A stretch of 42,611 bases of DNA from Candidatus Gastranaerophilales bacterium. Lineage in GTDB: Bacteria; Cyanobacteriota; Vampirovibrionia; Gastranaerophilales; Gastranaerophilaceae. Below the pieces are notes generated by a model. The model saw only the letters and a program-made list of their open reading frames with translations, was not told the origin of the DNA and did not search any database. The position numbers were made by a program, and so were the translations under genes. Shown one piece after another: positions 1 through 42,611 of the stretch (position 1 is its first letter; each line of letters begins with the position of its first letter). Where the stretch lies: assembly GCA_944326675.1 (NCBI GenBank), contig CALVET010000012.1, forward strand, positions 1 to 42,611. Reading direction: 5' to 3'.

Positions 1-277
1 CTTCATAACTTATATATGATCTTAAGAAGCCGTCTTTTAAGGTGATTGCTAGATAAGCCAAAACTTCGCTTTGAAGATTGAAAAGTTTAAATTTATTTTG
101 AAGTAAACATAAGATGAATTTTTTTGAACAAATGTTTTGAACCTTTTTCATATCCAGTCCGATTTTTTTGTTGTTTTGAATTTTATTTAAAATTTCATTG
201 CAAAATTCATCATCTATATTTTTTTTATTGATAATAAGAACAATTTCTTTTTTTTGAATTGTTTCAATAAAATTCAT
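1..277 (-). CDS. STAS-like domain protein, N-terminal part (cut by window edge)
   Basis: An open frame starts at an ATG at 277-275 and runs off the left edge without a stop, giving 92 codons. An AGGGTGAC stretch just upstream can serve as ribosome binding site. The protein begins MNFIETIQKKEIVLIINKKN and alternates short hydrophobic strands with polar helices, including a segment reading IGLDMKKVQNICSKKFILCL. This resembles STAS anti-sigma-antagonist folds, in which a strand leads into a conserved loop and then a helix. No phosphoacceptor Ser can be assigned confidently. It is divergent from the PAS protein at 418, so the 140-base gap between them should hold two promoters. The family call is tentative because the gene is incomplete; that it is coding is fairly sure. 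Confidence 0.55.
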   Translation of the reverse strand, partial: MNFIETIQKKEIVLIINKKNIDDEFCNEILNKIQNNKKIGLDMKKVQNICSKKFILCLLQNKFKLFNLQSEVLAYLAITLKDGFLRSYISYE

Positions 278-417
278 CTTGTCACCCTATAATTGTGTAT
301 CATCATATTAATATATTGAAAATAAAATGTTAATTATTACAAAGATTGGCTTTTCTATAACTTTTGTTTAGTGGAAAACCATGGTAAGATTAGTTCAAAA
401 AAGAGTGTTATAAGTAG

Positions 418-1563
418 ATGAAATTATTAGATTATTTTAAAAAACCAAAAGAAGAAAATGACTTTGATTTATTGCCCGATGGCGTTTTTACCTTGGAAGA
501 AGACGGTAAAATTATTGATGTAAATGATAAAATTCTTGATATATATAAATCAACAAGATTTTCAATAGTGGGGCGTTATTTTTCAGATTTTGTTGAAGAT
601 GGAACTTCAATTTTGAATAAAATCGTGCAAGACAATAAAAGCGCCTGTGTTAAGGCAATTGTTAAAAATGAAAAAAACGATGAGGAAAAAAGAATTTTTC
701 TTGAAATAACAGCAAGAAGATTGACGGAAAATTCAAAAGTATTGGTTTGTGTAAGAAACGTTACAAATAAACAAAAAGAACAAAGAAATATTAATGAAAA
801 ATATGCGCAAGCCCAAAAAATAATAGATGGAAAAAATGATTTTTTGCTTGAATCTTCAGGGGCAATTTTATCAAATTTAGTTTCAATCAGCGGTTTCTCA
901 AGAGCATTGCTGGATGGAATAGGCGGGGCTTTATCAGAAAAACAAGAAAAATATTTAAATATAATAAACACCAACTCTAATAATCTTAACTATGATTTAG
1001 AAAAACTGTTTGCATTATTTAAATTAGAATCTAAAAAAATTGAATATAACAATAAAACTTTTGATTTAATAAGTTTGATAAAATCAATTGAAAGGGTTTA
1101 TCAGAAAGATTTTCAAGATAGAAAAGTTATTTTTTCTCTTGATTACAGAGCCTTAACGCAAAGAGATTGTTATTTGGATTCTGAAGCAGTTGAATATATG
1201 TTAAGATGCATTATGGATATATTTTTAAGATTTTCCAATTTAGGTAAATGCACTCTTAATATCGGACATCCTCCGGTTGATTTTCTTAAAACAAGGGAAT
1301 TTGCCGCAAACGATTCATTGGATGGAACGAATTATGTTCTTTTTGAAGCAAAAATTACCGATATTGTATTTAGCCAAGAAGAATTAGACAACATTTTTAA
1401 TACATATTATAAAAGTTTAACAAGAAGACCGATAGGACTTAGAGCAACACTTAACATATTAAAAATATACACAACCGATTTTGGCGGAGATATGTGGGTG
1501 TATTCTAAGGAAAATTTTGGTACAATGATTACATTCGTATTACCTTTAAGAATGGATGGATAA
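418..1563 (+). CDS. PAS protein with a degenerate histidine-kinase module (probable pseudokinase)
   Basis: This is a 381-residue soluble protein with no membrane segment. Residues about 15-120 form a PAS domain (LPDGVFTLEEDGKIIDVND), and residues about 138-210 align with the HisKA dimerisation helix. Residues 240-380 align with a GHKL ATPase. The fold landmarks remain: GFSRALLDG after the H-box, and GGDMWVYSKENFGTMITFVL at the C-terminus. The catalytic residues are missing. The H-box reads SSGAILSNL, so Gly148 stands where the phosphorylated His belongs. The N-box Asn is replaced (RCIMDIFLRFS, Ile268), and the DxGxG box reads ITDIVFSQ. It is therefore probably a sensor or scaffold that neither binds ATP normally nor autophosphorylates. 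It lies 13 bases upstream of an ABC ATPase gene and is probably co-transcribed with it. The signal and partner are unknown. Confidence 0.8.
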   Translation: MKLLDYFKKPKEENDFDLLPDGVFTLEEDGKIIDVNDKILDIYKSTRFSIVGRYFSDFVEDGTSILNKIVQDNKSACVKAIVKNEKNDEEKRIFLEITARRLTENSKVLVCVRNVTNKQKEQRNINEKYAQAQKIIDGKNDFLLESSGAILSNLVSISGFSRALLDGIGGALSEKQEKYLNIINTNSNNLNYDLEKLFALFKLESKKIEYNNKTFDLISLIKSIERVYQKDFQDRKVIFSLDYRALTQRDCYLDSEAVEYMLRCIMDIFLRFSNLGKCTLNIGHPPVDFLKTREFAANDSLDGTNYVLFEAKITDIVFSQEELDNIFNTYYKSLTRRPIGLRATLNILKIYTTDFGGDMWVYSKENFGTMITFVLPLRMDG

Positions 1564-1576
1564 AAAGGGCTTTTAA

Positions 1577-2671
1577 ATGGCAGATGTGGTTTTAAAAAAT
1601 ATTTCTAAAAGTTTTGGAGATAAAGAAATTTTAAAAAACATCAATTTGAATATTAAAGACGGAGAATTTGTTGTTCTTGTCGGTGCTTCAGGTTGCGGAA
1701 AGTCTACACTTTTAAGAATGATTTCAGGGCTTGAAGTTCAAAGCGAGGGCGACATTTTTATTGATAGCCAATTAGTAAATAATGTTGCTCCAAAAGACAG
1801 AAATATCGCCATGGTGTTTCAAAATTATGCTTTATACCCTCATTTAAACGTGAAAGAGAATATTTCTCTCGGTTTAAAGGTCAGAAATGTGCCAAAGTGT
1901 GAAATTGAAAGACGTGTTCAAAGAGCTGCAGAAATTCTTGTTTTGGGCGATTATCTGAAGGCCAAGCCAAAAGAATTATCCGGAGGTCAAAGGCAAAGAG
2001 TCGCATTGGCAAGAGCAATAGTTAGAGAGCCGAAAGTTTTTTTAATGGATGAACCTTTATCTAATCTTGATGCTAAGCTTAGAATGCACATGCGTTCTGA
2101 AATAAAAAAATTACATAAAAAATTAAAAACAACATTTATATATGTAACCCATGATCAAACAGAAGCGCTCACCATGGGAGATAGAATTGTAGTGTTAAAT
2201 CAAGGTAAAATCCAACAAGTGGATACGCCTTATAATATTTATAATTATCCTAAAAATGTTTTTGTGGCGTCTTTTATGGGCTCAAGCCCCATGAATATAA
2301 TTGAAGGAAAAGTTATTGACGGATTTTTAAATTTCGGAAACGTGATTATAAATATAGAGTCTTTATCTTGTAATTTGGATGATAATAAAAAATATTATGT
2401 GGGAATAAGACCTGAGGATATTGTTTCTTCTTATGACCCTTCTTATCATTTTAATTTAATAAAATTTTCATCAAAAGTTTCCTTTGAAGAAAACTTGGGT
2501 TCATATAAAAATATATATTTTAATTTTAAAAATAAAGAATTTTGTGCTGTTACAAATCCTCAAGTTCCAAAAAGCAACGCTTTGGATTTTTCCGTTGATG
2601 TAAAGAAATTACATTTTTTTGATTTTGAAACACAAGAGCTTTTAAATCAAAAAGAAGATTTCCTTATTTAA
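1577..2671 (+). CDS. ABC transporter ATPase, MalK/UgpC/MsmX type
   Basis: This is a complete nucleotide-binding subunit of 364 residues. The Walker A is GASGCGKST at 36-44, the Q-loop Gln is at 82 in [11 protein letters not shown], the signature LSGGQ is at 134-138, the Walker B is VFLMDE at 154-159, and the H-loop His lies in YVTHDQTEA near 190. The C-terminal 120 residues fit the TOBE-type regulatory domain of carbohydrate and glycerol-phosphate importers. An AAAAAGGGC stretch precedes the ATG. No permease or binding-protein gene is nearby, so it may be a shared ATPase serving several sugar importers, as MsmX does in Bacillus; that is inference. Its stop overlaps the stop of convergent leuA by 8 bases, leaving no room for a terminator between them. 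Confidence 0.9.
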
Positions 2672-4217
2672 TTATTTGGTTTAGAGCATTGAAGATTGCC
2701 TTAACGTTGGCTTGAGCGGTTGATGTATCTATTGCTCTACCTATAATTACATTATTATCATCATCAAGCATAGATATAGCGCTCATTGCTCTTGCGCTTG
2801 AGCCTTTTTCGTCTCCATCAAGAGAATACTGTTTATAATAAGAAAGCTTTGTATTAAATCCAAGCTTTTTAAGTCCGTTCAAACAAGCGTCTAAAGGTCC
2901 GTTTCCTTGTCCTATTACTTCTTTTCTTTCACCTTTGAAATTGAAGAATAAGTCAAAAATACCCTTTTCGATTTGTTTAAATGAAATTAGTTCAAATGCA
3001 CCTTCAATGTTGCATATTTTATTGAAATATAAATCAAGGATTTCTTCTTGCGTTAATTCGCCTTTTTCTTCAGCAAGACTTTTAGCTATGGGAGTAAGAT
3101 ATACTGATTCTTGAATTGTAATCGGATATTTAAGAGCTTTGATGATATCATAAATAGCGGTTTTGCCTGATTGAGAAGTAAAGCCGATTTTTTCATCGTC
3201 ATATCTTCCGATTAAGCTTGGGTTAATTGGTCTATATGCACCAAAATCCATATCTTTTGTTTTGATTGCGCCGTCTTGATGTATCCCCGATCTGTGTGCA
3301 AGTGCTTCAGGGCCTATAAGGGGTGCTTTTTCATATATTTTTACATGTGACATTTGAGAGATGGTAAGTGCTGTTTCATATATTTTAGATAAATTAATTC
3401 CTGTATTTACTCCCGAATTATGAAGAGCAACAACAACTTGGTTAAAATCGGTGTTGCCCGCTCTTTCTCCAAGACCATTAAGACAGCATTCCAATTGACC
3501 TGCGCCTGAAAAATAGCTTTCAACGGTTGTTGCCGTTGCCATACCTAAATCATTGTGATTGTGAACAGATATTATGGCATTATCAGGAAGATTTTCTTTT
3601 ACTTTAATCATCATATCCAAAAATCTTTTAGGACGATATCTTTCAACGGTGTTTGGAAGGTTAATTGTAGTTGCACCTTTTAGAACAATTTCTTTTAAAA
3701 CTTCAATTACAAAATCAAGATTTGCATAGCAATCTCCAAAATGTTCAACTGAAAACTCTATATCTGCGTTTTTGTTTGTTTTAAACAAGTGCTGAGCGGC
3801 GTATTCAACTGCATTTATTGCAAGAGTGGCAACTTCATCTTGTTTTTTGTTTAAAACATGTTCCATATGAAATGGTGATAGGGTAATAAAAGTATGCAAT
3901 CTTGGGTTTTTGGCATGCTCAAGCGCTTCGAGCGCTCTATTTATATCGTTTTTATTTGCACGGGCTAAAACTGAAACTTTTGTGTTTTCGTTTGCTTTCT
4001 GAGCTAAAGTTGTGCATGATTCAAAATCCATTTGTGACGAAGCCGGAAAACCTATCTCAATGGCGGGTATACCCAGTTCTACAATCTTATCAAATATAAA
4101 CAGTTTTTCTTTTAAACTCCAAGGTTTTTTAAGTGATTGATTTCCGTCTCTTAAGGTAATGTCATAGAAAAAAGGCTTATTAAGCTCTTTTGGTGTTTGA
4201 TTTTGATTTCTTTGCAT
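2664..4217 (-). CDS. leuA: 2-isopropylmalate synthase
   Basis: This enzyme condenses acetyl-CoA with 2-oxoisovalerate, the first committed step of leucine synthesis. It is 517 residues long, normal for the family. The TIM barrel opens with [10 protein letters not shown] at 19-28, the metal ligands lie in HNHNDLG at 219-225, and GLGERAGN is at 248-255. HRSGIHQDG follows, and residues from about 385 form the C-terminal LeuA dimer/allosteric domain that usually binds leucine. The TLRDGNQS form of the first motif resembles the longer yeast/actinobacterial branch more than E. coli LeuA. No other leu or ilv gene is in the window. Expression is probably controlled at a promoter containing a palindrome around 4267-4298. 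A related Claisen-type enzyme such as homocitrate synthase is possible but less likely. Confidence 0.88.
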
Positions 4218-4266
4218 AATCTTAATATCCTCAGGGTTTATTTTTAAATGTTTTTTGTTATAATAA

Positions 4267-4298
4267 ATTTTAGTCTAAAAAACATTTGCGAGCAAATG
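4267..4298 (-). promoter_or_regulatory. Probable leuA promoter with an overlapping palindromic operator
   Basis: Read on the minus strand, TTGCTC (4295-4290) is followed by a 17-base spacer and TAAAAT (4272-4267), a good vegetative promoter about 50 bases before the leuA ATG. The -35 box lies inside the palindrome CATTTGC-GA-GCAAATG (4283-4298), a 7-base inverted repeat with a 2-base centre. A dimeric repressor bound there would block polymerase. No T-run follows, so it is not a terminator. The regulator is unknown. Confidence 0.5.
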
Positions 4299-4390
4299 GG
4301 GATTTGTAAAAATTTGTTAATGTGTGTATTTTAAAAAAGCAAATTTTTTTATTCATCATTGTTAGAAAATATGTATTTTAAAGAGTATTT

Positions 4391-5017
4391 ATGAGAATTA
4401 ACAGCGTACAACAACAAAATTTTAAAGGAAGCGTTACAGATAAAGTCGGCAAGCTTATTATGGATCATCCTGTGGCAGTTGCAGGGCTTGCCGGAAGCTC
4501 CGTTATAGCTCAAAAAATTGTAATGTCGGGTTCTGAAGCGGTAATAGGACCAATAATGGATGTGGGAATAGGTGAAGCTATAACAAAAGTTACCAATGAA
4601 AAAGACGGAAGGACAAATCAAAGCTCTAAAGTTCAAGCCGTTAGAACCTTTTCTCAATCTGTAGGCGGTACAATTGTTGGTGTTGCAATAAGAGCAATTT
4701 GTATTACAGGTGCTGTTGCTGCTTGTATGAAGATTGGTTCTAAAGCAGGCTCTAAAATAGGCGAGGTTTTAAATCCTCCCATAAATAAATTAACTAAAGA
4801 AAACGATTTATATAAATATACAGATAAGATGAGTGCTTGGGGTAAAGCAATCGGCGGTGCTTTAGCTACTTTGGTTATGCTTGTTACAAACTTTGTAATT
4901 GATGCACCGTTTATTAACTTTATAAATAAAAAAGTTTCTGAAAAGGTTTTAAAAAAGCCGACCGCTGAAAATACCCAACAGCAAAATGATACACAAAATG
5001 CAAAGGAGGCTAAATAA
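4391..5017 (+). CDS. Hypothetical protein with hydrophobic segments, first of a coupled pair
   Basis: This is a 208-residue protein I do not recognise. It starts MRINSVQQQNFKG, without an ordinary signal peptide. Two or three Ala/Gly/Val-rich hydrophobic stretches lie near residues 25-65, 90-120 and 150-175, so membrane association is plausible. The C-terminal 25 residues are polar and Gln/Asn-rich. The Gly/Ala-rich segments with regular small residues could pack as paired helices. Its stop codon shares one base with the ATG of the next gene (TAATG), so the two are translationally coupled and probably work together. An ORF on the other strand at 4349-4657 is a shadow. Base composition matches the neighbouring genes, so there is no sign of recent transfer. 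Confidence 0.7.
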   Translation: MRINSVQQQNFKGSVTDKVGKLIMDHPVAVAGLAGSSVIAQKIVMSGSEAVIGPIMDVGIGEAITKVTNEKDGRTNQSSKVQAVRTFSQSVGGTIVGVAIRAICITGAVAACMKIGSKAGSKIGEVLNPPINKLTKENDLYKYTDKMSAWGKAIGGALATLVMLVTNFVIDAPFINFINKKVSEKVLKKPTAENTQQQNDTQNAKEAK

Positions 5018-5736
5018 TGGGTTTTGATTTGGCTAAATTTGTAAATAACTTTAATCCGGAGGGAAAAACCGGTAATGTTTTGTTAATCTTAAACGCAGCA
5101 GGCATGTTGTTTGCTGCTGCAAGTAATACTTTTGCGGCTGCTGCTGATAAAAATACTTCAACTGAAGATAAAAAATTCCTAGTTCCTTCAGGAGTTGTTA
5201 CAGGCGTTGCAAATATTGCACTGTACTACAAGCTTACTCAAAAGATTATAAATAGCCTTAAAAGTGTTACTGAAGATATGTTGAATAATTTAACACCTGA
5301 GGAATTAACAAAAAAAGCAACGGATGTCGCAAAAGCGAAAATTAATAAAGCCGAAAAAGGTTTATTTAATACAGGTTTATTCAAAAAGACACCTGAAATG
5401 GTTGAAAGCATGAAAAAAACCTTGTTAGACGGTGATGTTGCTACTGAATTTGCTGAAAAAGAATTTAGGGGAAAGCTTAAAGACGGAGCTTCCGTTATGG
5501 GTGCTTTTGCAGGTGCTATAATAGGATGTGCAATTATTACTCCTATTGTACGTGATATTAGCGCTTATTTTGTGCAAAAGGGTTTAGAAAAAAGAAATCC
5601 AAAATTTAAAGAAACTCCTTATAAACCATATTTTGACCCTGCTCATATTGAAAGCAGAAGATATGGTCAATTTAAGAAACAACCTTTAACAATGAAAAAC
5701 TATATGGCATTTACGAATAATAAGCTTAAAGTGTAG
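5017..5736 (+). CDS. Hypothetical protein with hydrophobic segments, second of a coupled pair
   Basis: This is a 239-residue protein of unknown function. A strong AAAGGAGG ribosome binding site lies inside the end of the upstream gene, and the ATG overlaps its stop by one base. Residues about 18-45 are Ala-rich and hydrophobic (AAGMLFAAASNTFAAAADK). Residues 55-75 are moderately hydrophobic, and residues about 160-182 form a clear hydrophobic helix (GAFAGAIIGCAIITPIVRDI). The middle (85-150) is charged and helical, and the tail is basic with many Tyr and Pro. The layout is similar to the upstream protein, so the pair could form one membrane-associated complex. The stop lies one base from the stop of the convergent gene at 5738. 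No enzyme motif is visible. Confidence 0.7.
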   Translation: MGFDLAKFVNNFNPEGKTGNVLLILNAAGMLFAAASNTFAAAADKNTSTEDKKFLVPSGVVTGVANIALYYKLTQKIINSLKSVTEDMLNNLTPEELTKKATDVAKAKINKAEKGLFNTGLFKKTPEMVESMKKTLLDGDVATEFAEKEFRGKLKDGASVMGAFAGAIIGCAIITPIVRDISAYFVQKGLEKRNPKFKETPYKPYFDPAHIESRRYGQFKKQPLTMKNYMAFTNNKLKV

Positions 5737-5737
5737 C

Positions 5738-6406
5738 TTAAGTATTGTCTTTTACAAGTTTTATTAATTCAACAAAGCGTTTAGATAGTTCAACTTGTGA
5801 AATTTTAAGTTCGCGCGCTATATCTGTTTGATTTAGTTTTTTTACGTATCTTAGTGAAAATATATCGTAGTAGTTTTTTGTCGGATGTTGCTCATCGATT
5901 ATTTTGATGAGTTTAATTAATTTTTCCATGGTGTGTTCAGAAATTCTTTTTTGCGGACAAAATTCAATCGGATCTATCAATTCACTAACAGCGTCATATT
6001 TTTCGCTTTTTTGAATTTCCTCTTTAAGGTTTACTATTTGTTCATTAATTCTATGTTTTTCCAGCTCTTGATTAATAAGTTGTTTTTCATCAAGAGGTGA
6101 ACTTTTTTTAACACTTACAATCTCATTTTTTAGTTTTGCGTTTTGTTCGATTTGTTTATAAATTCTTGTTTCGTCAAATTTTTGTTTTTCTTTTATTATA
6201 TGCTCCATACAGCCGTCGCATATCATTTGCAGGTGGCGTCTTAATCTTGACATATCTTTAATGGCATCAATTAAAAGATATGATTTTTTGTATATTGCTT
6301 CACAAAAAAGCTCTATTAATTCTTCGTTTCCTTTGAATTTAGGGCTTTCTTTGATGACGGATTCAATTAAGGCTTTGTGCTCTTTGCTTATTTGTAATTT
6401 TTTCAT
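5738..6406 (-). CDS. Coiled-coil protein with a C-terminal sigma-region-4-like helix-turn-helix
   Basis: This is a 222-residue soluble protein. Residues 1-80 are helical with a Cys pair (CDGC). Residues about 85-150 are rich in Lys, Glu and Gln and look like a coiled coil. The last 45 residues read FSLRYVKKLNQTDIARELKI and continue into a recognition-type helix, matching the helix-turn-helix of sigma-70 region 4 (the -35 binding module). Region 2, needed for a working sigma factor, is not visible. It is therefore more likely a DNA-binding regulator, or a partial sigma-like factor, than a true sigma. AAGAGAAAA precedes the ATG. It is divergent from bamA across a 183-base gap. Confidence 0.65.
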   Translation of the reverse strand: MKKLQISKEHKALIESVIKESPKFKGNEELIELFCEAIYKKSYLLIDAIKDMSRLRRHLQMICDGCMEHIIKEKQKFDETRIYKQIEQNAKLKNEIVSVKKSSPLDEKQLINQELEKHRINEQIVNLKEEIQKSEKYDAVSELIDPIEFCPQKRISEHTMEKLIKLIKIIDEQHPTKNYYDIFSLRYVKKLNQTDIARELKISQVELSKRFVELIKLVKDNT

Positions 6407-6523
6407 AATATTTTCTCTTTAATAAAATATTAGTATAAATTTTTGCAATATGACAGTTTGTAATAATTTTTGTAACATTTTTATTCTAAAAACTAGAGCA
6501 ATTATAGTATTTTGTTAAAAATT

Positions 6524-6552
6524 TTGGCTTTGTAGTTTTTTAGATATATAAT
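6524..6552 (+). promoter_or_regulatory. Probable bamA promoter
   Basis: TTGGCT (6524-6529), a 17-base spacer and a consensus TATAAT (6547-6552) lie about 38 bases upstream of the bamA ATG. The start of transcription would be near 6559, giving a leader of roughly 30 bases that holds the TTGGAG ribosome binding site. Confidence 0.6.
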
Positions 6553-6589
6553 ATTGTTTAGATAATTATCTTATATTGACTTGGAGTAA

Positions 6590-8818
6590 ATGAGAAGATT
6601 ATTTGTATTCATACTCGTGATATTTTTGTCTTTGTCTTTATCAATAGGACAAGGCGTTTTTGCGTCTGAAGAAGACCCAATTTCAGGAGTTGACCCTGCA
6701 ACTGCATCCAGAGTCGATATTAAAGAATTAAAAAAAGTTACGGATTTCAAGTCATTTTTTAAGCGCAAACCTAAAGAAGAACAAAAAAAAGAGAAGAAAT
6801 TAAAAATTAAAGAAGTTCCTTTGGATAAGTCTGATTTTTCTATGTTTGAAGATGCTGATACGTCCGTATATGCACCTGTCGAAGAGGATAAAAATCAGGT
6901 TGAAGTAAAACAAGAAAAAAATAAAAAAGTAAAAAGAAAAAATATATTTAATTTTTTCCAAAGAAATAAAACTCAAAAAGTTGAACCTAAAGATGAAATT
7001 ATTGAAGAAACACCTATTGAGCAGGAGATAACAAAAGACGAAGATTTTCAACATACTTATATAAATGATACAGACGCGGTTTATATTAAAGAAGTCGAAA
7101 TTTTTGGAAATAATTTATTGGATACTAATTATATTAGAGAACAAATTAACTCTAAAGAAGGTTATCAATATATTCGCTCCGAAGTTTCAAATGATTTAAG
7201 AACCTTATATAATACAGGCTATTTTACTCAAAATCTTAGAGCGCTTCCTATTAAAATAGATAATAATAACGTTAAATTAAGAATTATACTTGAAGAAAAT
7301 CCTCCTGTAGCTGGCTTTAATGTTGTAGGGAATAACAGCATTGCAACAAGCGAAATTATGAATATTTTAAATAAATATAAGGGTCAGCCGCAAAATATTC
7401 TTAATATTAATAATGCAATAAATGAAATTCAAGAACTATATTCAACAAGAGGCTATATTTTGGCTCGCGTTTCAAAAGTTTCAGATGATCCCGATGGTTA
7501 TGTTAATTTTTTAATCGACGAAGGCATAATCGGGGATATTATTGTTGAAGGAAATAATAAAACAAAAGATTTTATTGTTAAGAGAAATATATTTTTACAA
7601 CCCGGATGTGTTTATAATGAAAACACAATGCGTTCTGATATTTTAAGATTGATGGGTACACAAGCATTCAAGGATGTTCAAAGAGAATTAAAAAAAGATG
7701 AAAGAACAGGCTTATATGATGTGTATGTCGCATTGGAAGAACAAAGAACGGGAAAAATTTCTCTCGGTGTCGGTATTGATTCGGCTTCAGGTTTCTTTGG
7801 TTCTGTAGGATTTGGTGAAAATAACTTTAGAGGTTTAGGGCAAAAACTTAATTTGAATGTATTAGCCGGTACAGGTATTTTGATGAATGACAGCTCCGTT
7901 GTTCAAAAAGCGAATTTACAAGGTGAAATCAGCTTTTTGGAGCCAATGTTTAAAAGAGAAAATCAATCTTTAGGTGCTCGTGTTTTTGCAAGATATTACG
8001 GAAGTTATCAAGTGCCGATGGCGATTGAAAAGCGTTTCGGCGGCGAGGTTACGGTTGCTCGCAAGTTTGTTGCGTTTAAAAACTTGTCAGGCTCAATCGG
8101 CTTGGGTGTTGAAAGCGTAACGCTTGATGAAGGTGACGAATCAGGCATGAGAAACAGATATGCTCAAAAGGGAATTAGCTGGGCTTATCGTGATAAAGAG
8201 CTTGATGGCGGATTTTATGTAAAAATTACTCCGGCGTTGACTTATGATACGAGAGATAGTGCTGTAAATGCAAGAAGAGGTGTATTAGCAAGAATTACTC
8301 TTGAAGAAAATCTTGGAATATCAGGCGATACATTTGGAAAATTGCACGGCATGATTAGAAAATTCTTGCCGATAGGAAAGAAATCTTCATTGGTTGTTAC
8401 GGCTAAAGCAGGCGGAAAGCTCCATGGGGATATGCCCGAATTTGCAGGCTTTGCACTTGGCGGACCTTATACAATAAGAGGTTTCAATATATCCGAAGTT
8501 GGTGTGGGTGATGGATACATGATGGGAAGCGTTGAATATAGAGCGCCAATTCCTTTTATAGACAGGCTTACATCTAATTCATTCTTAAACAATTTAAGAT
8601 TAGCTGCATTTGTTGATGCAGGTACGTTGTTTAGTAAATCAATAGGTTCGGATGTATTTGATAAGCCGGGTTATGCAATCACAGCAGGTGTAGGTTTGAG
8701 AGTATTTATTCCGGGACTTGGACCAATTAACTTAGATTACGGTATTCCTTTGACAAATACATGCGGAGTTGATAGAAAATCAGGCTTCTTTACATTCGGA
8801 ATGGGCGAAATGTATTAA
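6590..8818 (+). CDS. bamA: Outer-membrane assembly protein BamA/Omp85 with three POTRA domains
   Basis: This protein inserts beta-barrel proteins into the outer membrane and shows that the host is diderm. It has 742 residues. Residues 1-24 are a Sec signal peptide ending near GVFA. Residues 40-155 are a long linker rich in Lys and Glu that is not part of the usual family plan. Three POTRA repeats follow, at about 163-235, 236-312 and 313-386 (IKEVEIFGNN, FNVVGNNSI, IIVEGNNKT). The barrel runs from about 390 to the end and keeps the loop-6 motif IRGF followed by GVGDGYMMGSVEYRAPI. Three POTRAs match cyanobacterial and plastid Omp85 rather than the five of proteobacterial BamA. The last residue is Tyr rather than the common Phe. 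TTGGAGTAA precedes the ATG. TamA or another Omp85 relative remains possible. Confidence 0.88.
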   Translation: MRRLFVFILVIFLSLSLSIGQGVFASEEDPISGVDPATASRVDIKELKKVTDFKSFFKRKPKEEQKKEKKLKIKEVPLDKSDFSMFEDADTSVYAPVEEDKNQVEVKQEKNKKVKRKNIFNFFQRNKTQKVEPKDEIIEETPIEQEITKDEDFQHTYINDTDAVYIKEVEIFGNNLLDTNYIREQINSKEGYQYIRSEVSNDLRTLYNTGYFTQNLRALPIKIDNNNVKLRIILEENPPVAGFNVVGNNSIATSEIMNILNKYKGQPQNILNINNAINEIQELYSTRGYILARVSKVSDDPDGYVNFLIDEGIIGDIIVEGNNKTKDFIVKRNIFLQPGCVYNENTMRSDILRLMGTQAFKDVQRELKKDERTGLYDVYVALEEQRTGKISLGVGIDSASGFFGSVGFGENNFRGLGQKLNLNVLAGTGILMNDSSVVQKANLQGEISFLEPMFKRENQSLGARVFARYYGSYQVPMAIEKRFGGEVTVARKFVAFKNLSGSIGLGVESVTLDEGDESGMRNRYAQKGISWAYRDKELDGGFYVKITPALTYDTRDSAVNARRGVLARITLEENLGISGDTFGKLHGMIRKFLPIGKKSSLVVTAKAGGKLHGDMPEFAGFALGGPYTIRGFNISEVGVGDGYMMGSVEYRAPIPFIDRLTSNSFLNNLRLAAFVDAGTLFSKSIGSDVFDKPGYAITAGVGLRVFIPGLGPINLDYGIPLTNTCGVDRKSGFFTFGMGEMY

Positions 8819-8945
8819 ACGCGCAAGCCAGAGTGTAAGCCGTTAAAAAATGTCAATGCGTGGAGCATTGTCATTTTTAGGCTAAAACTATTGATAGCCG
8901 CCGTAGGATAATTGAGGCTGTTTGGCGACTTTAGCCAAGCAGAGC

Positions 8946-9151
8946 CGAAATACCCACAGGCGGAAAAAAACGCGAAAGCCGTGTGTGAAAACAAAGACAA
9001 GCGATGAGCTTGGCTTTGTTGAAACCGTACGATGCCGCCGTAGGATAATTGAGCAAACGAACGACAGCGCTAGCGATAGTGAGTCTTGCGAAATACCCAC
9101 AGGCGGAAAAAAACGCGAAAGCCGTGTGTGAAAACAAAGACAAGCGATGAG
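8946..9151. repeat. Two identical 63-base direct repeats (8946-9008 and 9089-9151)
   Basis: The two copies are identical over 63 bases and start 143 bases apart. Each begins CGAAATACCCACAGGCGG and ends CAAGCGATGAG. A 20-base repeat GCCGCCGTAGGATAATTGAG lies before each (8897 and 9034). The segments between them differ in sequence. The second copy runs into unrelated sequence after GATGAG, so its module A hairpin has lost its 3' arm. Confidence 0.9.
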
Positions 9152-9176
9152 GAAGGCGGAAGTTTTCTTCTTTTCG

Positions 9177-9233
9177 GTTCACTTTTCTTCTTTTTCATTT
9201 CGCCGTTTGAGAGAAAAAAGAAGAAAAGTGAAC
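9177..9233. repeat. Perfect 19-base purine/pyrimidine inverted repeat
   Basis: GTTCACTTTTCTTCTTTTT (9177-9195) pairs exactly with its reverse complement at 9215-9233 across a 19-base loop. One arm is almost all pyrimidine and the other almost all purine. It sits at the break point of the truncated second 63-base repeat. It may be the end structure of a small non-autonomous mobile repeat or a bidirectional terminator. No transposase lies nearby. Confidence 0.8.
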
Positions 9234-9314
9234 AATTACACATAGCAAAAGTTATTTAAAATAAATTTTAATATATGCTTGTTTTTGGTCGTAGGAATTT
9301 GTTCAATATGCGTA

Positions 9315-9347
9315 ATTTTCTGTTCTCTTTGAGCATTTCAGGGTCTT
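9315..9347. repeat. 33-base direct repeat, copy 1 (copy 2 at 9590-9622)
   Basis: A 33-base segment beginning ATTTTCTGTTCTCTTTGAGC and ending TTTCAGGGTCTT is repeated exactly at 9590-9622. Its end TTTCAGGGTCT matches the 3' arm of the CCCTGAA-CTCGT-TTCAGGG palindromes near the right edge, so each copy looks like a truncated or fused palindrome element. Confidence 0.85.
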
Positions 9348-9412
9348 TGTTGCAATATCCCAAGGAGATTTTATGACCAGTTCGAAATGACAAAAATAAT
9401 TCTTACACTCTC

Positions 9413-9446
9413 AAAAGATGCTGAAACAAGTTCAGCATGACAAATA
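9413..9446. repeat. Small palindromic repeat with ACAAG loop, copy shared with right island
   Basis: The segment contains ATGCTGAA-ACAAG-TTCAGCAT, an 8-base stem with a 5-base loop. All 34 bases of 9413-9446 are identical to 42413-42446. It is a REP-like dispersed palindrome. Related palindromes with other stem sequences lie at 9690-9713, 42457-42475 and 42495-42515. Confidence 0.85.
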
Positions 9447-9640
9447 CCACTTTCGTCACCCTGAACTGACTAGAAAATAGCGTAAGCCAGAGTGAAGACC
9501 AAAACGATGAGTTTTGGTCGTAACTATTGATAGGCGACGTAAGAGTTTTGCTATAGTAAAACTCCACAGGAGCAGAAAGCGTAAGCGTTATTTTCTGTTC
9601 TCTTTGAGCATTTCAGGGTCTTAATAATCTTGTGTAGTAT

Positions 9641-9713
9641 AATTAAGCCCATTATTTTAGGATTAAAAGTAAATCTTACATGCTAATAAGATGCTGAAAC
9701 AAGTTCAGTATGA
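9641..9713. repeat. 73-base dispersed repeat (partner at 42367-42440)
   Basis: The segment begins AATTAAGCCCATTATTTTAG, continues GATTAAAAGTAAA, and ends with a palindrome ATGCTGAA-ACAAG-TTCAGTAT. It aligns with 42367-42440 with one single-base indel and about ten substitutions. The conserved non-palindromic 50 bases show that the repeat is larger than the palindrome alone. Confidence 0.8.
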
Positions 9714-9915
9714 TACGACCAATTTACAATAATCCAAGTGAAATTAGTTTGATTTATTGCAATTTGTAACATAATAAAACTTAGATGGTATATATTTTTA
9801 AAACGTGGAACTATACATATAGGGTGGTATATACGATTGTGATTAATATAAACGTATGCGCCATCAAGTTTTAGGGTATGTATAGGACTTTTAAAAACCA
9901 AAAGGAAATGAAAAA

Positions 9916-10332
9916 ATGTTAGGAACCTGGATTACAATTCAAAATTACATCGCCAAAGAGCAGGACTTGCAGGCAGAATTAACCGATAATTCCATGGATT
10001 TGAGGTTAAAACAAAAATATGCAAGTGATGAACAGGCCGGTATAACAAAAAAATATGACATCCAAGAAGATATGATCCAAGAGCAAATGGACGAAATGGA
10101 TGATAAAACTTGTGATGAATATAAAGATTTAATGGCAGAAATAAAAGAGCTTAAAGATGCTGAAGATGTTGAGTTAAAAGCAATTGAACAAGCTCAAACT
10201 GATATGGAAACAAAAATCCAAAATGAAAATGCAACCCTAGAAACACAACTTCAAGCAATTCAAGCAGATAGAGAAGGGCTTGAAGAAGGAAGAAAAGCTG
10301 ATATTGAAGATTCTTTCGGATATTTCCAATAA
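9916..10332 (+). CDS. Small acidic coiled-coil protein, function unknown
   Basis: This is a 138-residue protein made almost entirely of charged helix. From residue 10 to about 130 it is rich in Glu, Asp, Gln and Lys with heptad-like spacing (EQMDEMDDKTCDEYKDLMAE), which predicts a long coiled coil. Only a short N-terminal segment, MLGTWITIQNYI, is hydrophobic. There is no signal peptide and a single Cys. An AAAAGGAAATG stretch lies before the start; an out-of-frame ATG at 9908 is not used. A strong terminator follows 22 bases after the stop, so it is probably a single-gene unit. The long AT-rich leader and the repeat island lie upstream. It could be a structural or secreted filament-type protein, but nothing in the sequence proves this. 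Confidence 0.75.
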   Translation: MLGTWITIQNYIAKEQDLQAELTDNSMDLRLKQKYASDEQAGITKKYDIQEDMIQEQMDEMDDKTCDEYKDLMAEIKELKDAEDVELKAIEQAQTDMETKIQNENATLETQLQAIQADREGLEEGRKADIEDSFGYFQ

Positions 10333-10354
10333 TATTATTGTTAATAACTACAAC

Positions 10355-10382
10355 AAAAGACCCCGTATTTGCGGGGTCTTTT
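10355..10382. terminator. Bidirectional rho-independent terminator
   Basis: AAAAGACCCCG (10355-10365) pairs perfectly with CGGGGTCTTTT (10372-10382) around the loop TATTTG. The A-run on one side and the T-run on the other make it work in both directions. It separates the coiled-coil gene from the convergent branching-enzyme gene. Confidence 0.93.
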
Positions 10383-10397
10383 AATATTTATTTAAGA

Positions 10398-12134
10398 CTA
10401 TTTTCTATCAGCATATAAAGGAGCAAGTTTTTTCTCTTGTTGAGGAATAACCCCTTCTTCAATAGGCAGATAAACTCTATAGTCGATATCAGCAAAACAA
10501 TTGTCTATAGATTCAATTTCAGATAATTTAGCTTCATCAATTGCATTATTGTCAATCATATCAGCTATTTGTTCAAAACGTTGAACATGTTCTCTAAATC
10601 TATCTGTAGCATAATCTTTTGCTTGCCATGTTGTTATTAAGAACGGCCAATCGGAGCTTTGTAAAAGCAGATTTTCTCTTGCCAATTGATTTAGTGCTCT
10701 GTGCAGAACTTTGTCTGATGGAATGTTTTCGTATTTTGAAACAATATCTATTATACGTTTTTCGCAAGAATGTATAATAGGCCACATCCATTCTGTCAAG
10801 TGATTTTGCCATACCCAGAAATGTCCGCCTTGTCCCCAAGATGATTCAGGGATTTGAATTGCCTCTGTCGGCGGATGAGCTTGTAAGTATTCACCTGCTG
10901 TCATCATTTCAACTTCGGGCACGTATTTGTTTAGTTTGCGAATTACTTGTTTAATAAATTCAATACCTTCAAACCACCAGTGTCCGTATAGTTCTGTATC
11001 AAAAGAAACCATCACAAGACCTTGTTTACCGTCGTGTGAATTTTTGTAATCATTCAACAAGTGGTAAATCAAATTAGTGTAGTGATCTGAGTTAGAATTT
11101 ACTTGGTTCATTGCAAGTACAGGATCATATAACATTTTGTCACCTAAGTCGGTTGTAGAAGAAGTAATTCTCCAGTAGTGCATGCCTGAATTGCAATCTT
11201 TTCTGTGGAATTCTCTGTAACAACCGTCTCCGGGGTAACCGTCTGCTGCTGACCAAACTTGGAACCCTGCTCTATCGTTTCTACCCATCACGGCAACTTG
11301 TGCATCAGGTAACCAATATGCGCTGTATGTGTCATATCCGGTTGCCTCTCTTTTTGGTAATGGTATATACTCAATATTTCCGTAAACTCCTATGTTTCTG
11401 CGATTTCCGATAGAGTTTCCACCTTCAATTACGTGCGATTCGGTGAAGAAATATTCTATGTCATTGTTTTGTAGGGTAACTTCAATAGCCGGACGCCATT
11501 TCTTTTTACCGTCTTTTCCAATGAACTCATATCCTTGTCTGTATGCACACTCGGGCAGCCAGCAACCTTTTGCTTTTTTGCCGAAAAGACGTTTTGTTGT
11601 GTCGGAACCAACTTTAAATTGTGCATTCAAATTTGTATCAGTGGCAAGTAATGGAGAAAAACCGTGGGTTGCACCTGAAGTTGTTATTTCAATGCAGCCT
11701 AGGTCTTGGAATTTTTTAAAGCCTGAAATCAGGTCTTTATTGAATTTGTTTATAAATAAATCTTTAATTCTGTTATACCAGTCAAAATAATATTTTGCCA
11801 AATATTTAAGGTGTTGACTGTGCGCTACTTCAGGATCAGGATATCTTTCAAGGTCTTCTGAAACTGCTTTAATTCTTGAATCAAGATAATCAATAAATCC
11901 TTGTTGAAGATGAGGATCATTTAACTGTTCTGCTAAAATCGGAGTAATTCCAACGGTTAATTTTGCTTTAATGCCTTCATCATATAATTCAGATATCATA
12001 TTTAATAAGGGAACGTATGTTTCTTCCATACATTCATACAAACATTCTTCCCCAAAAGGCCACATCCCTGCCATTCTGTAATACGGAAGGTGCGAGTGTA
12101 GCATAAAGACAAACTGTCCTATTTTTTGTACCAT
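10398..12134 (-). CDS. GH57 family 1,4-alpha-glucan branching enzyme
   Basis: This enzyme cuts alpha-1,4 glucan chains and rejoins them as alpha-1,6 branches in glycogen synthesis. The first ATG of the frame is at 12209, but a perfect GGAGG 8 bases before the ATG at 12134 marks that as the start, giving 578 residues. GH57 motifs are present: HSHLPY at 13-18, the nucleophile Glu195 in CWLPECAY, and the acid Asp379 in VSFDTELYGHWW. A helical C-terminal domain rich in Trp (WGQGGHFWVWQNHLTEW) is typical of GH57 branching enzymes such as those of Thermus. GH57 amylases or 4-alpha-glucanotransferases are the alternatives, but the length and the Trp-rich segment favour branching. No other glycogen gene is adjacent. 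Confidence 0.87.
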   Translation of the reverse strand: MVQKIGQFVFMLHSHLPYYRMAGMWPFGEECLYECMEETYVPLLNMISELYDEGIKAKLTVGITPILAEQLNDPHLQQGFIDYLDSRIKAVSEDLERYPDPEVAHSQHLKYLAKYYFDWYNRIKDLFINKFNKDLISGFKKFQDLGCIEITTSGATHGFSPLLATDTNLNAQFKVGSDTTKRLFGKKAKGCWLPECAYRQGYEFIGKDGKKKWRPAIEVTLQNNDIEYFFTESHVIEGGNSIGNRRNIGVYGNIEYIPLPKREATGYDTYSAYWLPDAQVAVMGRNDRAGFQVWSAADGYPGDGCYREFHRKDCNSGMHYWRITSSTTDLGDKMLYDPVLAMNQVNSNSDHYTNLIYHLLNDYKNSHDGKQGLVMVSFDTELYGHWWFEGIEFIKQVIRKLNKYVPEVEMMTAGEYLQAHPPTEAIQIPESSWGQGGHFWVWQNHLTEWMWPIIHSCEKRIIDIVSKYENIPSDKVLHRALNQLARENLLLQSSDWPFLITTWQAKDYATDRFREHVQRFEQIADMIDNNAIDEAKLSEIESIDNCFADIDYRVYLPIEEGVIPQQEKKLAPLYADRK

Positions 12135-12386
12135 TTTTATTGCCTCCGACTTTAAGTAATTATATTTATGTTTATATTTATACCATAAATTATAATAAAA
12201 AATAATCATTTAGAATTAGTACATTCGTATAAATTTACTAAAGTTAATATAGTTAATAAGTATTAATAAAATGACCTATTTTCTAAAGAGTTTATTTGTG
12301 CTTGTGTTGAGGTAATAATTCTTAAGTTTTTATTATTTATATATTTTATAAGTTGGATTTAATTATTTTTTAAGTAAAATGTTGTT

Positions 12387-12977
12387 ATGAAATATGAAAA
12401 CACAATTTTGTTCGATCCGGGCTATGCTCCTTTAGTGATTGATTCTATCGGTCAGGTTGGATATACATATTATATGTTTAGCGCCGTTCCTGATGTTAAA
12501 TTAAAAAGACTTAATTTTTTACATGTATTTAATAAGCTGCAAAAATTATTAAAGACCAACATTGCTTTTTATCTTGGCTGCTTAATGTGGGCAAGTTATA
12601 TTAAAAAGTTTGATAATTATAAAATCGAAGGAAATAAACTTTTTGGCGAAGATTGCAAAGAAGAAGAATATACAGGTGAAATTGATTTTTTAATTGATTT
12701 TATAGAAAATCAAATGCCGAGAGATTGCAAATATTACCAAAATAGAAAATACATTCCTGATGAAAAGTATTTACCCGTTTTAAAAACATATAGAGAATTT
12801 TTGGTTTTAAATAATGGATTTGTCAAATGTGAAAACACAAATCAGATTGTATTACCTAAAAACATTAAAGATTTGACTGATATAGAAAAAGAGAAAATAA
12901 ACGAAAAAATTCAACTTGCTTTATCAAATAAAAATATTGATGAACTTCTTGAATCGTATAATTTGCTTATGGATTAG
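12387..12977 (+). CDS. Hypothetical protein, function unknown
   Basis: This is a 196-residue protein I cannot assign. It starts MKYENTILFDPGYAPLVIDS. There is an aromatic-rich N-terminal third (GYTYYMFSAVPDVKLKRLNF), a hydrophobic stretch TNIAFYLGCLMWASYIKKF around 57-75, and a charged helical C-terminal half. There is no signal peptide and no catalytic motif. Five Cys residues are present but are not arranged as a zinc site. It is divergent from the branching enzyme across 252 bases of very AT-rich DNA. Immediately after its stop comes the 75-base candidate structured element at 12982. Codon use is like its neighbours. Confidence 0.7.
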   Translation: MKYENTILFDPGYAPLVIDSIGQVGYTYYMFSAVPDVKLKRLNFLHVFNKLQKLLKTNIAFYLGCLMWASYIKKFDNYKIEGNKLFGEDCKEEEYTGEIDFLIDFIENQMPRDCKYYQNRKYIPDEKYLPVLKTYREFLVLNNGFVKCENTNQIVLPKNIKDLTDIEKEKINEKIQLALSNKNIDELLESYNLLMD

Positions 12978-12981
12978 AGAA

Positions 12982-13056
12982 GGTCGGGTTTAAGATGAAA
13001 TCAAACTATCCCAAAGCAAAAATCATATACGCTAATTAAGGTGATAGGCCCCGACC
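12982..13056. ncRNA. Candidate structured RNA or 3'-UTR element
   Basis: GGTCGGG (12982-12988) pairs exactly with CCCGACC (13050-13056), enclosing 61 bases. Inside, CTATC (13006-13010) pairs with GATAG (13043-13047). A small hairpin GTTT-aa-GAT-gaa-ATC-AAAC can form on the 5' side. A closing G+C helix around AT-rich inner sequence stands out sharply from the local base composition. No T-run follows on either strand, so it is not a simple terminator. The strand is undecided. It lies between two convergent genes. Confidence 0.4.
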
Positions 13057-13110
13057 CAATTATAAGAATAAATTATTTTTAAATAAAAATCATTAGATGA
13101 AAGTATAATT

Positions 13111-14628
13111 TTAAAAACTTCTTAATTGTAATGCTTGAGCTATGTGGGTTAGAGAAATGTTTTCTTTTTCTTCAAGGTCTGCTATTGTTCTTGATATTTT
13201 AAGAAGTCTGTCATAGGCTCTGGCTGATAGGTTAAATTTATTTATTGCGTCTTTTAGAAATTTTTTAGTATTATCATCAATTTTGCAATATTTTTTAATA
13301 AGTTTTGCATTAAGTTCGCTGTTTGTTAAAATATTTTCTTTTTTATATCTTTCAAGTTGAATTTTTCTTGCTTTTATAACTCTTTTTCTTATTTCAGATG
13401 AAGTTTCGGAGGTTTTATTATCTGATAACAATTCTTCATCAGATAATCTTTGAATTTTCAATTGAATATCAATCCTATCTAACAATGGTCCTGAAAGTCT
13501 TGATTTATAGCGGTTAATTTGAAATTCAGAGCAAGTGCATTGTTTTCTGTTATCACCTAAAAATCCGCAAGGACAAGGATTCATAGCGCCAATTAAAATG
13601 AAATTAGCGGGATATTGAACGCTTATTTGGGCTCTTGAAATGGTTACAACGTTATCTTCTAAAGGTTGTCTTAGAACTTCAAGAACGTTTCTTGGAAATT
13701 CTACCATTTCATCTAAAAATAATACACCTCTGTGGGCTAAAGTAATCTCCCCCGGTTTTGGGTTTGAACCGCCTCCGATAATGCCTACTGCGCTTGAGCT
13801 ATGGTGAGGCGAGCGAAAAGGGCGGGTTGTGATTAGGGGGTTTTTGTTATCCAATAAACCTGAAATAGAGTAAATTTTAGTTAATTCTATTGCTTCTTGA
13901 GCACTTAAAGGCGGCAAAATTGACATAAAAGCGCGAGCAAGCATGGTTTTGCCGGATCCTGGTGAACCTGATAATAAAACATTATGCGCTCCTGCTGCAG
14001 CTATTTCAAGAGCTTTTTTGGCTTGAATTTGTCCTTTTATATTGGAAAAGTCAATCGGAAAATCTATTTCTTTATTTAAAAAATCATCGATGTTTTGTTT
14101 TAATTTTTTAAGATCGGAGTTTTGATTTAAATATTCGACAACTTGAGATAAATTATCTGCTCCAAGTGTTTCAATTGAGTTAATAAAACTTGCTTCTTTA
14201 AGATTGGAAGAAGGTACAATGACTTTTTCAATTCCGAGCTCAGATAAAGAGCTTACTATGGGTAAAACTCCTTTAACTTCTCTAAGTGAGCCATCAAGCG
14301 ATAATTCGCCTATAAAGGCAATTTTTTCGCGGTTAAAATCTTTAATTACCCCTTCTCTTGATAAAATTCCGACTGCCATTGCTAAATCATAGTTTGAGCC
14401 TTCTTTTTTTAAGTCTGCGGGTGCAAGATTTATTACAATCTTGGTGGAAGGAAAAGAGTATCCTGAGTTTTTAATTGCAAGCCTTAATCGTTCTTTTGCT
14501 TCTGAAATAGCAGTATCTGGTAAACCTACAATAATAACTTGCGGAATTGAGTTAATTGTATCCACTTCAACATCAATTTCATAAACATTTAAACCGATAA
14601 CTGCCGCGCTTTTAGTGGATACAACCAT
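13111..14628 (-). CDS. comM: ComM/YifB-type Mg-chelatase-like AAA+ ATPase
   Basis: This is a 505-residue AAA+ protein. In naturally transformable bacteria ComM is a hexameric branch-migration helicase that extends recombination of incoming DNA. Residues 1-170 form the Lon-protease-like N-terminal domain (VGLPDTAISEAKERLRLAIK). The Walker A is GSPGSGKT at 221-228 and the Walker B is LFLDE at 303-307. A Cys-rich insert, CPCGFLGDNRKQCTC, follows at 352-366, then the C-terminal Mg-chelatase lid domain. All motifs are intact. The ATG overlaps the stop of the upstream TPR gene by one base and is preceded by GAGGAA, so it is the last gene of the HD-GYP/TPR/comM unit. No competence pilus gene lies in the window. 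Confidence 0.9.
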   Translation of the reverse strand: MVVSTKSAAVIGLNVYEIDVEVDTINSIPQVIIVGLPDTAISEAKERLRLAIKNSGYSFPSTKIVINLAPADLKKEGSNYDLAMAVGILSREGVIKDFNREKIAFIGELSLDGSLREVKGVLPIVSSLSELGIEKVIVPSSNLKEASFINSIETLGADNLSQVVEYLNQNSDLKKLKQNIDDFLNKEIDFPIDFSNIKGQIQAKKALEIAAAGAHNVLLSGSPGSGKTMLARAFMSILPPLSAQEAIELTKIYSISGLLDNKNPLITTRPFRSPHHSSSAVGIIGGGSNPKPGEITLAHRGVLFLDEMVEFPRNVLEVLRQPLEDNVVTISRAQISVQYPANFILIGAMNPCPCGFLGDNRKQCTCSEFQINRYKSRLSGPLLDRIDIQLKIQRLSDEELLSDNKTSETSSEIRKRVIKARKIQLERYKKENILTNSELNAKLIKKYCKIDDNTKKFLKDAINKFNLSARAYDRLLKISRTIADLEEKENISLTHIAQALQLRSF

Positions 14629-16259
14629 TATATTTCCTCGCCGGATACGTTTGGAATAAGTTTTAGAAGTTTAATGTTTGCAATTTCGAAATTAGGATTT
14701 AAGCTCAGTGATGTTTTGTAGAAGTGAATAGCGTCTTGTTTTTTGTTCATTGCTTGGCTGTATAGAGCGCAAAGATAATAGTAATAATAGTTTTTTTCTA
14801 ATGTAAATGCTGCATTATATATTAACGCTCTTGCATTGTTGTAGTTTTTATTTTTTAAATTTAACTTAACAAGCTCACCGATTGCATTTTCGTACATTGG
14901 GTTAACTTCCAAGGCTCTTTTTAAAAATTCTTCTTTTAAGACATCGTTTTTTTGGGCTATGCTAATTGCGCTGTTGTAGTAGCTTATGTACTGGCTTTTT
15001 GGCATTTTATCCAGTTTTAGTTCAAGTTTTTTTAATTCTTTTGGTTTTTGAGCATATTGTCTGTGTGCGGTTGCTAATTTAATTATGATTTCATAGTTGT
15101 CTTTATCTTTGTTGTAAGCTTTTTTATATGTTTTAACCGCATTTTTATAGTCGCCATGGAGATATTTAATATCTCCTAAACCGATTAAGGTTTCAATGTT
15201 GTTTTTATCTTCTTTATATGAATTTACAAAATAAACATTTGCCATTTCAATGTTATCTAGTGCCAATTCACTTTTAGCATATAGGGTTATGATTTTATCG
15301 TTGTCTTTGTCGAAATTCAATATATTTTGACAATCTTTTTTTGTTTTTTCGTAGTTGCCTTCAAGAAAGCTCTTGTTTGCAATGTGGTATTTTTTTTCTT
15401 TGTCGTTATTTATGGTATTTGCAAGCACCTGTTCTTTTTTGATGGCTATTGTGTTTGCAAAAATAACGCTTGAGTCTGATTTTTCAAGTTTTTCTATTAA
15501 ATTTTGCGCGTCTTTGTATTTTTTTGAATTAATTAAAATATCAAGCTTTTGCATTTTATATGAAACATTGCTTGGATTAATTGAAATTGCTTTATTTATA
15601 AAATCAAGAGCTTTTGAATATTCTTTTAATTCTAAATTTGCGCAAGCTAGAATGTAGTTATAATAATCATTTTTTTGATATGTCGGTTTCTTTTCCAATA
15701 AATCATTGATGGCTTCTTGGGCTGAATTATCAAAATAAATGCTTGAATATAATTTTGCAAAATATATTTCATCATCATAGCTTAAAGATGACTTTGGTTT
15801 ATAGCTTTTTTCAAGGTCATTTATGTTTTCATAGAATTGGTTTTTATAGACAATTTTTTCTATTGCTTTATTGGCCAAAGAAAAATATCCGATTTCATAA
15901 AAAACTTTTGATAGAGCTAATAATGATGAGTCACTTTCAATTTTGTTAATTAAAACATCATACTCGTCATAAGCAACTTTGGCATTTCCTTGGTTAAATT
16001 TGGAAGTTGCGTCAATAAAATCTTTTCTTATTTGAGATTTTTTATCTACTGTTATTTCTTGTTTTTTATTGTCGTTTGTTAAAAGAGTGTCAACAATATT
16101 GGCTAAATTAAAGTAGTTTGTGTTTTGTTTGGGTTCGTTGTGGATTTTGATTTCAGAAACGGGCTCTAAAAGACTATCCTCGTTTGATGCTTGTGCGCTA
16201 AACGGAACAATCAAGGCCAAGAATAAAGATAAAATAATTTTATTTTTTATTCCTCTCAT
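14628..16259 (-). CDS. Exported TPR-repeat protein
   Basis: This is a 543-residue protein. Residues 1-24 are a signal peptide (KIILSLFLALIVPFSAQA, cut after AQA), so it works outside the cytoplasmic membrane. From about residue 90 to 540 it carries many tetratricopeptide-like helix pairs, for example ANLELKEYSKALDFINKAIS, LGDIKYLHGDYKNAVKTYKK and LYSQAMNKKQDAIHFYKTSL. These arrays are protein-binding scaffolds. No enzymatic domain is present. It lies 14 bases after the HD-GYP gene and overlaps comM by one base, so the three are transcribed together. The partner is unknown; a role in envelope assembly or a surface machine is inference. Confidence 0.8.
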   Translation of the reverse strand: MRGIKNKIILSLFLALIVPFSAQASNEDSLLEPVSEIKIHNEPKQNTNYFNLANIVDTLLTNDNKKQEITVDKKSQIRKDFIDATSKFNQGNAKVAYDEYDVLINKIESDSSLLALSKVFYEIGYFSLANKAIEKIVYKNQFYENINDLEKSYKPKSSLSYDDEIYFAKLYSSIYFDNSAQEAINDLLEKKPTYQKNDYYNYILACANLELKEYSKALDFINKAISINPSNVSYKMQKLDILINSKKYKDAQNLIEKLEKSDSSVIFANTIAIKKEQVLANTINNDKEKKYHIANKSFLEGNYEKTKKDCQNILNFDKDNDKIITLYAKSELALDNIEMANVYFVNSYKEDKNNIETLIGLGDIKYLHGDYKNAVKTYKKAYNKDKDNYEIIIKLATAHRQYAQKPKELKKLELKLDKMPKSQYISYYNSAISIAQKNDVLKEEFLKRALEVNPMYENAIGELVKLNLKNKNYNNARALIYNAAFTLEKNYYYYYLCALYSQAMNKKQDAIHFYKTSLSLNPNFEIANIKLLKLIPNVSGEEI

Positions 16260-16273
16260 TTTCTGATTATCCT

Positions 16274-18028
16274 TTATAAGTTGTACTTATAGTATTTGTT
16301 AAATGTATCTGTTAATTTTTTATGATTAACGATGGCATCTTCTCTACTATTCAGGATAACATATAATTCGCTTAAATTAAACTGTTTTAATAATTTTTCT
16401 TCAGGTTCTTCAATAATATTTTCTAAATTATTCACCATGACTTTTAAAATGTCATAAGTTTTTATGTTAAAAAATGCGTTTACTATATTTTCGTCAAAGT
16501 GTTTATTTTTACCCTCCACTATGATTTCAAGGGCGGATTTAATATCCATTTTATCCCTGTAGTGTCTTTTTGATGTTATTGCGTCAAATACGTCGCAAAC
16601 TGCTAAAATCCTTCCGCCAAGAGGAATTTCTTCACCTTTTAATCCTTTATAATAGCCTGTACCGTCATATTTTTCGTGGTGAGATGAAGCGATTTTAGCT
16701 ACATCTTTAAAGTTTTTAGATATATAAACTTTGCCTAGGATATTATGAGTAAAACGAACGTGTTCTTTAATGTGTTCATATTCATCGGGAGTTAATTTTC
16801 CCTCTTTTTGAAGTACGGAATCCTTGATGCCGATTTTTCCGATATCGTGTAAAAGTCCTGCATTTTTTATGATTTCTTTTTCATTATCTGATAACCCGCA
16901 TTCATCACAAATTAGCCCGGCGTATGCTGTAACTCTTCTTGAATGACCGGAGGTGATTTTATCTCTTGCATCAATTGAAGCTGAAAGAGTATCAATAAAG
17001 CTTGAAAAAAGCATTTTTTGTTCTTCAATTAATTTTTTTTGCTTATTGAACAAATTAGCATTTTCTAGAGCAATTCCTGCTGATGAGCCTATTGCAACCA
17101 ATAAATCTTCGTCTTTTTGAGTAAAATCGCCTTCAAATTTGTTTAAAACTTGAAATACGCCGACAATTTGATGGGATAGATTTCTTATTGGCATGCATAA
17201 AATATTTCTGGTTTTATATCCTGTTTTAAGGTCGATTTCTTTATTAAAATATTCACTTTCATAGGCATTAGATATGTTTACGGTTTCGCCGGTTGTTGCA
17301 ACGTGTCCTGCTAAACCTTTATTTGCGCTAAACCTTATTTCTTGCATTTCAAGACCCAGTGCAACTTTGCTCCATAATTCATTGTGTTCTGTATCTAATA
17401 AAAATACGGTACATCTGTCTGCCCCCAGTGCTTGTTGGATTTGCTGTGCAATTATTGTTAAAAGGCTGTCTATATTTGTTTCAACAGCAATAGTTCTTCC
17501 GACTTGCAAAAGTGCCAAAAGGGCATCATCTTTTATTTCGTTCGGGATAAAAGAAGGAGGCGCAGGGGAAATTGTCTTTTTTTGATATTCGTCATCTATT
17601 TTCTTTTTATAATTAAGAATTGCTTCTTCAAATTTTATGTTATCCGTTTTAATATACAGACTTGCGTTTAAAAGATTTAGCGCGGGTTCTATATTTTTTT
17701 CAAGATATTCTACTAAAGCAAAGCAAAATAGGTTAATTTTTTGTGCTATAGAGCTGTTAGATGAATTTGCAAGATATTTTGCATCATTTAACAGGGTTAA
17801 AGTTTGGAAATATCTGGCGCCTTGTCTATAGTTGTTAATTGCAAGATATGACATTGAAATTGAAACTAAATCAAAAGCTTTTATTGCAATTGAGCATTTA
17901 TGAATTTTGCCCAAATCCGCTTGTTTGAACAGCTTATCTTTACAGATATGATCAAAAAAAGAGTTCAAAAGATACTCTTTCATATCTTGATAATTGATTT
18001 TATCAGAATTATTAAGCGCCTTATTCAT
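16274..18028 (-). CDS. GAF-HD-GYP protein, probable cyclic-di-GMP phosphodiesterase
   Basis: This is a 584-residue soluble protein. Residues 1-140 are a helical, TPR-like sensor region. Residues about 169-325 are a GAF domain (GADRCTVFLLD, NKGLAGHVATTGE). Residues about 340-520 are an HD-GYP phosphodiesterase domain. Metal-binding signatures are complete: GHSRRV at 361-366, the HD pair in LLHDIGKIGI at 394-395, and HHEKYDGTG at 450-458. The name-giving GYP triplet reads GYY (458-460), so the Pro is lost. The triplet does not supply the metal ligands, so hydrolysis of cyclic di-GMP is still likely, but substrate or partner choice may differ. It heads the TPR/comM operon and diverges from polA. 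In a flagellated cell it could help set motility versus attachment; that is inference. Confidence 0.87.
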   Translation of the reverse strand: MNKALNNSDKINYQDMKEYLLNSFFDHICKDKLFKQADLGKIHKCSIAIKAFDLVSISMSYLAINNYRQGARYFQTLTLLNDAKYLANSSNSSIAQKINLFCFALVEYLEKNIEPALNLLNASLYIKTDNIKFEEAILNYKKKIDDEYQKKTISPAPPSFIPNEIKDDALLALLQVGRTIAVETNIDSLLTIIAQQIQQALGADRCTVFLLDTEHNELWSKVALGLEMQEIRFSANKGLAGHVATTGETVNISNAYESEYFNKEIDLKTGYKTRNILCMPIRNLSHQIVGVFQVLNKFEGDFTQKDEDLLVAIGSSAGIALENANLFNKQKKLIEEQKMLFSSFIDTLSASIDARDKITSGHSRRVTAYAGLICDECGLSDNEKEIIKNAGLLHDIGKIGIKDSVLQKEGKLTPDEYEHIKEHVRFTHNILGKVYISKNFKDVAKIASSHHEKYDGTGYYKGLKGEEIPLGGRILAVCDVFDAITSKRHYRDKMDIKSALEIIVEGKNKHFDENIVNAFFNIKTYDILKVMVNNLENIIEEPEEKLLKQFNLSELYVILNSREDAIVNHKKLTDTFNKYYKYNL

Positions 18029-18085
18029 ATTCTATCCCACAAACATTTTAGAATTATTATTCTTGAATGTCAAACACGTAAAACT

Positions 18086-18114
18086 TTTACAAGGGCTGAA
18101 TTTTATTGTAAAAT
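18086..18114 (+). promoter_or_regulatory. Probable polA operon promoter
   Basis: TTTACA (18086-18091), a 17-base spacer and TAAAAT (18109-18114) match five of six consensus bases at each box. Transcription would start near 18121, with GAGGAG of the ribosome binding site almost at the 5' end of the message. Confidence 0.6.
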
Positions 18115-18132
18115 ACTAATTGAGGAGCAGTA

Positions 18133-20754
18133 ATGGAAGATAAAAAGACTTTAATTTTAGTTGACGGGCATGCATTGGCTTTTCGCATGTTTTTTGCGCT
18201 TGAAAGAACGAATATGCAAACAACGGAACATATTCCGACTTGGGCTGTTTACGGGTTTTTTAAGGCAATATTTGATTTGTTATCTGATAAAAAATTAAAT
18301 ATTAAACCAAACTCTATAGCAGTTGCGTTTGATGTTTCAAAAGCGACATTCAGATTGGAAAAATATTCTGAATATAAAGCGAACAGATTGACTATGCCCG
18401 ATACTTTAAGAACTCAACTGGAATTAATTAAAGAAGGTCTTTGCGCTCTTGATATACCGATATATACAAAAGAAGGATATGAAGGTGATGATGTAATAGG
18501 TACAATTGCTCTTCAGGCTCAAAAGAAAGGTCATAAAACTTATATTTTAACAGGCGATAAGGATAGTTTTCAACTTATTGATAATGAAGGTTTAACCACT
18601 GTTTTAATACCTTCTAAGGGTGAAATAATAAAATACAACAAACAAGAAGTTTATGAAAAAATGGAGGTTTATCCATCTCAAATTGTTGATTATAAAGCCT
18701 TATGCGGAGATACTTCTGATAATATCCCAGGGATTAGAGGAATAGGCCCAAAATCAGCTTCCGCACTTTTAAATGAATATAAAACCCTTGATGGAGTTTA
18801 TGAAAATATTGAAAATATAACAAAAAAAGCCCTAAAAGAAAAACTTGTCCAAGGAAAGCAAGACGCATATTTATCGCAGTTTTTGGCAAAAATAGTAACA
18901 GATTTGGATATTGAATTTGATTTTGAGGGTGCTTGTTTAACCACTCCTAATAAAGAGGCTGTTAAGGCATTTTTAACTAAAATGCAGTTTTATTCTTTTG
19001 TTAAAAATATTGATAAATTATTGGCTCCTTTTAATTCTAAAAATTCCTGTGATAATATTGTTCAATTTTTGCCTCTTGAACAAGAGCAGACTCAATTAGG
19101 GTTATTTAATGAAATCGAAGAAAAAAAACAAAAAGAAGTTAAAAAACTAAAAGAAGATGAAGCAAAAAAATATTTAAAAGAAAATAAACCAAGTGAAATC
19201 GGGTTTTTGTCGGATTTTGAAGATAGTGCTTATTGCTATGTCGCATATAAAAATGATGTTGTTTTAAAATTACCGATAAACGAAATAAAAGAAATTCTTG
19301 ATAATTCTGAAATTAAAAAAATCACTTATGATGTCAAAAATATTGATTACGATATTAAAGGCGTAATTTCAGATACTCAACTTTCAAGCTATATTAAAGA
19401 TTCATCAAGAAAACACGATTTAATTACGCAAATTAACGAGTGTCTTAATGTAATACCTGATGAAAAAGATTATTTTCTTTTGGCTTCTTACCTGTTTGAT
19501 TTATATGATTACTATAATAAAACCTTGAATGAAAAAGAATTAAAACTTTTAAATGAGGTTGAGCTTCCCTTGGCTTTTGTATTAAAAGAAATGGAAAAAA
19601 CAGGGGTAAAATTAGATGTTGATTATCTAAAAACAATCGATAATGAAATTATTGTTAAAGTAAAAGACTATGAAGAAAAAATTTATGCTCAGGCAGGAGA
19701 AAAATTTAATATTAATTCTCCAAAACAAGTAGCTGAAATTTTATTTGATAAATTGCAGATAAAACCGAAAAAAAAGGGTAAATCAGGCAATTATTCAACA
19801 AATGCTAAAATTCTTGATGAATTAGCGCTTGAATATAAAATAGCAAGAGATATTTTAGAGCATCGTCAATTAATGAAATTAAAAACAACATATATTGACG
19901 CTTTGCCTAAACTGGTTAAAAAAGACGGTAAAATTCATACTCATTTTAATCAAACGGTTACAACAACAGGAAGATTATCTTCATCTGATCCTAATTTACA
20001 AAATATTCCGATTAAAACCGATTTTTCAAACAGAATTAGAGCTGCTTTTGTTCCGACTGATGATAATTATTTAATTATGAGTGCTGATTATTCACAGGTT
20101 GAATTAAGATTATTGGCTCATTATTCAGGCGATAAAGGGTTAATTAAAGCTTTTTGCGATGAAATGGATGTTCATAAAATTACTGCTTCTAAGATTTTTA
20201 ATGTTTCATTGGATGAAGTAACAAAAGAAATGAGAAGAAAAGCTAAAACGGTTAATTTTGGAATAATCTACGGTCAAACAAGATATGGGTTAGCGCAAAC
20301 TCTTAATATAACTCCTTTTGAAGCGCAAGATTTGATTAATAAATATTTTGCTACTTATCCAAAGATTTCAACCTATATTAATGAAACGCTTGAATGTGCT
20401 CAAGTTAACGGCTGGGTTGAAACACTTTATGGCAGAAAAAGATATTTAGGAGCTGAACTAAATTCAAGAAATGCAAATATTAGAGAATTTGCCGCAAGAG
20501 CTGCAATTAATGCACCTTTGCAAGGTACAAGCGCCGACATTATTAAAATGGCAATGGTGGAATTGGCTGAAAAATTAAAAGGTTTTAAATCTAAAATAAT
20601 TTTACAAATTCATGATGAACTTGTTTTAGATGTTTATAAAGATGAATTGGATGAAGTTAAAAAGCTGACACTTCTTGCCATGGAACAAAATCAACCTTTA
20701 AAAGTTCCTCTTAAAGTTGAAGTAGGTATCGGTAAGACCTGGATGGAAAAGTAA
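18133..20754 (+). CDS. polA: DNA polymerase I
   Basis: This enzyme fills repair gaps and removes RNA primers. It has 873 residues. The N-terminal 5'-3' flap nuclease covers about 1-290 (VDGHALAFRMFFAL, EGDDVIGT, GDKDSFQL). The polymerase domain keeps motif A with Asp652 in DYSQVELRLLA, motif B RRKAKTVNFGIIYG from Arg701, and motif C HDE at 827-829. The middle domain (about 335-500) should be the 3'-5' exonuclease. Its first metal motif DxE is missing (GFLSDFEDSAYCYVAY), so proofreading is probably lost, as in Thermus and Bacillus PolA. GAGGAG precedes the ATG. It leads a run of closely packed genes that continues through priA and a helicase-nuclease pair. Confidence 0.95.
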   Translation: MEDKKTLILVDGHALAFRMFFALERTNMQTTEHIPTWAVYGFFKAIFDLLSDKKLNIKPNSIAVAFDVSKATFRLEKYSEYKANRLTMPDTLRTQLELIKEGLCALDIPIYTKEGYEGDDVIGTIALQAQKKGHKTYILTGDKDSFQLIDNEGLTTVLIPSKGEIIKYNKQEVYEKMEVYPSQIVDYKALCGDTSDNIPGIRGIGPKSASALLNEYKTLDGVYENIENITKKALKEKLVQGKQDAYLSQFLAKIVTDLDIEFDFEGACLTTPNKEAVKAFLTKMQFYSFVKNIDKLLAPFNSKNSCDNIVQFLPLEQEQTQLGLFNEIEEKKQKEVKKLKEDEAKKYLKENKPSEIGFLSDFEDSAYCYVAYKNDVVLKLPINEIKEILDNSEIKKITYDVKNIDYDIKGVISDTQLSSYIKDSSRKHDLITQINECLNVIPDEKDYFLLASYLFDLYDYYNKTLNEKELKLLNEVELPLAFVLKEMEKTGVKLDVDYLKTIDNEIIVKVKDYEEKIYAQAGEKFNINSPKQVAEILFDKLQIKPKKKGKSGNYSTNAKILDELALEYKIARDILEHRQLMKLKTTYIDALPKLVKKDGKIHTHFNQTVTTTGRLSSSDPNLQNIPIKTDFSNRIRAAFVPTDDNYLIMSADYSQVELRLLAHYSGDKGLIKAFCDEMDVHKITASKIFNVSLDEVTKEMRRKAKTVNFGIIYGQTRYGLAQTLNITPFEAQDLINKYFATYPKISTYINETLECAQVNGWVETLYGRKRYLGAELNSRNANIREFAARAAINAPLQGTSADIIKMAMVELAEKLKGFKSKIILQIHDELVLDVYKDELDEVKKLTLLAMEQNQPLKVPLKVEVGIGKTWMEK

Positions 20755-20755
20755 T

Positions 20756-21118
20756 ATGAAAAAAATAATAGTTGTTTTAGCTTTGATATTTTCTTTTAGC
20801 CCTGTTTTTGCAGGTGTGTTAAGTGAATGTTATAAAATATATTCAAAAGATGCTGATAGTTTATTTATGAGTGCTCTAAGCGCAATAAGTTCATCTGATA
20901 AGTATGAAATATCTGAAATTCAAACAAAAAACGGGTATATATTATTTTTAGCAGGTTCAAAATATTATCTTTTAACTTTGACTAAAAGATATCAAAATCA
21001 AACAGAAATAAAAATTCTCCCTCAAAACAGCGATTTTAGCCAAGGAAGCGAAGTTGCAAAAGATTTATTTTTGTTGATTGATAATGAAATTAAGACTCCA
21101 ATGGGGCAAGTTAAGTAA
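20756..21118 (+). CDS. Small exported protein, function unknown
   Basis: This is a 120-residue protein with a clear signal peptide (MKKIIVVLALIFSFSPVFA, cut after VFA). The mature part is about 100 residues of mixed strand and helix with one Cys near its start (GVLSECYKIYSKD). The Cys is not in a lipobox. The start lies one base after the polA stop, and the end overlaps the priA ATG (TAATG). It is therefore inside the replication operon although the protein is exported. No family is recognised. Confidence 0.7.
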   Translation: MKKIIVVLALIFSFSPVFAGVLSECYKIYSKDADSLFMSALSAISSSDKYEISEIQTKNGYILFLAGSKYYLLTLTKRYQNQTEIKILPQNSDFSQGSEVAKDLFLLIDNEIKTPMGQVK

Positions 21119-23142
21119 TGAATTTAAAATATGCTCAGGTTTTGGTTGATATTAATAAATTGGGTACAAAAACATTCAGCTATTTAATTCCTGACGGTTT
21201 AAAGGATGAAATTAAAGTAGGACAGGCTGTTTCAATACCTTTCGGCAGAAGAAAAGAAGAATTAAAAGCTTATGTTGTAGGTTTTACAAATTATCTTGAA
21301 GAAGGAATAAAAGCAAAAGAAATAAGTGAAATTCTGGATAATACTCCATTATTTTCTCTTGAATATTTAAAACTTTTAGAATGGGTTTCAAGCTATTATT
21401 TTTGCGATATTCAGACGGTTTTAAATACGGCACTGCCTCAAAAATTTTTTGAAAAAAATGTCAAAAAATATAGAACACCTAAAATTAAAGATAAAATTTT
21501 TGATACTAAGAAAATAAATTCTGATTATGAATTGTCTGAAGCGCAGAAAAAAGTCTATGACGAAATTAAAAAAGTAAACGCTAAAACCTCGCTTTTATAT
21601 GGAATTACAGGTTCAGGAAAAACTGAAATTTATTTTAAATTAATCGAAGATACAATTAATCAAGGTAAAAATGTAATATTTATGGCGCCTGAAATTGCTC
21701 TTGTATCTCAATTAACCATAAGAACAATAGAGCGCTTTGGTGCTGATTGTGTTGCAATATGGCATAGCTCAATAACTGAAGCGCAAAAATATGAAACTTG
21801 GAAAAAATTAAGAAATAATGAAATTAAAATTCTTTTTGGCGCAAGAAGTGCTGTTTTTGCGCCGATGAAAGATTTAGGGCTTATTATAATTGATGAAGAA
21901 CATGATTCAAGTTATAAGCAAACTATGCCCAATCCGAGATATAACGCTCGTGATGTAGCTAAAAAGCTTTGTGAATTATACGGGGCAAAATTAATCTTGG
22001 GCTCAGCTACGCCATCAATTGAAAGTTATTATGAAGCAATTAATACTAATTCATTATTTACCTTAAAAGAAAGATATAATAATGCGCTTTTACCAAAAGT
22101 TGTTGTGATTGACATGAGAGAAGAAAGAGCGGAAAAAAATTACACTCTTTTTTCAAGAACTTTGCAAAAAAATGTTAAAGAAACAATTGAAAAAGGTGAA
22201 CAAGTTATATTTCTAATTAACCGCAGGGGTTTTGCTTCATACACTCAATGTCTTGAGTGCGGAACGGTACTGGAATGTCCTAAATGCGCAATTCCATTGA
22301 TTTATCACAATCAGACAAATTCTTATAAATGTCATTATTGTAATTATGAAGTTATTAATCCAAAATGTCCGAAATGTAATAGTGAAGCGCTTGAACACTT
22401 TGGTTTGGGCAGCGAAAAAGTTGAGCTTTCAGCAAAAAAAATGTTTCCGGACTATAGGATTGAAAGGCTCGATTCAGACAGCCTAACAAAGAAAAATGAA
22501 CATGTTGAAATATTGAAAAGATTTCAAAAGGGCGAAATTGATATTTTGGTTGGCACTCAAATGATAGCTAAAGGTTTAGATAATAAAAACGTTACTTTAG
22601 TTGGGGTAATTAATGCGGATTTGAGCTTTAATTTACCTGATTATAGAAGCTCTGAACGTGGTTTTTCAATTTTAACCCAAGTTGCAGGACGCTCTGGCAG
22701 GGGTGATAAAGAAGGAAAGGTTATTTTTCAAACTTATAATTCAAACAACATATTCTTAAAAAATGCGCAAGAACAAAATTATGAAGAATTTTATAAAAAT
22801 GAAATTGAATTAAGAGAAATGCTTGACTATCCTCCATATTCTAAGATGATTAGAATAGTTTTATCTTCAAAAGATGATTTTAGAGCTGAAAAATCAGCGC
22901 TGGAAATTGAACTTGCGCTGAGTGAATATATTAAAAAATTATCTCTTGATGAAACCATTTTAATTTTAGGACCTTGCCCTTGTGTAATTAATCGAATTAA
23001 AGAAGAATACAGATATAACATAATAATTAAAAATAAACTTTCTGAAAACGGACACAGAACAATTTTGAGGTTTTTAAAATCAATTAAATTGCCGTCTGAT
23101 ATTAAAATGGTTGTAGATATTGACCCATCTGATATATTATAA
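21118..23142 (+). CDS. priA: Primosomal helicase PriA
   Basis: PriA restarts stalled replication forks by unwinding and loading the replicative helicase. It has 674 residues, slightly shorter than E. coli PriA (732). An N-terminal DNA-binding region covers about 1-125. Helicase motif I GITGSGKT is at 162-169 and motif II DEEH at 259-262. A two-site zinc domain follows, with eight Cys in the pattern CLECG, CPKC, CHYC and CPKC. C-terminal helicase motifs include GTQMIAKGLDNKNVTLVGVI and QVAGRSGRG. All catalytic residues are present. It overlaps the upstream gene by one base, and the helicase gene starts 4 bases after its stop. Confidence 0.95.
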   Translation: MNLKYAQVLVDINKLGTKTFSYLIPDGLKDEIKVGQAVSIPFGRRKEELKAYVVGFTNYLEEGIKAKEISEILDNTPLFSLEYLKLLEWVSSYYFCDIQTVLNTALPQKFFEKNVKKYRTPKIKDKIFDTKKINSDYELSEAQKKVYDEIKKVNAKTSLLYGITGSGKTEIYFKLIEDTINQGKNVIFMAPEIALVSQLTIRTIERFGADCVAIWHSSITEAQKYETWKKLRNNEIKILFGARSAVFAPMKDLGLIIIDEEHDSSYKQTMPNPRYNARDVAKKLCELYGAKLILGSATPSIESYYEAINTNSLFTLKERYNNALLPKVVVIDMREERAEKNYTLFSRTLQKNVKETIEKGEQVIFLINRRGFASYTQCLECGTVLECPKCAIPLIYHNQTNSYKCHYCNYEVINPKCPKCNSEALEHFGLGSEKVELSAKKMFPDYRIERLDSDSLTKKNEHVEILKRFQKGEIDILVGTQMIAKGLDNKNVTLVGVINADLSFNLPDYRSSERGFSILTQVAGRSGRGDKEGKVIFQTYNSNNIFLKNAQEQNYEEFYKNEIELREMLDYPPYSKMIRIVLSSKDDFRAEKSALEIELALSEYIKKLSLDETILILGPCPCVINRIKEEYRYNIIIKNKLSENGHRTILRFLKSIKLPSDIKMVVDIDPSDIL

Positions 23143-23146
23143 AAAT

Positions 23147-26100
23147 ATGATTATAAATTCGCCATTTGGCAGTAACAGAACTGAAATTTTAATCAATGAG
23201 TATTTAAAGCTTTTAAAAGAAGGCGTTAATGCTCAAGAAATTCTTGTTTTATTAAGAAATTCCAAAAAAAAGAAAGATTTTATTGAAGAAGTCAAAAAAA
23301 ATCTGCCTTTGGGAAATATCGGAAACATTAAAATTTTTAGTTTTGAAGGATTAATTTATAATTATATTTTAGATAATTGGGCAATAGTTGAAAATTCAAT
23401 CAAAAGCGATGTAAATAGAAAAATTATTCCTAATCTTTGCGGGCTTGAAGTTAGCCAATATATTTTTAAAGAATGTATTAAAGAGGTTGATTTTACAGGC
23501 TATAATTCTAAAACAAGCTTGTTGCACCAGCTTTTTAGAAGAAATGCTTTAATTAATCTAAATCATTTGTCTGATGAAGAAGTTAAAAAAAGGGCAAAAA
23601 TTTTACAAGAGAGCTATTCAAAAGAAGCTAATTTGGCGATTAATAAATATAAATCAAAATCCATTCAATTAAGAGCTTTTGATTATATAAGGCAGATGAA
23701 TATTTTTGAATTTTTATATAAAAAATTGAAAAATAATTTTAAGTATGTTTTTGTTGATGATGCTGATGAAATAACTCCTGTGGTTTTAGCTTATATAGAA
23801 CATATTAAACCAAGCGTTAAAGAGTTTTTTATTGCTTATGATTCAGATGGTTCATCAAGATTGGGATATTTGGGGGCAATTAATGTTAATTTTGAAGAAT
23901 TTTTATCTCAAAAAGAAATAAAACCAAAAATCGAAGATAAAAAAAATATAGACGCAAAAGAAATTTTAAAATTAGTTAAAAATAATGAAAAAATAGAATT
24001 TGATAATATTAATTTAAAATCATTTTTAAAAAGAAACGAAATGATAGAGGAGGTTTTAAAAGATATTAAAACTCTGATTAATTCTGGTGTAAGACCTTGT
24101 GAAATTGCTTTAATAACGCCTTTATCAGATGAATTTTTAAAAATTTCACTGGAAAAGTCAGGGTTTAAATTTAACTTTTTAACTAAAAATGAAAAATTAA
24201 ATCAAAATAAATTAATTTCATATATTTTGGAGCTTTTAAAAATAATAAATGACAGGAATAATGAAGATATTTCAGCATATATTTTAAAAGGGATTTTTAT
24301 TGAATTATTAAATTTGGATAAAAAAGAATCGGTTAAAATAATTCAAGAATACAAATTTGAAAGGGATTTTAAAGGGTCAAATATTTTTGAATTTATCAAA
24401 AATAAAAATAATGATGAATTTATTAAATTAATTGAAATTTATGAAAAAATCAGATTTGAAAAACTGTCAATTCAGCTTTATGAAATAGTTGCCAATTTTT
24501 TGCCTTTAGATAAAGAATTGTCAAAAGATTACATAAAAATTGCGCAATTATTAAAGCAAATCAATGATTTTGAAGATGTTTTCAAAAATTCCGTTTTAAA
24601 TAACGATTTAATAATTCAATTGGAAAATACGATTATTTCAGAAAACCCTTTATCTGATGATGAAATAGATGAAAATTCAATTGTTGTTTCATCTGCGCAA
24701 AAGATAATCGATTATTCATATAAAACAAAATACCAATTTTTATTGGATGTGAGTAGTGAAAATTGGCTAAGGCAAGACATAGGACCCTTGTATAATGCTT
24801 GGGTTATGCAAAAAACTTGGTCAAAAGACACTTTTGAGCTCGAAGATAATATTGAATTAACTCTTGATAGGACAGCCAGAATATTATATAAGCTCTATTT
24901 ATTAGCTGATAAAACAACTCTGTATCAAAGTTCTTATGATTCATTGGGTCAAGAAAATTTTTCAGGAATAGATAAATATTATAAAACTAATTCTAAAACA
25001 AAAGAAACAACCAAAGTAAAACCGATTATACCAAGAAAAGACCAAGAGGAAGTTTTAAATTATAAAGGCGGTTTAATGTCTGTGAGTGCAACCGCAGGCT
25101 CGGGGAAAACAACAATCATGCTTTTATTGGTGGATAAAATTTTATCGGGAGAAATTTTATCAAATATTGAGCCTAAAAATATTTTTGTTCTAACTTTCAT
25201 GGAATCAGCTGCAAGAAATTTTAGAGAAAGAATAAAAGCAAAATATCCTAATTTATCTGAATTGCCGAATATTTCAACAATCCATGGGCTTGCGCTTAGA
25301 ATTATAAAAGAGAACAATAATTTTTCTCGTCTTGGGCTTGATTATGATTTTGAAATTATAGATGAAATTAAAAGAAGCGCAATTTTAGCTGAAATTACTT
25401 ATTCATTGGGTATAGCTCCTGATAAAACAGATTTATATGATAGTGCAATTTCAGCTTATAAAAATGAATTATCGATTTATGGGGAATTTGATTGTAAAAA
25501 TAAGTTATTTTTAAGTGTGTTTCAAGCTTATCAATCAAAACTAAAAGAGCAAAATTTAATAGACTACGATGATTTGTTGTTGTTGAGTTTAAAGCTTTTA
25601 AAAGAAAACAAGGATGTTTTAGAATATTATCAAGATATTGTTAAAATTATTATTGAAGATGAAGCTCAAGATTCAAGCTTTACTCAGCAAAATTTGATTA
25701 CTCTTTTAGGGGGTAAATATAAAAATATAATACGCTGCGGAGATATTAACCAAGCAATAACTTCAACTTTTACAAATTCAGATGTAGCTGGTTTTAGAGA
25801 GTTTATGAAAAAATCCAAAAATGTTGTTATGGATAGGTGTCAAAGATGTGCAACAGGGGTTTTAGATTGCGCTAATAATACGGTTAAATTTGCGCAAAAA
25901 AATGAAATTGACGCTTTTTCATCTTTGGTGATGAAGCCTGTTGAAGGGGTTAATATTGTTGATAAAAATGCAGTTAAAACAGAAATTTTTGAAGATGAAA
26001 ATCTCGAAAATCAGTTTATTTTAAATGAAATAAAAGAGATTTTAAAAACTGACAAAAATGCAACTATAGGTATTCTTTTAAGAAGTAATTTTGCAATAAA

Positions 26101-26938
26101 TAAGTGGGATAAATTATTGAAAGATAATTCAATTAAGACCTACAAAAATTCAGACAGTCTGATTAATAATCCTATTTATAAAACTTGTCTTTTGGTTTTA
26201 GAATTTATTTTAAATCCTTATGATAATAAAAAAGTTGTTGAAATAGCGCGCGAGCTTTTTGAATATGGATATTATAAATATGAAGAAGTAAAATATGCGC
26301 TATCATTAAATGAAGCGATATTTTTAAAGGATGATTTTGATAGTCAATTGTGGTGGGATTTGAATTATTTTCTATTTAAAAACACGACTTCAATATATGA
26401 ATTAGTTGATGAAATCGGTTCATATTATTTTTCTAATTCAAAGCAAAAAGATAATATTTCTCTTGTGGCTGCAATAGCTGCCAAAATCCAACTCACGCAA
26501 AAAACTTTTGAAAATACCGTTAATCGTTTAAGAGAAATTCAATATAAAACCAATTTTTCAAATATTAAATTCTTTTCAGTGGATGATACAGTACAAAAAG
26601 CAAATGCAGTCCAAATAATGACCCTTCATAAATCAAAAGGGGACGAATTTGATTTTGTGTTTATTCCTGAAATGACTCAGAAAAATCTTTGTTTTGATAT
26701 AGGGGAATACGAATTAAAAGAAAATTCAAAATTTATTCAAAAGGTTAAAAAAGAACCTAAAAGCGATTTAGAGCTTAAAAAAGAAATTGTTGAAGAAAAC
26801 TATAGATTAATCTATGTCGGAATTACAAGAGCAAAGAAAAAATTATATTTAACCACAAGTAATAAATATAAGTTTTTTAAAAAAGTAATTCCTTATAAAA
26901 ATTCTGAAATTTTAGAAGGGTTAAATCAATATGCCTAA
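23147..26938 (+). CDS. Two-headed SF1 helicase: inactive UvrD-like half fused to an active one
   Basis: This is a 1263-residue protein. A TTG at 23120 would extend it by 9 residues into priA, but the ATG at 23147 is preferred. Residues about 1-600 follow the UvrD/AddB plan but are degenerate. The P-loop position reads SPFGSNRTE, with no Lys. Motif II reads FVDDADE, and a motif-VI-like segment RTARILYKLYLLADKTTLY lacks the arginine finger pattern. Residues about 625-1263 are an intact UvrD-type motor, with ATAGSGKTT (Lys654), DEAQDSS, TLHKSKGDEFDFVF and YVGITRAKKKLYL. The downstream gene encodes a RecB-type nuclease. The pair is therefore probably an AddAB/AdnAB-like double-strand-break processing machine in which both motor heads are fused and the nuclease is separate. 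This grouping is inference. Confidence 0.8.
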   Translation: MIINSPFGSNRTEILINEYLKLLKEGVNAQEILVLLRNSKKKKDFIEEVKKNLPLGNIGNIKIFSFEGLIYNYILDNWAIVENSIKSDVNRKIIPNLCGLEVSQYIFKECIKEVDFTGYNSKTSLLHQLFRRNALINLNHLSDEEVKKRAKILQESYSKEANLAINKYKSKSIQLRAFDYIRQMNIFEFLYKKLKNNFKYVFVDDADEITPVVLAYIEHIKPSVKEFFIAYDSDGSSRLGYLGAINVNFEEFLSQKEIKPKIEDKKNIDAKEILKLVKNNEKIEFDNINLKSFLKRNEMIEEVLKDIKTLINSGVRPCEIALITPLSDEFLKISLEKSGFKFNFLTKNEKLNQNKLISYILELLKIINDRNNEDISAYILKGIFIELLNLDKKESVKIIQEYKFERDFKGSNIFEFIKNKNNDEFIKLIEIYEKIRFEKLSIQLYEIVANFLPLDKELSKDYIKIAQLLKQINDFEDVFKNSVLNNDLIIQLENTIISENPLSDDEIDENSIVVSSAQKIIDYSYKTKYQFLLDVSSENWLRQDIGPLYNAWVMQKTWSKDTFELEDNIELTLDRTARILYKLYLLADKTTLYQSSYDSLGQENFSGIDKYYKTNSKTKETTKVKPIIPRKDQEEVLNYKGGLMSVSATAGSGKTTIMLLLVDKILSGEILSNIEPKNIFVLTFMESAARNFRERIKAKYPNLSELPNISTIHGLALRIIKENNNFSRLGLDYDFEIIDEIKRSAILAEITYSLGIAPDKTDLYDSAISAYKNELSIYGEFDCKNKLFLSVFQAYQSKLKEQNLIDYDDLLLLSLKLLKENKDVLEYYQDIVKIIIEDEAQDSSFTQQNLITLLGGKYKNIIRCGDINQAITSTFTNSDVAGFREFMKKSKNVVMDRCQRCATGVLDCANNTVKFAQKNEIDAFSSLVMKPVEGVNIVDKNAVKTEIFEDENLENQFILNEIKEILKTDKNATIGILLRSNFAINKWDKLLKDNSIKTYKNSDSLINNPIYKTCLLVLEFILNPYDNKKVVEIARELFEYGYYKYEEVKYALSLNEAIFLKDDFDSQLWWDLNYFLFKNTTSIYELVDEIGSYYFSNSKQKDNISLVAAIAAKIQLTQKTFENTVNRLREIQYKTNFSNIKFFSVDDTVQKANAVQIMTLHKSKGDEFDFVFIPEMTQKNLCFDIGEYELKENSKFIQKVKKEPKSDLELKKEIVEENYRLIYVGITRAKKKLYLTTSNKYKFFKKVIPYKNSEILEGLNQYA

Positions 26939-27548
26939 AATAATTGATACATTCAGTGCTCATTCTCTTAAAATTTTAGATAAAAACCCTAAAGAGTTTT
27001 TAGATAAATTTGTATATCATTTATCCTTATATAAAAAAGACGATAGAACGGACTTGGGTAAAAAATTTCATAGTTTGATTTGCTTTTATATAAAGGGCTT
27101 TGATGTATCAAAAATGCTTTTGGATTTGAAAGAAAAAGAAAAGAAAATTTATCTCAATTTTATAGATAAATTATCTGATAAAAAAGATTTTTTTATTGAA
27201 ACAGAATATCCTTTTTTAATTAAAGAAGAATTAAACAATGAAAACTATTATTTAACAGGAAGATTTGACGCTTTATATAAAAAAGGCGATGAATATATTA
27301 TCTATGATTGGAAAACTTTGAATTTGCCCAAAAATCCGAAAGATGACCTGCAAAGCATTGTTTATATTTATGCACTAAACAAAATTTTTAATACAAAAAA
27401 CATAAAAATGCGCTATATTTCTCTAGAAAAGCTCGATTTCATTGATGTATTTTATGATGAAAATTTTGATTATAAAAAAAGAATTGACGAAATTGTTGAA
27501 AAATATAAAAATTCTACATCTTTGCAAGATTTATCAGCTCATTTTTAG
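26931..27548 (+). CDS. PD-(D/E)XK nuclease, RecB/Cas4-like
   Basis: This is a 205-residue single-domain nuclease. The RecB-family motifs occur in order: GxxxH with His47 (GKKFH), an acidic pair in TEYPF (Glu92), Asp113 in GRFDAL, D-x-K at 126-128 in IIYDWKT, and QxxxY at 141-145 (QSIVYIYAL). Cas4-type iron-sulfur cysteines are absent. The ATG overlaps the end of the two-headed helicase gene by 8 bases, which strongly links the two products. The likely role is to cut the strand unwound by that helicase during recombination repair. The 3' end overlaps the end of convergent fliI by 35 bases, an unusually long overlap of two real genes. Confidence 0.85.
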   Translation: MPKIIDTFSAHSLKILDKNPKEFLDKFVYHLSLYKKDDRTDLGKKFHSLICFYIKGFDVSKMLLDLKEKEKKIYLNFIDKLSDKKDFFIETEYPFLIKEELNNENYYLTGRFDALYKKGDEYIIYDWKTLNLPKNPKDDLQSIVYIYALNKIFNTKNIKMRYISLEKLDFIDVFYDENFDYKKRIDEIVEKYKNSTSLQDLSAHF

Positions 27549-28821
27549 TTATTTCAAAGTCTGTTTTATCATCTGCACTTTGAATTAAATAAGAATCAAT
27601 TCTTTCGTGGAGCGCTATAGCCTTATCTGTCATTGGGTCAGACCCTTTGGCGTATGCACCTATATTAATTAAGTCTTCGTTTTTAGCATAACTTGCCATT
27701 AAATTTCTTATTTTTCCCGCTGCTTGTTTTTGTTCGTCATCCACAATTGAATTCATTACACGAGAAATGCTCGCTAAAACATCAATGGCGGGGTAATGAT
27801 TTTTATGTGCTAATGCTCTTGATAAAACAATATGACCGTCTAAAATACTTCTTGCAGCATCTGCAATGGGCTCATTCATGTCATCCCCTTCAACCAAAAC
27901 TGTATATAAGCCTGTGATAGTACCGTTTTTATTGGCTCCGGCACGTTCTAAAAATTTTGGTAAAAGCGCAAATACAGATGGAGTATATCCTCTTGTAGCA
28001 GGTGGTTCTCCTGTTGCAAGTCCTACTTCTCTTTGGGCAAGCGCAATACGAGTTACGCTATCTAGCATAAAAAGAACGTCTTTGCCTTTGTCTCTAAAGT
28101 ATTCGGCTATAGCGCAAGCAACAAAAGAAGCTTTAATTTTAACAAGTGCGGGTTGTTCTGATGTTGCGCACACTACAATTGAGCGTTTCATGCCTTCATG
28201 ACCCATGGTGTGTTCAATAAATTCTCTAACTTCTCTTCCACGCTCTCCTATAAGGGCAATAACATTAATATCGGCGGAGGTATTTTTGGCTATCATAGCA
28301 AGAGTTGTTGATTTTCCAACACCTGAACCAGCAAAAATTCCAACCCTTTGACCTTTGCCTATAGTGTTTAAGCCGTCTATTGCTCGAAGCCCTAAGGATA
28401 GAACCTCGTCAATCGGTTTTCTTTCCATGGGGTTAATTATTTCAGCGCTGGTTGGGTAATAATCGTCGGCAATAATAGGACCTTTATTGTCAATGGGATT
28501 TCCTAAGCCATCAAGCACTCTGCCTAAAAGTGAATCAGACACTTTAACTTTCATGTGAGTACCTGTATTGATAACTTTTGCCCCTGCTTTTAGTCCTTCA
28601 ATCGAGCCTAAGGGCATTAATAATATGCAATCTTTTTTAAAACCTACGACTTCAGCATAAATTACATTGTCATTTTCATCTTCGATAATGTGACACAGGT
28701 CGCCTATAGAAGAAGCAGGACCGTCTGCAATAATGGTTAAACCAATGATTTCAATGATTTTACCCATTCTTGTTATAGAATTTGTATTGGATATTATATT
28801 GTTAATTTCATTCAGTTTCAT
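27514..28821 (-). CDS. fliI: Flagellar export ATPase FliI
   Basis: FliI is the hexameric ATPase that powers early steps of flagellar type III export at the cytoplasmic base. It has 435 residues, close to the Salmonella length of 456. The P-loop AGSGVGKST lies at 164-172, and ALIGERGREVREFIEH and MLDSVTRIALAQREVGLATG follow. ATRGYTPSVFALLPKFLERA is characteristic of FliI and its injectisome homologues rather than F1 beta. The flagellar neighbours settle the assignment. The start overlaps the end of fliH by 14 bases. No fliJ chaperone gene follows; the opposite strand is occupied by the nuclease gene. Confidence 0.94.
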   Translation of the reverse strand: MKLNEINNIISNTNSITRMGKIIEIIGLTIIADGPASSIGDLCHIIEDENDNVIYAEVVGFKKDCILLMPLGSIEGLKAGAKVINTGTHMKVKVSDSLLGRVLDGLGNPIDNKGPIIADDYYPTSAEIINPMERKPIDEVLSLGLRAIDGLNTIGKGQRVGIFAGSGVGKSTTLAMIAKNTSADINVIALIGERGREVREFIEHTMGHEGMKRSIVVCATSEQPALVKIKASFVACAIAEYFRDKGKDVLFMLDSVTRIALAQREVGLATGEPPATRGYTPSVFALLPKFLERAGANKNGTITGLYTVLVEGDDMNEPIADAARSILDGHIVLSRALAHKNHYPAIDVLASISRVMNSIVDDEQKQAAGKIRNLMASYAKNEDLINIGAYAKGSDPMTDKAIALHERIDSYLIQSADDKTDFEITKNELINLAKM

Positions 28822-29746
28822 TATTTTTAATGTATTGGTTTATTTCAATTTGACCGTTATTGGTGTTTTCATATATGTTTCTTATTATGTTATCTAATTG
28901 TAAACCTATCGACGCGCAAAATCTTTCTTCAAGGTTTTCAACGATAATTGTATCATCATCAAATTTTGGATTATAAATGACTTCAAAATTATCGTATTGT
29001 TTGAAATTTTCAAAGTCAACTTCGGTGTTTTGATTTAGGGTTTTATTTTGAATTTCAAACAAAAGTTTTGCATATTTTTCGCTTAGAATTATGTTTATAT
29101 TTTCTTTTTTTTCAAAAAGAGTTATTGTATGTTTAATTATTTTTTCAAGTGTTTTTGCATCAATTTCTTTTAGGAGAATTTTTCTTGATATATTTTCGAT
29201 TATGCTTAGAATATCTTTTGAAGCCGATTTGATTATTTTTTCCTTTATTTCAAATTGTTTGTTTATAAAATTATTGAAATCTTCCAGCTTATCAAAAAGT
29301 TCTTCTTGAATTTTTTCTTGAGCTTCAGAGTAGCCTTCTTCGTATCCTTGCTTTGCTTTTTCAATTCTTTCTTGTTCAATTTGTTCTTTTGAGGAATTAA
29401 TTAATTCTTCGTTTTGTTTTGCAGCTTCATCAAGTTTTGCTTGTGCCTGCATTTGCGCATTAGCAGTTATTTCATCAACTCTTTGAACTGCTTCATCAAT
29501 TTTTTTTGCCGCTTCATTTTTTGCATTTTGGATGATTTCTTCTGCTTTTTTTGAAGCACTTTCCAATAATTTTCTTGCTTCGTCTTTTGCTCTGTTTAGT
29601 ATAAGCTCGCTCTCATCAGGAAAATCTTCTTGATGAGTATTCTTTTTTTTCTCTGTTTTATATTCTTTATTTTCTTTTTCTTCCTTAATTTCAACAATAA
29701 AATCATCATTGTTAAAATTAATATTATTTCCTTTGAGCTTACTCAA
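28808..29746 (-). CDS. fliH: Flagellar assembly protein FliH
   Basis: FliH binds FliI, regulates its ATPase activity and brings it to the export gate. It has 312 residues, longer than the 235 of Salmonella. The N-terminal 60 residues are very polar. Residues about 65-160 form a long Ala/Glu/Lys coiled coil (EARKLLESASKKAEEIIQNA). The C-terminal region has the FliH/V-ATPase-E-like fold (DILSIIENISRKILLKEIDA). Sequence identity in this family is low, so gene order (fliG-fliH-fliI) supports the call. Its start overlaps fliG by 8 bases. Confidence 0.88.
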   Translation of the reverse strand: MSKLKGNNINFNNDDFIVEIKEEKENKEYKTEKKKNTHQEDFPDESELILNRAKDEARKLLESASKKAEEIIQNAKNEAAKKIDEAVQRVDEITANAQMQAQAKLDEAAKQNEELINSSKEQIEQERIEKAKQGYEEGYSEAQEKIQEELFDKLEDFNNFINKQFEIKEKIIKSASKDILSIIENISRKILLKEIDAKTLEKIIKHTITLFEKKENINIILSEKYAKLLFEIQNKTLNQNTEVDFENFKQYDNFEVIYNPKFDDDTIIVENLEERFCASIGLQLDNIIRNIYENTNNGQIEINQYIKNNETE

Positions 29747-30761
29747 TTAATTCGTCCTCTTGACCGCCGCGATAAATGGTGACTTCTCCAACTGCTTCAA
29801 GTGCCTTAATTATGCCGACAATTTTAGATTGTGCCTTTTGTACTTCTCTTGTTCTAACAGGTCCCATGTATTCAATATCTTCCAATAATACGCCTTGAGC
29901 ACGTTCTGACATGTTTTTAAGAATTTTTTGTTTAACTTCTTCTTTTGCACCCTTTAAGCTTGTTGCCAAGTCTCTTGAATCAACTTCTCTTAATACTCTT
30001 TGAATAGAAGCATCGTCAAGTTGAATTATATCTTCAAATACAAACATCAAGCTTCTTACATCTTCTGCTAATTCCGGAGTTTCTATTTCCATCATTTCTA
30101 TTACATTTTTTTCTGTGGCTCTGTCTGTGCTGTTTAAGATGCTTGCAAGAGCCTTTGTGCCTCCTGCTTTTGAAAAGTCCGTAGCAACAACGTTGGAAAA
30201 TCTTGATTCAACAATTTTTTCAACTTCAGATATAACTTCAGGGTTTGTGGTTTCCATTTGAGCTATTTTAAGAGCAACTTTGTGTTGAATGTTGGGTGCC
30301 AGATAGTTTAGAACTTTTGCGGATTGTTCCGGTTTTAAATATGCCAGAATTAGTGCAATTAATTGAGGATTTTCGTTTTGAAAAGATGTTGCTAATTGCG
30401 CAGGGTCTGCTTCATTGAAAAATTGAAAAGGATTTGAATTTAATATGGTAACTAAGCGATTTAAAATATTATTAGCTTCAGAAGCCCCATAGGCTTTTTC
30501 TAAAAGCTCCCTTGCATAGCCCATACCTCCTGCAGCAAGCATGGAAGAAGCTTGAAATACGGTGTGGAATTCATCAACTATTGCTTCAATAACTTCTTGA
30601 GGAAGTTTTGACATACCCGCAATCTCTATTGTGATTTGTTCAAGCGCATTATCATCTTCAATACATTTCATGATTTCAGATGCCGCAGTAGGTCCCAGTG
30701 TTATTAATAAAGCTGCGACCTTTTGTGTAGGTGTCATTTGTTCTATGCGGATATTAGCCAT
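29739..30761 (-). CDS. fliG: Flagellar motor switch protein FliG
   Basis: FliG forms the rotor ring on FliF, meets the stator through its C-terminal charged helix and transmits switching. It has 340 residues, normal for the family. The N-terminal domain starts TPTQKVAALLITLGP. The middle domain holds NPQLIALILAYLKPEQSAKV, a variant of the EHPQ motif. The C-terminal torque helix contains LREVDSRDLATSLKGA and MSERAQGVLLEDIEYMGPVR. The charged residues needed for stator interaction are present, so torque generation should work. Stator genes motA and motB are not in the window. Confidence 0.95.
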   Translation of the reverse strand: MANIRIEQMTPTQKVAALLITLGPTAASEIMKCIEDDNALEQITIEIAGMSKLPQEVIEAIVDEFHTVFQASSMLAAGGMGYARELLEKAYGASEANNILNRLVTILNSNPFQFFNEADPAQLATSFQNENPQLIALILAYLKPEQSAKVLNYLAPNIQHKVALKIAQMETTNPEVISEVEKIVESRFSNVVATDFSKAGGTKALASILNSTDRATEKNVIEMMEIETPELAEDVRSLMFVFEDIIQLDDASIQRVLREVDSRDLATSLKGAKEEVKQKILKNMSERAQGVLLEDIEYMGPVRTREVQKAQSKIVGIIKALEAVGEVTIYRGGQEDELIE

Positions 30762-30778
30762 TTTATAATTTGTCTTTC

Positions 30779-32530
30779 TTATTCTTTAATATATGAAGTT
30801 AAAATTCTTGCTGCTTCTTCAGGATTACCCAGAATTGAGTTAATAATTTCACTTTTCTTTTTATCAACAGCCGAAGTATATTGAATATCCTGCTGATAAA
30901 AGTCTTCTGTGTTTGTTTTGTTTTGTTGAAGCATTAAATACGGATCAAATGAAGGTAGAGCACTATCATCTTGCGCATCTAAGTCTTCAAGTTCATTTTC
31001 TTCGGGTTTCGGTGTTTTAAATATATTTCCGAAGTTATGAAGGGCAATAAGACCCAATATAAGTATTATAAATACAGGAGAAACATTTTTAAAGATAAAT
31101 GTTAAAATTTCCATAGTCATTGCTTGTTGAGCTGCCTTATCCTGTTCAAGCTCTTGTGTATTATCAATACCCGTGAATTTAAGGCTTGTTACATTTACAA
31201 TATCTCCTCTTGTTTTATCCATTCCTGTAGCTGCTATAACAAGATTTTCGATTTCTTTTTTTTCTTCATCCGTAAGAATTTTATTTACTGCAACGGCTAC
31301 GCTCATTCTTGTAACAGCCCCCGGAGCATAAACAACTTGTTTTACTTCTTTTGTTACAGCGTAAGTTGTTGCTGATTTTTCTTTTTCGTAGCTTAATTTT
31401 CTGACGTCATTATCAGCCTTAGCATTTTCATTGTCATTATAGTTCACTGTTTTAACGGGAGTTTGATTTAAAGGCAGTGTAGCAGGATCTTGGACTTGTG
31501 CTTGTTGCGCTTGCTGCATGGCGTCTTGAGCGGGGTTTATTCCGGTGTTTTCAATCGGTTGATTATTTTGTTCGTTGGTTTGTGTGTTTGTTTCTTTTTC
31601 TTTATTATTGGAAGGCAATTGTTGAGGATTGGAATAGACTTCTTTTTCCCCTTGTTGAGCTACAATTATGCCTGAATTAGAGTCTTTGTTTGGTGTATAG
31701 CTTTCAATTGTTGCTCTTGTTTGGTTAAAATCCATAACAGTTGAAACTTGAACCGAAACATTATCTTTACCCATGATTGTTTCAAGGGTATCTTTGATTT
31801 TTTTGGCGGCTTCTTTTTCAAAATTTGTTCTATATGTTTGCATATCAGAAGAATTTTTTGCAACATCTTCTGATAGAACATTTCCGTTTTGGTCTGTTAA
31901 AAATACTCTGTCATTAGTTAATCTTGGAACAGAATAGGCGACTAAATTTTTAATAGCCATGATTTGACTTGCTTTTAATTTTACCCCAGGTTCCAATATT
32001 AAAACTACGCTTGCAGAGGGTTCTTCATCTTCATCTGAAAAAATTGAGCGTTCAGGTTCGGCTAATTGAACTCTAGCTTTTGAAACACCATTTATTTTTT
32101 CAATTGAGCGGGTTAATTCACCTTGAAAAATTCTTTGTTTTGTTAATTTGTTTTTAAAATCGGTTGAACCTAATTGCAAGTCGTCAAGAAGTTCAAAACC
32201 TCCCGTAGTATCTTTGATTAGGTCATTTTCCGCAACAAAAAGCCTTAAATCTTCTTTGTCTTGATTTTTAACTAAAATTGTCGTTTTGTCGTCAGACAGC
32301 TTATAAGCATAACCGCTTTTTTTTAAACTTTCTGTTATTGCTGCAACATCTTGCTTTGAAAGGTCTGAATATAAAACGCTCCAATTGGGCTCTGTTGCTT
32401 TAACTATAAAAAATATTCCCACTACAAACATTGCAACTAAAAGCGCTGCAATTGAGAATTTTTGATTTATATCCAGTTTTAGCCAAAGTTTTTTAATATC
32501 TTCTATTAATAGTTTAATGTGTTCGTTCAC
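30779..32530 (-). CDS. fliF: Flagellar MS-ring protein FliF
   Basis: FliF builds the membrane ring on which the flagellar motor is assembled. It has 583 residues. Membrane helices lie at about 25-45 (AALLVAMFVVGIFFIVKA) and at about 480-500 (FIFKNVSPVFIILILGLIAL). Between them are the ring-building modules, with VKNQDKEDLRLFVAENDL and KARVQLAEPERSIF. A Gln/Asn-rich low-complexity insert follows at about 295-360. The C-terminal cytoplasmic tail binds FliG. The start codon is GTG at 32530. It lies 17 bases before fliG. Confidence 0.94.
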   Translation of the reverse strand: MNEHIKLLIEDIKKLWLKLDINQKFSIAALLVAMFVVGIFFIVKATEPNWSVLYSDLSKQDVAAITESLKKSGYAYKLSDDKTTILVKNQDKEDLRLFVAENDLIKDTTGGFELLDDLQLGSTDFKNKLTKQRIFQGELTRSIEKINGVSKARVQLAEPERSIFSDEDEEPSASVVLILEPGVKLKASQIMAIKNLVAYSVPRLTNDRVFLTDQNGNVLSEDVAKNSSDMQTYRTNFEKEAAKKIKDTLETIMGKDNVSVQVSTVMDFNQTRATIESYTPNKDSNSGIIVAQQGEKEVYSNPQQLPSNNKEKETNTQTNEQNNQPIENTGINPAQDAMQQAQQAQVQDPATLPLNQTPVKTVNYNDNENAKADNDVRKLSYEKEKSATTYAVTKEVKQVVYAPGAVTRMSVAVAVNKILTDEEKKEIENLVIAATGMDKTRGDIVNVTSLKFTGIDNTQELEQDKAAQQAMTMEILTFIFKNVSPVFIILILGLIALHNFGNIFKTPKPEENELEDLDAQDDSALPSFDPYLMLQQNKTNTEDFYQQDIQYTSAVDKKKSEIINSILGNPEEAARILTSYIKE

Positions 32531-32566
32531 TTAATTTGTCCAATACTAATTCTAACTAATTTATCC

Positions 32567-32603
32567 AAGTAAGATTACTCCCCAATAATATAATATCTTA
32601 CTT
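32567..32603. promoter_or_regulatory. Inverted repeat between fliE and fliF
   Basis: AAGTAAGAT (32567-32575) is perfectly inverted as ATCTTACTT (32595-32603) with a 19-base centre. It lies in the only sizeable gap (113 bases) inside the flagellar operon. It may be an operator, an mRNA processing hairpin or a weak attenuator. There is no T-run after it. Confidence 0.4.
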
Positions 32604-32643
32604 GTCGGCAATTTCAACACTGTTAAGAAATATGAATGTTTGC

Positions 32644-33129
32644 TTAAATACTCATATTTTTAAATTCATTATATGCATTTAACAGTTGGCTTCTCAATTG
32701 AATTGCCATTTGCATGGCAAGATTTGATTTTTGAGCAGATATCATAACTTCATGGACACTTATATCTCCTCCTGAAGCAAATGTTTCAAAATCTTGTTCG
32801 GCTTTTTTTTCAATACCGCTTAATTCGTTCAAACTGTTTGAAAAGCCAGAACCGATATCTTTTGCAACTTGTGCTGTTGGAGATAAGTTTTCAACTTTTT
32901 GAGAATTAATCGCATCAACTCCATAAAAATATTGCGCTCCTAATTGCATAGGTGCCATTTGCTCGTTGTCTTGTCCTATGGAGTTAAATATTTCACTAAA
33001 ATTTGCCCCGTTTTCAAGGGCTTTATTTGCATTATTTATTGAATTTGAAAATGCTTTATTAAATTCATTGATTGAATTATTAAAGTTATTCATTTGAAAA
33101 TTAGGATTAATATTAAAATTACTGCTCAT
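32644..33129 (-). CDS. fliE: Flagellar hook-basal body protein FliE
   Basis: FliE joins the MS ring to the rod. The C-terminal 60 residues are diagnostic (DISVHEVMISAQKSNLAMQM, then AIQLRSQLLNAYNEFKNMSI). At 161 residues it is longer than the usual 100-110 because of an Asn-rich N-terminal extension (NINPNFQMNNFNNSINEFNK). An AAGGATAAG ribosome binding site precedes the ATG. It lies 11 bases after flgC. Confidence 0.92.
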   Translation of the reverse strand: MSSNFNINPNFQMNNFNNSINEFNKAFSNSINNANKALENGANFSEIFNSIGQDNEQMAPMQLGAQYFYGVDAINSQKVENLSPTAQVAKDIGSGFSNSLNELSGIEKKAEQDFETFASGGDISVHEVMISAQKSNLAMQMAIQLRSQLLNAYNEFKNMSI

Positions 33130-33140
33130 AACTTATCCTT

Positions 33141-33632
33141 TTAGATATTGATTGCACTTTGTATCATGGTTTTTGTGGTTTGTGCAATAGTAACGTTTGC
33201 TTCATAGGCTCTTGAAGCGTTAACCATGTTTACCATCTCTTCAACAACGTTGATGTTTGGCAATTCAACATAACCGTCATCATTAGCGTCAGGATGATTA
33301 GGGTCGTAAACCATTCTTGTGGGATTATTTGCGTCTGTTATTGATTCAACCATTACACCTTTTGCTATTGCATTGTCATTTATGGTAACTCCGCCCTTTA
33401 AATATGGTGCATTGGGCGGGTCAAATTCAACTGAAGCATTTCCGTTCGGGAAGTTAAACCCTTTTTGCATGGTCATTTCTTTAAAATTAACTTGTTTTTT
33501 TCTATATACTTCTTTTTCTCCGAACTCGTTTCTTGTAGTGTTTACGTTTGCAATATTTGATGAAACGGTATCCATTTTAATTCTTTGCGCGCTCATTCCT
33601 GAGGCTGCAATATCAAAAACACTAAAACTCAT
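33141..33632 (-). CDS. flgC: Flagellar proximal rod protein FlgC
   Basis: FlgC is a proximal rod subunit secreted by the flagellar export apparatus. It has 163 residues. The N-terminal rod signature is FDIAASGMSAQRIKMDTVSS followed by NIANVNTT. The C-terminal signature is VVEEMVNMVNASRAYEANVT. The middle carries YVELPNINVV, as in other FlgC proteins. Its ribosome binding site context is shared with flgB: TAATAAGGATAGAAT precedes both starts. Confidence 0.95.
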   Translation of the reverse strand: MSFSVFDIAASGMSAQRIKMDTVSSNIANVNTTRNEFGEKEVYRKKQVNFKEMTMQKGFNFPNGNASVEFDPPNAPYLKGGVTINDNAIAKGVMVESITDANNPTRMVYDPNHPDANDDGYVELPNINVVEEMVNMVNASRAYEANVTIAQTTKTMIQSAINI

Positions 33633-33647
33633 ATTATTCTATCCTTA

Positions 33648-34115
33648 TTATTGATTTTGTCCTTTAATCACGCTATTTAAAAGCGAATATGATTTTGATA
33701 ACAATGTTGCTACAACCTGATATTGCATACCGTTTTTGGCTTCATCCATCATTTCTTCTTCTAAAACAACATTGTTTCCGTCAGTCCCTGTTGGTTCTCT
33801 TAAATCCTGCTCTACATCAATGAAGTAATTATCCTTAATGTCTGAATTTAAAAGAGCTATTTGCTCTGGACTTTGCCCTTTTAAAACAGTATTTGGATTT
33901 TTGTCATAATTCATTGAGTTTTGAACTTTTAAATTTTCTTTTTCATCTTCTCTTTTAATAATTTCTCTTAAGCTTCCTTCAAAAGAAACCTCTTTTCTTT
34001 GATAGTTAGGTGTAAGAGCATTAACGGTATTGGCTGAGATGGCTTTAGAGCGTTCATATAAACCATCAAGAGCCATGGCAGCTATTTCTTTTGTTCTGTT
34101 ATTAATTAAATCCAT
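33648..34115 (-). CDS. flgB: Flagellar proximal rod protein FlgB
   Basis: FlgB is the first proximal rod subunit. It has 155 residues. The N-terminus MDLINNRTKEIAAMALDGLY and the motif ISANTVNALTPNYQRKEVSF fit the rod family, in which an N-x-A-N-x-x-T-P-x-Y pattern is usual. The C-terminus (NGMQYQVVATLLSKSYSLLN) forms the second half of the coiled coil. It opens the structural part of the operon, 26 bases after the histidine kinase gene. Confidence 0.92.
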   Translation of the reverse strand: MDLINNRTKEIAAMALDGLYERSKAISANTVNALTPNYQRKEVSFEGSLREIIKREDEKENLKVQNSMNYDKNPNTVLKGQSPEQIALLNSDIKDNYFIDVEQDLREPTGTDGNNVVLEEEMMDEAKNGMQYQVVATLLSKSYSLLNSVIKGQNQ

Positions 34116-34141
34116 AATTCTATCCTTATTAAGATTTTAGA

Positions 34142-35365
34142 TTATCTTGTTTGAGCTAAAGGCAGAGTAAGCGTAAAGATTGTTTCTTTTTTGTCGCTTT
34201 TTGTCAATTCAAAGGTGCCAAATTGTGAGCCTATGAATTTTTTACAAACAGATAATCCTACTCCCCATCCGTCTTTTTTAGTTGTGTAACCTTGTTCAAA
34301 AATTTTATTTTGATTTTCTTTTTCAATCATTTCTCCGTGGTTTATGATTGAGATTTTAATATGTTCATCTATTTGTTTCAGCTTAATAATTATTTCATCG
34401 TTTTTTGTGGAATCGTTTGCATTTTTAATAATATTATTAATTACTATTAAAAATTTCTCTTCATCAACAAACGCATTTGCTTCAAAACCTGCCATTTCAT
34501 CAACTAAAATGATTTTATTGTTTTTTTCTTTTAAAATGTTTCCGTACATTTTAATTGACTCTTGTAAAATTGATTTTATGTTTTTTTCTTGAAGATTAAT
34601 AACATCGATGTTTTTAAATTGTTCAATTTGAGATTTAATAAGCTCTATTGATTTTCTTATTGGTTTTGTTGTTTCTGTGTCTTGCGTTTTCTTTTCAAAA
34701 ATTCTTGTGTATATATCAAGAATGCTTAATTGGTTTTTGATTTCATGGGCAATTTGTTTTGCATTTTGATATATTTCATTTCTTAATGATGTGTTTGTTT
34801 CGTTTACTGTTCTGTAGTTTTCTTGAATTTTTGTATTATATTCATTTTCTTTTATTGTTTCTTCAAAATATTTGATTATATTTTCTATTGCTTCATTCAT
34901 CATTGAATTATCACGGCGCTCGGGTCTGTGAGCATAAAATTCTTCGTCATAATCAATTAAAAATATGTTTTTTAGTGTTTCATAAACATCATTTACAAGT
35001 TTTGAGTTAATTTTAAAATAAATCTCATATTTATTTTCTTCTTTTTCTCTGAATAAAAAAGCGCAATTATATCTTTGAGTCGTTAACACAACAAAACCCG
35101 TCTCTTCAATATCGAATTTTGAAAATTCAAAGTCGGAAAATTCTCTTAAAATAATGTCTTTTGAATATTCCAGTCTTTTAATTAAACCGTCTGTTCCTTT
35201 TACATTTTTTAAACGAGTAAAGACGATAGCCTTGGAATTTTCCTTGGCTATCGGCTCTAAAATACTTCTTGTAAGGGATTCAATTATGGTTGATGAATAT
35301 AATTCATTTCCGCTTAAATCCTTTTTTTCAAAATATGTATTGAAATTTTTCTTTGTTTTATTCAT
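34142..35365 (-). CDS. Soluble histidine kinase, probably for flagellar control
   Basis: This is a 407-residue cytoplasmic kinase without membrane helices. Residues 1-150 form an N-terminal sensor region of unknown family, and 155-200 is a coiled coil. The H-box His207 lies in AKQIAHEIKNQLS. The N-box reads INNIIKNANDS (309-319), and the glycine box WGVGLS is at 367-372. The first ATP-lid motif is NHGE instead of DxG, a variation seen in some active kinases. Being soluble and directly upstream of the rod genes, it may sense the state of flagellar assembly, as FlgS does in Campylobacter and Helicobacter; that comparison is inference. The response regulator gene ends 47 bases upstream. Confidence 0.85.
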   Translation of the reverse strand: MNKTKKNFNTYFEKKDLSGNELYSSTIIESLTRSILEPIAKENSKAIVFTRLKNVKGTDGLIKRLEYSKDIILREFSDFEFSKFDIEETGFVVLTTQRYNCAFLFREKEENKYEIYFKINSKLVNDVYETLKNIFLIDYDEEFYAHRPERRDNSMMNEAIENIIKYFEETIKENEYNTKIQENYRTVNETNTSLRNEIYQNAKQIAHEIKNQLSILDIYTRIFEKKTQDTETTKPIRKSIELIKSQIEQFKNIDVINLQEKNIKSILQESIKMYGNILKEKNNKIILVDEMAGFEANAFVDEEKFLIVINNIIKNANDSTKNDEIIIKLKQIDEHIKISIINHGEMIEKENQNKIFEQGYTTKKDGWGVGLSVCKKFIGSQFGTFELTKSDKKETIFTLTLPLAQTR

Positions 35366-35412
35366 TTAACTTTAACTTACCATTTTGTTGTTGTGTTTAA
35401 GCAGCGTTTTGT

Positions 35413-36126
35413 TTAAACTGCAATTTTTTTGGCTTTAGGTTTAAAGCCTTTGTTGATTGCATAAAGCACCGCTTGTGTTTTTTCTCTAACTTGCAGTTTT
35501 TGGAATATATTATTAACGTGTGTTTTAACTGTTGTTTCAGAGATAAACAATTCTCTTGCAACGTCTTTATAAGTTGCACCTTCTAACAATAATGAAAGAA
35601 CTTCTTCTTCTCTGTTTGTTAAATAGTGCAGAAGATTTTCTTCGTTTTCGTCTTCTTGTTTTGCACTTCCGTTTCTTTCAAAGTCTTGGAAATATTCAAA
35701 GAATTTTGAACATAAAATGTTCGGAAGATAAATTTTGCCCATTGAAACTTCGTCAAGCGCTTTAATCAATTGAGCTGATACCATTGTTTTTAATACGTAA
35801 CCGCAAGCGCCCACTTTCATTGCTCTATAGATTAAATCAGCATCATCATAAGCAGTTAAAACAATTATTCTTGTTTTTACGCTTAATTTTTGAATTTCGG
35901 CGATTGCATTAATACCGTCCATTTCAGGCATATTAATATCCATCAAAACAATATCGGGCTGGTATTTTTTGATTAGAGAAATTGCAACATTTGCATTACC
36001 TGCATTTGCAATAACTTCATAGTCATTTTCTAAATTTACCAATTCACGAACGCCTGAAGCGTGTTCATACTTGTCATCAACAACAATGACTTTCTGTTTT
36101 CTTTTAAAATCCACTGTTCTTCTCAT
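35413..36126 (-). CDS. NarL/FixJ-type response regulator, probably for flagellar control
   Basis: This is a 237-residue two-domain regulator. The start is the ATG at 36126, preceded by GGAGGGG; an upstream TTG in frame is not needed. The receiver domain has the acidic pair Asp17-Asp18, the phosphorylated Asp63 in VLMDINMPEMDG, Thr91 and Lys113, all intact. The C-terminal LuxR-type helix-turn-helix reads LTNREEEVLSLLLEGATYKD and then ISETTVKTHVNNIFQKLQVR. It heads the operon that continues with the kinase and flgB, so it may control its own operon. Its leader carries a strong inverted repeat ending exactly at the ribosome binding site. Confidence 0.9.
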   Translation of the reverse strand: MRRTVDFKRKQKVIVVDDKYEHASGVRELVNLENDYEVIANAGNANVAISLIKKYQPDIVLMDINMPEMDGINAIAEIQKLSVKTRIIVLTAYDDADLIYRAMKVGACGYVLKTMVSAQLIKALDEVSMGKIYLPNILCSKFFEYFQDFERNGSAKQEDENEENLLHYLTNREEEVLSLLLEGATYKDVARELFISETTVKTHVNNIFQKLQVREKTQAVLYAINKGFKPKAKKIAV

Positions 36127-36447
36127 TAACCCCTCCAAAAAGTATATTTTTTGTAAATTTTAATTCGATTAAAGTAACTTACATCATGAATATACTTTTT
36201 TTGGGCGGTTTATTCATCAATATTAAGGTTGAAATTTACCCTATATGCAGTGGTTCTTTTTATCTAAATCTTTAGATTGAGTTTTTATTTTTTTTAAAGT
36301 ATTACTAATTTTAAAAAAATTAATTTGCTTAATTGATTTATGTTGTGTTTTATTATAGTTGTTGAATTTAAAATCCTCCATTTGGCTTAACTAAGAAAGA
36401 AAATATTGAGTTAATATAAATGGTGTTCATTGAAAAGGTGAAGTAAA
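36127..36447. other. Divergent regulatory region between response regulator and atpB
   Basis: This 321-base region has no gene. Its left 75 bases hold the response-regulator ribosome binding site and the inverted repeat at 36137-36200. The rest is T-rich, with TTGATT and TATAGT boxes near 36330-36360 that could be part of an atp promoter, though the spacing is poor. AAAGGTGAAG just before 36448 is the atpB ribosome binding site. Confidence 0.5.
36137..36200 (-). promoter_or_regulatory. 12-base inverted repeat abutting the response-regulator ribosome binding site
   Basis: AAAAAGTATATT (36137-36148) and AATATACTTTTT (36189-36200) are exact inverted copies 40 bases apart. Between them is a second palindrome, TTTAAT-TCG-ATTAAA. 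Read on the minus strand, the 3' arm is followed directly by GGAGGGG, so a folded leader would put the ribosome binding site at the foot of the hairpin. It could equally be a two-half-site operator for the encoded regulator. Confidence 0.5.
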
Positions 36448-37248
36448 ATGGAATTTCATATAGGACAACATTGGGTAGTTAATCTCTTTGGTTTGGATGT
36501 ACACATGGATACATTGATAACCTTGTGGATAACTATGGCAATAGTTATATTTTTTGCACTTTTGGCTGTTGGGAATATAAAGCTCGTTCCTTCAAGATTG
36601 CAGGCGGTTTTTGAAAATATAGTTACCATATTTTCATCTTTAACAAAAGACATGGGTCCTGAAGGAAAAAGACACACGCCTATTTTGATTGCATTATTTT
36701 TGTTTATAATAACAGGAAATTTAATAGGACAATTGCCTTGGAAATTATTAAATTTCTTCCCGTTTATAAAAGCAACTGAAGGAGAATTTGCTTCTCCAAC
36801 CAATGATATAAACGTTACGGCGGCATTAGCAATTATTGTATTAGTTTATTATATTGCTTCAGGTGTTCGCTTGAAAGGTATAGGTTATTTTAAACACTAT
36901 TTTCAACCTGTGTGGTTTATGACACCTTTTAACATGCTGGAAGATATCGTAAGACCTTTAACATTGGCTCTTCGGCTTTTTGCCAACATATTGGCAGGTG
37001 AAATTCTTATAATGGTTCTGGGCGGACTTATTGCTTCTTTGTTAAGTCCTGAGGCAATAAGTGCATTTTGTCAAAATACATTGGGCGGTATTTTACCATC
37101 TAATTGGGTATATAATATAACCTTGTTTTTGGGTTCATTATTGCCTTTACCTATTATGTTTTTTGAAATATTTGTTGCGTTTATCCAAGCGTTGGTATTC
37201 ACGCTTTTGACAAGCGCATATATAAGCGGTGCAGTAGCAAAACATTAA
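36448..37248 (+). CDS. atpB: ATP synthase subunit a
   Basis: This is the membrane proton-channel subunit of F0. It has 266 residues with five to six hydrophobic helices. The essential Arg176 lies in LTLALRLFANILAGEILIM. PLPIMFFEIFVAFIQALVFTLL forms the last helix with the conserved Glu and Gln. It is the first gene of the operon, and no atpI precedes it. Gene spacing to atpE is 16 bases. Confidence 0.96.
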   Translation: MEFHIGQHWVVNLFGLDVHMDTLITLWITMAIVIFFALLAVGNIKLVPSRLQAVFENIVTIFSSLTKDMGPEGKRHTPILIALFLFIITGNLIGQLPWKLLNFFPFIKATEGEFASPTNDINVTAALAIIVLVYYIASGVRLKGIGYFKHYFQPVWFMTPFNMLEDIVRPLTLALRLFANILAGEILIMVLGGLIASLLSPEAISAFCQNTLGGILPSNWVYNITLFLGSLLPLPIMFFEIFVAFIQALVFTLLTSAYISGAVAKH

Positions 37249-37264
37249 TATAAAGGAGAAAAAT

Positions 37265-37498
37265 ATGGATTTATCAGTTTTAAAATTTATCGCTATGGGT
37301 TTAGCAATCGGTTTTGGTGTTGTAGGCCCCGGTATTGGTTTGGGTTTAGCTACTAAAGCAATTATTGAAAGTATTGCAAGACAACCTGAAGTTGAAGGAC
37401 AAATTTCAAAATATTTTTATATCGGTGCAGGTTTAATCGAAGCTTGTGCAATTTACGCTTTATTGGTTGTAATTTTAATAGGTTTTGTACTTAAATAG
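37265..37498 (+). CDS. atpE: ATP synthase subunit c
   Basis: This is the 77-residue rotor-ring hairpin. Helix 1 carries GVVGPGIGLGLATKAI, the polar loop is ARQPEVEG, and helix 2 holds the ion-binding Glu59 in LIEACAIYALLV. The Gln of helix 1 and the Ser after the Glu that mark sodium-binding rings are absent (Leu and Ala instead), so proton coupling is predicted. A strong AAAGGAG site precedes the ATG. Confidence 0.96.
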   Translation: MDLSVLKFIAMGLAIGFGVVGPGIGLGLATKAIIESIARQPEVEGQISKYFYIGAGLIEACAIYALLVVILIGFVLK

Positions 37499-37527
37499 TA
37501 AGTGAATGAAAAGCGGAGATTTTTCAT

Positions 37528-38001
37528 ATGTTAATGCAAATTGACGGAACGTTTATATTTGTTGCAATAAGTTTCATAATATTTTTGTTAATAATAAAGG
37601 CTATTTTATTCAATCCGATTACAAAAGTGATTGATGAAAGAAACAGTTTTTATGCTAAAAACGCAAAAATGGAAACAGAATCAAAAGAAAAATCTCGTGC
37701 TTTATTGGATGAGAAAGAGCGCGCTTTGAAAAGCTCTCGAATAGAAGCTTCAAATATAGTTAAAAAAACAACTCAAGAAGCAAAAGAACAAAGTGCGCTG
37801 AAGATTAAGCAAGTTAAACAGGAAGTTTCTGCACTTGCGGGTAAAAATAAAACTCTTTTGGATGAATTATCTAAAACAGCAAAAATTGAAGCAAAAAAAG
37901 AGATTAACTCAATTGTTCAATCTATGGTTTCAAGGGTTTTGGATGAACAAGTGAGCGTTAATTTAAAAGATGAAAAAATAAATCAATATTTAAATATTTA
38001 G
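37528..38001 (+). CDS. ATP synthase subunit b' (second stalk subunit)
   Basis: This is a 157-residue protein with one N-terminal membrane helix (FIFVAISFIIFLLIIKAILF) followed by NPITKVIDERN and a long charged helix. That is the plan of a b-type peripheral stalk subunit. NPI--VIDERN is the conserved cytoplasmic junction. It lies between atpE and a second b-type gene, the position of b' in Cyanobacteria and plastids, where b and b' form a heterodimer. GGAG lies 9 bases before the ATG. An alternative start is the ATG two codons later. Confidence 0.9.
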   Translation: MLMQIDGTFIFVAISFIIFLLIIKAILFNPITKVIDERNSFYAKNAKMETESKEKSRALLDEKERALKSSRIEASNIVKKTTQEAKEQSALKIKQVKQEVSALAGKNKTLLDELSKTAKIEAKKEINSIVQSMVSRVLDEQVSVNLKDEKINQYLNI

Positions 38002-38013
38002 AAAGCTATTTAT

Positions 38014-38514
38014 ATGACTCTATTTGAACAAATTCTAAATACAAATTTAATAAATTTTATAATCGTTGTATCTACGTTGGTTTGGATATTCAAAAAGGCA
38101 CATCTTGGTGATTTAATCCAAAAAATGGCGGATGATATAAAAGAGTCTGTTGAAAAGAGTTCTAAAAATGCACAAAGCGCAATTTCAGAGTACAAGCAAA
38201 CTAAAAAATCAACCAAGGATACTCCAAGACTTCAAGAAGAAATAATTTCTAATGCTAAGTTAAACGCTCAAAATTTGAAAGAAAAATTTGAACAAAATAC
38301 AAAACTCCAAGAGCAAGAAATTAAATCAGGACTTGAAAAAATATATCAAAGTCAACAAGAAAAATATAAGAAAATGACAGTTAATGAGATTTATCAGGCT
38401 TGTATCCAATTGGCACAAGACGAAACATTGGAAAGATTGAATGATGAAACTCATAGAAAATTAATCAATTCTTCAATAGATGAATTGGATAAAATCGAAG
38501 GAAGCTTATTGTGA
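38014..38514 (+). CDS. atpF: ATP synthase subunit b
   Basis: This is a 166-residue peripheral stalk subunit. It has an N-terminal hydrophobic helix (INFIIVVSTLVWIFKKAHLG) and then about 130 residues of charged helix. It differs clearly from the b' gene just upstream and would pair with it to form the stator stalk. The stop overlaps the GTG start of atpH by 4 bases. Sequence similarity in this family is low, so operon position supports the call. Confidence 0.9.
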   Translation: MTLFEQILNTNLINFIIVVSTLVWIFKKAHLGDLIQKMADDIKESVEKSSKNAQSAISEYKQTKKSTKDTPRLQEEIISNAKLNAQNLKEKFEQNTKLQEQEIKSGLEKIYQSQQEKYKKMTVNEIYQACIQLAQDETLERLNDETHRKLINSSIDELDKIEGSLL

Positions 38515-39056
38515 AAAAAAGTTTGGATATAAAAAACTTAAAAGTTGCAAAAAGATACGCTAAAGCATTAATTGAAGCGTCAGGCGATGTGGTTGATGAT
38601 GTTTCAAATGATTTAGAGTTAGTTAATGATTCGATATTTAAAAATGATAGTTTTAGGATGTTTTTTTCTCATCCCGTTGTGTCTTTAAAAGATAAAAAGG
38701 ATACAATTAAAGAAACTTTTCAAAACAAAATTAATAATATTACTTTGAATTTTCTTGAGACTTTGCTTGATGAAGGCAGATTTAATATTTTTTCAACAAT
38801 TTATGATGTTTTTAATCAAGAAAGAAATGATTTAAAAAATATTAAAATCTTAGATGTATTTTATGCTTTTGAGCTTAATGACGAGCAAAAAGCAAGATTG
38901 AAAGACAAATTGTCAGCTAAGTTTAATAAAGAAGTGATATTAAATTACCAAAAAGATGATGAAATATTGGGCGGTTTGGTTATCAAATTTGAAGATAAGG
39001 TTATTGATTTGAGCTTAAAAACTAAATTCGACCGACTTAAAAAAATTAATTTATAA
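38511..39056 (+). CDS. atpH: ATP synthase subunit delta
   Basis: Delta links the b/b' stalk to the top of F1. It has 181 residues, normal for the family. The N-terminal domain has KNLKVAKRYAKALIEASGD, and the C-terminal part has ILGGLVIKFEDKVIDLSLKT, both typical of delta/OSCP. The start is GTG at 38511, preceded by GGAAG and overlapping the atpF stop by 4 bases. Confidence 0.94.
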   Translation: MKKSLDIKNLKVAKRYAKALIEASGDVVDDVSNDLELVNDSIFKNDSFRMFFSHPVVSLKDKKDTIKETFQNKINNITLNFLETLLDEGRFNIFSTIYDVFNQERNDLKNIKILDVFYAFELNDEQKARLKDKLSAKFNKEVILNYQKDDEILGGLVIKFEDKVIDLSLKTKFDRLKKINL

Positions 39057-39073
39057 TATGAAAGGCAAAATAT

Positions 39074-40600
39074 ATGGCACCAACAATAGATAGTTCCGAA
39101 ATAACCGCTATTATCAAGTCCAAAATCGAAAATTATTCAGAAAAATTGGAAGTTGATAATGTTGGCAGTGTTATCGAAATTTCAGACGGTATTTCCAGAA
39201 TATACGGTTTGAACAATGTAATGGCGTCAGAACTTGTTGAGTTTGATGACGGTAATAAAACTCTTGGAATTACTTTGAACCTTGAAGAAGACAATGTGGG
39301 TGTAGTAATTCTTGGCGATTATACAAAAATAAAAGAAGGCATGAGCGTTAGATCAACTGGTAAAATCGCTTCAATTCCCGTGGGAGATGCCCTAATTGGC
39401 AGAATAATTGATCCGACAGGTGCTCCTATTGACGGAAAAGGCGATATTCATACCGATAAAACTCGTCCGATTGAACGTATTGCCCCCGGTATTATTGAAA
39501 GAAAATCAGTACACGAACCATTACAAACAGGTTTAACGGCTATTGATGCTTTAACGCCAATCGGAAGAGGTCAACGTGAACTTATTATTGGTGACAGACA
39601 AACAGGTAAAACAGCTATTGCAATTGATACGATAATCAACCAAAAGGGAAAAGATGTAATTTGTATATACGTTGCAATTGGTCAAAAAACCTCTACTGTT
39701 GCACACTTGGCTAAAACTTTAGAAGAAAAAGGAGCCATGGATTATTCAATAATTGTTTCGGCAACTGCTGATAATTCAGCACCTTTACAATATATTGCTC
39801 CTTTTGCAGGTTGTGCCGTAGCAGAAGAATTTTTGGAACAAGGTAAACACGTTTTAATAATATATGATGATTTAACAAAACACGCACAAGCCTATCGTGC
39901 AATGAGTTTGTTATTAAAAAGACCACCGGGACGTGAAGCATACCCGGGAGATGTATTCTACTTACATTCAAGATTATTGGAAAGAGCTTGTAAGTTATCA
40001 GATGAAAGAGGCGGCGGTTCAATTACGGCACTTCCGATTATTGAAACTCAAGCTGGCGATGTTTCAGCGTATATTCCGACTAACGTAATTTCAATTACAG
40101 ACGGTCAAATATTCCTTGAATCAAACTTATTTAATGCAGGTCAAAGACCGGCAATCAACGCAGGTATTTCAGTATCTCGTGTTGGCGGTGCCGCTCAAAC
40201 AAAAGGTATTAAACAAGTTGCAGGCCAATTGCGTTTGGATTTGGCTCAATATAGAGAACTTGCAGCATTTGCTCAATTTGCTTCCGATTTGGATGCTGCT
40301 ACAAAAGCACAATTGTTAAAAGGTGAAAAATTGACTCAAATCTTAATTCAACCGCAATATAATCCTTTGTCTGTTGCTCAACAGGTTGCAATTCTTTTCT
40401 GCGGTAACGAAGGTTTTGTTAATGATGTTGAAAACAAAGACATTCAAGAGTTTAAAAAACAATTCTTTGAATATTTCTCTTCAAATTGTTCTGAATTGGA
40501 AGCTAAGTTAAATGATGGAGCTAAACTTGAAGATAAAGACAAAGAAGAATTAATCAAACATATTAAAAACTTCAAGGAAAATATTTTTAAACCTGAATAA
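39074..40600 (+). CDS. atpA: ATP synthase subunit alpha
   Basis: This is the non-catalytic nucleotide-binding subunit of F1. It has 508 residues. The P-loop GDRQTGKT lies at 173-180. [33 protein letters not shown] (with LERA after it) and [19 protein letters not shown] follow, all as in authentic alpha. The C-terminal helical domain is complete. It lies 17 bases after atpH. Confidence 0.97.
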
Positions 40601-40629
40601 AATATGTTTATAAATTCGGAAAGAAAAAA

Positions 40630-41598
40630 ATGGCAAATTTAAGAAACATAAAAGACAGAATAAACAGTATTAAAAACACTCAGAAAATTACAAGAGCAAT
40701 GAAGATGGTTGCGGCAGCTAAGGTAAAAAAAGCTGAAAATGCCGTTAAGGCATCTCGCCCTTTTACTCTTGAATTGTATGAGATGTTTTGCTGGGCATAT
40801 AAGGAAACTCTTAAAAATAAATGCGATAAAATAAAAACCAAAAATAACATTGATAATTTTCCTGCATTATTGGAAAAAAGGGAAGTTAAAAATGTAGGAC
40901 TTGTGATTATTTCATCAAATAAGGGTTTAGCGGGTGCATATTGCGCAAATATTGTTCGATACAGTTTAAACTTAATTAAAAAATTAAAAAATGAAGGTAA
41001 AAATGTTTGTGTTTATCTTGTCGGACAAAAAGCAGCACCTGCAATAAAAAATGCTCAATCGTTGTACGGTTTTGAAATCAGAAAAACTTATGTGAATATC
41101 TTGGATGATATAAATTCAAGCTCAGCTTATGTTATTGCTTCATTATTGGCAGATGATTTTATTAAAGGCGACATTGATTCAATTGAACTTGTAACTACAA
41201 GATATAAAAACATGATGACATATATTGCGGAATCTTGGCAATTATTGCCTGCTGTAACAGATGATGAAAGAGTTCGAGAATTTAGAAATAAAGAGCTTGA
41301 TGATGAGTTAAAAATTACCCATGATAGCCATAAAATCGAACCTTTGAGTGAATTTATGCCTAATTTGCAATCTGTATTATCAACTATTGTTCCGATGTTT
41401 ATTACAAATGTTGTATATCAAGCGCTTTTAGAGGCTCAGGCAAGCGAATTAGCTTCAAGAATGACAGCAATGAGCGCTGCAACAAATAACGCAAATGATA
41501 TGATAAATAATCTTACTATTGAATTTAATAAAGAACGTCAAGCAAAGATAACCCAAGAAATAACAGAGGTTATTTCAGGTGCAGGTGCGCTAAATTAG
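40630..41598 (+). CDS. atpG: ATP synthase subunit gamma
   Basis: This is the central rotor shaft of F1. It has 322 residues, about 30 longer than E. coli gamma. The N-terminal helix reads RDRINSIKNTQKITRAMKMV apart from one Lys at position 8 (NIKDRINS), and the C-terminal helix reads KITQEITEVISGAGALN. Both coiled-coil ends are intact. Extra residues lie around 55-75 and in a charged stretch DDERVREFRNKELDDELKIT. There is no Cys pair in the position of the plastid redox loop. It is the last gene of the operon and is followed by a strong terminator. atpD and atpC are not here. Confidence 0.95.
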   Translation: MANLRNIKDRINSIKNTQKITRAMKMVAAAKVKKAENAVKASRPFTLELYEMFCWAYKETLKNKCDKIKTKNNIDNFPALLEKREVKNVGLVIISSNKGLAGAYCANIVRYSLNLIKKLKNEGKNVCVYLVGQKAAPAIKNAQSLYGFEIRKTYVNILDDINSSSAYVIASLLADDFIKGDIDSIELVTTRYKNMMTYIAESWQLLPAVTDDERVREFRNKELDDELKITHDSHKIEPLSEFMPNLQSVLSTIVPMFITNVVYQALLEAQASELASRMTAMSAATNNANDMINNLTIEFNKERQAKITQEITEVISGAGALN

Positions 41599-41628
41599 AA
41601 TAAATTTTAAGTTTGTTTATGATAAAAA

Positions 41629-41658
41629 TTGCCCTTAGTTTTTAAGGGTAATTTTTTT
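41629..41658 (+). terminator. Rho-independent terminator of the atp operon
   Basis: TTGCCCTTA (41629-41637), the loop GTTTT and TAAGGGTAA (41643-41651) form a 9-base stem with one G.T pair, followed by seven T (41652-41658). Confidence 0.93.
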
Positions 41659-41659
41659 G

Positions 41660-41685
41660 AAAAAAAAGGGGGCTATTGCCCCCTT
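41660..41685 (-). terminator. Minus-strand terminator facing the atp operon
   Basis: AAGGGGGC-TATT-GCCCCCTT (41666-41685) is a perfect 8-base stem. On the minus strand it is followed by a run of T (complement of the A-run at 41660-41667). It would stop transcription coming leftward out of the repeat island. Confidence 0.85.
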
Positions 41686-41711
41686 AAGATATCAAAACAC
41701 AAAAAATAACA

Positions 41712-42330
41712 AAACCTTTGAAATTCGAGTCTTAGTCCGACCGGACTTAGACGAGAATGAAAAGGCGACAGGATGTGAGGGCGTGACGGCAGACCGTTGA
41801 GGTCTGGCGGACAGCCCGACACTGGACTAAAGCGACGTGGGACGTAAGTCCCTCAGGAGCAATCCTTTGAAATTTGAGTCTTACTCCGACGGAGTTAGGC
41901 AAAAACGAAAAAGGCATTGGTGCGTGAAGCTCGTGATGTCAAAACGTTGAGTTTTGACAGACAGCCCGACACTGGACTGAGGCGACGTGGGACGTAAGTC
42001 CCTCAGGAGCAAACCTTTGAAATTCGAGTCTTACTCCGACGGAGTTAGGCAAAAACGAAAAAGGCAGAGGTGTGTGAAGCTCGTGACGGCAGACCATTGA
42101 GGTCTGGCGGACAGAGCGGATACCGTACCTGACGCAGTTTGAGCCTAGCCAGACTTGGCTTGGCGAAAACAAGGAAGGCACAAGGTGTGTGCCGAGAACG
42201 CCGAAGCGCTGAGCTTTGGCGTTTGAGAAACCGTACCTGAGTAAAGCGAGCTTTAGTTCGCAGGGCGAACTTATGAGCTTTAGGGATTGGAAACACCTTT
42301 GTGGTGCGTGCAATCACCCCCGTCACCCTG
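41712..42330. repeat. Right repeat island: tandem modular hairpin units
   Basis: Units of 149-150 bases start at 41712, 41861 and 42011, each beginning AAACC or AATCC plus TTTGAAATT(C/T)GAGTCTTA; a diverged fourth unit follows from about 42140. Each unit has hairpin C (for example 41729-41752, 41880-41898, 42143-42164) and a spacer with GAAAAAGGC and GTGTGTGAAG. Hairpin A follows with loop GTTGA, GTTGA, ATTGA or GCTGA (41790-41806, 41937-41959, 42090-42106, 42197-42223). Module B comes next, GCGACGT-GGGAC-GTAA-GTCCC-TCAGGAGC (41832-41860, 41982-42010). Unit 4 ends in other hairpins (TAAAGC-GA-GCTTTA, GTTCGC-AGG-GCGAAC). Base composition is far richer in G+C than the genes; row 41761-41820 is 65% G+C by count. 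No credible gene is present. Confidence 0.85.
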
Positions 42331-42366
42331 AACTCGTTTCAAGGTCTAAATAACCACCTATTCAAT

Positions 42367-42446
42367 AATCAAGCCCACTATTTTTAGGATTAAAAGTAAA
42401 CACTGCACGCTTAAAAGATGCTGAAACAAGTTCAGCATGACAAATA
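42367..42446. repeat. Dispersed repeat, partner of 9641-9713 and 9413-9446
   Basis: Positions 42367-42440 align with 9641-9713 over their full length with one indel. The last part, 42413-42446, is identical to 9413-9446. It contains the palindrome ATGCTGAA-ACAAG-TTCAGCAT (42418-42438). Confidence 0.85.
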
Positions 42447-42452
42447 TACCCT

Positions 42453-42611
42453 GTCACCCTGAACTCGTTTCAGGGTCTATAATACCTCAGGGAGATTCCG
42501 AAACAAGTTCGGAATGACGCTTTGGAATGACACCACCCCTGCCACCCTGAGCCGACCCCTGTCACCCTGAGCCGACCCCCGTCACCCTGAACTCGTTTCA
42601 GGGTCTATAAT
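42453..42611. repeat. Cluster of REP-like palindromes at the right edge
   Basis: A 31-base segment GTCACCCTGAACTCGTTTCA plus GGGTCTATAAT occurs identically at 42453-42483 and 42581-42611. It contains CCCTGAA-CTCGT-TTCAGGG. Between them lies ATTCCGAA-ACAAG-TTCGGAAT (42495-42515), then two truncated copies reading CACCCTGAGCCGACCCC. A further copy with one changed arm is at 42321-42347. The cluster continues past the window edge. Confidence 0.85.

Follow-up and report, generated by a model that had tools for sequence, protein, structure and literature searches.

The window, the whole stretch of 42,611 nucleotides analyzed here, carries at about 41715-42240 a tandem, mosaic array of 100-150-nt units with a period of about 150 nt, and a second island of related elements at 8819-9573. 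Each unit comprises up to three hairpin modules, A, B and C, all read in the + direction: module A is a long hairpin with the loop GAC or GACY (GAC/GACT), module B contains helices P1, P2 and P3, and module C has the form GCGAC...GGAGC with the 3' end CAGGAGC. The elements of both islands are listed below, with the basis of each assignment in brackets; bit scores refer to R1, a covariance model of module B whose training copies include some of the window's own four array hairpins.

41715-41765, + strand: module A of unit 1, a long hairpin CCTTT...AAAGG with inner stem AGTCC-GACC-GGACT (sequence, fold).
41769-41828, + strand: module B of unit 1 (hairpin 1), with P1 AGGAUG/UGGACU, P2 GGGC/GCCC, internal loop GUGA/GACA, P3 CAGACC/GGUCUG and loop GUUGA (R1, 78.3 bits).
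41832-41860, + strand: module C of unit 1, GCGAC-GU-GGGAC-GUAA-GUCCC-UCA-GGAGC, with a tandem G.A closing helix and a Shine-Dalgarno-like CAGGAGC end (sequence, C-module pair counts).
41864-41914, + strand: module A of unit 2, with non-complementary outer arms and likely recombinant (sequence).
41918-41978, + strand: module B of unit 2 (hairpin 2), with a perfect P3 UGUCAAAAC/GUUUUGACA and a broken P2 GCUC/GCCC, a probable two-subtype chimera (R1, 66.6 bits, mismatches marked).
41982-42010, + strand: module C of unit 2 (sequence).
42014-42064, + strand: module A of unit 3 (sequence).
42068-42129, + strand: module B of unit 3 (hairpin 3), with P1 GGUGUG/CGUACC, P2 GCUC/GAGC, P3 CAGACC/GGUCUG and loop AUUGA (R1, 74.5 bits).
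42128-42178, + strand: module A of unit 4, a distinct cassette with inner stem GCCA-GACT-TGGC (sequence).
42183-42237, + strand: module B of unit 4 (hairpin 4), with P3 AACGCCGAAGC/GCUUUGGCGUU and loop GCUGA (R1, 43.5 bits).
8819-8963, + strand: first element of the second island, with a mini A hairpin GCGCAAGCC, a B-type hairpin with loop GTGGA and a C-type helix with the alternative pairing CCGCC/GGCGG (sequence).
8979-9031, + strand: B element of the second island, with P1 closed by C-G (CCGUGUG/CGUACG) (R1, 34.9 bits).
9497-9573, + strand: last element of the second island, with P3 GACCAAAAC-GATGA-GTTTTGGTC, then a C module ending CACAGGAGC (partial R1 match at 9497-9520; sequence).

The sequence-only reading of this DNA had described four hairpins at 41790-42223, and all four are present both in the sequence and as R1 matches, but each represents only P3, the innermost helix of an element 60 nt long that also possesses P1 and P2. 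In the array, P2 is a variable helix of 4 bp and P1 is either GGUGUG/CGUACC or AGGAUG/UGGACU. The pentaloop had been described as fixed: GTTGA is indeed its commonest form, yet among 166 copies with a recognized loop, 101 carry GTTGA, 27 GATGA and 9 GTGGA. Unit 2, whose stem had been noted as different and perfectly paired, does have a perfect inner stem (TGTC...GACA), but its P2 is broken, with the outer arms GCTC and GCCC facing each other unpaired, and on this evidence the unit looks like a recombinant between two subtypes. Modules A and C, which also have variable paired stems, were absent from that reading. The predicted fold of the 596-nt island is far more stable than that of dinucleotide shuffles (z = -8.5). 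Unit 1 alone, 147 nt long, gives z = -4.05 for the + strand against -2.84 for the - strand; modules A, B and C all form together in the predicted minimum-energy structure of unit 1, and the + strand folds better than the - strand. Three further hairpins placed at 8839-9519 were likewise borne out, by a whole R1 match at 8979-9031, a partial match at 9497-9520 and a hairpin at 8840-8880 with the loop GTGGA, read directly from the letters. The first element of this island begins immediately 3' of the stop codon of the open reading frame at 6590-8818. A second, unrelated palindromic repeat family (TCACCCTGAACTCGTTTCAGGGTCT, GATGCTGAAACAAGTTCAGCATGAC) lies 3' of the array at 42318-42611, up to the contig end, and has similar copies at about 9400-9470.

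A covariance-model search of Gastranaerophilales genomes, the check named in the sequence-only reading, found many further copies in the window's own genome and family. That genome (G000, 1.7 Mb) contains 48 BLASTN segments resembling the island, on more than 20 contigs, and 40 R1 matches; the genomes are fragmented metagenome assemblies, and such counts are lower bounds because copies cluster at contig ends. Within the order, R1 matches are confined to a single family, in which 28 of 117 genomes are positive, and a phylum-wide scan gave 23 positives among 292 genomes, all of them within this family; divergent subtypes escape R1, whose training set was a selection of copies. Many copies are partial or truncated, and copy numbers differ strongly between sister species. 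An exact 20-mer (CGGATGTGAGTCCGTGACGG) was found on 24 contigs among 84,980 species, most of them titled Gastranaerophilales and the rest Galligastranaerophilus or uncultured bins. The impression that no named family follows this plan also holds: in Rfam 15, at gathering and relaxed thresholds, neither the window nor the element copies of 20 further loci had a match, and only neighboring tmRNA, tRNA and guanidine-I RNAs were recognized at those loci; the open-access papers that could be searched on repeats or RNAs in this bacterial group held nothing relevant. One such neighbor is a guanidine-I riboswitch (RF00442; L160, 1613-1708) about 0.9 kb from an element copy.

Module B varies in sequence much more than in pairing. 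In 43 selected copies, P1 has 6 bp, P2 has 4 bp, the internal loop is GUGA/GACA, P3 usually has 6-9 bp, and the five-base loop is G-N-N-G-A in most. In the alignment of these copies 86.2% of cells are paired, as against 70.2 +/- 0.9% with shuffled partners, and both sides have changed in 141 cells, where shuffling gives 41.6 +/- 7.1 and sliding the 3' partners by 1-3 columns gives 37 or fewer. The covariation score is 0.426, compared with 0.142 shuffled and at most 0.143 slid, in a test that differs from R-scape and corrects incompletely for relatedness among copies. These counts support the earlier suggestion of selection for structure. P2 occurs as GCTC/GAGC, GGGC/GCCC, GTCC/GGAC, GAGC/GCTC and others, and P3 as CAGACC, CAGAGC, CGGACC, CGAAAC, CGTTGC, TGTCAAAAC and more, each with its own complement. 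At its outer end P1 closes with G-C, A-U or C-G, and the helix alternates in concert between GUGUG/CGUAC and GGAUG/UGGAC (tandem G.A); the closing helix of module C has GA facing GA in 109 copies, GC/GC in 6 and a mixture in 5. In both helices, tandem G.A and standard pairs replace each other concertedly. On the hairpin strand of P3, about 30 cells are G-U and 2 are A-C. Seventeen 6-bp stems are fully Watson-Crick, 16 of which lie one base pair away from another, and 11 further stems depart from pairing by G-U only, including CGGACC/GGTCTG, which bridges CGGACC and CAGACC; the share of stems within a single step, 94% against 71% in column shuffles, is modest evidence. Judged from these patterns, stem change is evidently ordinary compensatory evolution on one folding strand. 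Wholesale stem replacement inside the tandem array looks like recombination between copies, since broken chimeras also arise, as in unit 2; another two-subtype chimera is found in L007.

The element lies beside genes in a consistent orientation. Where an upstream gene ends within 70 nt of module B, 24 such genes are sense and 1 is antisense (p = 1.5e-6, an optimistic value because the counts include some orthologous sites), and within 130 nt the numbers are 31 and 5; in the same island set, downstream genes show no significant orientation bias. The long A hairpin often begins a few bases past the stop codon. Upstream genes include groEL, rpsH, rpsO, pnp, gap and gyrB, named by eye from C-terminal sequences. 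The site downstream of groEL holds at least one element in most genomes of the genus (g1), with different A, B and C cassettes, and in several genomes the groEL tail is duplicated (ATGGGAATGATGTAA) at the right end of the element. In other genera the element often stands behind tmRNA or tRNA, and to its right a gene end has been re-created. Direct repeats measure about 15-17 bp at groEL, more at tmRNA and 8 bp in the phage loci L378/L165. When protein-gene insertions were screened systematically for target-site duplications, groEL supplied most of the clear cases; with such repeats clear at some sites only and differing in length, they do not establish that all insertions follow a single reaction. 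In the comparison of the window's own locus across genomes whose downstream sequence was read (4 of 27 loci were unreadable), the element occurs only in a five-genome clade (G000, G342, G018, G019 and G021), with different modules. Two observations on neighboring sites may be added. A third dispersed repeat (start GCGGATTTTGACTAG, end GTCAATAATCCAAGAC), noted in the groEL 3' regions L320, L325, L336 and L343 and in L137, adjoins the stop codon of groEL in several genomes, and by eye, element copies in L140 and L016 seem to lie inside rRNA operons, beside 5S rRNA and behind the 23S 3' end.

The element also occurs in phage structural operons, in low-copy genomes and in three IMG/VR contigs (L380-L382) found with C-type patterns; exact B-type patterns gave no match in viral contigs, and BLASTN against named phages and plasmids gave none. 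A short viral pattern, GTGACGG...GCGGACAG, was discarded in IMG/VR: the 80 contigs taken from among the matches listed were all chance matches, and 0 fit the covariance model. In L377, tail genes are separated by three element copies. A tail-gene junction that is filled in L377 is filled in L386 as well, but has no element in L383-L385, L387 and L388, whose two genes overlap there, and the relatives of L377 with the empty junction have a tail protein up to 89% identical. The empty junction reads GAGGTNGAATCGTGTTAAG (L387, L384) and the filled one GAGGTGGAAAGTGCGTGAGCAGTGTGTGAAG...CCACAGGAGGAAAAAGTGTTAAGG (L377); in the latter, the upstream gene stops at a TGA within the element, and the element's AGGAGG precedes the downstream start codon. 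A gp36/gp37-like junction is empty in all of the relatives examined, 17 in number, whereas L378 and L165 carry an element there, and an 8-bp direct repeat (TTGAATAT) stands on both sides of this element, which begins with TAA and ends with CACAGGAGC before a TTG start. From these sequences, the element appears to have entered phage junctions between overlapping or abutting genes, where its 5' part gives the upstream gene a stop codon and its 3' CAGGAG lies at Shine-Dalgarno distance from the next start. That a stop codon and a Shine-Dalgarno sequence were placed into a stop/start overlap is direct evidence for ends that suit intercistronic sites. CAGGAG as a general Shine-Dalgarno sequence was rejected, as among 161 C ends this arrangement is seen in phage junctions only. 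Two copies in L379 (5350-5490 and 6113-6300) lie antisense in a phage operon, directly before a native Shine-Dalgarno sequence and start codon, and the sense rule is therefore not absolute.

Two kinds of candidate mobilizing enzyme were rejected. RAYT, a Y1 transposase (PF01797), has 0 members in the g1 genomes searched (G000, G004, G010, G023 and G120), and among the other high-copy genomes, from which PF01797 is nearly absent, G131 is the sole carrier. A reverse transcriptase (PF00078), as the mobilizer of a SINE-like or group II-derived retroelement, is absent from the copy-bearing genomes G004, G023, G120, G040 and G063. In the window's own genome, a reverse-transcriptase gene lies about 1 kb from an element copy (L003 1900-2150 / G000:C53:11559-12251), and by eye the sequence between them resembles the variable region of a diversity-generating retroelement.

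We propose that the array probably belongs to a non-autonomous mobile mosaic repeat family of Gastranaerophilales and phages, of the BOX/BIME kind, that folds as RNA. This reading draws on the predicted fold and its covariation, the strand asymmetry, the sense-strand placement, the empty and filled phage sites, and the recombinant copies. The core element, of about 95-110 nt, would consist of a mini A hairpin (GC-GNNA-GC), module B (P1-P2-P3 with a G-N-N-G-A loop) and module C (GCGAC...GGAGC), with chromosomal copies often having a longer A hairpin and forming A-B-C tandem arrays. Such an element would insert, or survive insertion, at gene ends in the sense direction, a site that its own ends would fit through stop codons in the 5' part (GCGTGAGC, GTGTGTGA) and the Shine-Dalgarno CAGGAG at the 3' end. 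It would then be co-transcribed with the host gene, so that selection on the copies could keep the RNA fold through compensatory single-base-pair changes via G-U, while recombination would exchange modules between copies to give mosaics and the occasional broken chimera. Copies would persist at gene ends because the sense transcript folds and the neighbors are left undisturbed. We infer that an enzyme catalyzes transposition in trans, and we prefer RNA over single-stranded DNA as the selected form.

The preferred reading has to be weighed against three others. One, which the sequence-only reading had raised, is that template switching or quasipalindrome correction copies one hairpin arm onto the other and so yields perfect stems without selection. 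Perfect inner stems, and neighboring units with shared flanks and completely different stems, are what such copying would leave. Arm-copying acts on double-stranded DNA, however, and G-U and A-C cells would be expected about equally on the + strand; the large excess of G-U on the hairpin strand fits selection on one folded strand and speaks against palindrome rebuilding, as do the single base-pair steps with G-U intermediates, the concerted change from tandem G.A to standard pairs, and the broken P2 of recombinants, which was left unrepaired. We regard rebuilding as very improbable. A purely DNA-level mobile hairpin is a more serious rival, though we think it unlikely: a transposase or integrase would act on a folded single DNA strand, as happens in REP/RAYT, IS200/IS605 or attC sites, only foldable copies would spread, and gene ends would simply be where insertion is tolerated. 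Dispersed and tandem copies, subfamilies and chimeras would all follow from this. G-T pairs form in single-stranded DNA too, so the strand asymmetry also fits one DNA strand folding during transposition; at tmRNA the element ends, like att sites, repeat part of the tRNA-like 3' end; and two phage insertions are antisense. The distribution of PF01797 among g1 and high-copy genomes weighs against it, and the strong sense bias beside genes and the built-in stop codon and Shine-Dalgarno sequence point to a transcript.

Finally, the element could be a host-selected regulatory RNA of 3' untranslated or intercistronic regions, such as an mRNA 3'-end stabilizer, a translation-coupling element or a protein-binding site, with mobility secondary or long past. 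Its sense position directly behind housekeeping genes, from groEL to gyrB, and the filling of one position in several species with different cassettes would agree with such a role. The patchy occurrence across genera and at orthologous loci, the many truncated copies, and the very different copy numbers of sister species do not, and we consider this explanation doubtful. We favor instead the mobile, RNA-folding repeat family. A bolder form of it, which we offer only tentatively, sees here an intercistronic mobile element of a new class: a short cassette of structured RNA, common to phages and a bacterial order, that opens with a stop codon and closes with a ribosome-binding site. It might enter operons and even overlapping gene pairs while breaking neither gene, and only copies with a correctly folding transcript might spread, possibly with RNA or an RNP as the intermediate.

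Sequence is the usual means of recognizing small interspersed repeats, whereas the copies described here have their fold in common more than their sequence. With dozens of copies in one genome and hundreds in the family that adopt a common fold, selection on structure can be read directly from copies within a genome. The phage junctions show a way for non-coding DNA to lodge neutrally in a packed operon: the insert carries a stop codon and a Shine-Dalgarno sequence of its own. Such a cassette gives a testable rule for landing sites and a handle on the clustering of repeats behind stop codons.

Several known systems share parts of this plan. REP, BIME and REPIN sequences are dispersed palindromic repeats in mosaic clusters, many of them behind stop codons, and the REPs in BIMEs alternate in orientation. 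The Gastranaerophilales element resembles them in its dispersed palindromic mosaic clusters and its positions behind stop codons, but the units of the window's array all have one orientation, stem covariation is much richer, and RAYT was not found in the five g1 genomes; in a comparison with the REP-type foot tetranucleotide (GTAG/GGAG), module C does end in CAGGAGC, but within a paired helix. Like MITEs, the element is short, non-coding and hairpin-forming, inserts at new sites, has one 8-bp direct repeat, and has orthologous sites both with and without a copy; unlike them, it has no terminal inverted repeats that we could see, its ends being a stop codon and a Shine-Dalgarno sequence. Integron attC sites and integrative cassettes at tRNA 3' ends likewise put structure over sequence, and the gene end re-created on the right side at tmRNA and tRNA is a further likeness, but we saw no attC architecture, and numerous protein genes have insertions behind their stop codons as well. 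Closest in kind is the BOX element of Streptococcus pneumoniae (boxA-boxB-boxC), a modular small interspersed repeat with variable tandem module number and predicted RNA stem-loops, which is intergenic, non-autonomous and often co-transcribed with its neighbors (PMC3049150). Compared by description, the two are alike in their A-B-C-A-B-C arrays, exchangeable modules and varying unit number. They differ in that the BOX family is defined by its module sequences, whereas here stems change freely while loops, internal loops and pairing are kept, and in that the Gastranaerophilales element belongs to a separate host group, ends in a stop codon and a Shine-Dalgarno sequence, and has phage insertions with matching empty sites. 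The Gastranaerophilales element may fairly be called a new family that falls within a known broad kind but has unusual features.
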